A stretch of 52,974 nucleotides of DNA from Bacteroidota bacterium. Its GTDB lineage: Bacteria; Bacteroidota; Ignavibacteria; Ignavibacteriales; Ignavibacteriaceae. The position numbers were made by a program, and so were the translations under genes. The DNA is taken from positions 1 to 52,974 of the forward strand of contig JAKAKL010000117.1 of assembly GCA_021824565.1 (NCBI GenBank), read 5' to 3'. The notes beneath the pieces are model-generated. The model made no database searches and was not told the DNA's origin. It was given only the letters and a program-made list of their open reading frames with translations. This document shows, piece by piece, positions 1 to 52,974 of this stretch. Within the stretch, counting starts at the first letter, position 1; every line of letters begins with the position of its first letter.

Positions 1-61
1 ACTTGAAAATGCCGAACAGCTAAGACTTAATTACTGGAAAGAAAAAAATCAAGCAGCTTAA
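1..61 (+). CDS. C-terminal end of a gene cut by the window edge
   Basis: Reading from base 2, 19 codons stay open and end at TAA 59-61. The last residues are rich in charged and polar side chains (ending KEKNQAA). The piece is too short to assign a family. It is followed three bases later by another small open frame on the same strand, so the two could be parts of one short transcription unit. Confidence 0.3.
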   Translation, partial: LENAEQLRLNYWKEKNQAA

Positions 62-64
62 TTT

Positions 65-241
65 ATGAATGATTTTTTCCACAATCTTTTTTTATTAAAA
101 GTATCTTTTCCCTTGAAGCATTACACAAGAACAAATTCTTCATTGTCAACTGTTGGTGATTCAGCAGTAAGAGTATTATATAATTTTGCAGTGGATAATG
201 ATTTTGATTTTATATGGAAAGGTTCTCTTTTAAAAGTCTAA
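65..241 (+). CDS. Possible 58-residue hypothetical protein or gene fragment
   Basis: An ATG-started frame of 58 codons begins three bases after the preceding stop. I do not recognise the product. It has no signal peptide or clear membrane segment, and the C-terminal half looks soluble with several Asp and Phe residues. No good ribosome binding site is visible before the ATG. It could be the remnant of a longer gene, as the strip up to about 2000 contains other decayed coding sequence. Confidence 0.28.
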   Translation: MNDFFHNLFLLKVSFPLKHYTRTNSSLSTVGDSAVRVLYNFAVDNDFDFIWKGSLLKV

Positions 242-299
242 ATCAAATTAGTAATTCCAATAACGCAACTAACCTCTTTAATAAGTAAAAAGATACTGT

Positions 300-337
300 G
301 TAAATAGTCAAGCTGGAGCTAAAGAATAATATTCAGC
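300..337 (+). repeat. 38-bp direct repeat, copy 1
   Basis: A 38-base segment starting GTAAATAGTCAAGC and ending AATATTCAGC recurs at 1146-1183 with a single substitution (T to C). Copy 1 lies 119 bases before the start of the barrel gene at 457, and copy 2 lies 95 bases before the decayed relative of that gene. A much more diverged third copy is visible at 11193-11230. The position suggests the repeat moved or was duplicated together with the gene it precedes. Confidence 0.8.
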
Positions 338-456
338 TGATTGGATAGGGAAGTACAAAATATATTTTTTAATTTCCGCCAAAGGCTGATGAGCCTCTGG
401 TTCAAACTAAGCGTAAGATAGAAATCGTTATACATATAAAACTAAAGGTAATTATA

Positions 457-1095
457 GTGAGAAAATTCAGAATCATATGTATATTAATAATTCTTTTTTC
501 AACAAGTATCTATTCACAAATAATTCGTGACTATGGTTTTAAAGTTGGCTATGTAAGCGCTCTCGAAACATATGCTAAGCAACATGTTAATATTAAAACA
601 AAAAGTAAAATTGGTTATAGTGTTAGTGTTTTTTTAGATTTATTTAACTTAAATGGAATTTCCATTTCTCCCGAAGTTAAATACATTCAGAAAGGTACAG
701 AAATGTTAATAGCCGTTGGTTCAGTTGATCCCACACCTATACCGGATCATAGGGTGTATATATATCATAATTATTTGTCTATACCAATTTCTTTTTCTTA
801 TAGAATTCCTTTAAGCTTTGGTACACCATTTTTAAGGTTATCACCTAGGTACGATATTTTATTAAATAGTTATAATGATTATAATAGTGCAGATTTTTCT
901 AACACAAATGATCAAGGTTTTAAGAATGATTTCGGCGGCTCATTTTCATTAGGATTTATTCCAAAAATCAAAATAATGTTTATCCCATTTATAGAATTAT
1001 CTTATCACATGGATTTCACGAGTACATATTCTAGCCCTAGTAATTCAATTAAGAACAATGCATTTGAAATAAATTTTGGGATTTTGTTCCGGTAA
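457..1095 (+). CDS. Small outer-membrane beta-barrel protein
   Basis: The 212-residue product starts with a signal peptide (about residues 1-20, ending SIYSQ). It continues with alternating hydrophobic/polar strands and ends in an aromatic-rich strand finishing LFR, typical of small outer-membrane barrels in Bacteroidota and relatives. A PorT/OmpW-like 8-strand fold is inferred, not demonstrated; ligand and function are unknown. The start is GTG, preceded by AAAGG nine bases upstream. A broken paralogue follows at 1279-1479. The gene sits alone, opposite in direction to the redox block that begins at 1998. Confidence 0.7.
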   Translation: MRKFRIICILIILFSTSIYSQIIRDYGFKVGYVSALETYAKQHVNIKTKSKIGYSVSVFLDLFNLNGISISPEVKYIQKGTEMLIAVGSVDPTPIPDHRVYIYHNYLSIPISFSYRIPLSFGTPFLRLSPRYDILLNSYNDYNSADFSNTNDQGFKNDFGGSFSLGFIPKIKIMFIPFIELSYHMDFTSTYSSPSNSIKNNAFEINFGILFR

Positions 1096-1145
1096 TAAAT
1101 AAAAATATGTATAACATCTATAATGCGCCAAAGGCGTACAGGCAA

Positions 1146-1183
1146 GTAAATAGTCAAGCCGGAGCTAAAGAATAATATTCAGC
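1146..1183 (+). repeat. 38-bp direct repeat, copy 2
   Basis: Second copy of the 38-base segment described at 300-337, differing at one position. It lies between the intact barrel gene and its decayed paralogue. It is followed by a short GC-rich stretch (about 1196-1219) that is unlike the AT-rich surroundings. Confidence 0.8.
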
Positions 1184-1278
1184 GGCTCGGGACAGACCGC
1201 CGCCGGCGGGCAAGCGGGTTATCGGCAAAATCGTTAGCTGATAAAAAGTGATAATATAATATCACCAAAGGTAATATC

Positions 1279-1479
1279 ATCAGAAGGATTATTCTATTTT
1301 ACATTGCACTATTAGCTCTATTAATAAGTCCTAAGTTTGGTCAGATTATTGATTCGTATGGATTAAAAATTGGCGCCGCAAACGCAGAACAAGATTTTAG
1401 TAATTCGTATTGGAATAAATCATCAAAACCAATATTGGGTTTAGACATAATCTATAGGTTTATTATTTGTCGATTGTAA
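1279..1479 (+). pseudogene. Truncated paralogue of the outer-membrane barrel gene at 457
   Basis: A 66-codon frame begins at ATC (the position of the GTG in the intact copy) and ends at TAA 1477-1479. The N-terminus repeats the pattern of the gene at 457: a hydrophobic signal segment, then GQIIDSYGLKIGAANAE against SQIIRDYGFKVGYVSALE in the intact protein. The leader DNA is also alike (AAAGGTAAT before each start). There is no standard start codon and the frame stops where the first barrel strands should begin. It is probably a dead or decaying duplicate. Confidence 0.6.
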
Positions 1480-1997
1480 TTCCAATTCTGACGGAGTTGG
1501 GCTGCTGCAATTATATCACTACGGGCTCTGCAGGAAAGGGGATGCGTGAATAGCAGTGATATTTTTTTCACGCGGAGAGCGCTGAGATTTCGCGGAGTAC
1601 GCAAAGGAATTTAAATTAATTTGTTTCTGTTAATTATTTGTCTGCGATCTCTGCGTGATGGGGAAACTTTTTCTATATCACTCCTGGCGGTGTAGGGTTT
1701 GATGTCTAAGTGTAAAATTCAATTTAAAGTAAATTCTTGCAGAAGAACAAAGACATAATAAACAAGTGAGACGCTTTCCTGCCGTCCGGTAGGTAGTCAC
1801 TAATTGAAAAAATAGATGACATATTCAATTTTAGGTATATCAATATATCAGAATCTAAATCTTACCAAACTTATCAATCCGCATTGTTCATTATATTAGA
1901 ACGGATAAAGCAACCGTTTAACATTCTCGTTACGGTGGAACAATTTTACATATTAATTCAGGACATTAAATAAAATTAAGTTTCGTAAATACTTGAG
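1480..1997. other. Gene-free interval with an imperfect inverted repeat
   Basis: No convincing gene is visible. Bases 1569-1582 (CACGCGGAGAGCGC) and 1644-1657 (GCGATCTCTGCGTG) are complementary at 12 of 14 positions and frame a segment with further CGCGGAG words. Related words recur at about 10788-10858, suggesting a dispersed repeat family. The rest of the interval, to the cupin stop at 1998, looks featureless. Confidence 0.5.
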
Positions 1998-2360
1998 TTA
2001 ATCAGAAAGAATAACCAGCAGCATCTTCGTTTGTTTAACAGCAAACAATGAATGCGGAATTTTCGCGGGCAGAGTTAGTGTATCGCCTTCTTTCAAAAGA
2101 TATTCCACACCAGCAAGCGTGAATTGAATTTCACCTTCAATAATATAAACCATTGCATCGGACGAAGCAGAGTGCTCAATTAATCCCTGCTCTTTATCGA
2201 AAGCAAATAACATTATGTTGCCGTTAGGCTTTTTCAATACCATTTTAATAATTGACGAATCAGGTTGATATGCAATATCATCCTTAAAGTTTTTTATTTC
2301 AATTTTTTCAGCGGTATTAACTCGTTGTGAATTATTACTATCTATATTTTCTTTAAACAT
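1998..2360 (-). CDS. Cupin-domain protein
   Basis: The 120-residue product has a single small cupin barrel. A first motif region lies around residues 60-85 (HSASSD, then EGEIQFTLAG). A second lies around 92-105 (GDTLTLPAKIPHSL) with the conserved GD, P and H. Metal ligands are only partly conserved, so whether it is an enzyme or a binding protein is open. It starts one base after the stop of the ferredoxin gene, so the two are translated from one transcript. It is the last gene of the minus-strand redox block. Confidence 0.75.
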   Translation of the reverse strand: MFKENIDSNNSQRVNTAEKIEIKNFKDDIAYQPDSSIIKMVLKKPNGNIMLFAFDKEQGLIEHSASSDAMVYIIEGEIQFTLAGVEYLLKEGDTLTLPAKIPHSLFAVKQTKMLLVILSD

Positions 2361-2361
2361 A

Positions 2362-2670
<309 letters not shown>

Positions 2671-2732
2671 CTAAAAATTTATTATCTAAAAAATTCTTAC
2701 ATGGTAAAATTAATTGAAGAGGTTAGGTGAAC

Positions 2733-2748
2733 CAATGACTTAAGTCAG
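2733..2748 (-). promoter_or_regulatory. Crp/Fnr-type operator upstream of the ferredoxin gene
   Basis: CAATGACTTAAGTCAG contains the perfect palindrome TGACTTAAGTCA (2736-2747). Read as two 5-bp halves with a 4-bp gap (ATGAC-TTAA-GTCAG) it has the geometry of Fnr-family sites. The identical 16 bases occur at 8511-8526. In both places the operator ends 71 bases before the ATG and a TA[A/C]TTTT word begins 21 bases downstream of it (2712 down to 2706 here). That fits a class II activator site over a Bacteroidota-like promoter. Confidence 0.7.
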
Positions 2749-2775
2749 TAAGATTGTATTTGGATAATTGAAATA

Positions 2776-3318
2776 TCAAGCCGGAAGAAAGCCTGAATAA
2801 TCCAGCTTTCCGTCAATTGTTCTTGCCGGCTGTGTGTATGGATGTTCTTCAATTTTATTCTCAGAAAGAATGTGATTGACCTTCCAGCCGTTTAGTTTGA
2901 GATAATCGGAGATCATTGATCTGTGGCATCGCCACCATAAAACTTCCGCACACATAATTGCAGTTCGTTTATCAAGTGCAATTGAAGTCAGTTCAATAAT
3001 GCCGTCTTTGAAATCGTCGGTTTCCATATAATCAGCGAAGCCGCGAAAAGACAGATGACGCCACGCTGTATTTTTTGAATCTTTCTTTACCCGTCTTCTT
3101 CCGCCGAGTTTTGGAAGATGAACATAATCGATTTTATTTTCCGCAAGAGACACCTCGAGATTTTCTTTATTGAACTGCGGAAATCGATTAGAACCCGGAA
3201 GGCTTCTAACATCTGCAATAATTTCAATATCAAAAGCTTTTAATATCTTAACAAACTCATCAATCGGATGAGTTGAATGCCCTATCGTCCAGATTAATTT
3301 ATCTTTTGATTTTCTCAT
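2776..3318 (-). CDS. DUF488 family protein
   Basis: The 180-residue product matches the DUF488 pattern: N-terminal TIGHSTHPIDEF, then IADVRSLPGSNRFPQFN, LGGRRR, and the C-terminal CAE...WWRCHRS block with C123 and C131. The biochemical role of this family is not established; the paired Cys and conserved Arg/His residues hint at a metal- or redox-dependent enzyme. It follows the AhpD-like gene by 20 bases and is the last member of the aconitase operon. Confidence 0.88.
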   Translation of the reverse strand: MRKSKDKLIWTIGHSTHPIDEFVKILKAFDIEIIADVRSLPGSNRFPQFNKENLEVSLAENKIDYVHLPKLGGRRRVKKDSKNTAWRHLSFRGFADYMETDDFKDGIIELTSIALDKRTAIMCAEVLWWRCHRSMISDYLKLNGWKVNHILSENKIEEHPYTQPARTIDGKLDYSGFLPA

Positions 3319-3338
3319 CGCTAAATAACAAAAGAAGT

Positions 3339-3797
3339 TTATTCTTCTTTAATCTTTGAAACGTAATCGCCAACCGGTGATTGAAAGCTAATGGCAAGCC
3401 TGTTCCAGCTATTAATTACAGCGATAGCAAGCGTAAGTTCTACTTCTTCCTTTGGTGTAAAAAGTTTTTTAATTTCAGAATAAATATCTTCCGGTGCGCC
3501 CTTATCTGAAATTAGAGTTAATGCTTCGCACCACGCAAGCGCAGCTCTTTCGCGCGGGGAATAAAACGGCGCTTCCCTCCAGGCTGCCAGAACATGAATT
3601 CTTTGTTCGCTTTCACCTAAAGCAATTGCATCTTTAGTGTGCATATCGAGGCAGTGCGCGCAGCCGTTAATTTGTGAAGCTCTAATTTTTATAAGCTCCA
3701 GAAGCTTATGCTCTATGCTGCTTTTGTTAACAACATTTTGTAATTCAAGCATTGCTCTGTATCCTTCAGGCAAAGTTTTATACCAATCTAATCGCAT
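3339..3797 (-). CDS. AhpD-like carboxymuconolactone decarboxylase family protein
   Basis: The 152-residue protein has the family's core: a helical domain with the CxxC pair C46-A-H-C49 followed by H53 (GCAHCLDMHTKDA), then ERAALAWCEALT. These residues form the thiol/proton-relay site in AhpD-type peroxidases. A thiol-dependent peroxidase or reductase role is likely; the exact substrate is not. A good ribosome binding site (GGAGATGG) precedes the ATG. It begins 22 bases after aconitase, which suggests protection of the oxygen-labile aconitase cluster or a shared oxidative-stress response (inference). Confidence 0.88.
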   Translation of the reverse strand: MRLDWYKTLPEGYRAMLELQNVVNKSSIEHKLLELIKIRASQINGCAHCLDMHTKDAIALGESEQRIHVLAAWREAPFYSPRERAALAWCEALTLISDKGAPEDIYSEIKKLFTPKEEVELTLAIAVINSWNRLAISFQSPVGDYVSKIKEE

Positions 3798-3819
3798 AAT
3801 ATTTCCATCTCCATAACGT

Positions 3820-6639
3820 TTAGTTTTTATTAAGAAAATTTCTTAATACATACTGAAGTATCCCGCCGTTACGATAATAATCTATTTCGATCTGCGAATC
3901 GAGCCTTGCAACCGCAATGAACTCCTTCAGTACGTTTCCATTTTTGTTTACGGTTACTTTTATTTTCTTGTTCGGTTGAAGATCATTTAATCCGGCTATA
4001 TCGAAAGATTCGTCTCCTGTTAAAGACAATGAATTAAAGCTTTCACCATTTTCAAATTGAAGCGGAAGCACTCCCATTCCAACAAGATTACTTCTATGAA
4101 TTCTTTCAAAACTTTCTGCGATAATTGCACGGACTCCCAGCAGCGAAACACCTTTTGCCGCCCAATCTCTCGAAGAACCGCTGCCGTATTCTTTCCCCGC
4201 AAGAACTACAAGCGGTATTTTATTCTCTGCATATTTCATCGCCGCATCAAATACCGTCATCGCTTCGCCGGTAGGATGGTAAACCGTCCAGCCGCCTTCT
4301 TTTTCAACCAGCTGATTTTTTAATCTAACGTTTGCAAAAGTTCCTCTAACCATTACTTCATGATTTCCTCTTCTGGAACCGTAAGAGTTGAATTCTTTTC
4401 TTTCTATCCCAAGAGATTTAAGATATTTTCCGGCGGGAGAATCTTCCGCAATTGATCCGGCTGGCGAAATATGATCTGTCGTAATTGAATCGCCGAGCTT
4501 TAATAAAATTCTTGCCGAAGTTATATCGGGAATGTTTCCGGGTTCAGCCGAAATGTTTTTGAAGAACGGTGCTTCTTTGATGTACGATGATTTCGGCTCC
4601 CATTGGTATGCCTCACTTTTTGTTGACCGGAGAGAGTTCCACTTATCATCGCCTTTGAAAATACTTTTATAATTTTTCTTGTAATCTCTTGAGTCAAGTA
4701 CATCCGCCATAACTTTTTGAATCTCATTTGAAGCAGGCCAAATATCTTTAAGATAAATTGGCTGAAAATTAGGATCGAATCCGAGAGGCTCGCTATAAAA
4801 ATCAATATCGATTCTTCCAGCCAGAGCATAAGCGACAACAAGAAGAGGCGACATGAGGAAATTCATTTTAATCAATGGATGAATACGCGCTTCAAAATTT
4901 CTGTTGCCTGAAAGAACAGAAGCTGTAACAAGTTTGTTGTCAACAACCGCCTGGCTAATGTGAGCAGGCAATTGCCCGCTGTTGCCGATACATGTAGTGC
5001 ATCCGTAACCGACAACGTGAAATCCAAGTGCTTCAAAAAACGGAATTAAGTCTGCCTTTTCAAAATATTCAGTAACTACTCTTGAACCCGGAGCCAGGCT
5101 TGTTTTAACCCACGGTTTTGTTCTCAGTCCTTTTTCAACAGCATTTTTTGCAATCAGTCCTGCACCAATCATTACGCTTGGATTAGATGTATTTGTGCAG
5201 CTTGTAATTGCTGCAATCACTACCGAGCCGTCGCTGACGAAATATTCGTTGCCGTCAAATTTAATTTTAACACTTTTCAAACCGTCTTTAATTTTGGGAA
5301 CCGCCTCTACTTCAACTCCGGCTGCTTCCAGTGCGTTTGAACCTTGACGGGTAATTGAATCCGTTAGATGACCGCCTTCATTCAGCCATCTGCCTTCAGC
5401 ACGTTCTTCAATAGAAATGTATTCTCTTTCATAATTAGTTTTTAAAATATCTATGAACTTTGTTTTTACTTTATCGAGTGAAATTTTATCTTGAGGTCGT
5501 TTTGGTCCCGCGATTGAAGGAACGATATCTTCCAGCTTTAAATTTATAACATGAGAATAATTAATTAATTCTTCGTTCTCACGCCATAGCAAATTTGTCT
5601 TTAGATATTTTTTAACGGTTTCAATATGAGTTTCACTTCGCCCGGTAATTTTTAAGTACTCAAGCGTTTTGTCATCCGGAGGAAAGTAAGTTATCGTGCA
5701 GCCGAATTCCGGCGACATATTTGAAATTGTGGCACGGTCCGGCACGGTAAGATTATTCAATCCATCGCCATATACTTCTACAAACTTTCCAACTACTCCT
5801 GTCTTTCTTAAAAGATCAGCAATTGTTAAAACCAAATCGGTTGAAGTTGTACCTTCACGCATTTTACCTGTTAATTTCAATCCGATTACCTCAGGCAGCA
5901 TGATATAAATCGGCTGACCGAGCATTGCAGCTTCTGCCTCAATACCGCCGACGCCCCAGCCAACTACGCCTATCCCGTTTACCATCGGAGTGTGAGAATC
6001 GGTTCCAACCAGTGTATCCGGAAAGATCATTCCGTTTCGCATTGTAACTACGCTCGCTAAATATTCCAGATTAACTTGATGGCAAATGCCCATCCCCGGC
6101 GGAAGAACTTTAAAATTCTTGAGTGACGAATTTGCCCATTTTAAAAAAGAATATCTTTCGCTGTTCCGGTGATATTCTAATTCAACATTCTTTTGATACG
6201 CATAATTGGTGCCGAAATAATCCACTTGTACAGAATGATCAATTATCAAATCTACAGGAATTTGCGGATTAATCTTTTCCGGATTTTTCCCTTTACGTTC
6301 TGCTTCAGATCTTATCGAAGCAATATCAACAACCGATGGAACGCCAGTAAAATCCTGCATTAAAACTCTTGCCGGCAAATATGGAATTTCTTTTGCTGCA
6401 GGCTTTGGTTTCCAATTTAAAATTGTTTCAAGATGGTCTTCGTTAACACTAAAGCCGTTGTAATTGCGGAGAATGTTTTCAATAAGAATCCGGATTGAAA
6501 ACGGGAGATGCTCTATCTTGTAGTTTTGTTTAGATAGTTCTTTAAGACTAAAATATTTACTTACCCCGGATGCTGATTTAAATGTTTTGGTAAGCTTTGA
6601 AATTTTGGGAGAGACTTTGGTCTGTAGTTTTTGTTTCAT
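3820..6639 (-). CDS. acnA: Aconitate hydratase
   Basis: The 939-residue enzyme interconverts citrate and isocitrate in the TCA cycle. It is of the AcnA/IRP1 layout: domains 1-3 carry the cluster cysteines at about residue 480 (SCTNTSNPSVM) and about 550 (GCTTCIGNSG), then a linker and a C-terminal swivel domain with GKEYGSGSSRDWAAKG. Substrate-site words such as GTDSHTPMVNG are present. It is about 45 residues longer than E. coli AcnA, with the extra length in the linker ahead of the first cluster cysteine. It heads a minus-strand operon with the AhpD-like and DUF488 genes. The start is supported by a GAGGA ribosome binding site. Confidence 0.97.
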   Translation of the reverse strand: MKQKLQTKVSPKISKLTKTFKSASGVSKYFSLKELSKQNYKIEHLPFSIRILIENILRNYNGFSVNEDHLETILNWKPKPAAKEIPYLPARVLMQDFTGVPSVVDIASIRSEAERKGKNPEKINPQIPVDLIIDHSVQVDYFGTNYAYQKNVELEYHRNSERYSFLKWANSSLKNFKVLPPGMGICHQVNLEYLASVVTMRNGMIFPDTLVGTDSHTPMVNGIGVVGWGVGGIEAEAAMLGQPIYIMLPEVIGLKLTGKMREGTTSTDLVLTIADLLRKTGVVGKFVEVYGDGLNNLTVPDRATISNMSPEFGCTITYFPPDDKTLEYLKITGRSETHIETVKKYLKTNLLWRENEELINYSHVINLKLEDIVPSIAGPKRPQDKISLDKVKTKFIDILKTNYEREYISIEERAEGRWLNEGGHLTDSITRQGSNALEAAGVEVEAVPKIKDGLKSVKIKFDGNEYFVSDGSVVIAAITSCTNTSNPSVMIGAGLIAKNAVEKGLRTKPWVKTSLAPGSRVVTEYFEKADLIPFFEALGFHVVGYGCTTCIGNSGQLPAHISQAVVDNKLVTASVLSGNRNFEARIHPLIKMNFLMSPLLVVAYALAGRIDIDFYSEPLGFDPNFQPIYLKDIWPASNEIQKVMADVLDSRDYKKNYKSIFKGDDKWNSLRSTKSEAYQWEPKSSYIKEAPFFKNISAEPGNIPDITSARILLKLGDSITTDHISPAGSIAEDSPAGKYLKSLGIERKEFNSYGSRRGNHEVMVRGTFANVRLKNQLVEKEGGWTVYHPTGEAMTVFDAAMKYAENKIPLVVLAGKEYGSGSSRDWAAKGVSLLGVRAIIAESFERIHRSNLVGMGVLPLQFENGESFNSLSLTGDESFDIAGLNDLQPNKKIKVTVNKNGNVLKEFIAVARLDSQIEIDYYRNGGILQYVLRNFLNKN

Positions 6640-6741
6640 ATCTAATCCTCGCTCGAATGTAAGTTTAGAGGTAAATATAAACCATATTGTGATACCGAAA
6701 GATGATAGAAATTACTTAATAGAATAAATTTTGGGCTGCAA

Positions 6742-6984
6742 TTATATTCTATGAACTTTCTCGATTAATATTTCCCATTCTTTCGGACCATCTTCTAAAG
6801 GAATCCAGAAAAAATTTCCTCGTTCTTTAGATAACAACTCGTAAAAAAACTTTTTAGGATTAGAGTCGGTAATTAGTCGAATAATTCCGCCATCATTAAT
6901 GGCTCTGAAATTATCGGCTATTTTGGCGAATCCACTACATTGTTTTGATTTGCACTCGATTACTGTTTCATTTTCATTGTCCAT
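6742..6984 (-). CDS. DUF2249-like small protein
   Basis: About 80 residues. The pattern GGIIRLITDSNPKKFFYEL followed by GNFFWIPLEDGPKEWEILI is that of DUF2249, a TusA-like fold often found beside hemerythrin, nitrite- or NO-metabolism genes. I place the start at ATG 6984 because the GGAAAG just before it is a good ribosome binding site, whereas the ATG at 6999 has none; in that case the upstream five codons are leader. It follows the NDH-2 gene by 43 bases and is probably co-transcribed with it. Confidence 0.75.
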   Translation of the reverse strand: MDNENETVIECKSKQCSGFAKIADNFRAINDGGIIRLITDSNPKKFFYELLSKERGNFFWIPLEDGPKEWEILIEKVHRI

Positions 6985-7027
6985 TACTCTTTCCTTCATT
7001 TCAAAATTGCATAAAGTTCTTTTTGAA

Positions 7028-8236
7028 TTAGTAAGTAATCCAGTTTCTGCTTTCTTTCCTCAACAGAAAAATATGTTTTTCTTTAATAGCGGTGTTTAAA
7101 AGATTGGCCAGAAAACCTATAAAGCTTAATTTTTTTGAGAAGGGTAGGGCGAGCCAGCCGGCTGCAAGGTGTTTGCCCAGACTTATAAACTCGCCCAAAA
7201 CCTTAGGTATATATTTAATTTTTTGCCTGCCGTAAATATCGTTATAAATATTTTGAGCAACGAGACGTCCTTGCTGCAAAGCGAATTGAGCCGCAGCCGG
7301 AACCGGCAGTCCGGTAGCAGGATTTAATGCAAGTGCGTTATCGCCAAGAGCATAAGCAAATGGAAAATCTTTCGCCTTAAGATATTCGTCTACAATTATT
7401 CTTCCGGCAGATCCGGTTTTGAAACCGCTTTCTCTTATCAAATTAGATGCTCTTATACCGCCGGTCCAGACCAATGTGCCGGTCTTCAATGATTTTGAAT
7501 TTGAGAAAAACACTTCATCCTTATTAACATGCGTTATTCTTGTGTTGGTTAAAACATTAATATTTTTTGATTGAAGTTTTGTTGCGATACGATTCCGGAT
7601 ATAATCCGAGACATTCGGCAGAATTTTATCGGCTGCTTCAACTAAAGAAATGTTTAGTTCATCATCTTCCAGTCTATAATTAGAAATACACTGAGTAACA
7701 TGGTCTGAAAGTTCGGTTGCAAACTCAACACCGGATAATCCGCCGCCGCCAACAACGAAAGTTAATTTTTCTCTTCTGCTAACTTTATCTTGATCCGATG
7801 AAGCCTTGGCGCATAGCTGCGAAATGTGCCTATAAATATTCTCAGCGTCTTCGTATGACTGCAAAGGAAGAGAATAATCACTTAAACCTTCTATGCTGTA
7901 AAAGTTGGATTTGCTGCCCAAGGCAATTACTATAAAGCTAAAGTCGATGGCTTCATCTTCTGTAAATACTTTTCTATTTGCCAAATCAATTTTGGTAACG
8001 GTCCCGCAGTGGAAGGTAATATTTTTCTTCGAAATAATTCTTTCAATTGGGATTATAACCTCGTTTTTATGAACAGCGGCTTCATGCAGCTGGGTTTTAA
8101 GCGTGTGGTAAGGATTCTTATCAATCAAGTGAATTCTAAAATTATAATGCCTTCTAAAAAGGCTGCTTAACTTTAGTGCAGAGGTAATACCGCCGTAACC
8201 GGCACCTAGCACAATAATATTTTTAATAGCGTTCAT
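7028..8236 (-). CDS. ndh: NDH-2-type NAD(P)H dehydrogenase (FAD)
   Basis: The 402-residue flavoprotein has an N-terminal FAD-binding Rossmann motif (GAGYGG, residues 11-16). A second nucleotide-binding site lies at about 160-176 (GGGGLSGVEFATEL), and the FAD-closing motif YALGDNA lies near 294. Its C-terminal helical tail (about 365-402, rich in Leu, Phe and Lys) fits the amphipathic membrane anchor of type II NADH:quinone oxidoreductases. It would feed electrons from NADH to quinone without proton pumping. It is preceded two bases away by a 66-residue gene and followed by a DUF2249 gene, all downstream of the 8511 operator. Confidence 0.9.
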   Translation of the reverse strand: MNAIKNIIVLGAGYGGITSALKLSSLFRRHYNFRIHLIDKNPYHTLKTQLHEAAVHKNEVIIPIERIISKKNITFHCGTVTKIDLANRKVFTEDEAIDFSFIVIALGSKSNFYSIEGLSDYSLPLQSYEDAENIYRHISQLCAKASSDQDKVSRREKLTFVVGGGGLSGVEFATELSDHVTQCISNYRLEDDELNISLVEAADKILPNVSDYIRNRIATKLQSKNINVLTNTRITHVNKDEVFFSNSKSLKTGTLVWTGGIRASNLIRESGFKTGSAGRIIVDEYLKAKDFPFAYALGDNALALNPATGLPVPAAAQFALQQGRLVAQNIYNDIYGRQKIKYIPKVLGEFISLGKHLAAGWLALPFSKKLSFIGFLANLLNTAIKEKHIFLLRKESRNWITY

Positions 8237-8238
8237 AA

Positions 8239-8439
8239 TTACTTAACTCCGGATTCAATTTTTCTTTTTTCTTCCTCACAAATACAGAAATATTTCGGGA
8301 TCAATTCGTTGAATAAATCTCGAAAATATTTTCTGGCAATAATATGGTCATGTCCTTTGTACATGCTATTCATAAACTCACTTAAAAAATTATCTATCTG
8401 TGCTTCAAACGAATTTGCCTGTTTAATATTTTCTTCCAT
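8239..8439 (-). CDS. 66-residue hypothetical protein, first gene of the NDH-2 operon
   Basis: A small acidic and basic helical protein with a CIC motif near the C-terminus (KYFCICEEEKRKI); I do not recognise the family. The ATG is preceded by GGAGATACT, a good ribosome binding site. Its stop lies two bases before the NDH-2 start, so the two are almost certainly co-translated. Its position as first gene after the Crp/Fnr-type operator suggests a redox- or respiration-linked role. The CxC pair could bind metal, but this is speculation. Confidence 0.75.
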   Translation of the reverse strand: MEENIKQANSFEAQIDNFLSEFMNSMYKGHDHIIARKYFRDLFNELIPKYFCICEEEKRKIESGVK

Positions 8440-8510
8440 AGTATCTCCATGGTTGATTATTATACTTTTAGTTTCAACGCTTAAAAAGTAGGGGAACTTA
8501 TTAAAATGTG

Positions 8511-8526
8511 CAATGACTTAAGTCAG
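8511..8526 (-). promoter_or_regulatory. Crp/Fnr-type operator upstream of the NDH-2 operon
   Basis: The same 16 bases as at 2733-2748 (CAATGACTTAAGTCAG), again ending 71 bases before an ATG (at 8439). A TACTTTT word begins 21 bases downstream (8490 down to 8484). The Crp/Fnr gene itself lies just upstream (8589-9278, same strand) and is the natural candidate for the protein that binds here. Confidence 0.72.
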
Positions 8527-8588
8527 CGGATTAATTTTCAATTATAGAGGAAGTTAGGCGCATCAAAATCAGTGGTGAAGGAGTGAAT

Positions 8589-9278
8589 TTACTCGGCTAA
8601 TTCTTTCAGCTTTTCTAAGCTTTCAATAAAGATTATTTTGCCGTGTATTCGAATTATATTATTGTCCCGTAGTTTTTTCATTGCACGGGAAATTGTCGCG
8701 CTGATCGTTCCAAGGTATGAAGCTAAGGTAGCAATGGAAATATTTAGTTTGATGTGTGGTTCCGGAAGATTTATATTTCCCGAATTTTCCAGTTCTTTAA
8801 GAAGATAGCCTGCCAAACGATTGATGACTTCGGTAAGAGATAATTCTGCGGCTTTAATGCTAAGCGATTTTAATCGTGCCGCAAATCCAGCCATTATTTT
8901 AAAACTTAATTTCGGATTTTCTTCAAGTAATCTTAGAAATTCATTTTTAGGTACAAACAGCAGGGTGGTATCCTGTAAAGCCTGTACATCAGCTGGGCAA
9001 TCTCCTCCGGTAAATAATGGCACATCGCCAAAAATGTTTGGCGGCGTTATGAAATGTAAAATATATTCTTTGCCTTCCTTAGATATTTTAAAAATCTTGA
9101 CGGAGCCTTTCAACACAATGTAAAGCCCTTTGAATTCATCTCCTTCATGAAATATGAATTCATTTTTAGCTGCTTTAATCAATCTGCTGAGAGCGGTGAT
9201 CTGCCTGAATTCGGTGACATCGAGCTCGGAAAAAAGCGGAACATCTTTTAGAGTTAACTTTGAAGATTTATCGATCAT
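8589..9278 (-). CDS. Crp/Fnr family transcription regulator
   Basis: The 229-residue protein has an N-terminal cyclic-nucleotide-binding-type beta-roll (about residues 15-130, with GLYIVLKGSVKIF and FGDVPLF). A dimerisation helix (about 120-150) follows, then a C-terminal winged helix-turn-helix (about 160-222, ASYLGTISATISRAMKKL). The N-terminal cysteine cluster of Fnr is absent and only one Cys is seen (GGDCPAD), so it does not sense oxygen through a 4Fe-4S cluster in the E. coli way. A ligand, haem or other sensor is possible. It sits immediately upstream of one of the two identical palindromes and likely controls the redox block. Confidence 0.93.
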   Translation of the reverse strand: MIDKSSKLTLKDVPLFSELDVTEFRQITALSRLIKAAKNEFIFHEGDEFKGLYIVLKGSVKIFKISKEGKEYILHFITPPNIFGDVPLFTGGDCPADVQALQDTTLLFVPKNEFLRLLEENPKLSFKIMAGFAARLKSLSIKAAELSLTEVINRLAGYLLKELENSGNINLPEPHIKLNISIATLASYLGTISATISRAMKKLRDNNIIRIHGKIIFIESLEKLKELAE

Positions 9279-9361
9279 TGATGCAAAATAATAAATTTAT
9301 CAAATGTAAATAATTTTTCTTAATCTAGTTATGATTTAAGGATTCTTAGAACACATAGTTA

Positions 9362-9534
9362 TTTATTAACCCGTTGTTCGAAATGTATTTAAAATTTATA
9401 AAATGTTAAAACAGTTTCAAAAAAGAGGTTTGTTTTTATTAGCTCACAGATTAATCCGTGAGTTAATAAATAAAGCCTATAAATACCAACCGTTTCAACG
9501 GTTTTACTTTTAATTTCGAATAACGGGTTTATTT
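9362..9534. repeat. REP-like composite palindromic element
   Basis: The outer ends are an inverted repeat: 9362-9383 (AACCCGTTGTTCGAAAT core) and 9513-9534 (ATTTCGAATAACGGGTT core). Inside are a 36-bp near-perfect palindrome at 9435-9470 (centre CACAGATTAATCCGTG) and the hairpin AACCGTTTCAACGGTT near 9490-9505. Nested palindromes of this kind resemble REP elements mobilised by RAYT transposases, but no transposase is in the window. The 14-bp spaced hairpin ATTCCCA-CGCAAA-TGGGAAT (9585-9604) lies just beyond. No gene is visible between 9279 and 9730. Confidence 0.6.
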
Positions 9535-9730
9535 ATTAATCTCCTGATGTTACTCAGAAATGAATTTTAATGTTCCATATTATCATTCCCACGCAAATGG
9601 GAATCCAATCTGCGAAACATCAGCAATCATTTAAAAATTGAAGCTGCTGATTTAAATCATTTCCAAAAGGTTCCGACGAAATTAAGTTAGAAACAGAAAT
9701 AATAGTATGTAAATAATTAATGGAGTTGTT

Positions 9731-10228
9731 ATGTCAACAGTAAAAATAAAAATGATTTTGGAAATTCATAAAGCTTGCACTGAACCGCTTTATGCAGTGC
9801 TTTACGGCATTAAAGAAAAAGAATTGAATTGGAAACCTGCGCCTGAATCTCGTTCTGTAAATGAAATAATGGCGCATTTAATCCGAGTGGATAGTAAGTT
9901 TCTTACCAGGCTTGGTCAGGATGCAAAGATAGAAGTACGCGAAAGATGCAGCGCTTCGGAAACTCTTACTGCATTAAAGAGTGTTCACGAGCAGCTTCAT
10001 TCTTTGGTAGAAAAATTATCGGACGACAGCCTTCTCTTCAAAAAGAGCCCGGCAAAAGAAGCGACTGACAGAGACACAATAAATGAACACGTCCTTCATA
10101 GCTGCCAGCATAATCTTTACCATCTTTCACAAGTTATTTATCTAAGAAGAGCTTTAGATAGAAGTTGGAATTCACCAATTATGGAGTGGGATAAGGCAAC
10201 GAGGATAATCGCAAACTATTTATCTTAG
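9731..10228 (+). CDS. DinB-like four-helix protein
   Basis: The 165-residue product fits the DinB/YfiT superfamily: WKPAPESRSVNEIMAHLIRVDS near residue 35-55, with H49 as the first metal ligand. The C-terminal HVLHSCQHNLYHLSQVIYLRR supplies the other histidines. Members bind a divalent metal and several are thiol-S-transferases (bacillithiol or mycothiol dependent), so a stress-linked thiol transferase is plausible but not shown. The gene stands alone in repeat-rich DNA, with an ATG after a weak ribosome binding site (GGAG at 9722). Confidence 0.82.
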   Translation: MSTVKIKMILEIHKACTEPLYAVLYGIKEKELNWKPAPESRSVNEIMAHLIRVDSKFLTRLGQDAKIEVRERCSASETLTALKSVHEQLHSLVEKLSDDSLLFKKSPAKEATDRDTINEHVLHSCQHNLYHLSQVIYLRRALDRSWNSPIMEWDKATRIIANYLS

Positions 10229-11263
10229 GCAAGGCAATCAATATTTATTTTCTTCTTTGTGAATTTCATATAAACTTGCTGCCGAAAAATACTCAGCATC
10301 AAGAAGCAACAAACTGATTGTTTCCGGCTACCATGTAGATCATCTTCCTGCTCTTATATATTAAGTGAATAGGAAAACGACAAGCATCCTTAAAATTAAT
10401 TATAAGAGCAAGAAATAACACAACCGCCGCTGCTTTCTGTTTTCAATTACGAAAACTTCTGTATAAACAATAAAGAATATTCTTAAAATTGTTTTGTGTC
10501 ATTTTCTCCTTTCACGAAATGATTGATATTTTATTAGCAGCCCTTGTCTCTATACCAGACGGGGTTTTTAATTTTTTACTTATCATTAACTTACTAGTTA
10601 TTCCGCCTTCAAGTTCAGCAACGGCGGATGAGACATTTAGGTATTAATTTCCGTCGCTTGCAGCTGGATAGTATCCGTAGATTGCTAGCTTGATATTTTA
10701 ACTAATATTAATTTCATTATCTTTAATTTTGTTAAGAAAAATTTTTCATTCAGCATGTAGCATTCTGTATACTAAATTGAATTAGCATTTGTGGTCTTTG
10801 CGTGAAGCGTTTTGTTTCTCGCGGAGATCGAAGTGCTTTCGCAGAGAGCGCAGAAGATAGTTTAGACCTCTGTGTAAGAATTTTGTTTTATTAAATTCAT
10901 AGCTGTAAAAACCAATGGCTGGTTGTTTGTAGTTTGTGGGCGAAGCATAGTGCAGCAAAGATCATGTTAGGTGGAAGAATATCCCTGATTAACATTCTTC
11001 TCTCATCGGTAGATTTAGGAATAGCTCCAATTCCTTTTATTGCAGAATTATTTTCAATTAATTCAGCAACCTTTTTGGTTTTTAAAAAAGTGCAATATTA
11101 TTTTTGCTTATGATATTACTGCAATTAAGAGTTTTCAGTAATGTTATTCAAAAAACAACCTACATGTTTAATCCGTCAATAGTCGGACAGGTAAGTAAAA
11201 AATCAAGCCCGGCGATAGGGAATAAAAGTTTTTTAGTTATAAAAAAGAAGATCGGATAATGAT
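10229..11263. other. Gene-free interval with repeat fragments
   Basis: About 1 kb without a convincing gene in any frame. Around 10788-10858 there are words (CTTTGCGTGAAG, TCGCGGAGATCG, GCAGAGAGCGCAG) related to the inverted repeat at 1569-1657. At 11193-11230 lies a diverged third copy of the 38-bp repeat of 300 and 1146 (AAGTAAAAAATCAAGCCCGG). A short stretch at 10960-11090 has coding-like composition but is interrupted and carries no start. The region looks like an erosion zone between the redox block and the envelope block. Confidence 0.5.
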
Positions 11264-11299
11264 AAAAAAAACCGGCTGTAAAAATTATTACAGCCGGTT
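11264..11299 (-). terminator. Rho-independent terminator of the envelope block
   Basis: Bases 11271-11281 (ACCGGCTGTAA) pair perfectly with 11288-11298, giving an 11-bp stem with a six-base loop. On the minus strand the hairpin is followed by a run of seven T (11270 down to 11264). It lies about 25 bases after the stop of the FadL-like gene, exactly where transcription of the minus-strand block should end. Confidence 0.92.
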
Positions 11300-11324
11300 G
11301 AATTTATAAGGCTAAAAAAGATAA

Positions 11325-12809
11325 TTAGAATCTAAAGGTTGTCGATAGAATGAAATTATTTGTCGTAATGCTTTGATTAGTGACAGGGGAATTATAATAA
11401 TTATAGCCGTAGTCATTCCACCATCCGTGCGCGTACGCGAGATCAATTTCCAAAGCGCTGTCAGTTAAATACCCAACTCCAAGGGTATAATATTTACGGT
11501 CGTATTGAGAAGGATCGCCTTTATAAGCAGAAGGCTGTACAAAGTAGCCGGCGCGAAGTCTCAAGCCAAGTTCAGGCAAAGTATATTCAGCGCCGATATT
11601 GTAATTGACTACAGACGTTAAATTGTCTTTTATATTCTGATTTAAATTTGCAATTGTTTGTGCATCAAGCCCGTTTGCATTATCAAATTTTAACTGGGAA
11701 TAATCAATTAAAGTAGCCTGCGCGCTAATTATTAGGCTTTGAATGTTAAACGCGAAACCTCCGCCTAATTCAAACGGCGTTACAATATCGTATTGGACCT
11801 GGTCGCTGTATGTATACGTAGCGCTTGGATTATTAATAAAAATACTTTGATCGTTTTCGTTATAAGTTTCTTTTACAGTAAAGCTTTTCGGGAATTGAAC
11901 TGTAATTCCGAAACGGGAGTGATTTTCAAGCTGATATAACAATCCAATTTTTGCGTCCCAGCCTGAAAGCGACCAATCTAAGAGATGATTCATATGAAAG
12001 GTGCTGAATCCATAAGTTGTAGAATCTCCGGGGCTGGTTTCTTGATTAGCGTAAATTCCTTGGGTGTCCATTTCATAATAATTGAAGTTGCTCTCATAAG
12101 AGCCTGTAATAACATTTAAGTTAAGACCTAAAAAAAGATTTTTATATACTTCAATTGCGCCGGAGAAAGTCCAGTTCCCGGTTGAACCGCTTTGCAAAAT
12201 AGTTCCGCTTTGATTCAATTGTCCATTAAATATGGAATTGAAACTCTTGTCATTGGTATTGATATAATTATTCCCTGTTAGGTACAGGTCAAAAGGAATA
12301 TTTTGCGGGTTTCCATTGCTATCAAACCAGGTACTGCTTGGGGAATTCAGATCCTGTATCATTGAGGTGTTGCCGCTATTGAAGCCGTTAAACTTTAAAG
12401 CCGCAGTGTAGTCCTGGGTGTTATGATAAGATAACCCGAATACAAGGCTGCCTTGCGTAGTAGGATAGGGGAAAGCAAGGCTGAAGCTGCTGAGTCTTGT
12501 AGCATTGCTTGAATAATTAGAAAATTGATTTAAGAAGTTAGTGTTATTATTATAGCTGAGATAATTAATACCGGCGGAAACTTCGAGTTTTTTTAAGAGA
12601 CCGAAACCCGCAGGATTAAATTCAGCAGCGCCGACGCCGTCGCTCAAGCCGATGTAGCTATCGCCCATACCTAACGCCCGAGCATCTGAGCTTGTATATG
12701 GTAAACCGAGTCTTAAAGCATCGCTAATGTCCTGTGCAAAAGAATTAGAGACAGCAGCGAGAAAAAATAGGCATAGTAAGCCTGCTAATTTGATATGAAG
12801 TGTACGCAT
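11325..12809 (-). CDS. OmpP1/FadL-like outer-membrane protein
   Basis: The 494-residue product has a signal peptide (about 1-25, ending SNSFAQ). It then shows the DARALGMGDSYIGLSDGVGAAEFNPAG motif region that marks FadL/OmpP1- and PorV-like barrels, where the N-terminal segment plugs the pore. Many amphipathic strands follow, ending in TTFRF with a terminal Phe for barrel assembly. FadL members pass hydrophobic molecules across the outer membrane, while PorV acts in type IX secretion; sequence alone does not decide between them. Its start overlaps the stop of the upstream lipoprotein gene by one base, so the two are coupled. Confidence 0.85.
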   Translation of the reverse strand: MRTLHIKLAGLLCLFFLAAVSNSFAQDISDALRLGLPYTSSDARALGMGDSYIGLSDGVGAAEFNPAGFGLLKKLEVSAGINYLSYNNNTNFLNQFSNYSSNATRLSSFSLAFPYPTTQGSLVFGLSYHNTQDYTAALKFNGFNSGNTSMIQDLNSPSSTWFDSNGNPQNIPFDLYLTGNNYINTNDKSFNSIFNGQLNQSGTILQSGSTGNWTFSGAIEVYKNLFLGLNLNVITGSYESNFNYYEMDTQGIYANQETSPGDSTTYGFSTFHMNHLLDWSLSGWDAKIGLLYQLENHSRFGITVQFPKSFTVKETYNENDQSIFINNPSATYTYSDQVQYDIVTPFELGGGFAFNIQSLIISAQATLIDYSQLKFDNANGLDAQTIANLNQNIKDNLTSVVNYNIGAEYTLPELGLRLRAGYFVQPSAYKGDPSQYDRKYYTLGVGYLTDSALEIDLAYAHGWWNDYGYNYYNSPVTNQSITTNNFILSTTFRF

Positions 12810-13408
12810 TATCTTCCTCCGCTATTTTTTCTACCGCCATCGTTGTTCCTTGTAGTATTACTATTACTTGAAGATCTCGAGGAACTGCTTTCTCTTGTGG
12901 AAGTAGAATTATTGGAATTGTTATTGGAATTTTGAACCCTTTCAGTTCTAACAGGAGCATAAGTAGAATTGTTAGAAGATGTAGTATTATTATTTGTGTT
13001 AGAATTATTGTTATAAGAAGTATTCCGCGAAGCGCCGCTTCCGGTTGAAACTATTCTGCCCGGAGACAAAAGATCCAGAATAGTATTTCTGATGCCGGAA
13101 CCTCTTCCGCCGTCCATGTTTCTAATAAAAGTTTGTGTCCGGCTCGAATCGCTTCCGTTTCCGTAAGATGAATTACCGCCGGCAGGCATAAATACTTGAG
13201 TACTTGGAATCTCTACCGCAATCCACCAAGGAGAATTATAATAAGTGTTATAATCGCCGTAATAATTCTCCGGGTAAAAAGAATCCGAGTTGTCGACCTG
13301 GTCGGGAACGTTCTGATCTGGCGACCATATTGTGGTGTAGCAGCCGGGTAATATCATTAAGCCGGCGATAAAAAATATAAATCCTATTAAGTCGTTTTTA
13401 GTTTTCAT
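12809..13408 (-). CDS. Low-complexity Ser/Asn-rich lipoprotein
   Basis: The 199-residue protein starts with a lipoprotein signal (LMILPGCYT, Cys at about 23). A short Tyr/Asp-rich region follows, then IRNMDGGRGSGIRNTI and a long tail dominated by Ser, Asn, Thr and Arg. The same N-terminal GCYT and the IRN-DG-RG-G motif occur in the next gene upstream (13412-14494), so the two are diverged paralogues. It is likely anchored in the outer membrane; the function is unknown. Genes follow on both sides with gaps of 3 bases or a one-base overlap. Confidence 0.72.
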   Translation of the reverse strand: MKTKNDLIGFIFFIAGLMILPGCYTTIWSPDQNVPDQVDNSDSFYPENYYGDYNTYYNSPWWIAVEIPSTQVFMPAGGNSSYGNGSDSSRTQTFIRNMDGGRGSGIRNTILDLLSPGRIVSTGSGASRNTSYNNNSNTNNNTTSSNNSTYAPVRTERVQNSNNNSNNSTSTRESSSSRSSSNSNTTRNNDGGRKNSGGR

Positions 13409-13411
13409 AGA

Positions 13412-14494
13412 TTACCTTCTTCTTCCGGAGCTGCTTGAAGTACTTCTGCTTCCGCCGCCGCTGCTGCGCATTTCACTTCCGCCGCTTGAACGCTGCGGAG
13501 GCGGGCTGTAGCTTCTCGGCGCAGAATAAGTTGTCCTTGGAGCAGAGTAACCGCCGGGATTGCTGTAAGTTCTTTGAACTCTGCCGTAGTTTTCATTAGT
13601 GTTTGAATTTCTATTTGAAGATTGATATCTGTTATTGTTGGCTTCTCGCTGATGATTGAGCCAGTTAATATATTGCTGATATCTATAATTCTGATAATTT
13701 GTTCTTCTTACTGAAGAACCTCTTCCATTGCTTCTTGGAGCGCTGCTCCTGCCGCTTGACCAGTTTCTTGAGACAGTTGAACCGGAACTGCGTGAGCCGG
13801 TTTGTATTGAGCCGCTGCGGCTTACTCTTGTATATGTGGAGCCGTTTCTTTGAGATGTTGTATTTGAAGAGCCGCGCGAATTTACGACGCCTGTATTGTT
13901 ATAAACTCCAACGCTTCCGCCGACGCCTCTTAAACCATCATTATTTCTTATTCTAATAATATCTTTTGATCTCGTAGGCAAGTGAGAATTGTTATAATAT
14001 CCCCAGTAGTTTTGATAGTAGTACGGATAATAATATCCTGAATATGGGTAATTGTAATACGGGCTGTAATATGAATAGTATGGTCCATAGTAACCATAAG
14101 ACCACAAATTATACGGATCCCAGAAAGAAGGATCGTACCATGGATTGCCGTACCAAAATCCTAACGAGACCGTAGGATATCCATACGACCAGGAATTTCC
14201 GTAATATGGATAGTTGTTATAATAGTAGTTATTTAAATTTCCTTGATCGTTATACGGTGGCGCCTGGGTGCTGTCGTAAGAATAATAATTTGTAGAATCC
14301 GGAGGATACTGATCTTCATTGTTATAGGAATTGTTGTCGTTATTATTGCCGTTGTTGTCGTAACCGTAGTTGTCTGGAGAATTACCTTGAGTAGCGAATT
14401 GTGTATAACAACCGCTGAATAAAAGTGCGATACTAAAAATTACTGCACCGCTGATAAGTTTCAAATTCTTCTTTATGACCATTAGATTTTTCAT
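13412..14494 (-). CDS. Low-complexity Tyr/Ser-rich lipoprotein
   Basis: About 360 residues. I start it at ATG 14494 because GGAGG stands five bases before it; a longer frame begins at 14533 without such a site. The lipobox is LLFSGC. The middle (about residues 70-165) is extremely rich in Tyr, Asn, Pro and Trp. The following part holds IRIRNNDGLRGVGG, and the tail is rich in Ser, Arg, Gly and Gln. The composition suggests an extended or self-associating surface protein. It is a paralogue of the neighbouring lipoprotein at 12809-13408. I do not recognise a characterised family. Confidence 0.75.
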   Translation of the reverse strand: MKNLMVIKKNLKLISGAVIFSIALLFSGCYTQFATQGNSPDNYGYDNNGNNNDNNSYNNEDQYPPDSTNYYSYDSTQAPPYNDQGNLNNYYYNNYPYYGNSWSYGYPTVSLGFWYGNPWYDPSFWDPYNLWSYGYYGPYYSYYSPYYNYPYSGYYYPYYYQNYWGYYNNSHLPTRSKDIIRIRNNDGLRGVGGSVGVYNNTGVVNSRGSSNTTSQRNGSTYTRVSRSGSIQTGSRSSGSTVSRNWSSGRSSAPRSNGRGSSVRRTNYQNYRYQQYINWLNHQREANNNRYQSSNRNSNTNENYGRVQRTYSNPGGYSAPRTTYSAPRSYSPPPQRSSGGSEMRSSGGGSRSTSSSSGRRR

Positions 14495-14590
14495 AACAAC
14501 CTCCGACAAAAATACCTGATCAAATATTAACAAAAACCAGGCCTACAAAAAGGTAAAAATAAAACATAATTAAACTGAACAAAGATGTTA

Positions 14591-14668
14591 TTGTACACTT
14601 AATTAAACTTTGATGTACAATTTTATCTACAAACCTTTAATCAATAATGTCAAGCTGAAGATTTGACA
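14591..14668 (-). promoter_or_regulatory. Two inverted repeats before the lipoprotein operon
   Basis: TTGTACA at 14591-14597 and TGTACAA at 14614-14620 form 7-bp arms with a 16-base gap. TGTCAA at 14649-14654 and TTGACA at 14663-14668 form 6-bp arms with an eight-base gap. They lie in the 227-base gap between the YjbH-like gene and the start of the Tyr-rich lipoprotein, so they may be operators for the lipoprotein/FadL operon. No clear promoter boxes were assigned. Confidence 0.35.
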
Positions 14669-14721
14669 TCATTTTTACGGAAAAAGTTTAAGAGCAAGTT
14701 TAGACTAAAGACTTGCAATTA

Positions 14722-15495
14722 TTAGAAGATACTTTTAATGTACTCTAATCTTAGCGCTCTATCGGCGGAAGACGGGCTCCACTTTTTATTATCGAGCAAA
14801 TCTCTTAGATCAAATCCCAAAGTAAACCCGGCGCCAATTGACCAGCGTATGCCGATATTTAAATAGCCGTTGCCGCTTCCGAAATATTTATTGGCGTTAT
14901 CGTTAAAGGCAAAATCGTATTCGCCGATTAGAGATACATCCGAGCCTAAAGTTTTTTCAGCGCCGACTCTTAGATCAACGAAGTCATCTCCGTCTTTGCT
15001 TTCTAAAGAATAATTCAATGTGCCGTGCAGGCTTAAGTAACCCATGAACGCAAAGTTTTTACTTGCAGCGGCAAAAAAACCTGGCGACTTAACGGCGTAG
15101 CGCGAAGTAGAATCAAAATATTCTCCTTTTCCCTGCGAATCAAAACCCAAAGTTAAAGCGGGCATTGAAACGGTCTCATTCAATAACCTTACGCGGATAT
15201 TTACTCCGGGGTAGGCGTACCATTTCGGCGAGCCGGCTCCAATGATATTTTGTCCTCCGTACGAAATTCCAAAGCTAACGTTATCAAAAACTCCGACTTC
15301 GATTCTTTCAATTAAATCTCCGCCAGGTAAAACATCGGAGGTTACTCCAACAAAACCTTTATTCAGTATTCCTGCCGTCGGCATATCGATAAGATACCGG
15401 TATTCATATTTTGCATTTGTACCGGCAGTTCCTTGAGCAAGAATAACAGAACCAAACGCTAAAAAGAGCGCGAACGAAATAAGAATAGTTTTCAT
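14722..15495 (-). CDS. YjbH-like outer-membrane beta-barrel protein
   Basis: The 257-residue product has a signal peptide (about 1-20, ending VILAQG). The remaining strands include VGVFDNVSFGISYGGQNIIG, ALTLGFDSQGKGEYF and SLIGEYDFAFND, a pattern seen in YjbH/GfcD-type barrels and related exopolysaccharide-associated porins. It lacks a Phe at the very end of a strand only in the sense that IKSIF ends in Phe, as expected for barrel insertion. The role is inferred from resemblance only. It is flanked by a 227-base gap downstream and an 81-base gap upstream. Confidence 0.6.
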   Translation of the reverse strand: MKTILISFALFLAFGSVILAQGTAGTNAKYEYRYLIDMPTAGILNKGFVGVTSDVLPGGDLIERIEVGVFDNVSFGISYGGQNIIGAGSPKWYAYPGVNIRVRLLNETVSMPALTLGFDSQGKGEYFDSTSRYAVKSPGFFAAASKNFAFMGYLSLHGTLNYSLESKDGDDFVDLRVGAEKTLGSDVSLIGEYDFAFNDNANKYFGSGNGYLNIGIRWSIGAGFTLGFDLRDLLDNKKWSPSSADRALRLEYIKSIF

Positions 15496-15576
15496 GTGTC
15501 CTCGAGCTTTCTGGAAAATATTTTTACAAATTATCTAAAAGAAAAATAATAATAATTTTTGATATTTATTCTCTCT

Positions 15577-15975
15577 TTAATAATTATTTATTGAAGCGTA
15601 CTGCTGATAAATATTAATTGTAATTAATGTCGGCAGCAGCGCATGGTCAGGTTTCAGCTGGACAACAACCTTGCCGGCTTTATCTTTAGCGCGCAAAATA
15701 AAAACGCCTGCTGTCCGGTTATCCCTAATAATATCCACTAAATCTTTGCCTTCAATTATTTCAAAAGCCGCGGGAGAATGCCTAAACGGCGCTCTAAAGC
15801 CAAAAGCATTAATTGGAATTGTCCTTATTATAACTGTGGATTTATAATCCGCAAAAAGATTTTTAGGATTTACTGAAAAGGTTATTTCATAAATATTAAA
15901 GATGAAATAGTATACAGCGAGCCCGGCGACGGCATTGAGTAAGATTACAATAAAGGAAATTTGAAATTTATCCAT
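15577..15975 (-). CDS. Small membrane-anchored protein of unknown function
   Basis: The 132-residue protein has one N-terminal membrane segment (about residues 7-27, ILLNAVAGLAVYYFIF). A likely beta-rich domain outside the membrane follows (SVNPKNLFADYKSTVIIRTIP, then DKAGKVVVQLKPDHALLPTLITI). The Ig-like character of this domain is an impression, not a family match. It starts nine bases after the ATP-grasp gene, so the two are probably one operon. Confidence 0.65.
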   Translation of the reverse strand: MDKFQISFIVILLNAVAGLAVYYFIFNIYEITFSVNPKNLFADYKSTVIIRTIPINAFGFRAPFRHSPAAFEIIEGKDLVDIIRDNRTAGVFILRAKDKAGKVVVQLKPDHALLPTLITINIYQQYASINNY

Positions 15976-15984
15976 CCGCAGTTT

Positions 15985-16914
15985 TCATTTTGCAATTTGT
16001 TTAACAAGCAATTTTTTTTCTTTTACTACCTCACGCAGCATCCGCTGAATGATCTGCCGGATAACGTTATCAGGCACGCCGTCGTGATGAATTGAGCTGA
16101 GCCTCATATCGCATTGATCGTTTACATAATCAATCGCTAAAAAAATATTATGCGTAGTAAGCACAATTTCAGTTGAAAAAAAATCCAGACCGACATTCCC
16201 GGCAATTGTGTTTGTTATGTTCATTAGCTTGTGCAGTTTATACATTCTGATTTCTTCCGTGCGCAGTTCAGTGTAGAGATGAGTTTGGTCGTCCCACCAT
16301 GTTGGTATAGTATTGCCGAAAGCCCAGAAGCATCTGAACCAGGCGCGCTTGCCGTCCAGCATTGCAGGATAAATTTTTTCCTGCAGAATATATTTATCAT
16401 CGCTGTAAGTAATTCTTTCATCAAAAATTTCTTTCAAAGATTCAGCGCCGGTTACGACACCGATTCCGCCGCCGGTGGTGTTGCATGGCTTAATGATAAA
16501 TGGTCTTCCTAAACGTGAAAGGTCTTCTACAGAAATAAAAATTTCTTCGCTTTCACTGTGTGGCGGAATTATAATTGAATAAGGTACGTTTATGCCTGCT
16601 GTGATAAATTCAAGGTGCATGCTGGCTTTGTCGATAGCGTGGAGCACTTTGCTGTACGGATTAAATATTCTTGTTTTCCTTTTAGCTAAAATTTTGCCGA
16701 GTTTCTCAAATCTTTCATCAACGTCCCACGCGCGGTCAAGATAGAAATCGAACGATAATTCTTTGTTGTTTATTTTTTCGGTTACCTCGTGAACATTGTG
16801 ATCGGAAATTAAAAAAGTAGTAAGACCGGCATTATGAAATATCTCTTCTGTCAGCGACAGGAAGCCGTCATCGTATTCCCAAAGGTAAGCTAAAGCAAGA
16901 TCAAATTTTTCCAT
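15985..16914 (-). CDS. ATP-grasp (RimK/glutathione-synthetase-like) enzyme
   Basis: About 309 residues. The ATP-grasp core shows RPFIIKPCNTTGGGIGV (phosphate-loop lysine and Gly-rich loop), then YILQEKIYP and, near the C-terminus, FFSTEIVLT and AIDYVNDQCDMR with the metal-binding Glu, Asp and Asn. Such enzymes couple a carboxylate to an amine or thiol; the substrate is unknown. I choose ATG 16914 over the TTG at 16935 because ATG is the better start and AGAGA precedes it. The next gene encodes a small membrane-anchored protein. Confidence 0.82.
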   Translation of the reverse strand: MEKFDLALAYLWEYDDGFLSLTEEIFHNAGLTTFLISDHNVHEVTEKINNKELSFDFYLDRAWDVDERFEKLGKILAKRKTRIFNPYSKVLHAIDKASMHLEFITAGINVPYSIIIPPHSESEEIFISVEDLSRLGRPFIIKPCNTTGGGIGVVTGAESLKEIFDERITYSDDKYILQEKIYPAMLDGKRAWFRCFWAFGNTIPTWWDDQTHLYTELRTEEIRMYKLHKLMNITNTIAGNVGLDFFSTEIVLTTHNIFLAIDYVNDQCDMRLSSIHHDGVPDNVIRQIIQRMLREVVKEKKLLVKQIAK

Positions 16915-17084
16915 GTATTTTATCTCTTTATACAAAGATATTGTTTGCTATATTTGTAATCAAGAAAATCATTTGCCTTAAACACTAAAATATTTATTTG
17001 AATTCAATTTCAAATCATAAGAATAAATTTACCTTTTAATTCAAAATTGTAATTAATATATTTTCGAAAACATTGAAGTAAATT

Positions 17085-18896
17085 ATGCTAAAGTATATTC
17101 CGGTTATTGCGTCTATAATATTTATTTTCGGATGCTCATCTCAAAAACAAATAATAAAATCTAATTCTGAAGCGGATCAGCAGGGAAATAAAATTACAAG
17201 GAAACTGAAGGACGAGGCACTTAGTCATTTTATAGACGGTTCGGTCGATGAAGCAAAGGAGGATTTTGCCGCCGCAATTCTGGAATACCAGGATGCATTA
17301 AGCATCGATCCAAAGCCCGGAATATATTATGCGCTTGGGAAAAATTATCTTTATCTTAACAAGCTTCCGTTGGCGCTTGCTAATGCCAAAAAAGCGGTTG
17401 AACTTGATTCAAGCGAAGTAGAGTATTATAATTTATTATCCGATGTTTATGTAACCGCAAACGAATTTGACTCTGCTGCTGTTGTGCTGAATAAAATTAT
17501 AAGCCTTGATTCCTCCGACGTTGGTTCGTATTACAGACTTGCGCGAATTTATGAAAATCAGAAACCTTTGAAGGCTATTGAGACATACAACAAAATAACT
17601 TCGATAATCGGGCCTGACTGGAGCGTACTAATCCATGTTGCTGAACTGCATGCAAGCCTAGGAGATTATAAAGATGCAGCCGCGTCGATCAAAACTTTAT
17701 TAACGCTTGATCCAAGCAATACGAGCCTCGAAAAACTATTGTCTGAATATTATCTCAAGGCAAATATGTATGATGATGCGATGAAGACAATTAACGACGT
17801 TATAACGTCAGTACCTGATGATTCTGACGCGAGGGAAAGAAAAGCTCAAATTTATATTGCGATGAACAAGTGGAAAGACGCCGCTTCGGAGTATTCTTTT
17901 ATACTTAGTCAGCCGAAAGTATCGCTGGACCAAAAAATTAGAATCGGAGCATCTTATTTTAATCGTTCATTAAGCGACAGCACATTGCTGCCTGTTGCAA
18001 AAAGGATTTTTGAGACTATCGATAAAGATACCGCAAACTGGCAGGTAAAAATGTATCTCGGAGCCATTGCTATCAACGAAAAAAATGATTCAGCGGCAAT
18101 AAACAATTTTAAAGAGGCAACCAGCCTTGCAAACTGGAATGTGGAAGCATGGGTAAGGTTGGGCGGATTGTATTTTGATAATCATAAATATGAAGAATCT
18201 GTAAAAGTAATGAGCGAGGCGATAAAATCTTTTCCAGAGGATTTTAGAGTTAATTTGATTTTAGGTCTTGCTTTATCGCAAAGCGGAAAAAGCGCGGATG
18301 CTGAAACGTATCTGAAAAAAGCCGTCGAACTTGATTCGACCGATGTAAATGCACTTTCAGCATACGGCTACACTTTGAGCCAGCTTAAACAAAATGACGA
18401 AGCTGTCATCTATTTAAACAAGGCTCTTGCAATTTCTCCAAATGACATTAATCTTCTCGGCACGCTGGGACTTATATACGACACCGAACAAAAGTGGCGT
18501 GAATGCGACAGCATCTATAACAAGGCGCTTGCAATTGACTCATCCAATGCACTGATAAATAATAATTACGCTTATTCGCTTTCCGAAAGAGGAATTAATC
18601 TGGATGAAGCTTTACGCATGTCGCAGATTGCTCTAAAAGCCGAGCCGAATAATTCAGCATATCTTGATACTATGGGATGGATATATTTTAAGCTGGGAAA
18701 ATATTCTGAAGCGGAAGAATACGTGCAGAAGTCATTAAAAATTGGCGGAGATAAATCGGATGAGCTGGAACATCTGGGCGATATTGAATTTAAATTAGGC
18801 AACAAGGATAAAGCGAAAGAGATTTGGCAGAAAGCGTACGATCTTGATAAAAGCAATCTTAAACTAAAATCGAAAATTGAAAAAGGTGAACTTTGA
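17085..18896 (+). CDS. TPR-repeat lipoprotein
   Basis: The 603-residue product has a lipoprotein signal (IIFIFGCSS, Cys about 17). It continues with TPR units from about residue 45 to the C-terminus, most clear as the repeated DAALSIDP/KAVELDS-type helices. Two arrays of clean repeats (45-240 and 350-590) are separated by a less regular stretch. It is a scaffold at the membrane, facing the periplasm. It is the first gene of a tight trio with the DUF4292 lipoprotein and the EnvC-like protein, an arrangement common in Bacteroidota-type genomes and suggestive of cell-envelope work. Confidence 0.92.
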   Translation: MLKYIPVIASIIFIFGCSSQKQIIKSNSEADQQGNKITRKLKDEALSHFIDGSVDEAKEDFAAAILEYQDALSIDPKPGIYYALGKNYLYLNKLPLALANAKKAVELDSSEVEYYNLLSDVYVTANEFDSAAVVLNKIISLDSSDVGSYYRLARIYENQKPLKAIETYNKITSIIGPDWSVLIHVAELHASLGDYKDAAASIKTLLTLDPSNTSLEKLLSEYYLKANMYDDAMKTINDVITSVPDDSDARERKAQIYIAMNKWKDAASEYSFILSQPKVSLDQKIRIGASYFNRSLSDSTLLPVAKRIFETIDKDTANWQVKMYLGAIAINEKNDSAAINNFKEATSLANWNVEAWVRLGGLYFDNHKYEESVKVMSEAIKSFPEDFRVNLILGLALSQSGKSADAETYLKKAVELDSTDVNALSAYGYTLSQLKQNDEAVIYLNKALAISPNDINLLGTLGLIYDTEQKWRECDSIYNKALAIDSSNALINNNYAYSLSERGINLDEALRMSQIALKAEPNNSAYLDTMGWIYFKLGKYSEAEEYVQKSLKIGGDKSDELEHLGDIEFKLGNKDKAKEIWQKAYDLDKSNLKLKSKIEKGEL

Positions 18897-19684
18897 AAAA
18901 ATATATTTTTATAATTTCTTATTTGTTGTTTGCAACAGCGGTAATTTTTATTTCAGGGTGCGCTCCGGTAAAGCCAACAGTTAAGCCGGAAATATTATCG
19001 GCAGAAAGATTAGTTGATAAACTCGAAGTTAACCGGCGGCGCATTAGGGCTTTTGAAGGAACCGGTTCGCTTATAATTAATTCTGACGGAGTTGAAAATA
19101 AAGCATTGTTTAAAATTACACTTGTAAAACCGGATTCAATTCAGCTTTCGATAATGGGACCGTTTGGAATTGAACTCGGTGATGCCGTTGTTGCCGGTCA
19201 TCATTATATATTTTACGATGCGCTTCAAAATACTGCTTACGAAGGCGAACTGAATGAAAACGTACTTAAGAATATTTTTAAAATAGATTTGCCGTTCAGC
19301 GATTTAATGGATGCATTTTTGGGCGCTGTAAATTTAACAAATCATCTGTATGTGAAGCCGACGAAGTATTCAGTAGACTATGATAAATATATTTTAACTT
19401 ATATTGATTCATTAAATCAGCAGAAAGATATTTATAAAGTCGATATTCGGCAGCTTGGAATAACAGATTATGACATAACAAACTTGTCGGGCGATCTTTT
19501 GTTTACCGGGAAATACTCGGATTTTGATCTTGTTGAAAATGTAGCTGTCCCATACTCCGTAAATATTAACGACAGCCAGGACGATCAAACTTTGTCTATC
19601 AAATACAAAACTATTATAGTTAACAAGCCGTATATCCATCTCAATTTCAGCATACCGACTGATGCAAACGTTATCAAATGGTGA
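18893..19684 (+). CDS. DUF4292/LolB-like lipoprotein
   Basis: The 263-residue protein has a lipobox (FISGCAP, Cys about 23). It then has the beta-rich LolA/LolB-like domain typical of DUF4292, beginning AFEGTGSLIINSDG and continuing KITLVKPDSIQLSIMGPFGIELGDAVV. The domain is predicted to bind acyl chains or lipoprotein lipid, so a role in lipid or lipoprotein handling is inferred. The start is TTG, whose last bases overlap the TGA of the TPR gene by four bases, and its own stop overlaps the next start, so expression is coupled. Confidence 0.85.
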   Translation: MKKYIFIISYLLFATAVIFISGCAPVKPTVKPEILSAERLVDKLEVNRRRIRAFEGTGSLIINSDGVENKALFKITLVKPDSIQLSIMGPFGIELGDAVVAGHHYIFYDALQNTAYEGELNENVLKNIFKIDLPFSDLMDAFLGAVNLTNHLYVKPTKYSVDYDKYILTYIDSLNQQKDIYKVDIRQLGITDYDITNLSGDLLFTGKYSDFDLVENVAVPYSVNINDSQDDQTLSIKYKTIIVNKPYIHLNFSIPTDANVIKW

Positions 19685-20943
19685 GAACAGGAATTAAAAT
19701 AATTTTTTTATTTTTCTTTTTTTTCGTGTATGCAAATCTTTTTGCGCAGCAGAAAAGCCTGATTAAGAATAAGAAAAATGAACTTGATAGATTGAAGAAT
19801 GAAATTTCTTCGTTGGAAAATCAGCTTAAAATAAAAAGCTCAAAAGAGAAAGAAACATTTGATGTGCTTGACAATTATAATCACCAAAGCTTTCTGCTTG
19901 ATAGGCTGATCAATTCGCTAATTGCCGCTGAGCAGGAAAACGAAATTGAAATTAATCAAACAGAAGCAGGCATTCATGGTTTGGAAAACGAGATAAAATT
20001 TTTAAAGAAAAATTATTCAAAGTATGTAGTTGCAATTTACAAGAGAGGACCGGTAAACGAATGGGCAAGCGTGCTAGATTCCAAATCATTCGAGCAGGCT
20101 ATATTGAGATACAAATATTTACAGAAGTTTTCTGCACAAAGAGTAAAAGATATTGCTCTGTTGAAATTGAAAAAAGAAGAATTGATTTCTGAAAAGGCGA
20201 ATCTTGAAATTGAATTAAAAGAAAAGAAGGAAATAGCAGATCAGAAACATGCTGAAGAAGAAGATCTTGATCAGAAAAAAATTGAGAGCCGCAGGATATT
20301 AGCATCAATTAAGCACGATAAAGAGTCGCTTAAAATTGAGATTTCTGCAAAGCGAAATGCGGAAATAAAAATTAGAAATCTTATCGCAAAATTAATTGAG
20401 GAAGAAAATAAGAGAAGGGAAGAAGCGGCAGCGTTGTTGAAATCCAAAAATAAACTTGCAGCTAAAAATAAAAGTGGAAAGGAATCCATAGAAAATTTAA
20501 ACAGCTACGATTTAGATTTATCTACCGCGGGGTTTTCTTCATTCTCCGCTTTGAAAGGGCGCTTGAATTGGCCGGTAGAGCGTGGTAAAATTGTAAAAGG
20601 ATTCGGCGAGAATAGAAATGAAAGGCTGAATACAGTTACTCTGAATTACGGCGTTGATATAAAAACCCGTGCAGACGAAGATGTAAGAGCGGTTGCAGAC
20701 GGAGTTATTTCGGCAATTGATTGGATACCCGGATATGGAAGTATAATAATAATTACGCACAAAGGAGATTACCGAACGGTGTACAGCCATCTCTCGAATA
20801 TTTTTGTAAAGGAAGGAGACAGGGTTAAGTTAGGTACGATTATCGGGAAAGTCGGGGAAAGCCTTGACGGAAGTATTTTACACTTCGAAATTTGGAACTC
20901 AAGAAACAAACAAGATCCGGAAGTTTGGCTTGCAAAAAAATGA
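19678..20943 (+). CDS. envC: EnvC-like murein hydrolase activator (M23 domain)
   Basis: The 421-residue protein has a signal peptide (ending NLFAQQ), long coiled coils (about 25-100 and 150-265) and a C-terminal LytM domain (about 300-420). Zinc and catalytic positions are degenerate: N323 replaces the first histidine of HxxxD (D327 kept), H371 is kept, and the final HxH reads I400-L-H402. This fits EnvC, which does not cut murein itself but activates amidases at the septum. The start is ATG 19678, overlapping the previous gene; GTG 19681 is an alternative. Confidence 0.9.
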   Translation: MVRTGIKIIFLFFFFFVYANLFAQQKSLIKNKKNELDRLKNEISSLENQLKIKSSKEKETFDVLDNYNHQSFLLDRLINSLIAAEQENEIEINQTEAGIHGLENEIKFLKKNYSKYVVAIYKRGPVNEWASVLDSKSFEQAILRYKYLQKFSAQRVKDIALLKLKKEELISEKANLEIELKEKKEIADQKHAEEEDLDQKKIESRRILASIKHDKESLKIEISAKRNAEIKIRNLIAKLIEEENKRREEAAALLKSKNKLAAKNKSGKESIENLNSYDLDLSTAGFSSFSALKGRLNWPVERGKIVKGFGENRNERLNTVTLNYGVDIKTRADEDVRAVADGVISAIDWIPGYGSIIIITHKGDYRTVYSHLSNIFVKEGDRVKLGTIIGKVGESLDGSILHFEIWNSRNKQDPEVWLAKK

Positions 20944-21075
20944 TTTCTTTTTGCCGCTTTGACTCCGAAGACTATTATAAGACCATCTGCATAATAAACT
21001 CTGCGGGAATTTTATTATAATTTTTAATATCTTCACAACTAAATTTTAACAAATAATATTGAGTTAATCTCGATT

Positions 21076-22122
21076 ATGCCGGATAGTTCAAATTCACTCT
21101 CACAACGTAAGAAAGAGCATTTGCAGTTGTGTCTTACGGAAGATGTTTCTTTTAAAGAAAAGAGAAATGGATTTGAAAATTATGAATTTAAACACTTTGC
21201 CATAACAGAAGTTGAAATAAAGAAAATTTTTTTTGATACAAAATTTTTCGATAAAAAAATAAATTATCCTTTTTTGATTTCATGCATGACCGGAGGCGCA
21301 GACGAAGCCGAGAATATTAATGCACAACTTGCGATTGCCGCTAATGAATTAAATATAGCGCTCGGAGTCGGCAGCCAGAGGCACGCGCTTGAGTCGACAA
21401 AATATCACGGTTCGTATAAGGTAATTAGGAAAAACGCGCCGGGTATTCCAATACTCGGAAATATCGGCGCCGCCGAATTAATTAAGAAGGATGTTATATC
21501 TAAGATTCAATCGCTTGTAGACTTAATAGAAGCCGACGCAATGGTTGTGCATGTTAATGCGCTGCAAGAGCTTCTTCAAAATAATGGTGAGCCGAATTTT
21601 AAAGGATTATTAAAGTCTCTTGAAAAAGTAGTTTCGCTTCTCAAAGTGCCTGTCATTGTTAAAGAAGTCGGCGCGGGCATTTCAAAGGAAGTGGCAAAAA
21701 AAATACTTAGCTCCGGAGTCAAAGGTATTGATGTTGCAGGCGCAGGCGGAACGAGCTGGGCTGGCGTGGAAATTTTGAGAAACAAAAAAAATGATGAAAA
21801 TATTTTTTGGGATTGGGGGCTGCCAACTTCCTATTGTTTAAGGAAAATACATAAATTAAAAAATGAATTTGATTTTTTATTAATAGGCTCTGGCGGAATT
21901 ACAAATGCTTTGGATTCGGCAAAGGCGTTCGCACTGGGCGCAGATATTACTGCTTCTGCAATAACTGTCTTGAAGAAACTAGACAAGAACGGTATTGAAG
22001 GAGTAATAAAATTAATCACAGAATGGTTCGACACTTTAAAGAAAATTTTATTTCTCACAGGCTCTTCATCAATTGAAGACTTGAGAAAAGGAAAAATTAT
22101 CAGAAAGGAAAAACTCTATTGA
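21076..22122 (+). CDS. fni: Type II isopentenyl-diphosphate delta-isomerase (FMN)
   Basis: The 348-residue enzyme interconverts isopentenyl and dimethylallyl diphosphate, supplying starter units for isoprenoids. It has the type II signature features: N-terminal QRKKEHL, SCMTGGADEAENINAQLA, VGSQRHALES, VHVNALQE and VAGAGGTSWAGVE, forming an FMN-binding TIM barrel. It is soluble and needs reduced FMN and NADPH. A 132-base gap separates it from envC, so it may have its own promoter. It overlaps the prenyl synthase gene by four bases (TTGA), giving a coupled isoprenoid pair. Confidence 0.96.
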   Translation: MPDSSNSLSQRKKEHLQLCLTEDVSFKEKRNGFENYEFKHFAITEVEIKKIFFDTKFFDKKINYPFLISCMTGGADEAENINAQLAIAANELNIALGVGSQRHALESTKYHGSYKVIRKNAPGIPILGNIGAAELIKKDVISKIQSLVDLIEADAMVVHVNALQELLQNNGEPNFKGLLKSLEKVVSLLKVPVIVKEVGAGISKEVAKKILSSGVKGIDVAGAGGTSWAGVEILRNKKNDENIFWDWGLPTSYCLRKIHKLKNEFDFLLIGSGGITNALDSAKAFALGADITASAITVLKKLDKNGIEGVIKLITEWFDTLKKILFLTGSSSIEDLRKGKIIRKEKLY

Positions 22123-23117
22123 CCGGGGAAAATCAAAAAATATTTTATTCTCTATATGAACATGAGAGAAAAAAAGTTGAAGCTAAGCTTAGTACAATTA
22201 TAAAAAATAGGAAGCCTGCCTCGCTGTACGGACCGGGCAATTATATACTTGAAGGCGGGGGAAAAAGATTAAGACCAATTTTAGTTCTGCTCTCGGCAAA
22301 AGCAGTTAAGAAAAATTCCTCATCTTCATTTTATAATGCAGCGATTGCAGTAGAACTTCTTCACAATTTTACTCTTGTGCATGACGACATAATGGATAAT
22401 GCCGATATGAGAAGAGGGCGTACAACGCTTCATAAAAAATTTGATATTAGTACCGCTATCCTTGCAGGCGATAGTCTTCTATCGGTGGCTTATGAATATT
22501 TGCTAAAAGACTGCAATGGAAATGCGAAAGATGTGCTTGCATCATTTACAAAAGGCCTGGTTGAAGTTTGCGAAGGTCAGAGCCTTGACAAAGAATTTGA
22601 ACTGCTTCAAGAAGTTTCGCTGAATGAATATATAAAGATGATAGAGAAAAAAACGGCGGCTATGGCTGAAATGTGCTGTAAAATAGGCGCGCAATTAGGC
22701 GGCGGAAACGAGAAAGAAATAAAAGCTCTGACGAATTTTGGCAAGAATATTGGGATAGCTTTTCAGATACAGGATGATCTGCTGGATATTGTTGGCGACG
22801 AGAAGGAGTTTGGGAAAAATGTAGGCGGAGATTTGGTGGAAGGGAAAAAAACTTATCTTCTCTTAAAGGCTTTAGAATCTGCAAGGGGAGAAGATCTTGA
22901 AAAGATAAAGCTGATCATAGAAAAAAAAGGAATCTGCCGTGAAGAAATAATATTTTATAAAAATTTATATATTAAACTCGGCGTTGTTGACGAAGCTAAA
23001 AAAGAGATTAAAAAATATTCTGCGAAAGCTTTAAGGTTATTAAACAACTTGAAACACGCAGAGGACAGAGAAATTTTTGTATGGCTCGCAGATTCACTAA
23101 TTAATAGAAATAAGTAA
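22119..23117 (+). CDS. Polyprenyl diphosphate synthase
   Basis: The 332-residue enzyme condenses IPP with an allylic diphosphate. It has the first aspartate-rich motif (VHDDIMDNADMRRGR) and the second (QIQDDLLDIVGDEKEFG). Phe lies five residues before the first Asp and Thr four before it; a bulky residue there usually limits chain length to C15-C20, so a farnesyl or geranylgeranyl synthase is favoured over a long-chain quinone-tail enzyme. The start is TTG 22119, within the stop of fni. Confidence 0.93.
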   Translation: MTGENQKIFYSLYEHERKKVEAKLSTIIKNRKPASLYGPGNYILEGGGKRLRPILVLLSAKAVKKNSSSSFYNAAIAVELLHNFTLVHDDIMDNADMRRGRTTLHKKFDISTAILAGDSLLSVAYEYLLKDCNGNAKDVLASFTKGLVEVCEGQSLDKEFELLQEVSLNEYIKMIEKKTAAMAEMCCKIGAQLGGGNEKEIKALTNFGKNIGIAFQIQDDLLDIVGDEKEFGKNVGGDLVEGKKTYLLLKALESARGEDLEKIKLIIEKKGICREEIIFYKNLYIKLGVVDEAKKEIKKYSAKALRLLNNLKHAEDREIFVWLADSLINRNK

Positions 23118-23383
23118 TGATCGAACAAACTGTAAAGATTATAAATAAAGCAGGGCTTCATACAAGACCGGCTGCAACACTTGTTAAGCTTGCTGCAAAA
23201 TATAAATGCGAGTTTTTTATTGCTAAAGACGGATTAAATATTAATGCAAAAAGCATTATAGGCGTAATGACGCTCGCCGCCGAGATGGGTTCTGAACTCG
23301 TTTTAACTTTCAACGGCGATGATGAAAAAGAAGCTGCGGCTGAGATATTAGATTATTTTAACCGAGGATTTGACGAATTGTGA
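23117..23383 (+). CDS. ptsH: HPr phosphocarrier protein
   Basis: The 88-residue protein has the active-site H15 in GLHTRPAA and S46 in NAKSIIGVM, the site that HPr kinase phosphorylates in relatives. The rest of the fold is standard length. It passes phosphate from enzyme I to acceptors. It overlaps the stop of the prenyl synthase by one base and the start of ptsI by four. No sugar permease (EII) gene is in the window, so its role here may be regulatory, which is inference. Confidence 0.96.
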   Translation: MIEQTVKIINKAGLHTRPAATLVKLAAKYKCEFFIAKDGLNINAKSIIGVMTLAAEMGSELVLTFNGDDEKEAAAEILDYFNRGFDEL

Positions 23384-25146
23384 AAAATTTTAAACAAATA
23401 TTTAAGGAAGCAGAAAATGCCATCACTGGAATTGCTGCCGCTCCCGGTATTGTAATCGCAAAAGTTTATCTATTCACAAAAGAAAAATTGGAAATAAACG
23501 AAGGCGACATAACAAATGTCGAGGAAGCAAAAAATAATTTAACTGAAGCTTTGTCTAAATCTAAAAAGGAATTGAATAAAGTCTTTGCAATTGCAAAGGA
23601 AAAGATGGAAGGCAAACGCGCCGCTATTTTTGAAGCTCAAATGATGATCCTAGATGATCCTATTTTGCTGGGAAATATTAATTCCAGGATTGAAAAAGAA
23701 AAGAAGCAGCCTGAATACATTGTGAATGATGAGATTTCGAAGTACCAATCATTGATGGCGCTTGCGCACGAAGCTTATATGAATGACCGCGCTAACGATA
23801 TTGAAGATATTAAAAATAGAATAATCAGAAATCTTCAAAAGAAAAGATGGGTTTCAAAAATTAAAAATGATATGATAGTCGTAAGTGATTCACTAACTCC
23901 GGCGGATACTATTTTGCTTTCTCGCTGCAACGTAAAAGGATTTGTTACTGACCACGGAGGCTTGACTTCGCATGCGGCGATAATTTCCAGATCTTTAAAT
24001 ATTCCTGCTGTAGTTGGGACGCATAATGCTACACGGCATATTCAAGATAACGATACAATAATTATCGACGGATTTCACGGCTTTGTTTTTGTTAATCCAA
24101 ACGAGGAACAAATTGAGTTTTATAACGCGAAACTTGAAAAGCTGATAGGGCTTCAAAAAAGTCTTGAAGAACTTAAAGATCAGCCTGCTAAAACCGTTGA
24201 CGGAAAAGAAATTCAATTAATGGCTAATGTTGATGTTACAGGCGAAATAGATTTAGTAGTTACAAATGACGCTAAAGGCATAGGGCTTTACAGAACTGAG
24301 CAGATCATTGAAGAACTTGGCGAAATCCCGAGTGAAGATGAGCAGGTGAAAATTTATTCTAATCTTTCTACACGAATATATCCAAAGCCATTGGTTATCC
24401 GTGCATTTGATATTGGCGGAGATAAATTTAAATTTTTGGATTTTACCGAGCCCAACCCGTTCCTTGGTCTGCGCGGTATAAGACTTTTACTGGAAAATGA
24501 GAAAATGTTCCGGAGTCAAATACGCGCTGTGCTAAGAGCAAGTATAAATAAAAATATTCAATTCATGCTTCCGATGATTTCTACAGTGCGTGAAATAAAA
24601 CATTCCATAACGTTAATCAACGAATGTAAGAATGAACTAAAGCATGAAAAGATAAATTATGATAAAGATTTTAAAATCGGAATAATGATTGAAGTACCGT
24701 CAGCGGCTCTTCTAACTTATGAGTTGGCTTGCCTTGTTGATTTTATAAGTATCGGAACGAATGATCTTATTCAATATCTTATGGCAGTTGACAGAGGGAA
24801 CGATCTAGTATCGGATTTATATCAGGAATTTCATCCGGCGGTAATTCGCACGCTGAGTCATATTGTCAAGGAAGCTAAGAAGGCGAAAAAGCCTGTGAGC
24901 CTTTGCGGAGAGATGGCTGCTGATACTTTGGCAATTCCGCTGCTTGTCGGACTAGGTCTAACCAATTTAAGTATTTCTCCGACAACAATACCTTACGCCA
25001 AAAGAATCATCCGGAGTATTTCTTATGAAAAAGCAAAAATTCTCGGCGAAGATTGTTATGCGTCAGCTACCGTCGGAGAGGTGACAGAAAAATTGGAAAA
25101 GTTTTTCAGAGACAATTCGATAACTAGAACAAGAAATATAATTTGA
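23380..25146 (+). CDS. ptsI: Phosphoenolpyruvate-protein phosphotransferase (enzyme I)
   Basis: The 588-residue enzyme takes phosphate from PEP and gives it to HPr. The phosphohistidine is H198 in GGLTSHAAIISRSL. The PEP-binding barrel carries GLYRTEQ, LVIRAFDIGGDK, RGIRLLLE and, near 505-512, SLCGEMAAD with the catalytic Cys. Length and order are typical of sugar-type enzyme I without a GAF domain. The start is GTG 23380, four bases inside ptsH. It has no EII partner nearby. Confidence 0.97.
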   Translation: MKNFKQIFKEAENAITGIAAAPGIVIAKVYLFTKEKLEINEGDITNVEEAKNNLTEALSKSKKELNKVFAIAKEKMEGKRAAIFEAQMMILDDPILLGNINSRIEKEKKQPEYIVNDEISKYQSLMALAHEAYMNDRANDIEDIKNRIIRNLQKKRWVSKIKNDMIVVSDSLTPADTILLSRCNVKGFVTDHGGLTSHAAIISRSLNIPAVVGTHNATRHIQDNDTIIIDGFHGFVFVNPNEEQIEFYNAKLEKLIGLQKSLEELKDQPAKTVDGKEIQLMANVDVTGEIDLVVTNDAKGIGLYRTEQIIEELGEIPSEDEQVKIYSNLSTRIYPKPLVIRAFDIGGDKFKFLDFTEPNPFLGLRGIRLLLENEKMFRSQIRAVLRASINKNIQFMLPMISTVREIKHSITLINECKNELKHEKINYDKDFKIGIMIEVPSAALLTYELACLVDFISIGTNDLIQYLMAVDRGNDLVSDLYQEFHPAVIRTLSHIVKEAKKAKKPVSLCGEMAADTLAIPLLVGLGLTNLSISPTTIPYAKRIIRSISYEKAKILGEDCYASATVGEVTEKLEKFFRDNSITRTRNII

Positions 25147-25180
25147 TAGTTGCGCTCATTAAAATTAATCTTTGTAAACA

Positions 25181-26032
25181 ATGCTGACTGTTTTAGAATC
25201 CATAAATCTATCGACTGATTATTTAAAAAATAAAGGAATCGAATCTCCAAGAATTAATGCCGAATTAATTTTAGCGCATATTTTGAAATGCCAAAGACTA
25301 CAGCTTTATCTTTCTTTTGACAGACCATTGAAAGAAGGTGAAATTTTTCAGTACCGCGAGTTACTAAAACGCCGCGGTACATTTGAACCTCTTCAATATA
25401 TTCTTGGTACTGTAAATTTTTTCGGTTTAGAACTTAAGGTTAGCCCCGCCGTTTTAATACCGAGACCGGAGACCGAATTATTGATTGAAGAAATTTTATC
25501 TCAATATCAGAATAAAGGACCTTTAAGAATACTTGACATCGGCACTGGGAGCGGCAATATATCAATATCATTAGCAAAGTTTATTCATGATTCACACGTG
25601 ACGGCTACAGATATAAGCGAGGATGCTATTTCGACAGCAAAAGAAAATGCAATTCTAAACGGAGTGGCGGAAAAAATAAATTTCATTCAGCATGATATGC
25701 TGTCAAAAAAAGAAATTGATGAAAAGGGATTTGACATAATTGTTTCAAATCCTCCTTATGTTACTGCCGATGATTTTAAAAATCTTGACAATGAATTGAA
25801 AAATCATGAACCGCAGATTGCTTTAACCGATTCTTCCGATGGATTAAGTTTTTATAAAGCTATTGCAGAATCAAAGTATCTGTTAAAGAAAGGTGGTAAG
25901 TTATTTTTTGAATTAGGCTATAATCTTTCTGATTATGTGAAAGAGATTTTGAGATCAAATAACTTTTCCAATATTTCGATAAAAAAAGATTATCAGAACA
26001 TTCAACGAATTATATATGGGGAATTAATTTGA
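25181..26032 (+). CDS. prmC: Peptide chain release factor N5-glutamine methyltransferase
   Basis: The 283-residue enzyme methylates the GGQ glutamine of release factors RF1 and RF2. It has an N-terminal helical domain (about 1-80), the SAM-binding DIGTGSGNISISLA near 120-135 and the catalytic NPPY at about 190 (VSNPPYVT). The start is ATG 25181, 34 bases after ptsI. It overlaps the dtd start by four bases. Confidence 0.95.
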   Translation: MLTVLESINLSTDYLKNKGIESPRINAELILAHILKCQRLQLYLSFDRPLKEGEIFQYRELLKRRGTFEPLQYILGTVNFFGLELKVSPAVLIPRPETELLIEEILSQYQNKGPLRILDIGTGSGNISISLAKFIHDSHVTATDISEDAISTAKENAILNGVAEKINFIQHDMLSKKEIDEKGFDIIVSNPPYVTADDFKNLDNELKNHEPQIALTDSSDGLSFYKAIAESKYLLKKGGKLFFELGYNLSDYVKEILRSNNFSNISIKKDYQNIQRIIYGELI

Positions 26033-26478
26033 AGGCATTAGTACAGCGTGTAAGTGAAGCCGGAGTTAAAGTTATTTCTGCCAATTATGAGCGGGCTGTA
26101 AAAAAAGGAATGGTTATTCTTGTCGGTATAAAAAATGGCGATAGCGAAAGGGAAGCGGAATTTGTTGCCGATAAATGCTGCTCTCTAAGAATATTTGAAG
26201 ATGCGAATCAGAAAATGAACTTGTCTATAAAAGATATTGACGGAGAGGCTTTGGTGATTTCTCAGTTTACATTATACGGAGATGCATCCCGCGGCAACCG
26301 CCCAAGTTTTATAGAAGCGGCGCGACCGGAAGAAGCAAATAAGCTATACGAATATTTTGTTTCAAGGATGCGATTAAATCTTGGCGCGGATAAAATTAAA
26401 ACCGGTCTTTTCGGTGAAATGATGGAAGTTAAAATAATTAACGACGGTCCTGTAACTTTAATGGTTGAGTCAAAATAA
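26029..26478 (+). CDS. dtd: D-aminoacyl-tRNA deacylase
   Basis: The 149-residue enzyme removes D-amino acids (and glycine from tRNA-Ala) in proofreading. The key words are SQFTLYGDASRGNRPSF in the centre and NDGPVTLMVES at the C-terminus, carrying the Gly-Pro cross-subunit motif. The N-terminus starts LVQRVSEAGVKV as in the family. The start is TTG inside the end of prmC. Confidence 0.95.
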   Translation: MKALVQRVSEAGVKVISANYERAVKKGMVILVGIKNGDSEREAEFVADKCCSLRIFEDANQKMNLSIKDIDGEALVISQFTLYGDASRGNRPSFIEAARPEEANKLYEYFVSRMRLNLGADKIKTGLFGEMMEVKIINDGPVTLMVESK

Positions 26479-27412
26479 TTTAGCATATAAAATTAAAATT
26501 GAAGAGCAGTTGCAATCTATTTTAATGATATTTCTTGACGGTGTTGGTATAGGGAAAGAAGATTACCAGCACAATCCTTTCTTTAAGTATAATTTTAAAA
26601 TATTTACAAAATATTTTAATAATGTTCCTTCATCAAAAAAGGAATTCCTTCAATCCAACGGAGCATATATTTTCCCGACAGACGCGAGATTAGGTGTCGA
26701 CGGCTTCCCTCAAAGCGGAACCGGACAGGCTTCTATTCTATGTGGTATAAATGCGCCTAAATTTGTAGGAAAACATTTTGGGCCTTTTCCTTATTCTACA
26801 CTGCTGCCTATAATAAAAGAGGAAAATATTTTTAAGCACTTCTTAAGAAGGAATAAAAAAGTCTTCTTCGCAAACGGTTACCCAAAAGTTTTTTTTAAAT
26901 ATCTAAAGTCGGAGAAGCCAAGATTAAGTGTAACGCCATTAGGCTGTCTCGCTTCAAAAGTAAAAATAAATGGATCAACAGAAGTGTGGAAGGGCAGGGC
27001 TTTGACTGCCGAAATAACTAACAACAGATGGAACCAAAAACTAAATTATAAACTGCCTAACATTAAAGCCAGCACAGCAGCGAGGCGCTTATTAAAGATA
27101 GCATATAAAAATAATTTTACACTTTACGAGTATTATCTTACTGACTATATTGGTCACGGACGGTTTGACGGAGACGTAGAAGAAACAGTTTCAACGTTAG
27201 ATGAATTTTTGTTCACCATCTTAACGGAGATGGATAAAAATAGATTAACTCTGCTCGTTTGCTCAGATCACGGAAACTTTGAGGATTTGTCTGTTAAAAC
27301 TCACACACTAAATAATTGCTTAACTTTAAGTGCAGGTAAAAATGCAGAAAATCTTGCTGATAAAATTGAAAATATTTCGCAAATTAAAAAGGAATTAATT
27401 TCGATAATATGA
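26465..27412 (+). CDS. Phosphoglycerate-mutase-like metalloenzyme (alkaline phosphatase superfamily)
   Basis: About 300-315 residues. Motifs are those of metal-dependent phosphomutases: an N-terminal MIFLDGVGIG (metal Asp), SGTGQASILCG with the nucleophile Thr, YYLTDYIGHG and, near the end, CSDHGNFEDLSVKTHT for the second metal. It is shorter than iPGM (about 510) and lacks the inserted transferase domain, so it may be a phosphatase or an iPGM-like peptidase-type relative; the substrate is unknown. The start is uncertain: TTG 26465 overlaps dtd by 14 bases, and TTG 26510 follows a better GAAGAG site. It overlaps comEC by four bases. Confidence 0.78.
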   Translation: MSQNNLAYKIKIEEQLQSILMIFLDGVGIGKEDYQHNPFFKYNFKIFTKYFNNVPSSKKEFLQSNGAYIFPTDARLGVDGFPQSGTGQASILCGINAPKFVGKHFGPFPYSTLLPIIKEENIFKHFLRRNKKVFFANGYPKVFFKYLKSEKPRLSVTPLGCLASKVKINGSTEVWKGRALTAEITNNRWNQKLNYKLPNIKASTAARRLLKIAYKNNFTLYEYYLTDYIGHGRFDGDVEETVSTLDEFLFTILTEMDKNRLTLLVCSDHGNFEDLSVKTHTLNNCLTLSAGKNAENLADKIENISQIKKELISII

Positions 27413-29811
27413 TGAAGGATTTTCCAATCATAAAAACGACAATATTTTTTATAATAGGAATATTATCATACAAAATATTTTCATTTCCAATTTTATTTTA
27501 CTTTTGCTATGCTGCTACCAGCATCGTTGTAATATTTCTGTTTATAAAAATTAGAATAAACCAGTCGATCATCTCCGCCATTGTTTTTATGCTGATTATC
27601 TTCGCGGGAAATTTTATAACAAAAGAATTTTACCACAATCAAATATTTCTTCCTTCAAAATTTAATTACACAAAAAATCTATCTGCCATTGGAGAGATTA
27701 CTAATATTGAGTTGAATAAAGACAAAGGTATAGTCTTCTATTTAATAACTGATTCAATAAAAATTAATGATAAACCGATCCGGATAAGGACTAAACTCCT
27801 TTGCAGATTAAATGATGTTGACAGACATGTACTGGATTCTATTTACGCAAAAATAAATATAGGAAACAAAATAAAAATTACCGGTAATTATTCAATTGGA
27901 AGAGAACAACGCAATCCTGGAGAATTTGATTATAGCAATTATCTGCACTTGAAAGATATTAGCGGCGTATTAACTTCTTATGACGTCAAAAAATTTGAAA
28001 TAATTCAAAATGACAGGAGCCTATTCCAGTCAACTTTATTCGACATAAGAAAATCGTTAAATAGGAAAATAACATCATTGCATTCGCTGCAGGCAGCCGC
28101 CTTAATCAAAGGCTTGCTGCTAGCAGACAGAAGTGAGATTTCATCAGAGACAAAAGTACAATTTATCAACGCCGGCGTTATGCACGTATTGGCAGTATCG
28201 GGTCTTCATGTCGGTTACATCCTAATAATTTTCTATCTCTTATTTGGAAGATTGAATATTTATTTCCGTTCCATGATGATAATGCTCGGATTAATCTTTT
28301 TTATGTTATTAACCGGATTGCCGTCTTCGGTTGTTAGAGCCGTAGTAATGGCAGCAGTAATAGTAATTTCTCAGATTACTAATAGATCGACGAATTTATT
28401 TAACTCTCTGTCGTTAGCTGCTTTAATAATATTGTTCATTACGCCATCAGAAATTTATAACCCGAGTTTCCAATTATCGTTTGCCGCTGTGTTTTCAATA
28501 GCTGCGATTGCGCCTTTCTTTCAAAGCAGAATTAATAATTTTAAAATAAAATCCTCAATAATTAAAAATTTTCTGTTATTCATATCGGTTTCACTGTCTG
28601 CTCAAATAGGAACTTTGCCTTTTACATTAATTTATTTTAACAAGCTGTCGATCACCGCTCTGATAGCAAATTTGGTTGTTATACCTGTCGTTGGCATTAT
28701 CGTAGGAATTGCAATATTCACATTAGCCTTGAGCTATATCGCACCGGCGCTCGCAGGGCTATCAGCCATAACCAATAATTTTGTTACTTTCTTTCTCTTT
28801 AATTTTATCAGAATAGCCGGGGGAACAAAATTATCATTTATCTCTATTAAAGGTTTCTCATTAGCTGATGCTATTTTGTTTTATTTATTTATCGCATTAT
28901 TGTTTTTCTTTAATAGATATTTTACAAAAAAAATATCGAAGATAATTTTTATCGTATTAATATTTCTAAATATTTTTGTTTATTGCTCGCATGATAAAAG
29001 AATTATTTTCCCTAAAAATCTTTTAACCATATTCATGACGGATGTCGGGCAAGGCGACGCTTACTTGATTCATTTTCCAAATGGACAGAACGGACTAGTC
29101 GACGCTGGTGTAGCATCTTCCTTTTTCGACACAGGCGAAAAAATAATAACTCCACTATTAGATTATTTTAATATTGATCATATTGATTATGCATTTATTT
29201 CACATATTGATTCCGACCACTATGGCGGTATTATCTCGTTGATTCAAGAAAAGAAAATTAAGAAAATATATTTTCCTTCAGTGGATACAGCTTCAAATAA
29301 AGAAAAAAAGTTTTTAGAATTTCTTATTCAACATCATATCCCATTTGAGCATTATAATAGAAGAATGTTTTCTGCGGGTAACGTGAGAATTTATTTCTTG
29401 AATGACTCGCCTTCATTTATAAATAAAAAAACCACTTCCAATGATAGAAGCCTGGTTATGAAAGTACTATTCGGAAATACAGGTGTTTTATTTACTGGCG
29501 ATATTGATTTCAATAAGGAAGAATATTATTTAAGAAAATATAAAAAATTTTTATCATCAGATGTCTTGAAAGTTTCTCACCACGGGAGCGGTAGAGGCTC
29601 AAGCGATAATTTTATTAATGCAGTAAAACCGAAAATTAGTTTGATTAGTGTTGGAATAAAAAATAAATTTGGTCATCCTTCTTCAGAAGTTCTGAACAGA
29701 CTAAAGGAAATAAAATCCAGAATTATAAGAACTGATATTGACGGAGGCAGCTTATTGATTTCAAACGGTGAAAACTTTAAGTGTATAAATTGGCGCACCA
29801 ATAACATTTAA
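27409..29811 (+). CDS. comEC: ComEC/Rec2 DNA-uptake channel
   Basis: The 800-residue inner-membrane protein carries the ComEC plan. N-terminal membrane helices and an OB-like soluble segment (about 1-180) come first. The competence domain follows (about 200-500), with GLLLADRSEI and VLAVSGLHVG. The C-terminal metallo-beta-lactamase domain (about 540-800) has MTDVGQGDAYLI, SHIDSDHYGGI and VSHHGSGRGSS. It is the pore for single-stranded DNA entry during transformation. No other competence genes are near. ATG 27409 overlaps the previous stop. Confidence 0.95.
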   Translation: MMKDFPIIKTTIFFIIGILSYKIFSFPILFYFCYAATSIVVIFLFIKIRINQSIISAIVFMLIIFAGNFITKEFYHNQIFLPSKFNYTKNLSAIGEITNIELNKDKGIVFYLITDSIKINDKPIRIRTKLLCRLNDVDRHVLDSIYAKINIGNKIKITGNYSIGREQRNPGEFDYSNYLHLKDISGVLTSYDVKKFEIIQNDRSLFQSTLFDIRKSLNRKITSLHSLQAAALIKGLLLADRSEISSETKVQFINAGVMHVLAVSGLHVGYILIIFYLLFGRLNIYFRSMMIMLGLIFFMLLTGLPSSVVRAVVMAAVIVISQITNRSTNLFNSLSLAALIILFITPSEIYNPSFQLSFAAVFSIAAIAPFFQSRINNFKIKSSIIKNFLLFISVSLSAQIGTLPFTLIYFNKLSITALIANLVVIPVVGIIVGIAIFTLALSYIAPALAGLSAITNNFVTFFLFNFIRIAGGTKLSFISIKGFSLADAILFYLFIALLFFFNRYFTKKISKIIFIVLIFLNIFVYCSHDKRIIFPKNLLTIFMTDVGQGDAYLIHFPNGQNGLVDAGVASSFFDTGEKIITPLLDYFNIDHIDYAFISHIDSDHYGGIISLIQEKKIKKIYFPSVDTASNKEKKFLEFLIQHHIPFEHYNRRMFSAGNVRIYFLNDSPSFINKKTTSNDRSLVMKVLFGNTGVLFTGDIDFNKEEYYLRKYKKFLSSDVLKVSHHGSGRGSSDNFINAVKPKISLISVGIKNKFGHPSSEVLNRLKEIKSRIIRTDIDGGSLLISNGENFKCINWRTNNI

Positions 29812-29824
29812 ATCGGAGATTATT

Positions 29825-30961
29825 TTGGAAAGAAAGAAAACCATAGGTATTTGCGGCGGCGGACAGTTAGCAAGAATGTCAGCCTATCAAGCTTATAAGC
29901 TTGGCTTTGATATAGCAATACTTGAAAAAGAAAAAAATTCTCCTGCAGGGCAAATTTGTAAAAATGAATTTGTTGGCTGGGTTAATGACGAAGAGACGGT
30001 AAAAAAATTTGCGGCAGTTTCTGATGTAATATCTTTGGAAAATGAATTTGTAGATTTCAAGCGGTTGGAGTTTATAGAGAGCCTTGGGAAAAAAGTTGTA
30101 CCTTCGTCAAAAGTCATTTCTTTAATTCAGGATAAATATATTCAAAAGAAAACTCTTGCTAAAAAGAAAATTCCTACAACAAGATTTCTTGAAATTATTG
30201 CAGGCGATAGCTACGAAAGTGTCTCCCAACAATTGGGCGGCAAATTTATTTTAAAATCGCGCAAGATGGGATATGACGGCTACGGCAACGCTTTAGTAAA
30301 GGATGCAAAGTCTTTTAACTCCGGAATGGAAAAATTAAAGTCGCGCCAAAGTGATGTGTATGCGGAGCAATTTATAGATTTTAAAATGGAACTTGCCGCG
30401 ATGGTTTCAAGAACTAAGAAAGAAACTAAAATTTATCCCGTCGTTCACACAATTCAAGAAAATCATATTTGTAAAATTGTAATCGCTCCTGCACAGCTCC
30501 ATAAACGCTTGATCAAATTAGCTGAAGAAATTTCGATAGCCGCAGTTGAAGCGGTTGGCGGATATGGCATATACGGCATAGAATTATTTCTTACATATGA
30601 CGATAAAATTTTAGTTAATGAAATGGCGCCGAGACCTCACAATTCCGGGCATTATACAATTGAAGCATGTAAAACTTCGCAGTTCGAGAATCATATTCGA
30701 TCGATTATGAACCTTCCGCTTGGCTCGACTGAAATGTCTGCGCCGTTTGCAGTTATGATTAACCTTTTGGGCAAAAAAAATGGGAATGGTATTTTACATA
30801 ATTATAATAAAGTATTACTAAATGAAAATGTTCATCTGCATATTTATGGAAAAGAAAAATCCCGTCCCGGCAGAAAGATGGGGCACATTACTTTGTTAGG
30901 CGAAAACTTAAATTTAATTTTATCACAGGCAAGACGAATTGAAAAACAAATTATAATTTGA
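29825..30961 (+). CDS. purK: N5-carboxyaminoimidazole ribonucleotide synthase
   Basis: The 378-residue ATP-grasp enzyme carboxylates AIR with bicarbonate in purine synthesis. It starts with GICGGGQLARM and has the ATP-grasp words KSRKMGYDGYGNA, AEQFIDFKMELA and VNEMAPRPHNSGHYT with the metal-binding Glu and Asn. The start is TTG 29825 after GGAG. It is 12 bases upstream of purE, its partner in the next step. Confidence 0.96.
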   Translation: MERKKTIGICGGGQLARMSAYQAYKLGFDIAILEKEKNSPAGQICKNEFVGWVNDEETVKKFAAVSDVISLENEFVDFKRLEFIESLGKKVVPSSKVISLIQDKYIQKKTLAKKKIPTTRFLEIIAGDSYESVSQQLGGKFILKSRKMGYDGYGNALVKDAKSFNSGMEKLKSRQSDVYAEQFIDFKMELAAMVSRTKKETKIYPVVHTIQENHICKIVIAPAQLHKRLIKLAEEISIAAVEAVGGYGIYGIELFLTYDDKILVNEMAPRPHNSGHYTIEACKTSQFENHIRSIMNLPLGSTEMSAPFAVMINLLGKKNGNGILHNYNKVLLNENVHLHIYGKEKSRPGRKMGHITLLGENLNLILSQARRIEKQIII

Positions 30962-30973
30962 AGAAAGATTAAA

Positions 30974-31471
30974 ATGAAAATTAAAAATCCTTTAGTCGGA
31001 ATAATTATGGGCAGCGACTCTGACCTAAACGTTATGAAAGATGCAGCAGAAGTTCTTAAACAATTTGGCGTCAGCTATGAGATAAAAATTGTTTCAGCAC
31101 ATCGTACTCCAAACTTGATGGCGCAATATGGTTCAACTGCACACGAAAGAGGAATTAAAGTAATCATTGCTGGCGCCGGAGGAGCGGCACATTTACCAGG
31201 CATGACGGCTTCTCATTCGCCTTTGCCGGTAATAGGTGTTCCTGTAAAATCCAAATCGCTTGATGGTCTTGACTCGCTGCTTTCAATTGTTCAAATGCCG
31301 GGTGGTGTGCCGGTAGCAACTGTTGGAATCAACCAGGCAAAAAATGCGGGCTTACTTGCAGCTCAAATTATTTCTTTAACCGATGCCGATCTTCAAAAAA
31401 AAATAATCGATTATAAAAAGAAGATGGCTGAAGATTCTATTAAGAAGAATGATTCTATAAAAATTGATTAG
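30974..31471 (+). CDS. purE: N5-carboxyaminoimidazole ribonucleotide mutase
   Basis: The 165-residue enzyme moves the carboxyl group from N5 to C4 of the imidazole. Diagnostic words are [21 protein letters not shown] with the catalytic His, and [12 protein letters not shown]. This pattern is class I PurE, consistent with the adjacent purK. Its ATG is 12 bases after the purK stop. Confidence 0.96.
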
Positions 31472-31548
31472 CAGTTTTGGCGAATTGATAGTTCTTGACC
31501 AATTTAATAAGTTTACTACAATATTAAAAAAAATTATAAGATATTTAT

Positions 31549-32076
31549 ATGAAAATTTCCATTTTATCCGCGCTGTTTTTGAGTCTTATTTTAATTGGCT
31601 GTACTAAAAAGACCGATCAATATTATATTGACTTGGGCAGCACGAATCTTCAACAGAAAAATTATGATGCCTCCGCCGCAGCTTTTTCAAGCCTCGTAAT
31701 TGAATATCCTTCCAGCCAGCTGGCGCCTGAAGCAATTTTCAATTTAGCAACAATATATCAAAACCAGTATATCAAGAAAGATCCGGCAACCGGTGCGGCC
31801 TTAACTCAAGACGAATCTTTGCACAAAGCCGCTGACCTTTTTAGAAGCATTTATGATAAGTATCCACAAAATTCAAATGCTCCCAAAGCATTGTTCCTTT
31901 CCGGTTTCATTCTTGCAAATGATTTAAGAGACTATAACAATGCCACTGCAACATTTAATCTCTTTCTAAAACAATATCCCAATAACGAATTAGCGGCTTC
32001 AGTTAAGGAGGAATTGAATAACATGGGTCTAACGCCAGAGGAAATTCTTGAACACAAGAAAATGGCTGATAAATAA
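31549..32076 (+). CDS. TPR lipoprotein, YbgF/BamD-like
   Basis: The 175-residue protein has a lipobox (ILIGCTK, Cys about 18). Three or so TPR-like helical repeats follow, with YPSSQLAPEAIFNLA, YPQNSNAPKALFLSG and YPNNELAASVKEEL. The phrase -YP-S/N-A-A- is typical of YbgF, BamD and similar envelope-assembly proteins. Its partner is unknown. It overlaps the DUF58 gene by one base. Confidence 0.82.
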   Translation: MKISILSALFLSLILIGCTKKTDQYYIDLGSTNLQQKNYDASAAAFSSLVIEYPSSQLAPEAIFNLATIYQNQYIKKDPATGAALTQDESLHKAADLFRSIYDKYPQNSNAPKALFLSGFILANDLRDYNNATATFNLFLKQYPNNELAASVKEELNNMGLTPEEILEHKKMADK

Positions 32077-32984
32077 TGCAGTCAGCTTCCGGCGATTACA
32101 GGAAATATCTTGATCCGTCGATAATATCAAAACTAAATTCATTAGAACTTAGAGCAAGATTAGTTGTTGAGGGATTTATGGTGGGGCTTCACAAAAGTCC
32201 GTACCATGGATTCAGCGTTGAATTCACCGAGCATAGACCGTATATGCAAGGTGATTCGATTAAAGATATCGATTGGAAAGTTTACGGCAAGACCGAAAAA
32301 TTTTTTATAAAACAGTATGAAGAAGAAACAAATCTAAAAAGCTATATCTTATTGGATACAAGCAAATCGATGGGGTATTCGTCTGAAAAAAATATTTCAA
32401 AACTAGAATATGCAATTACCCTCGCCGCCGCATTAAGTTATTTAATGAACAAGCAGCAGGACGCTGTAGGCTTGACATTGTACTCTGAAAGCATCGACAA
32501 GTATTTTCCTCCTAAAGCCAACCGTGCTTATCTTCAGGAAATACTAAAGGCGCTTACTTCAATATCACCGGCAAACAAAACCAATACTGCAAACTCGTTA
32601 AATTCAATCGCCGAAAAAATTAAAAGAAGAGGCTTGGTAGTAATTATCTCTGATTTTTTTGATGATATTAATTCTATTTTAAAAGCCTTAAAACATTTCC
32701 GCTATCAAAGAAATGAAGTGATAGTTTTTCAAATTCTCGATCCGCTTGAAAGAAATTTTGCTTTTGGCAGCGATGCTGTTTTCAAAGACATGGAATCGGA
32801 AGATGAGATGACAACCCAGCCCTACCAAATTCAAAAAGCATATAGAGACGCAATTGAAAATTTTTTAGGTAAAATCAAATCCGAATGTTTGAATTCAAAA
32901 ATCGACTATAATTTGATTGAGACTTCAATGCCTTTTGACAAAGCTCTTTTCGGCTATATTCAAAAAAGAAGCAAACTCATTTAA
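32076..32984 (+). CDS. DUF58 (von Willebrand-type A) protein
   Basis: The 302-residue product is of the DUF58 family: the FTEHRPYMQGDSIKDIDWKVYGKTE block near residues 50-80 and a VWA-type metal site, LLDTSKSMGYSS, near 92-103. These proteins usually sit with MoxR ATPases and chaperone or envelope functions, but no MoxR is near here. Its stop abuts that of the convergent glmM at 32985 with no gap. Confidence 0.9.
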   Translation: MQSASGDYRKYLDPSIISKLNSLELRARLVVEGFMVGLHKSPYHGFSVEFTEHRPYMQGDSIKDIDWKVYGKTEKFFIKQYEEETNLKSYILLDTSKSMGYSSEKNISKLEYAITLAAALSYLMNKQQDAVGLTLYSESIDKYFPPKANRAYLQEILKALTSISPANKTNTANSLNSIAEKIKRRGLVVIISDFFDDINSILKALKHFRYQRNEVIVFQILDPLERNFAFGSDAVFKDMESEDEMTTQPYQIQKAYRDAIENFLGKIKSECLNSKIDYNLIETSMPFDKALFGYIQKRSKLI

Positions 32985-34340
32985 TTATTCGAGCAAAGCT
33001 TTGATTTCTTGAAAATAATTCTGAGAATATTTCTCAGCAGTATCCATTTTTTTGGCTTCGGTAATTATTCTTATGATCGGTTCAGTGTTAGATTTTCTAA
33101 AATGAACCCAATGATCTTCAAAATCAATCTTCAAACCGTCTTCTGAATTTATTTTTTCGTTTGAATATCTATTTATAAGTTGGTTTATTATTTCATCAGG
33201 TTTATTATTTCCCAAATCTATTTTCTTTTTGGCTATAAAATAACTCGGCAGAGAATTTTTCAATTCGGCGATAGTTCCGCCGAATTCTAATAAATGCTGA
33301 AGAGTAATCGCAATTCCAACAAGAGCATCTCTGCCGTAATGCAGCTCGGGATAAATTACTCCGCCGCTTCCTTCACCTCCAATAATGGCATTAACCTCTT
33401 TCATCTTCTTTACCACATTTGCTTCGCCTACAGGTGAACGAAAAACTTTTTGATTATTCAAAGCGGCTACGTCATCTACTGCCCTGGTGGTTGAAAGATT
33501 GACGGCAACATTTCCTTTTTGCTTTGATAAAATAAACTTCACTGCCTGAGTTATGGTATTCTCTTCGCTGAAAGGCTTTCCTTCGTTGGTGATCAGCACC
33601 AAACGATCTACGTCTGGATCAACAACAACACCAAGATCAGCGCCGTTTTGTACAACTGCTTTCATAGTTTCAACTAAATTTTCCGGCAGCGGTTCAGGAA
33701 GTCTTGGAAATATTCCTGTGTGTTCACAATTCATCTCTATAACATCGCAGCCAAATTTTCTAAGCAAATCCGGGATTACATAAACCCCGGCGCCGTTTAC
33801 GCAATCTACCAAAGCTTTAAATTTTCTTGATCTTATCTTTTCAATGTCAATGTATTTTAACTTCAGAACGTCTTCAACATGTTTGTTTAAGCCTTCCGAA
33901 TAATTTGTAATCGTCCCGATATTTTCCCAAGAGTTATATATGTCTAACGCTTTATCAAGTGACGCAAGCATTTCATAATTTTCTTCCGGCGTCATGAATT
34001 GCCCGGTTGAATTTAAAAGTTTGAGTGCGTTCCATTGATTCGGGTTATGGCTTGCTGAGATTGCTATTCCGCCTTGCGCGCCTATACTCTTCACTGTGTA
34101 TTGAACTGTCGGCGTTGGGCAAATTCCAATCAGAACAACATCAATTCCTTTAGCCGCGAGAGTTCCTGCAACAATGGATTGTACCATTTCTCCCGTAATT
34201 CTTGCATCTCTTCCTACAACTACTTTGCCTTTCCCTATAAAATCCGCGTATGCTGAAGTGTACTTTACCAATGTTGCCGGATCAAGTCCGTCGCCGATTA
34301 TTCCTCTAATTCCTGAAATGCTCACCATTAATGTTGACAT
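32985..34340 (-). CDS. glmM: Phosphoglucosamine mutase / phosphohexomutase
   Basis: The 451-residue enzyme belongs to the alpha-D-phosphohexomutases. The active serine is S97 in ISASHNPNQW and the magnesium loop is DPDVDRL near 240. The sugar-binding EGSGGVIYPELHYGRDA lies near 320-335, and the C-terminal phosphate site is RKSNTEPIIRII. The EGSGGVI form is closer to archaeal-type GlmM and PMM than to E. coli GlmM (EQSGHVI), so glucosamine, mannose or glucose phosphate could be the substrate. It is monocistronic on the minus strand, upstream start ATG 34340. Confidence 0.85.
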   Translation of the reverse strand: MSTLMVSISGIRGIIGDGLDPATLVKYTSAYADFIGKGKVVVGRDARITGEMVQSIVAGTLAAKGIDVVLIGICPTPTVQYTVKSIGAQGGIAISASHNPNQWNALKLLNSTGQFMTPEENYEMLASLDKALDIYNSWENIGTITNYSEGLNKHVEDVLKLKYIDIEKIRSRKFKALVDCVNGAGVYVIPDLLRKFGCDVIEMNCEHTGIFPRLPEPLPENLVETMKAVVQNGADLGVVVDPDVDRLVLITNEGKPFSEENTITQAVKFILSKQKGNVAVNLSTTRAVDDVAALNNQKVFRSPVGEANVVKKMKEVNAIIGGEGSGGVIYPELHYGRDALVGIAITLQHLLEFGGTIAELKNSLPSYFIAKKKIDLGNNKPDEIINQLINRYSNEKINSEDGLKIDFEDHWVHFRKSNTEPIIRIITEAKKMDTAEKYSQNYFQEIKALLE

Positions 34341-34419
34341 AAATACTCTCTGTTTAAATTTTAAATAATATATTTCGTGAAAAATAATTTTCTATTTATT
34401 GAACAAAAACAATTTTTGT

Positions 34420-35151
34420 ATGAAAAGAAAACCTAATCCAGTAACAAAAAAAATTTCAAAAGTAAATGAATTATTAATCCAAAAATATGGATTACCTTAC
34501 CGTCCTCAAAATCCTCCTGACCCTCTTGATATGTTGATCGCAACTATTCTTTCGCAGAACACCAACGATAAAAATTCTTTTAAAGCTTTTACAAATCTGA
34601 AAGAAAAATATGAATCGTGGGATAAAGCAGCAGATCAGCAGCGCTCAAAGATAGAAAAAGCAATTAAGATTGCCGGTTTAGGCAAACAAAAATCCGCTGC
34701 GATCAAGAACGTTCTTACGACTCTTAAAAGAAATTATAATAGAATTTCGCTAAGTCAAATTGTAAACAAAAATGATAATGAAATCATATCGGAATTGATA
34801 AGCTTTGATGGCGTCGGATTAAAAACTGCGAGCTGTGTTTTGCTCTTTTCTCTTAGACGAAATATCTGTCCGGTTGATACGCACGTTCACAGAACAGCCA
34901 ATAGAATAGGGATTGTTAAAACGAAAACCCCCGACAAAACATTTGAAATTCTAAATCCCGATTTACCTGATGGAGTCGCACATTCATTTCACACCAATCT
35001 TATTAGGCTGGGAAGAGAATTCTGTAAGCCTGCAAAACCAAGTTGTTTAATCTGTCCTTTGTTAAATATTTGCGAGTTCGATAAAAAAAATCTTGCCGAG
35101 CATATTCAATACAAGAGAAATGATTTTCTGCTGCTTGACAACATAAAATGA
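34420..35151 (+). CDS. nth: Endonuclease III-like DNA glycosylase
   Basis: About 243 residues. The helix-hairpin-helix LISFDGVGLKTASCVLLF carries the catalytic Lys, and CPVDTHVHRTANR the catalytic Asp. The C-terminal 4Fe-4S loop has the spacing C-x6-C-x2-C-x5-C (CKPAKPSCLICPLLNIC). It removes oxidised pyrimidines and nicks the site. I start it at ATG 34420; a TTG at 34399 gives seven more residues but has no better binding site. Confidence 0.92.
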   Translation: MKRKPNPVTKKISKVNELLIQKYGLPYRPQNPPDPLDMLIATILSQNTNDKNSFKAFTNLKEKYESWDKAADQQRSKIEKAIKIAGLGKQKSAAIKNVLTTLKRNYNRISLSQIVNKNDNEIISELISFDGVGLKTASCVLLFSLRRNICPVDTHVHRTANRIGIVKTKTPDKTFEILNPDLPDGVAHSFHTNLIRLGREFCKPAKPSCLICPLLNICEFDKKNLAEHIQYKRNDFLLLDNIK

Positions 35152-35194
35152 TTTCCAGTTGATATTGAATTATTTTTATATTTATAAATGACTA

Positions 35195-35230
35195 TTGACA
35201 AGCATTCGTATTATCTATAATATTACGAAT
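35195..35230 (+). promoter_or_regulatory. Promoter with overlapping palindromic operator for tyrosine phenol-lyase
   Basis: TTGACA at 35195-35200 is followed after 17 bases by TAATAT (35218-35223), or after 15 by TATAAT (35216-35221). A 27-bp palindrome, 35204-35230 (arms ATTCGTATTAT and ATATTACGAAT, ten of eleven paired), covers the spacer and the -10 region, which is where a repressor or a ligand-switched regulator would act. The likely transcript start leaves a leader of about 95 bases before the ATG at 35327. The Lrp/AsnC gene downstream is a candidate regulator. Confidence 0.6.
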
Positions 35231-35293
35231 GAAATTCGATTATTTATTAAAAAATAGAATAATTGCCGATAATATATTTATATAACTGAATGA

Positions 35294-36715
<1,422 letters not shown>

Positions 36716-36741
36716 TTTTTTCTTACCCTAAATATTTTTTT

Positions 36742-36792
36742 ATGGATTTTCAATTCTATCTACGACTTGTTTTAAATGAATTGAGAATCCAT
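36742..36792. terminator. Long inverted repeat after tyrosine phenol-lyase
   Basis: ATGGATTTTCAATTC (36742-36756) and GAATTGAGAATCCAT (36778-36792) form 15-bp arms with one mismatch and a 21-base loop. It lies 27 bases after the tpl stop and 126 before the Lrp start. It lacks a following T-run, so it is a weak intrinsic terminator at best; it may stabilise the tpl transcript or act as a partial stop. Confidence 0.45.
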
Positions 36793-36917
36793 ATATTAAT
36801 TGATCTTAATTATTCCAATCTACGAATCTAAATCACAGAATTTATGATGGTCAGACTTGACAAATTATTTTTTAATTATCATTTTGTGAATGTTCTAATA
36901 AATAATTTATTAACCGA

Positions 36918-37367
36918 ATGATTAACGAAACAGATGCAAAAATTCTGAATATACTTCAGAAAAATTCCAGAACGTCAAACGCTGAAATTGCGAGGCAGAT
37001 AAAGATGGCTCCGTCAGCGGTTCTGGAAAGAATAAGAAAGCTGGAACTAAAAAAAATTGTTAAAGGATATGCGGCACAAATAGATCCGGAGCATGTGGAA
37101 AGAGGGCTGCTCGCTTTTATCGAAGTAAAAGCCAACGGTCCAATTGTTGATCAAAGAACGGCGAAAGAGTTATCAAAGATAGATGAAATTCAGGAAGTTC
37201 ATATTGTTGCAGGGGAAGATTGCTATCTTGTAAAAGTGCGCGTTAAAGATACTGAATCCCTGACCCGGCTTCTAAGGACCAAGTTTGCCTCTATCAAATC
37301 TTTAAGAACAACAAATACAACGATTGTTCTTGAAACTGTAAAAGAGACGAACGAACTTGTTTTTTAG
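36918..37367 (+). CDS. Lrp/AsnC family regulator
   Basis: The 149-residue protein has an N-terminal helix-turn-helix (about 1-55: INETDAKILNILQKNSR, then EIARQIKMAPSAVLERIRKLE). A C-terminal RAM ligand-binding domain follows (about 65-145, with VAGEDCYLVKVRVKDTESL). Such regulators sense amino acids and form octamers on DNA. Lying between tpl and the homogentisate genes, it probably senses tyrosine or phenylalanine and controls the locus (inference from position). Confidence 0.93.
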   Translation: MINETDAKILNILQKNSRTSNAEIARQIKMAPSAVLERIRKLELKKIVKGYAAQIDPEHVERGLLAFIEVKANGPIVDQRTAKELSKIDEIQEVHIVAGEDCYLVKVRVKDTESLTRLLRTKFASIKSLRTTNTTIVLETVKETNELVF

Positions 37368-37394
37368 TTAGAATATCAGTTCGAAATTAACAAG

Positions 37395-37412
37395 CGCTCA
37401 TGCGGATGAGCG
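37395..37412 (+). promoter_or_regulatory. Short hairpin between the Lrp gene and hppD
   Basis: CGCTCAT (37395-37401) pairs with ATGAGCG (37406-37412) across a four-base loop. There is no T-run after it. It lies in the leader of hppD, 77 bases before the start, and could be a weak terminator for the regulator gene or a leader structure. Confidence 0.35.
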
Positions 37413-37489
37413 TTCAAAATAGATCCTTATTCAAAACAAAATTTTGAGTAGGCGGTTGTTTATCAAAAAATAAATTCTAAGGAGTGATT

Positions 37490-38614
37490 ATGTCTAACCC
37501 GATTGGCATCACTGGTTATGATTTCGTCGAATTCTATGTCGGCTCAGCTAAGATGTGGGCATACTGGCATGCAAAGGCGATGGGGATGAATATCGCCGGT
37601 TATCTGGGACCTGAAACAGGTATCAAAGATAAAGTTTCATATTATCTCGTTAAAAATAAAATTCAGATTGTTATTACTTCTGCAGTGAAGCCAAGCAACT
37701 ATGAAGTATCGTCTTTTGTAGAACGACACGGAGACGGAGTAAAAAGATGGTCGCTTAAAGTAAAGGATGTTCATAAGGCTTTTGAAAATTCTATTTTGAA
37801 TGGAGCAGTTCCTGTTAGGAATCCTAAAAAGTTTAGTGATGACTCGGGTTTTATTGAAGAGGCAGCGATTAAGCTTTACGATGATACCGAAATAGTTTTT
37901 ATAAATCGGGATAATTATAAGGGTATTTTCAAACCAGGTTTTGGCAAGCATATACAAAAAATAAATCTGGATTTTGTAGAAACCGGCTTGAACGAAATTG
38001 ATCATATTGTGGGAAATGTAAGAATAAATGAAATGAACTTGTGGGAGAATTATATCAATAAGAGTTTAAACTTTGAAACATTTATAGAATTCGGCGCAGG
38101 AGACATATCTACTCAATATTCAGCTCTACTATCAAAAGTCGTTAGGTCTAAAGATGGCGTTCCGATAAAAAATCCAATTAACGAACCGTACGAAGGGAAA
38201 AAGAAATCGCAAATCGAAGAATATATTGAAGAATATCTTGGCTCCGGAATCCAGCACATTGCTATTTCTACAAATAATATTATTAGCACGATAGATTCGA
38301 TGAAGCGAAACGGTGTGGAATTTCTTACCCCGCCTGATACTTATTATGATATGTTAAAAGAGCGAGCTTCGGAAATATCGGAAAGTATAAGCGAACTAAA
38401 AAAGTTTGGAATACTCTGTGACAACTCTGAAGGCAATGGATATTTATTGCAGCTATTTACCAAGCCTATCGGCGACCGCCCCACATTTTTTTATGAGATT
38501 ATACAGCGACGTAACGGCGCTCTCGGCTTCGGGCAAGGAAATTTTCAATCGCTCTTTGAATCGATTGAAAAAGATCAAATGCTTAGAGGAAATTTTGATA
38601 GAGATGAAAATTAA
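37490..38614 (+). CDS. hppD: 4-hydroxyphenylpyruvate dioxygenase
   Basis: About 374 residues. The iron enzyme converts 4-hydroxyphenylpyruvate and O2 to homogentisate and CO2. It has two vicinal-oxygen-chelate halves. The iron ligands are a His in IDHIVGNVR, a His in GIQHIAISTNN and a Glu in FFYEIIQRR, followed by the usual GFGQGNFQSLFESIE tail. I start it at ATG 37490, where AAGGAG lies five bases upstream; the GTG at 37484 overlaps that site. It heads the homogentisate operon. Confidence 0.96.
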   Translation: MSNPIGITGYDFVEFYVGSAKMWAYWHAKAMGMNIAGYLGPETGIKDKVSYYLVKNKIQIVITSAVKPSNYEVSSFVERHGDGVKRWSLKVKDVHKAFENSILNGAVPVRNPKKFSDDSGFIEEAAIKLYDDTEIVFINRDNYKGIFKPGFGKHIQKINLDFVETGLNEIDHIVGNVRINEMNLWENYINKSLNFETFIEFGAGDISTQYSALLSKVVRSKDGVPIKNPINEPYEGKKKSQIEEYIEEYLGSGIQHIAISTNNIISTIDSMKRNGVEFLTPPDTYYDMLKERASEISESISELKKFGILCDNSEGNGYLLQLFTKPIGDRPTFFYEIIQRRNGALGFGQGNFQSLFESIEKDQMLRGNFDRDEN

Positions 38615-38658
38615 AATAAAAATAATTTTAAGAATTAATTTTCTTTACGGAGGCTGAC

Positions 38659-39822
38659 ATGCCATTTTATATTAAGCTAGGAAATGTACCGCATAAGCGG
38701 CATACAACATTTTATAAACAAGATGGAAAATCTCTTTACCGTGAAGAGTTATTCAGCACAAAAGGATTTTCCGGCATATATTCAATCAAGTATCATTTAT
38801 ATATGCCTCCGCAGGTTGAAAACATTAAAGAAATTCAAAAAGAAAATTTAGTTGAATGGAAAGAAGCGCCGCTTCAGTATTATCATTTTGTTACTGAAAG
38901 GAAAAAATCAGCAGGAAATTTTTATTCCGCTCGAAATGAATTCTTGAGAAACTCACATTGCATTATCTCAACTGCGCAGGTTTCAGAGGATACGGATATC
39001 TTTTATAGAAATAGTTTTATGCATGAAATAATTTTTATTCATCATGGCAGCGGTGTTTTTTACTCTGAGTATGGTCAACTTACATTTGAGGATTGGGATT
39101 ACATTGTCGTTCCAAAGGGTACGACTTATCAAATGAAGTTTAATAATTATAATAATATAAAATTGTTTGTAATAGAGTCGGACACTCCGTTTGAAATACC
39201 AAATCATTATAGAAATGAATATGGACAGCTTAAAGAAGATGCTCCATACTATGAGAGAGACTTTAAGGTTCCAAAGTTTATGGAGCCGGTAGATAAAAAA
39301 GGAAAATTCTCTCTAACTTTAAAAGTTAATAATAGAATTTTTGAATATGAGCTTCCTCATCATCCTTTCGATGTTATAGGTTGGGATGGATTTTTGTATC
39401 CGTATTCATTCAACTTAAAAGAATACGCTCCTAAGGTCGGCAAGCTTCATTTGCCTCCGCCGATCCATCTTATGTTTATTACTGAACATTTTGTCGTTTG
39501 TAATTTTGTTCCGCGTCTATTTGATTTCCATCCCGATTCAATTCCCGCTCCTTATTATCATTCTAACGTAGACAGTGATGAAGTAATATATTATGTGCAT
39601 GGAGATTTTATGTCCCGTACCGGCGTGAAAGAAACATCGATTACATTGCATCCAATGGGAATACCACACGGACCGCAGCCAGGAAAAATGGAAGCGTCTA
39701 TCGGCAAGAAAGATACTGAAGAATATGCAATCATGATCGATTCATTTTCACATTTGTCCGTTACAAAAAATGTTAAAGATACGATGGTTGAAGATTATCA
39801 TCATTCGTGGCTTGAAAAGTAA
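38659..39822 (+). CDS. hmgA: Homogentisate 1,2-dioxygenase
   Basis: The 387-residue cupin-fold iron enzyme opens homogentisate to maleylacetoacetate with O2. The metal site is carried by YYHSNVDSDEVIYYVHGDF (His and Glu) and MGIPHGPQPG (His) in the C-terminal third; the N-terminal half has the second cupin (FIHHGSGVFYSEYGQL). GGAGG lies seven bases before the ATG. It is 44 bases after hppD and 14 before the aminotransferase. Confidence 0.96.
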   Translation: MPFYIKLGNVPHKRHTTFYKQDGKSLYREELFSTKGFSGIYSIKYHLYMPPQVENIKEIQKENLVEWKEAPLQYYHFVTERKKSAGNFYSARNEFLRNSHCIISTAQVSEDTDIFYRNSFMHEIIFIHHGSGVFYSEYGQLTFEDWDYIVVPKGTTYQMKFNNYNNIKLFVIESDTPFEIPNHYRNEYGQLKEDAPYYERDFKVPKFMEPVDKKGKFSLTLKVNNRIFEYELPHHPFDVIGWDGFLYPYSFNLKEYAPKVGKLHLPPPIHLMFITEHFVVCNFVPRLFDFHPDSIPAPYYHSNVDSDEVIYYVHGDFMSRTGVKETSITLHPMGIPHGPQPGKMEASIGKKDTEEYAIMIDSFSHLSVTKNVKDTMVEDYHHSWLEK

Positions 39823-39836
39823 ATTCAAAAAAAATA

Positions 39837-41012
39837 ATGATTACAATACCCAAACATATTCAAGAGCTTATACCTTATAAAGCCGGGAAGCCCATCGAGG
39901 AATTAGCTAGAGAGAAAGGACTTACAAAAATTGTCAAGCTTGCATCAAATGAAAATCCTTTAGGACCTTCTCCCAAAGCATTAGAGGCAATTATAAAATA
40001 TTCCGCCGATGTTAATAGATATACAAATCCTTCTGCTTATAAACTTGTTAATGCTATTTCAAAAAAATACGATCAGCCTCCGCAGAAAATTATTACCGGA
40101 AGCGGCTCCGATTCATTGCTTCAATATATTGTTACAGCTTTTTCTGATGATGATGATGAAATACTAACTTCACATGGAACGTTTATAGGCTGGTATGTTA
40201 ATGCTGATAAATACGCGCGCAAGTCTAAACTAGTTCTGTTAAATAATTATCACGTTGATATAGCGGGGCTTGCTGACAATATAACGACGAAAACAAAAAT
40301 TATCTATCTTGCGAACCCTAATAACCCAACCGGAACGATGTTTACTAAAAATGAGTTTGATAATTTTCTGTTAAAAGTTCCTAAGAATATTCTGGTTATT
40401 CTTGATGAAGCATATACTATTTACGCCGAAGATAATCCGGACTATCCAGATGGTCTTAAGTATGATTTAGAAAATTTAATTGTGTTACGAACTATGTCTA
40501 AAGCATATGGATTAGCTGGAATAAGAATCGGTTTTGCAATTGGACCGGAATATTTAATTAAAGCCTTATATAAAGTTAAACTTCCGTTTGAACCTAATCT
40601 TCTAGCTCAAGAAGCAGCCATAGCAGCTTTAGACGATAATGACTTCATCATCCGCTCAAAGGAATTAAATAAAAAATCTTTGGAAATGATGCGGAAGAAA
40701 TTTGATGAACTAAAAATTAAATACGTTCCAACGAGTGCTAACTTTTATCTTATATTATTTCAAAATGAAGAATATGCTGAAGAGTTTAACGAAGAATGCC
40801 TGAACAGCGGCTTGATAGTCCGACCGTTAAAGTCGTTTGGTATAAATAATGGCATTAGAATTAACTCGGGCACTATTGAAGAAACAATTTTTGCTTTAGA
40901 AGTAATTGAAAAAGTCCACCTTAAACTTTTAAAAAAATACAGCACAGTTTTTACAATAAATAAATTCAAAAAAAAACATTATGAAGCTAGTTTCTTACGA
41001 AATCAAAGATAA
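39837..41012 (+). CDS. HisC-type aminotransferase, probable tyrosine/aromatic transaminase
   Basis: The 391-residue PLP enzyme is of the HisC/aspartate-aminotransferase fold: KLASNENPLGPSPKALEAI, GSGSDSLLQYIV, LANPNNPTGTMFT and TMSKAYGLAGIRIGF with the PLP lysine. Placed among homogentisate genes, it most likely makes 4-hydroxyphenylpyruvate from tyrosine rather than histidinol phosphate; this is by context. Its last 20 or so residues lie beyond the usual family end and overlap the next gene by 32 bases, after two poly-A runs (40931-40937 and 40968-40976), so the true end may be earlier. Confidence 0.8.
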   Translation: MITIPKHIQELIPYKAGKPIEELAREKGLTKIVKLASNENPLGPSPKALEAIIKYSADVNRYTNPSAYKLVNAISKKYDQPPQKIITGSGSDSLLQYIVTAFSDDDDEILTSHGTFIGWYVNADKYARKSKLVLLNNYHVDIAGLADNITTKTKIIYLANPNNPTGTMFTKNEFDNFLLKVPKNILVILDEAYTIYAEDNPDYPDGLKYDLENLIVLRTMSKAYGLAGIRIGFAIGPEYLIKALYKVKLPFEPNLLAQEAAIAALDDNDFIIRSKELNKKSLEMMRKKFDELKIKYVPTSANFYLILFQNEEYAEEFNEECLNSGLIVRPLKSFGINNGIRINSGTIEETIFALEVIEKVHLKLLKKYSTVFTINKFKKKHYEASFLRNQR

Positions 41013-41985
41013 AGAGAGATTGGGAATTTTTTTTGAGGGCAAGATATTTGATGTTCAAAAAAACGGAACGACGTTGGGACTTAATCTGCCGTCAAGCATG
41101 AAGGATTTTCTAAATGGCTGGGATAAATATTATAATAAAATGTTAAAGCTGTATCAGAAAATAACAAAAGGATATATAAAAAAATCTTATAAAAAAAATG
41201 AAATAAAATTATTAGCTCCTGTGCCTCATCCTACGTCTTGCCGGGACGGCTATGCTTTTAGGCAGCATGTTGAAACAGCAAGAAGGAATAGAGGTGTTGA
41301 AATGATTCCTGAGTTTGATCAATTTCCAGTTTTCTATTTTACGAACCACAATGCTGTCTTTGGAGAGGGAGATATTGTGGTCGAAGACGATCATTTAGAA
41401 AGACTGGACTTTGAACTCGAAGCTGCTGTTGTTATTAATAAGAGAGGTAAAAATATTAAATCTCATGAAGCTGATTCCTTCATTGCAGGTTATATGGTAA
41501 TGAATGATTTATCTGCAAGAAGATTGCAGTCTGAAGAAATGAAATTGAATTTAGGTCCCGCAAAGGGTAAAGATTTCGCTACTACAATCGGACCATATCT
41601 TGTCACTACTGACGAACTGGAGACATTTAAAATAACATCTCCTGTTGGAAATAAATACGATTTGGAAATGAAGGCTTATCATAACGGCAAGCAAGTTTCC
41701 GAAGGGAACCTTAAGGATATGAACTGGACTTTCGCACAAATTATAGAAAGAGCTTCTTACGGTGTTGAAATATTTCCTGGAGATATTATAGGCTCTGGTA
41801 CAGTTGGTACCGGATGCTATCTCGAATTAAATGATACCTGGGCTTTGGAAGCTAAAGCAGCAGGGAAGGAATTTACTCCAATTTGGCTAAAAGAAAACGA
41901 CATAATAGAATTGGAAATAGCAGGGCTTGGCAGACTATCAAATAAAATTATTAAGTCTCCTTATAACAATAAATTAAAAAAATAA
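40981..41985 (+). CDS. fahA: Fumarylacetoacetate hydrolase
   Basis: The 334-residue enzyme splits fumarylacetoacetate to fumarate and acetoacetate. It has an N-terminal cap (1-70) and the FAH fold: CRDGYAFRQHVE, a metal site in DFELEAAVV, GYMVMNDLSARRLQ, KGKDFATTIGP and IIGSGTVGTGCYLE. It follows hmgA and the aminotransferase with a start inside the aminotransferase reading frame and little sign of its own ribosome binding site (a poly-A stretch precedes it), suggesting translational coupling. Confidence 0.9.
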   Translation: MKLVSYEIKDKERLGIFFEGKIFDVQKNGTTLGLNLPSSMKDFLNGWDKYYNKMLKLYQKITKGYIKKSYKKNEIKLLAPVPHPTSCRDGYAFRQHVETARRNRGVEMIPEFDQFPVFYFTNHNAVFGEGDIVVEDDHLERLDFELEAAVVINKRGKNIKSHEADSFIAGYMVMNDLSARRLQSEEMKLNLGPAKGKDFATTIGPYLVTTDELETFKITSPVGNKYDLEMKAYHNGKQVSEGNLKDMNWTFAQIIERASYGVEIFPGDIIGSGTVGTGCYLELNDTWALEAKAAGKEFTPIWLKENDIIELEIAGLGRLSNKIIKSPYNNKLKK

Positions 41986-42023
41986 TTTCAAATAATTTCT
42001 CGTTTTATTAAAAAGAAAACAAA

Positions 42024-43985
<1,962 letters not shown>

Positions 43986-44122
43986 GTAAGCTAAATAAAA
44001 TTAACAGCCTTCATTATTATAAGTTTATTTTGTCCTGAGTAATAACTTTTTCTTATAAAGTTAGATTATTAGTCGTTTATTATTATATTTATGTTAGCTT
44101 AAATTATTTTGAAAGGAATTCC

Positions 44123-44605
44123 ATGATTGCCAAACAGGATCTTTTGAATTTGCTTAAAAAAGAATTTGCTACCACACTTAAAGTAGTGTACTCTTTCCCC
44201 GAAGGTAAACTGGATTTTTCTCCGCACGAACGCTCATCAAACGCTCGCAAACTAATGTCCACATTCGTCTTTGAAATGTACTTGATCGATTCTTACGTTA
44301 TTGGAACTGAGATTGACCGCTCTGTTTTCAAAGCATATTCTCCCGATAGTGTAAAACAAGTTATTTCTGATTTTGAAGCGCAGTCTGCAAATATTCTTTT
44401 TAAACTTGAAAATTTATCAGATGACGGAATGAATAAACAGATAGAATTTGCAGGTGTAAAAATGACATCAGAGCAGTTTATTATGATGATGCTTTTTGAT
44501 CAAATACATCACCGCGGACAATTATCGGTTTATGTTCGAATGGCTGGAGGGAAAGTTCCATCTATTTATGGACCTTCGGCAGACGATCCTGGAACAAATC
44601 TTTAA
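44123..44605 (+). CDS. DinB-like four-helix protein, downstream of the homogentisate operon
   Basis: The 160-residue protein belongs to the DinB/YfiT superfamily: the C-terminal DQIHHRGQLSVYVRMAGGKVPSIYGPSADD is highly typical. The first metal-binding His of the family is not obvious (LMSTFVFEMYLID at the expected place), so metal binding may be incomplete. The superfamily includes thiol-dependent maleylpyruvate isomerase; the locus lacks a known maleylacetoacetate isomerase, so this protein is a speculative candidate. It lies 137 bases after aacS with a good AAAGGAATT binding site. Confidence 0.82.
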   Translation: MIAKQDLLNLLKKEFATTLKVVYSFPEGKLDFSPHERSSNARKLMSTFVFEMYLIDSYVIGTEIDRSVFKAYSPDSVKQVISDFEAQSANILFKLENLSDDGMNKQIEFAGVKMTSEQFIMMMLFDQIHHRGQLSVYVRMAGGKVPSIYGPSADDPGTNL

Positions 44606-44648
44606 ATAGCCAAAGCTCATAGAAACTAAAAAGGAAGGAATAAATTCT

Positions 44649-45077
44649 ATGAAGAGAAATATTAGTTTCGTTTGTTTAATGCTGCCAGCAATATTTTTTA
44701 TTTCAGGATGTGCAGGAAATTTTAATCTTGCAGGCAAATGGGATGGTAAAATGATTCAACGCGATGGACCCCGCGGCGAAAGCGGATACATTATGACGTT
44801 TAATATTGGTCAGAAAGACTCAACCGTTTACGGCATATCAAGAATTGAAATCCCCGAAACTCCTTACTTTGCTGAAATGAAAATCAAAGGATTAATCAAG
44901 AACGATACTTTATACTTTGCGGAAACAAATATCCTAAAGCAAAATGAAAGAGCCGGCTATTTTTGGTGCTTGAAAAAAGGCGCGTTGAAAATTAACGTTA
45001 AGAATAAATCAATGGAAGGTAAATGGGCTTCAAAGGATTGCGCCCCGGGAATGATATATATGGCTAAAACAAAATAA
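44649..45077 (+). CDS. Small lipoprotein of unknown function
   Basis: The 142-residue protein has a lipobox (FFISGCAG, Cys about 21). A beta-rich domain follows, beginning NLAGKWDGKMIQRDG and ending SMEGKWASKDCAPGMIYM. The two W-G/K-W strands and the length recall small lipocalin-like or DUF-type envelope proteins; I do not assign a family. A ribosome binding site (GGAAGGAAT) precedes the ATG. It follows the DinB gene by 43 bases. Confidence 0.7.
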   Translation: MKRNISFVCLMLPAIFFISGCAGNFNLAGKWDGKMIQRDGPRGESGYIMTFNIGQKDSTVYGISRIEIPETPYFAEMKIKGLIKNDTLYFAETNILKQNERAGYFWCLKKGALKINVKNKSMEGKWASKDCAPGMIYMAKTK

Positions 45078-45331
45078 AAATATCCAGTTCCAAGTTTACT
45101 TTTATGAAATTTCTCATAAATTAATTACTGCAAAAAATATTTATAAGTTAATTTATTTTTTTATTAAATTAGTACAGCTTAATTAAACATTAAGAGGGAA
45201 TTTTAATTTGATAATTTTTTGTACTTGCTATAGTCCGGCTTTTGATTCAAACATGTTTGTTCCAAAAGAACAAATACCGCGTTATATATTAATTACCCCA
45301 AATATATTTCCAAATCATAAGGAGAATTATT

Positions 45332-46462
45332 ATGAAAGATAAAAGATCTGATCTCGCAGGTCCAGGTATCGGTAATTACGAGGACCTTAAAAATATTCTA
45401 CCGGTAGGATACAAGCCTTTGCTTCCTCCTAAGGAAAGAGCAAAAGCAATTTTTACCGTCAAAAATTATATTGAAGAAAACCTCTGCAAGGAACTTAACC
45501 TGCAAATGGTTCCCGTTCCGCTTATTGTTGACAGAGAAAGCGGCATTAATGATTATCTTGATCGTGATGGTTCTAGAACTCCCGTTCAATTTCCGTGCGG
45601 ACTTGGTCTTGATAAACCTATTCAAGCTCAAGTTGTGCAGGCAGCGACCAAATGGAAAAGAGTTGCTCTAAAAGAATTCGGTTGTAAAGTTGGCGAAGGC
45701 ATCTGCACGGATATGAGAGCGATTAGAAAAGATTATTTTCTCGATCACGATCATAGCTCTTATGTTGATCAATGGGATTGGGAAAGAGTTATAACTTCCG
45801 AAGAGAGAAATCTTGATTTCTTAAAAGATGTAGTAAAAAAAATCTGGAAAGTTATTCACGGCGCAGGCACTATTGCTCAAGAAGAGTTTCCTCAACTGAA
45901 GACAAATGATTATCCTGACTTTCCCGAAGAGCTGACTTTTTTGCATGCTGAAGAAATACTAAATATGTATCCTGATTTACCAAGAAAAGAAAGAGAGACC
46001 CGCGTCCTTTTAGAAAAAGCGCCTGCATTATTTATAATTGGTATTGGCTGGCCTCTTAAGGATGGCTATCCGCATGAGCTTCGCGCTGCCGATTATGATG
46101 ATTGGGTAACCGAAACTATTAAAAGCGGCGGAGAACAATTCCACGGTCTTAATGGAGATATTCTTGTTTGGAATCCTGTTACAAAAAGACGTCACGAATT
46201 AAGCTCTATGGGAATTAGAGTTACTAAAGATACATTGAAAATACAACTTAAGATGTCCAACCAGGAAGATTTCTTAAACCTGCCTTACCATAAAGCAATT
46301 CTAAACGATGAAATTCCTTTAAGCATTGGCGGCGGAATCGGGCAATCACGAACTTATATGTATCTTTTAAGATGTGCACATTTGGGAGAAGTAAGCGTTG
46401 CGGTTTGGCCCGAGAAGCTTAAAAAAATATGCGAGGACAAAAATATAAACGTTTTATATTAG
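45332..46462 (+). CDS. asnA: Aspartate-ammonia ligase (asparagine synthetase A)
   Basis: The 376-residue enzyme makes asparagine from aspartate, ATP and ammonia. It resembles class II aminoacyl-tRNA synthetases: MVPVPLIVDRESGINDYLDRDG, KWKRVALKEFG, LDHDHSSYVDQWDWE and the C-terminal GGGIGQSRTYMYLL. It is about 46 residues longer than E. coli AsnA. A strong AAGGAG binding site precedes ATG 45332, and the 254-base gap before it should hold its promoter. Ammonia from tyrosine phenol-lyase would be a possible substrate, but nothing ties them beyond proximity. Confidence 0.94.
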   Translation: MKDKRSDLAGPGIGNYEDLKNILPVGYKPLLPPKERAKAIFTVKNYIEENLCKELNLQMVPVPLIVDRESGINDYLDRDGSRTPVQFPCGLGLDKPIQAQVVQAATKWKRVALKEFGCKVGEGICTDMRAIRKDYFLDHDHSSYVDQWDWERVITSEERNLDFLKDVVKKIWKVIHGAGTIAQEEFPQLKTNDYPDFPEELTFLHAEEILNMYPDLPRKERETRVLLEKAPALFIIGIGWPLKDGYPHELRAADYDDWVTETIKSGGEQFHGLNGDILVWNPVTKRRHELSSMGIRVTKDTLKIQLKMSNQEDFLNLPYHKAILNDEIPLSIGGGIGQSRTYMYLLRCAHLGEVSVAVWPEKLKKICEDKNINVLY

Positions 46463-46491
46463 TTTAATTTTATTTCAGAAAGGAATATTCT

Positions 46492-47970
46492 ATGGCTCAA
46501 ACTTCTGCTAAGACTAAAAGAGAAATCAAATTAATCCTTTTCTCCATTTTGTTGTTTAACACATTGCTGATCGGAAAAGGATTAAAGAATAAGCACGAGA
46601 AAAATGTTTATAAAAAAATTACTACCGCCGACGTCTATCTAACCGCCAAAGATACCGAAGATAGAATAAGCCATAAAGGAATGCTTACATTTGAATCTTT
46701 TGAACAGCCTGAAGAAAGCGCTCCAACAATTATTTTGGATAGAACAAAAACTTTCCAAAAAATAATAGGAATTGGCGGCGCTTTAACGGATGCCTCAGCA
46801 GAAGTTTTTTATAAAATGCCCGTGGAGAAACAAAAAGAAATCTTAACCGCATTGTTTAATAAAGAAAAAGGCGACGGCTTTTCGATTGGCAGAACAAATA
46901 TTCATAGCTGCGATTTCTCAAGCTCAAGCTATACTTATGATGAAACTCCCGGCGATACTGCATTGAAAGATTTTACCGTCGAGCACGATTTAAAGTATAG
47001 AATTCCTTTTATCAAAGCAGCCATAAAAGAAAATGGCAATGACTTTAAGTTGTTTGCATCGCCGTGGAGTCCTCCGGCGTGGATGAAAACTAATAACGAT
47101 ATGCTTCACGGCGGAAAATTAAAACCGGAGTACGATCAAACATGGGCGAATTATCTTGTTAAGTTTGTAAAAGCTTATCGCAAGGAAGGAATCAATATTT
47201 GGGGAATGACTGTTCAAAATGAACCAATGGCTGTGCAGCGCTGGGAATCATGCATCTTTACTGCGGATGAAGAAAGAGACTTTGTAAAAAATTATTTAGG
47301 ACCTGCACTGCATAATTCCGGTCTGTCTAATCTTAAACTGATGATCTGGGACCACAATCGCGGAATTATGTATCAGCGGGCTGCAGCAGTTTATGAAGAT
47401 ACCGCCGCTGCAAAATATGTTTGGGGAACAGGATTCCATTGGTACGTGGGAAATCATTTCGATAATGTCAGGCTTGTTCACGATGCGTTCCCTAAAAAGC
47501 ATCTTTTATTTACGGAAGGAACCGAAGCTAACTTTGATCCCGACAGCTTGCTTGTATGGAAGTGGGGAGAAATGTTCGGCAAGTCTATTATTATGGATTT
47601 AAATAATTGGGCGGAAGGCTGGACTGCGTGGAATGTTATTCTTGATCAGCATGGCGGACCTAATCATACGGATAATTTTTGTATGGCTCCGATAATTTGT
47701 AACACCGAAACCGGCAAGCTTACTTATATGAACTCTTTTTATTATATCGGGCATTTCTCCAAATTTATTAGACCCGGTGCAAAAAGAATTATTTGCTCTT
47801 CAAACTCTGATGATCTTCTTGCAACTGCGTTTGAAAACAAGGACGGCAAAATTGCTGTAGTTGTATTAAATACCACGGATAAGGATATTGATTTCTACAC
47901 TTGGATCGAAGAAAGCGCCGTTAAGTACAATAGCCCCGCTCATTCAATTATTACTTTGGTCTTGCAATAA
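46492..47970 (+). CDS. GH30 family glycosidase, exported or membrane-anchored
   Basis: The 492-residue enzyme has an N-terminal hydrophobic segment (about residues 13-28) serving as signal or anchor. The GH30 barrel follows: GIGGALTDASAEVF, SPWSPPAWMKTN, and the acid/base E244 in VQNEPMAVQ. Later come WGTGFHWYVGNHF, the nucleophile E342 in FTEGTEAN, and a C-terminal beta-sandwich (about 410-492). GH30 members of this subgroup are glucosylceramidase- or beta-1,6-glucanase-like; the substrate is unknown. It follows asnA by 29 bases and ends in a terminator. Confidence 0.92.
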   Translation: MAQTSAKTKREIKLILFSILLFNTLLIGKGLKNKHEKNVYKKITTADVYLTAKDTEDRISHKGMLTFESFEQPEESAPTIILDRTKTFQKIIGIGGALTDASAEVFYKMPVEKQKEILTALFNKEKGDGFSIGRTNIHSCDFSSSSYTYDETPGDTALKDFTVEHDLKYRIPFIKAAIKENGNDFKLFASPWSPPAWMKTNNDMLHGGKLKPEYDQTWANYLVKFVKAYRKEGINIWGMTVQNEPMAVQRWESCIFTADEERDFVKNYLGPALHNSGLSNLKLMIWDHNRGIMYQRAAAVYEDTAAAKYVWGTGFHWYVGNHFDNVRLVHDAFPKKHLLFTEGTEANFDPDSLLVWKWGEMFGKSIIMDLNNWAEGWTAWNVILDQHGGPNHTDNFCMAPIICNTETGKLTYMNSFYYIGHFSKFIRPGAKRIICSSNSDDLLATAFENKDGKIAVVVLNTTDKDIDFYTWIEESAVKYNSPAHSIITLVLQ

Positions 47971-47991
47971 TATTTTTGTGCATTATTTAAC

Positions 47992-48031
47992 GATACTGGA
48001 GCTATTATAATAATAACTCCAGTATCCTTTT
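47992..48031 (+). terminator. Rho-independent terminator after the GH30 gene
   Basis: GATACTGGAG (47992-48001) pairs perfectly with CTCCAGTATC (48017-48026), with further pairing inside the AT-rich loop. CTTTT follows at 48027-48031. It lies 21 bases after the glycosidase stop. Confidence 0.9.
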
Positions 48032-48197
48032 AGCGGCAAAGAGCTGAAGAAATACCTGCCTGACTGCTCTCCGTATTTATCATCCATTCTTCTAAGTTAT
48101 CAATTTTATTAAACTTCAGACAAAATAATTCGATAATGATAAGGTAAAATTGTATAAACCTTAAAGTTTATTTGTTTATCATGTTGATGGGAAGAAA

Positions 48198-50741
48198 ATG
48201 ATTGCTCTATTTAATAAACTCGTTAAAAAGTATTTGTTTTATTTCTGCTTCGTCCTTTTGCTTGCATTTCTTGCCGAAGGAATTAATGGTTTTATAAAAC
48301 TAAATAACTTTACTTCTATTTCCGCTTCAGAAGCCTTTATTGATGCTAAAAGGGATTTAACATTAGGGCTTCTGGGAAGCACTTTAATGTCGTTTATCGT
48401 TGGACTCTATCTTCAGATTACAACATTTAAACCTCTTAAAGTTCTCGCCGAAAAACTTAAAACAATGGCTGAAAAAGATTTTGCGTCCTTATCAACTGCA
48501 TTAATGGAAATGGCTCACGGCAATTTAACCTCCGGTATAAAACTAGAATCAAATACGATTAAAACAACCATCAACGGAAGAGTTGGCGAGATGGTTACAG
48601 GCTTAAATACAATCATTGCGAATCTTAATGAAGCAAGCAAAGAATTTAATTCCGCCACCGACAAACCCTGCCAGCGCTTATTTTATATCGGGGCAGATTC
48701 TTACCTTGAAGGACGGGCATGCGGTGAGGCGATGGGAAAGGCTTTGAACGGCAAAGGCAAAGTCGCAGTTATTTTAGAAAGCCTTGATCTAATCGGGCAT
48801 GAATTAAGAAGAAAAGGATTCCAAAATTCTTTGCGAGAATTGTTTCCTTCTATTTCAATCGTGGAAACCATTGAAACAAAACTTAGCTTCGATAAATGTT
48901 ATAACGAAACCGAATCATTAATAAAAAAATATCCTGACCTAAACGGCATTTATGTTACTTACGGCGGCATTGCAACATCGAAAGCCGTTTCAGAAACAGG
49001 CAAAGCAGGCAGAGTAAAAGTAGTCTGCCACGACCTTGCGGATGAAACAATGAATTACCTAAAGCAGGGCGTTGTTACCGCTACTCTTTCGCAGGATGTT
49101 TTTGCTCAAGGGCATGACCCCGTAATTCATTTATTCAATCATGTGGTCTCAAGATGGGAGCCGAGCCAGCCGCGCCTGCTGACAAATATGGATGTTGTTA
49201 CTGCCGAAAATTATACTCAATTCTGGCAAGCGGGCAGAGGCGTTATTGAAACCGAAGCCATTGCTGCAAGAAGACCAAAGCCGATGAATGTTTCTAAAAG
49301 ACAAATTAAAATTGCAGTTCTCGGCAGACAGGGAGATTCATTCTGGAATGCATTTAAACATGGCGTTGAAAAAGCTGAAATAGAGCTTCGCAGCTTTAAT
49401 GCAAAAGTCGATTGGATAATTCCAAAAGGCTCTCACGAAAATAAAGTAATTGATGTAAGCGCTTCAAAATATGGTCCTGCTATTGAACAATGCATTGAGC
49501 AGAAATATGATGCGATTAGCGTAGGAATATTTGATAAAGATTTAATCCCGTATATTAACAGAGCGGTTGAAAGAGGAATTACCGTCGCAACGTTCAACAG
49601 TGAGCCGGTAAGTTTACGCGGGACTTTTATTACGTTAAAGAAACGCTCGGTTAAATTGCTCGATCTTAGTCAGAGCCTTGCCGAAAGCGCTATGCAGTCC
49701 CTCGAAGTTTCAAATCATAACTCCGAGACTATTCAAAATATTGCTCAAAGCTTAAATGAAGAATCTGTTTCCGTGAATACGGCAAGCACTAACATGCAGC
49801 AGATAGCCACTTCGATTGAATTGATCGCGAAAGATTCTCACGAACAGAGGTTAGCCGCAGAACAGGTATCCTCTTCTGTCATAGAAATAACGGACGCTAT
49901 CAATGCATCAAACTCAAGCGCCAAAGCAGTTGTCAATGCTTCTTCCGAATCAATCGAAGTTGCCAAGCACGGAGTTGAAACAGTAATGCAGAATCTTGAG
50001 CAGATGAAAAAGATAGAAGATATTGTAAGCGTGTTCGCTCAAAAGATTGAAGGCATGGCGAAGCAGTCTGAAGAAATAGAAAAAATTATCGTAACAATCG
50101 AAGAGATAGCCGAGCAGACGAATCTTCTTGCGCTGAACGCAGCAATTGAAGCTGCGAGAGCGGGCGATCATGGCAGAGGCTTTGCCGTTGTTGCCGATGA
50201 AGTGAGAAACTTAGCCGAGCGCTCTGCTAACGCTACTAAACAAACTTCAAGCCTTATTAATAAAGTCCAAAAAAATATTTCGGAAGCGGGGCAGTCGATT
50301 AATGTTATAGTAGACAAAGTTAAAGAAGGCACAAGCACTGCGAATAAATCAGGCGTTGCAATTGATAAGTTCCTTTCCTCATCGAATAATATGAAGAGCC
50401 AGATTGATATTATGGCTAAGGCAAACAACGACGTCGCAGCCATTATGACGGGACTTGTTAAATCAATCGATAAGATCTCTAACGTAATCGAACAGAACAT
50501 GAGCGCTACGGAAGAACTGAGTGCAAGCGTTCAGCATACGGTTGGAATGATCAGCAAGGTCGCTTCTATTAGCGATAAGAACGCTTCTACTATCAACAGC
50601 ATTTCGCAGAAGACTGTAGAAGCCACATCCAAAGCCCAGAAGGTCGGACAGGTTGCCGATTGGCTTACCGGCATGGCGAACGAGCTTCAAGCCGCTACAG
50701 CTCAATTCAAACTTGAGTCCGACGGGTATAATCTGAATTAG
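48198..50741 (+). CDS. Chemotaxis receptor with cytoplasmic binding-protein lobes in permuted order
   Basis: The 847-residue protein has two membrane segments near the N-terminus (about 12-26 and 54-72) with only about 27 residues between. A HAMP-like helical stretch follows (about 77-150). Residues about 159-345 then match the C-terminal half of a sugar-binding Peripla_BP_4 protein ([36 protein letters not shown]). Residues about 370-480 match the N-terminal half ([20 protein letters not shown], then [15 protein letters not shown]). The methyl-accepting signalling domain (about 485-840) ends it, with the [18 protein letters not shown] hairpin tip. The sensor halves lie on the cytoplasmic side. 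GGGAAG precedes ATG 48198. Confidence 0.88.
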
Positions 50742-50755
50742 ATAATATTACTTTA

Positions 50756-50852
50756 ACTCAACCCCCAACCCCTTCTCTTGCAAAGAGAAGGGGAGCATTG
50801 TTTCTGTTTTAAAAGTCCCTCTCTTTTCAAGAGAGGGATTTAGGGTGAGTTT
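50756..50852. repeat. REP-like double-hairpin element
   Basis: Two strong hairpins lie side by side: 50769-50793 (CCCCTTCTCTT, loop GCA, AAGAGAAGGGG) and 50816-50838 (TCCCTCTCTT, loop TTC, AAGAGAGGGA). They are flanked by AACTCAACCC on the left and GGGTGAGTT on the right, so the whole forms an outer inverted repeat. The structure is that of a BIME/REP element dispersed by RAYT transposases. It also sits 15 bases after the receptor gene, where it may work as a terminator. The rest of the gap to 51110 shows nothing. Confidence 0.75.
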
Positions 50853-51110
50853 CTCAAGCGACTTTACTATTCCCTTACTTACTCTTTATATCCTGAAATT
50901 ATTAACAAATAAGGAAAGGCTTTAGCCGCATTTAAAATCATTATAAGAATGAAGCCGGGATTTTGAGATAATATTTTTCCATGCCCTAAAGGACTTGGCT
51001 GCAAATACGAATTCCTTGTGCAAATTAGGTAAATATTTTTTCCCCGCATAATGTTGAAAATGTTATTTCAATTTCCTAATTTGTAAATAGTAAAATTAAT
51101 TAAGGTCAAG

Positions 51111-51470
51111 TTGACGGGATATTTGAAATATTACTTTTTACTCTTGCTCTTTTTTGCTTCTGCATCAGCAGTGCCGGAAGCTAATTATAAAAGGGAAAAT
51201 AAACCTTACCTTATTACTTTTAAAATACTGAATGATAACTTTCTGCATTCCGATCTTTCAACAAGATCAGCGTTTAATAACATTCCCGAAAAAATTTCTC
51301 CCGTAAAATACAACTCGGTTATAATTAGACTTAAGCATCAGAATAAACTAAAGTCTCTGGATAACATTGAGCCGGGGTCATTAGCATTAAATTTTTGCAG
51401 TACATATCTCCACGAACATTTACACTCACTACAAATCGACAAAACCAACCACGAAGTCTTTCTGATTTGA
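51111..51470 (+). CDS. Small exported hypothetical protein
   Basis: The 119-residue frame begins at TTG with AAGG seven bases before it. A signal peptide is clear (about 1-20, YYFLLLLFFASASAVPEA). The mature part is rich in Asn, Lys, Leu and Ser and ends in STYLHEHLHSLQID. I do not recognise a family. It precedes the type IX cargo gene in the same direction by 132 bases. Confidence 0.5.
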   Translation: MTGYLKYYFLLLLFFASASAVPEANYKRENKPYLITFKILNDNFLHSDLSTRSAFNNIPEKISPVKYNSVIIRLKHQNKLKSLDNIEPGSLALNFCSTYLHEHLHSLQIDKTNHEVFLI

Positions 51471-51602
51471 AAATAAGCATCACTTAAGTAAGCCGGGTTT
51501 CGTATGAACCCGCTGTACTCTAATAATGTGCGGCAAAAAAATGGTTATTTATCTGGGATGTCGTACAAACCATATTTTCTTTATTAATGTTTATTAATTG
51601 TT

Positions 51603-52565
51603 ATGAAAAAATTAATTCTGCTTATTTCTTATTTTATGATAGAATCCGCCTATTCCCAAACTTTTGATTTCTTGAAAGATTTCAGCACGGGGAATATGAT
51701 AACATTTTCCGTTGAAGAAAGCGCCTATCCTAACTTTAGCTTTGTTTCCGACAGCAATTATGCAGATGTTTTTAACGGTACAATAAGGGTGCACGTTGAT
51801 AGTGTTTCAACTAATACTGATTCTGTAAAAATCTACTTCTTAACAATACTCAAACACGGTATACAAAAACGATTTTCAATTGACAGCACTATCTCGTTGA
51901 CTAATATTGACTCATCTTATGCCGATTATATTTATGAAAATTTAAAAGCGAATTATCGATCAGGCTCTCATTTGATTAAGGGCTGGATTATACCCGATAC
52001 CGTTTATGCAAATCATCGCTGCCCTAATGATACTACTCCTCAATACACATATAATAATTACTACCGGTATTATAATTTCCCCTCAATTGATACTTTGCTC
52101 GTTAAGACAGACACTTTAGAACTAAAGACAACCATCGGCGATTGTATGGATATTATTTATGATAAAATCTTTGCCGTTAACAAAGACGAAGGGCTCGTTA
52201 GATTGAGTATTAATGACTTCTATTGGTATGAATGGAGTTACTACCAAACTTATATAAAAACAGATGTTTCAGGTGTTGATAAAAATAATGTAAATGAAAC
52301 TCGACGTTTTACGCTTTCCCAAAACTATCCCAATCCATTTAATCCTACTACAATTATTACTTATCAAATTCCGAAAGATGGATTCGTGTCGGTAAAAGTA
52401 TTTGATGCGCTCGGCAGAGAAGTAAGAACGCTTGTCAATCAATTTCAAAGCAGAGGCAAATATGATTTTACTTTCGATGCAAGCGCCCTTTCCAGCGGGG
52501 TTTACTTTTATCAGCTTCGTGCAGGCGGGTATGTTTCAACTAAAAAGATGATTTTAACAAAATGA
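51603..52565 (+). CDS. Type IX secretion system cargo protein (C-terminal sorting domain)
   Basis: The 320-residue protein has a signal peptide (about 1-18, ending SAYSQ). A beta-rich body of unknown function (about 20-230) follows, and a C-terminal sorting domain (about 236-320) with LSQNYPNPFNPTT, ITYQIP, VFDALGREV, ALSSGVYFYQLRAG and KKMILTK. This domain directs secretion through the PorSS/T9SS and surface attachment, and is the best taxonomic marker in the window. No catalytic motif was recognised in the body. Confidence 0.92.
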   Translation: MKKLILLISYFMIESAYSQTFDFLKDFSTGNMITFSVEESAYPNFSFVSDSNYADVFNGTIRVHVDSVSTNTDSVKIYFLTILKHGIQKRFSIDSTISLTNIDSSYADYIYENLKANYRSGSHLIKGWIIPDTVYANHRCPNDTTPQYTYNNYYRYYNFPSIDTLLVKTDTLELKTTIGDCMDIIYDKIFAVNKDEGLVRLSINDFYWYEWSYYQTYIKTDVSGVDKNNVNETRRFTLSQNYPNPFNPTTIITYQIPKDGFVSVKVFDALGREVRTLVNQFQSRGKYDFTFDASALSSGVYFYQLRAGGYVSTKKMILTK

Positions 52566-52730
52566 CGCACTTATTCTTAAATATAAATATGGTAGTCCCG
52601 GGCTTAATTATTAAATACCGGAACCAAAACTTTGAATTAATTATTTGTTTGCGGCTGTCCTATGCTGCATTTAACCCAATTTGAAAGGAACTAAGGTAAA
52701 ATTATTTAGCACCCGTTAGCTTTTTACGCA

Positions 52731-52974
52731 TACTTGGCTAATGCAAAATAAGACCAGGCTATTTATGAAATGGACCTGAGGCTTTTAATCTTAGACCAGG
52801 CGCTTTTTGTCCCGGACCGGGCACTTTTATTACCAGACCTGGTTGCTTTTGTTCTGGACTTGGCATTTTTTGAATTAGACCAGGCAACTTTTAAAATGGA
52901 CTTGGCATTTTTATAATTAGACCAGGCAATTTTTAACCCGGACTTGACACTTTTAAAATTAGAACGGGCAATTT
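52731..52974. repeat. 21-bp tandem repeat array running off the window edge
   Basis: From 52752 to the end there are ten full units and one partial unit, each exactly 21 bases, on the pattern GAC(C/T)(A/T)GGCNNTTTTNNNNNNN. A decayed unit (52731-52751) precedes them. Units alternate: those after TTA start GACCAGGC and those after YG start GACTTGGC or alike, giving a 42-bp higher-order period. Because 21 is two helix turns, the T-tracts are in phase and could bend the DNA. On the minus strand one frame is open throughout. Confidence 0.85.
52763..52974 (-). CDS. Possible repeat-encoded heptad protein, 3-prime end only
   Basis: The minus strand has one frame open from the window edge to TAA 52763-52765 (about 70 codons); all five other frames contain stops. 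It spells a seven-residue repeat of the form (A)(W/K/R)SxxKx, with basic Lys and Arg spaced regularly. Strict 21-base spacing keeps the frame automatically, so openness alone is weak proof of coding. One further unit follows the stop. Start, if any, lies outside the window. Confidence 0.3.
   Translation of the reverse strand, partial: IARSNFKSVKSGLKIAWSNYKNAKSILKVAWSNSKNAKSRTKATRSGNKSARSGTKSAWSKIKSLRSIS

Follow-up and report, generated by a model that had tools for sequence, protein, structure and literature searches.

A chemoreceptor carrying a circularly permuted, probably cytosolic sensor related to sugar-binding proteins

As a rule, chemoreceptors contact binding-protein folds outside the cell, where these are often proteins in their own right, and sensors of the Cache and 4HB types are normally extracytosolic, placed between two membrane segments. 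There are, nevertheless, indications of internal use of such folds: Peripla_BP_5 appears once in a table of chemoreceptor domains, in the part of that source available to us (PMC8547431), and the accessible text of a second source has binding-protein profiles also matching the sensor domains of cytosolic signalling systems (PMC9602780). As far as these two texts go, an internal binding-protein-like sensor as such thus has precedent. The fold is also found in permuted form. TpMglB-2 (Tp0684) of Treponema pallidum is described, in the accessible text of its report, as a 'type Ic' permuted glucose-binding lipoprotein, which is cut inside the N-lobe, between strands 3 and 4, and has strands 1–3 at its C-terminus (PMC4990184).

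We analysed a stretch of 52,974 nucleotides (hereafter the window) from a Bacteroidota bacterium (contig JAKAKL010000117.1 of assembly GCA_021824565.1), in which an earlier reading of the DNA (the original prediction) had pointed to a chemoreceptor gene. Both the open reading frame and the two membrane segments assigned to it were found as predicted, the latter by hydropathy (Table 1). Along the frame, two membrane helices are followed by a HAMP-like segment, the C-half of Peripla_BP_4, its N-half and an MCP signalling domain (MCPsignal at residues 582–762, E 6e-39 with Pfam); in NCBIfam, no model's cut-off was reached by the receptor protein. Peripla_BP_4 and MCPsignal were both present in 16/16 members (the window protein included) and in 17/17 further homologues. 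The predicted HAMP-like stretch fared less uniformly. In the window protein the HAMP match (E 0.15) lies under the Pfam threshold, and HAMP was found in 0/16 members at E 0.01 and in 2/17 further homologues at E 0.001. These two, the more distant homologues L079 (residues 93–143) and L083 (residues 138–187), exceed the curated cut-off, and their sensor matches start 14 and 5 residues, respectively, after the end of HAMP. Residues 28–159 of the window protein also gave weak matches (E 1e-4 to 5.7e-4) in six other frames of unspecified product.

Table 1. Features of the receptor gene and its surroundings (window coordinates; residues refer to the receptor protein)
Feature	Coordinates	Strand	Basis or remark
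Chemoreceptor ORF	48198..50741	+	847 aa plus stop, ATG start; Pfam
Membrane segment 1 (residues 8–26)	48219..48275	+	best hydropathy window; helix 2–36 in full-length model
Membrane segment 2 (residues 54–72)	48357..48413	+	hydropathy; helix 43–106 in full-length model
HAMP-like helix-connector-helix (about residues 79–154)	48432..48659	+	sub-threshold Pfam; HAMP in homologues L079, L083
Hinge-like segment, first copy (residues 149–160)	48642..48677	+	Pfam, 36-receptor alignment
Sensor C-lobe, placed first (residues 150–345)	48645..49232	+	Pfam, VIA-align; lobe end judged from alignments
Linker, C-lobe end to N-lobe start (residues 346–366, approximate limits)	49233..49295	+	alignments
Sensor N-lobe, placed second (residues 367–475)	49296..49622	+	Pfam profile 5–92 = residues 375–472
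Hinge segment, second copy (residues 465–475)	49590..49622	+	Pfam, 36-receptor alignment
MCP signalling hairpin (residues 473 to 835 helical)	49614..50702	+	low-confidence full model; Pfam MCPsignal 582–762
Terminator-like hairpin after receptor gene	50769..50793	+	inside interspersed repeat 50750–50855

The original prediction had read residues of about 159–345 as the C-terminal half, and of about 370–480 as the N-terminal half, of a Peripla_BP_4 protein. Indeed, Pfam detected Peripla_BP_4 (E 2.9e-35) and aligned residues 150–306 with columns 86–244 of the profile, its C-terminal part, and residues 375–472, when scanned as a fragment, with columns 5–92, its N-terminal part (E 1.3e-8). Both halves of the profile are therefore present, with the C-lobe first; since the C-half precedes the N-half, the sensor is a circular permutant and no canonical member of Peripla_BP_4. 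The cut falls at profile columns 86–92, the first crossover between the lobes, and this overlap is matched twice, once by each end of the domain. It is thus at the hinge that the N-lobe ends, in the place where the C-lobe should begin, and the signalling helices begin there instead, exactly as had been proposed.

With residues 366–470 placed before residues 154–365, which gives the normal order, the sensor produced a single Pfam hit over profile columns 5–244 (141.6 bits), whereas the same residues in native order produced two pieces (128.2 bits). The best PDB match of the reordered sensor was 2qvc, residues 3–255 falling in one alignment (96.6 bits); residues 1–481 in native order scored 80.4 bits against 2qvc, with the C-lobe as the sole significant piece. 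A profile made from 16 reordered sensors reported a single domain in 15/15 normal-order proteins, which were hand-picked from the loci of a search through 247 genomes of the phylum, and it beat the native-order profile on all 15 and on MglB. In genome searches the reordered query gave one-stretch matches to other proteins (frames mostly of 300–470 residues), many of them spanning most of the query. In contrast, against the 16 receptor copies of a second phylum (described below) the reordered query gave two separate pieces in 14 and the C-lobe alone in 2. The permuted-order profile ran through both halves of all 16 copies, in 14 of them from position 1–4 to 345 or 346 of 346; in the remaining two it started at 11 and at 43, the latter at a contig end. 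The swapped order is maintained along the alignments of homologues, and a search for homologues of the same order, as the original prediction had suggested, found it in many separate assemblies belonging to three groups. Judged by these profile comparisons, the swapped order is beyond chance and the observation of permuted halves is confirmed.

Receptors of this kind are scattered. A match covering most of the query, at E up to 1e-20, was found in 14/391 genomes of the class, the own genome included. Three of the six genomes of its genus were positive, no other genus of its family was positive at E 1e-20 among these 391 genomes, and the remaining matches fell outside the family. In the phylum sample of 247 genomes, matches of any extent at E 0.001 were present in 45, full-length ones in the own genome and in G039 only. 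A contig scan returned 15 loci (9 Bacteroidetes, 2 Melioribacter, 1 Kryptoniota, 1 metagenome-assembled genome (MAG) named only 'bacterium', and 2 in one acidobacterial MAG); it used two short patterns, which distant relatives in other phyla could escape. The phylum of the 'bacterium' MAG, the second phylum mentioned above, had the receptor in 10/82 genomes, the starting genome included, with 16 copies, and that of the acidobacterial MAG in 1/347, namely the starting genome, which has 4 copies. The distribution is patchy, so that the receptor must be dispensable. The design is, at the same time, kept in receptors of three bacterial groups, which argues that the permuted-sensor receptor is a real and probably working sensor.

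We placed 36 receptors in a tree with 18 binding proteins and 10 LacI-type regulators, rooted for drawing only. A branch with support 100/99 separated the receptors from all the other proteins, and the binding proteins and LacI-type proteins formed two further groups; a single origin of the permuted form is, thus, the simplest reading. 'LacI-type' and 'lipoprotein' are labels assigned by visual reading of N-terminal motifs. An origin from LacI-type regulators was considered because a LacI-type protein topped the first profile comparison. Lipoprotein-like binding proteins, however, score higher (136.0 bits for L122 against 98.1 bits for the best LacI-type protein), and the tree, its root being for drawing only, holds three separate groups; a LacI-type origin is thus no more than a candidate. 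The signalling tip (aligned to residues 629–684 of the window protein) has diverged in the 20 receptors outside the window's class (L060–L062, L068, L070 and L073–L087), where, for example, LLGINAAIEAAHAG replaces the window-class sequence. These 20 receptors have 309–324 residues after the sensor, as opposed to 366–373 in complete window-class members. Given their diverged tips and shorter signalling regions, they may meet other CheA/CheW partners.

The side of the membrane on which the sensor lies was assessed with a simple 19-residue hydropathy average in the same 36 receptors. Two membrane segments were found in 30 of them, one in three (L070, L080 and L084) and none in three (L061, L062 and the 5′-truncated L085). 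Wherever they occur, the segments precede the sensor, and none lies between the sensor and the MCP domain (36/36). L061 and L062 are bounded upstream by a stop codon and are thus soluble as read, unless a membrane part is hidden by an upstream frame error. Between the two membrane segments lies a loop of 27 residues in the window protein and of 9–27 across the 30 receptors, too short for a ligand domain. Rather than being exported or lipidated like a binding protein, the sensor is placed by hydropathy on the same side of the membrane as the MCP domain. Contact with CheA requires the MCP domain to be in the cytosol, and no membrane segment follows the sensor; the sensor is, therefore, very probably cytosolic, in agreement with the location inside the cell given to it at the outset.

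Ten residues of MglB are named as glucose contacts in the accessible text of its comparison with Tp0684 (D14, F16, N91, H152, D154, R158, W183, N211, D236 and N256; PMC4990184). F382, N467, R204, D279, Q299 and D380 of the receptor correspond to MglB F16, N91, R158, D236, N256 and D14, respectively, and L198, G200, L229 and Y255 replace H152, D154, W183 and N211; five contacts are thus identical, one is conservatively changed and four are not kept. As the receptor and MglB align only distantly (21.8 bits), loop positions are less sure than motif positions. Among the 36 receptors F382 is conserved in 35, R204 in 36, D279 in 35, Q299 in 34 and N467 in 33, the position of D380 varies (13 D, 15 S), and H278, W320 and W343 are invariant (36/36). 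From this pattern of residues a working pocket built from both lobes is likely, and its ligand is probably something other than D-glucose bound as in MglB.

The original prediction had proposed AlphaFold modelling of the full protein. The outcome was mixed: the model of residues 96–510 (16 sequences) was confident (pLDDT 85.0, pTM 0.81), with 27/31 ten-residue blocks over residues 156–465 averaging 85 or more, but the full-length model was poor (pLDDT 67.8, pTM 0.45), above all in the signalling hairpin. Structural comparison of the model with VIA-align gave a best chain of Z 26.4 over 191 residues, mainly of the C-lobe, and Z 21.6–26.4 over 172–199 residues among the 50 matches listed, nearly all of them to sugar-binding proteins. 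Since the aligner follows sequence order, such coverage of the C-lobe is expected of a permutant and is no proof of one.

The two ends of the permuted domain share an FN motif, in EFNSATDKP at residues 149–157 and in TFNSEP at residues 465–470. In the first copy N151 is present in 35/35 receptors having a residue at this position, and in the second P470 is present in 36/36 and N467 is conserved as described above for the pocket. The repeated motif is short, and its first copy lies within a helix in both the sensor model and the full-length model.

We weighed several other explanations for these results. It is scarcely credible that the two regions are whole, unrelated domains, or that their order is an assembly error or an artefact of gene fusion. 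The named records from the pattern-based contig scan are, admittedly, all metagenome-assembled; however, each half matches its own part of the profile only, the two being complementary halves of one Peripla_BP_4 fold rather than two separate whole domains, and the same order recurs within one open reading frame in receptors from separate genomes, in many assemblies and three groups. We give just as little credence to a sensor in the periplasm, like that of normal binding-protein-type receptors. Such a location would suit the best-scoring normal-order relatives, which resemble secreted lipoproteins (N-termini judged by eye), but it is contradicted by the hydropathy pattern, in which membrane segments occur only before the sensor, none occurs from there to the MCP domain in 36/36 receptors and two receptors lack such segments entirely, and by the need of the MCP domain for the cytosol.

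Two further readings concern how the sensor is assembled and used, and both deserve more weight, though we think each of them unlikely. Chemoreceptors are dimers, and the lobes are connected by a linker of ~21 residues, so a domain-swapped arrangement has to be considered, in which the C-lobe of each chain packs against the N-lobe of its partner, leaving no true circular permutant within a chain; sequence cannot separate it from the in-chain arrangement. Swapped dimers have been described for heme sensor domains of Geobacter MCPs, according to the accessible text of PMC3460858. The monomer model of residues 96–510, in contrast, is confident overall (pTM 0.81), which suggests that the lobes pair within the chain. 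Alternatively, the sensor fold might be a structural or docking module that binds a protein partner or nothing, its pocket being unused. In line with this, 4/10 of the MglB glucose contacts are lost and a conserved sugar gene nearby was absent among the loci scanned. Yet F382, R204, D279, Q299 and N467 span both lobes and are kept in 33–36 of the 36 receptors, and a dead pocket would need none of them.

The genomic surroundings bear on the output and the ligand to different degrees. Three CheW-domain matches, one of them inside a 589-aa frame, occur in the own genome alongside a match to FHIPEP (FlhA family, flagellar export; E 1.1e-261); together they make a chemotactic output plausible. A GH30 glycosidase gene (46492–47970, same strand) lies just upstream of the receptor in the window, and a gene for a melibiase-like glycosidase (1153–3330 of L062) lies upstream of the receptor of that locus, with one ORF between. 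Across the scanned neighbours of other loci (8 proteins at 5 loci, the L062 melibiase included) the others were of other kinds, and glycosidases were not seen elsewhere. As receptor neighbours are common to close relatives only, the glycosidases weigh little as a clue to the ligand, and we set aside sugar genes beside the receptor as such a clue. In two relatives a PDZ-GAF-SpoIIE phosphatase is encoded directly upstream of the receptor (L048 437–2977 and L049 1450–4020). The own genome contains 12 matches (75–100% identity) to the repeat right after the receptor gene in the window (50750–50855), that repeat being one of them. Elsewhere in the window, positions 35327–43985 encode a beta-eliminating lyase, hydroxyphenylpyruvate- and homogentisate-dioxygenase-like proteins, an aminotransferase, a fumarylacetoacetase-like hydrolase and an acetyl-CoA-synthetase-like enzyme, a cluster that looks like one for tyrosine breakdown.

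Taken together, we consider it likely that the protein is a membrane-anchored chemoreceptor with a cytosolic, circularly permuted type I (Peripla_BP_4) sensor in line with its stalk, which would act as a hinge-cut flytrap for an internal sugar-like metabolite. The interpretation of the sensor as permuted and cytosolic, with which the original prediction began, is supported by the sequence comparisons; that the sensor binds a ligand and signals is what we infer. In the proposed mechanism, the two halves would clamp an internal sugar or a metabolite resembling one. The HAMP-like helix (residues 128–153) would enter at the hinge of the C-lobe, and the signalling helix (from residues 471–473) would leave at the hinge of the N-lobe. 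Because the cut sits at the hinge, lobe closure would shift the entry and exit helices relative to each other, and this movement or twist of one helix against the other would change CheA activity. The cut probably goes back to a normal binding protein that was duplicated in tandem and then lost its outer lobes; circular permutants usually arise in this way, and such a history would explain the hinge-like segments at both ends.

More tentatively, and with slightly less than an even chance in our estimate, the protein may stand for a new class of chemoreceptors whose stalk passes through the hinge of an internal Venus flytrap and in which an intracellular sugar or metabolite, once bound, would link the closing of the lobes mechanically to the array. 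The permutation would then exist because both connections thereby sit at the hinge. If so, the swimming machinery would have a direct readout of internal sugar pools, and it would become possible to test whether some bacteria steer by internal, not outside, sugar levels. Such a receptor would also be nature's equivalent of engineered hinge-inserted biosensors and a template for designing them, as well as a clean case of circular permutation altering the mechanics of a sensor.

The relation of this receptor to known proteins differs from one system to the next. The T. maritima glucose-binding protein (2h3h/2qvc) and E. coli MglB belong to the same fold family and share both lobes with its sensor, whereas the halves of the latter are swapped, it is very probably cytosolic, it sits inside a receptor and it does not have four of the MglB contacts. 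Tp0684 and the receptor sensor are both natural circular permutants of this fold. Tp0684, however, is a periplasmic lipoprotein in the accessible account of it, and the receptor sensor, apart from its predicted cytosolic location, is cut one step later, at the hinge: the receptor N-lobe extends through profile column 92 and contains N467 (MglB N91), which sets it apart from type Ic. Foldseek aligned TpMglB-2 chains to our model over 384–390 columns, but with an rmsd of 7–8 and 10–12% identity, and Tp0684 was absent from the 52 PDB sequences matched by residues 1–481 at E up to 1. A Tp0684-like permutant was rejected on the grounds of the different cut and this absence, the Foldseek alignment notwithstanding. 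A second natural permutant, judging by its sequence, is PDB 5er3 (named as a sugar ABC transporter, periplasmic sugar-binding protein), whose cut would lie inside the C-lobe. Its chain residues 29–266 match receptor residues 218–464, that is, the second part of the C-lobe plus the N-lobe (E 8.5e-13), and its residues 183–329 match the reordered N-lobe plus the first part of the C-lobe (E 5.3e-6). The 5er3 protein is a binding protein by name, while the window protein is a receptor; we met no mention of the 5er3 permutation in the literature found on related subjects.

LacI-type regulators, as labelled by eye, have the same fold as an internal sensor and match the reordered profile in one stretch, but they keep the normal order, have a DNA-binding output and occupy a separate branch of the tree. 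Two of the four other chemoreceptors of the own genome were scanned and are of ordinary kinds, one of the dCache/PAS type and one of the 4HB type with HAMP and MCPsignal (Pfam). They share with the window receptor the MCP domain and a HAMP or HAMP-like element; unlike these, the window receptor has an outside loop of only 27 residues and its sensor after the HAMP-like segment. No chemoreceptor whose binding-protein sensor is permuted or hinge-cut was found in the literature searched, as far as titles and the beginnings of abstracts tell. The statement of the original prediction that no described mechanism was known has to be qualified for sugar-binding proteins, of which permutants with other cuts are known (Tp0684 and, by sequence, 5er3). 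Chemoreceptors and Peripla_BP_4 permutants thus both have known representatives, and what appears novel in the window protein is the permuted, hinge-cut form in which it combines them.
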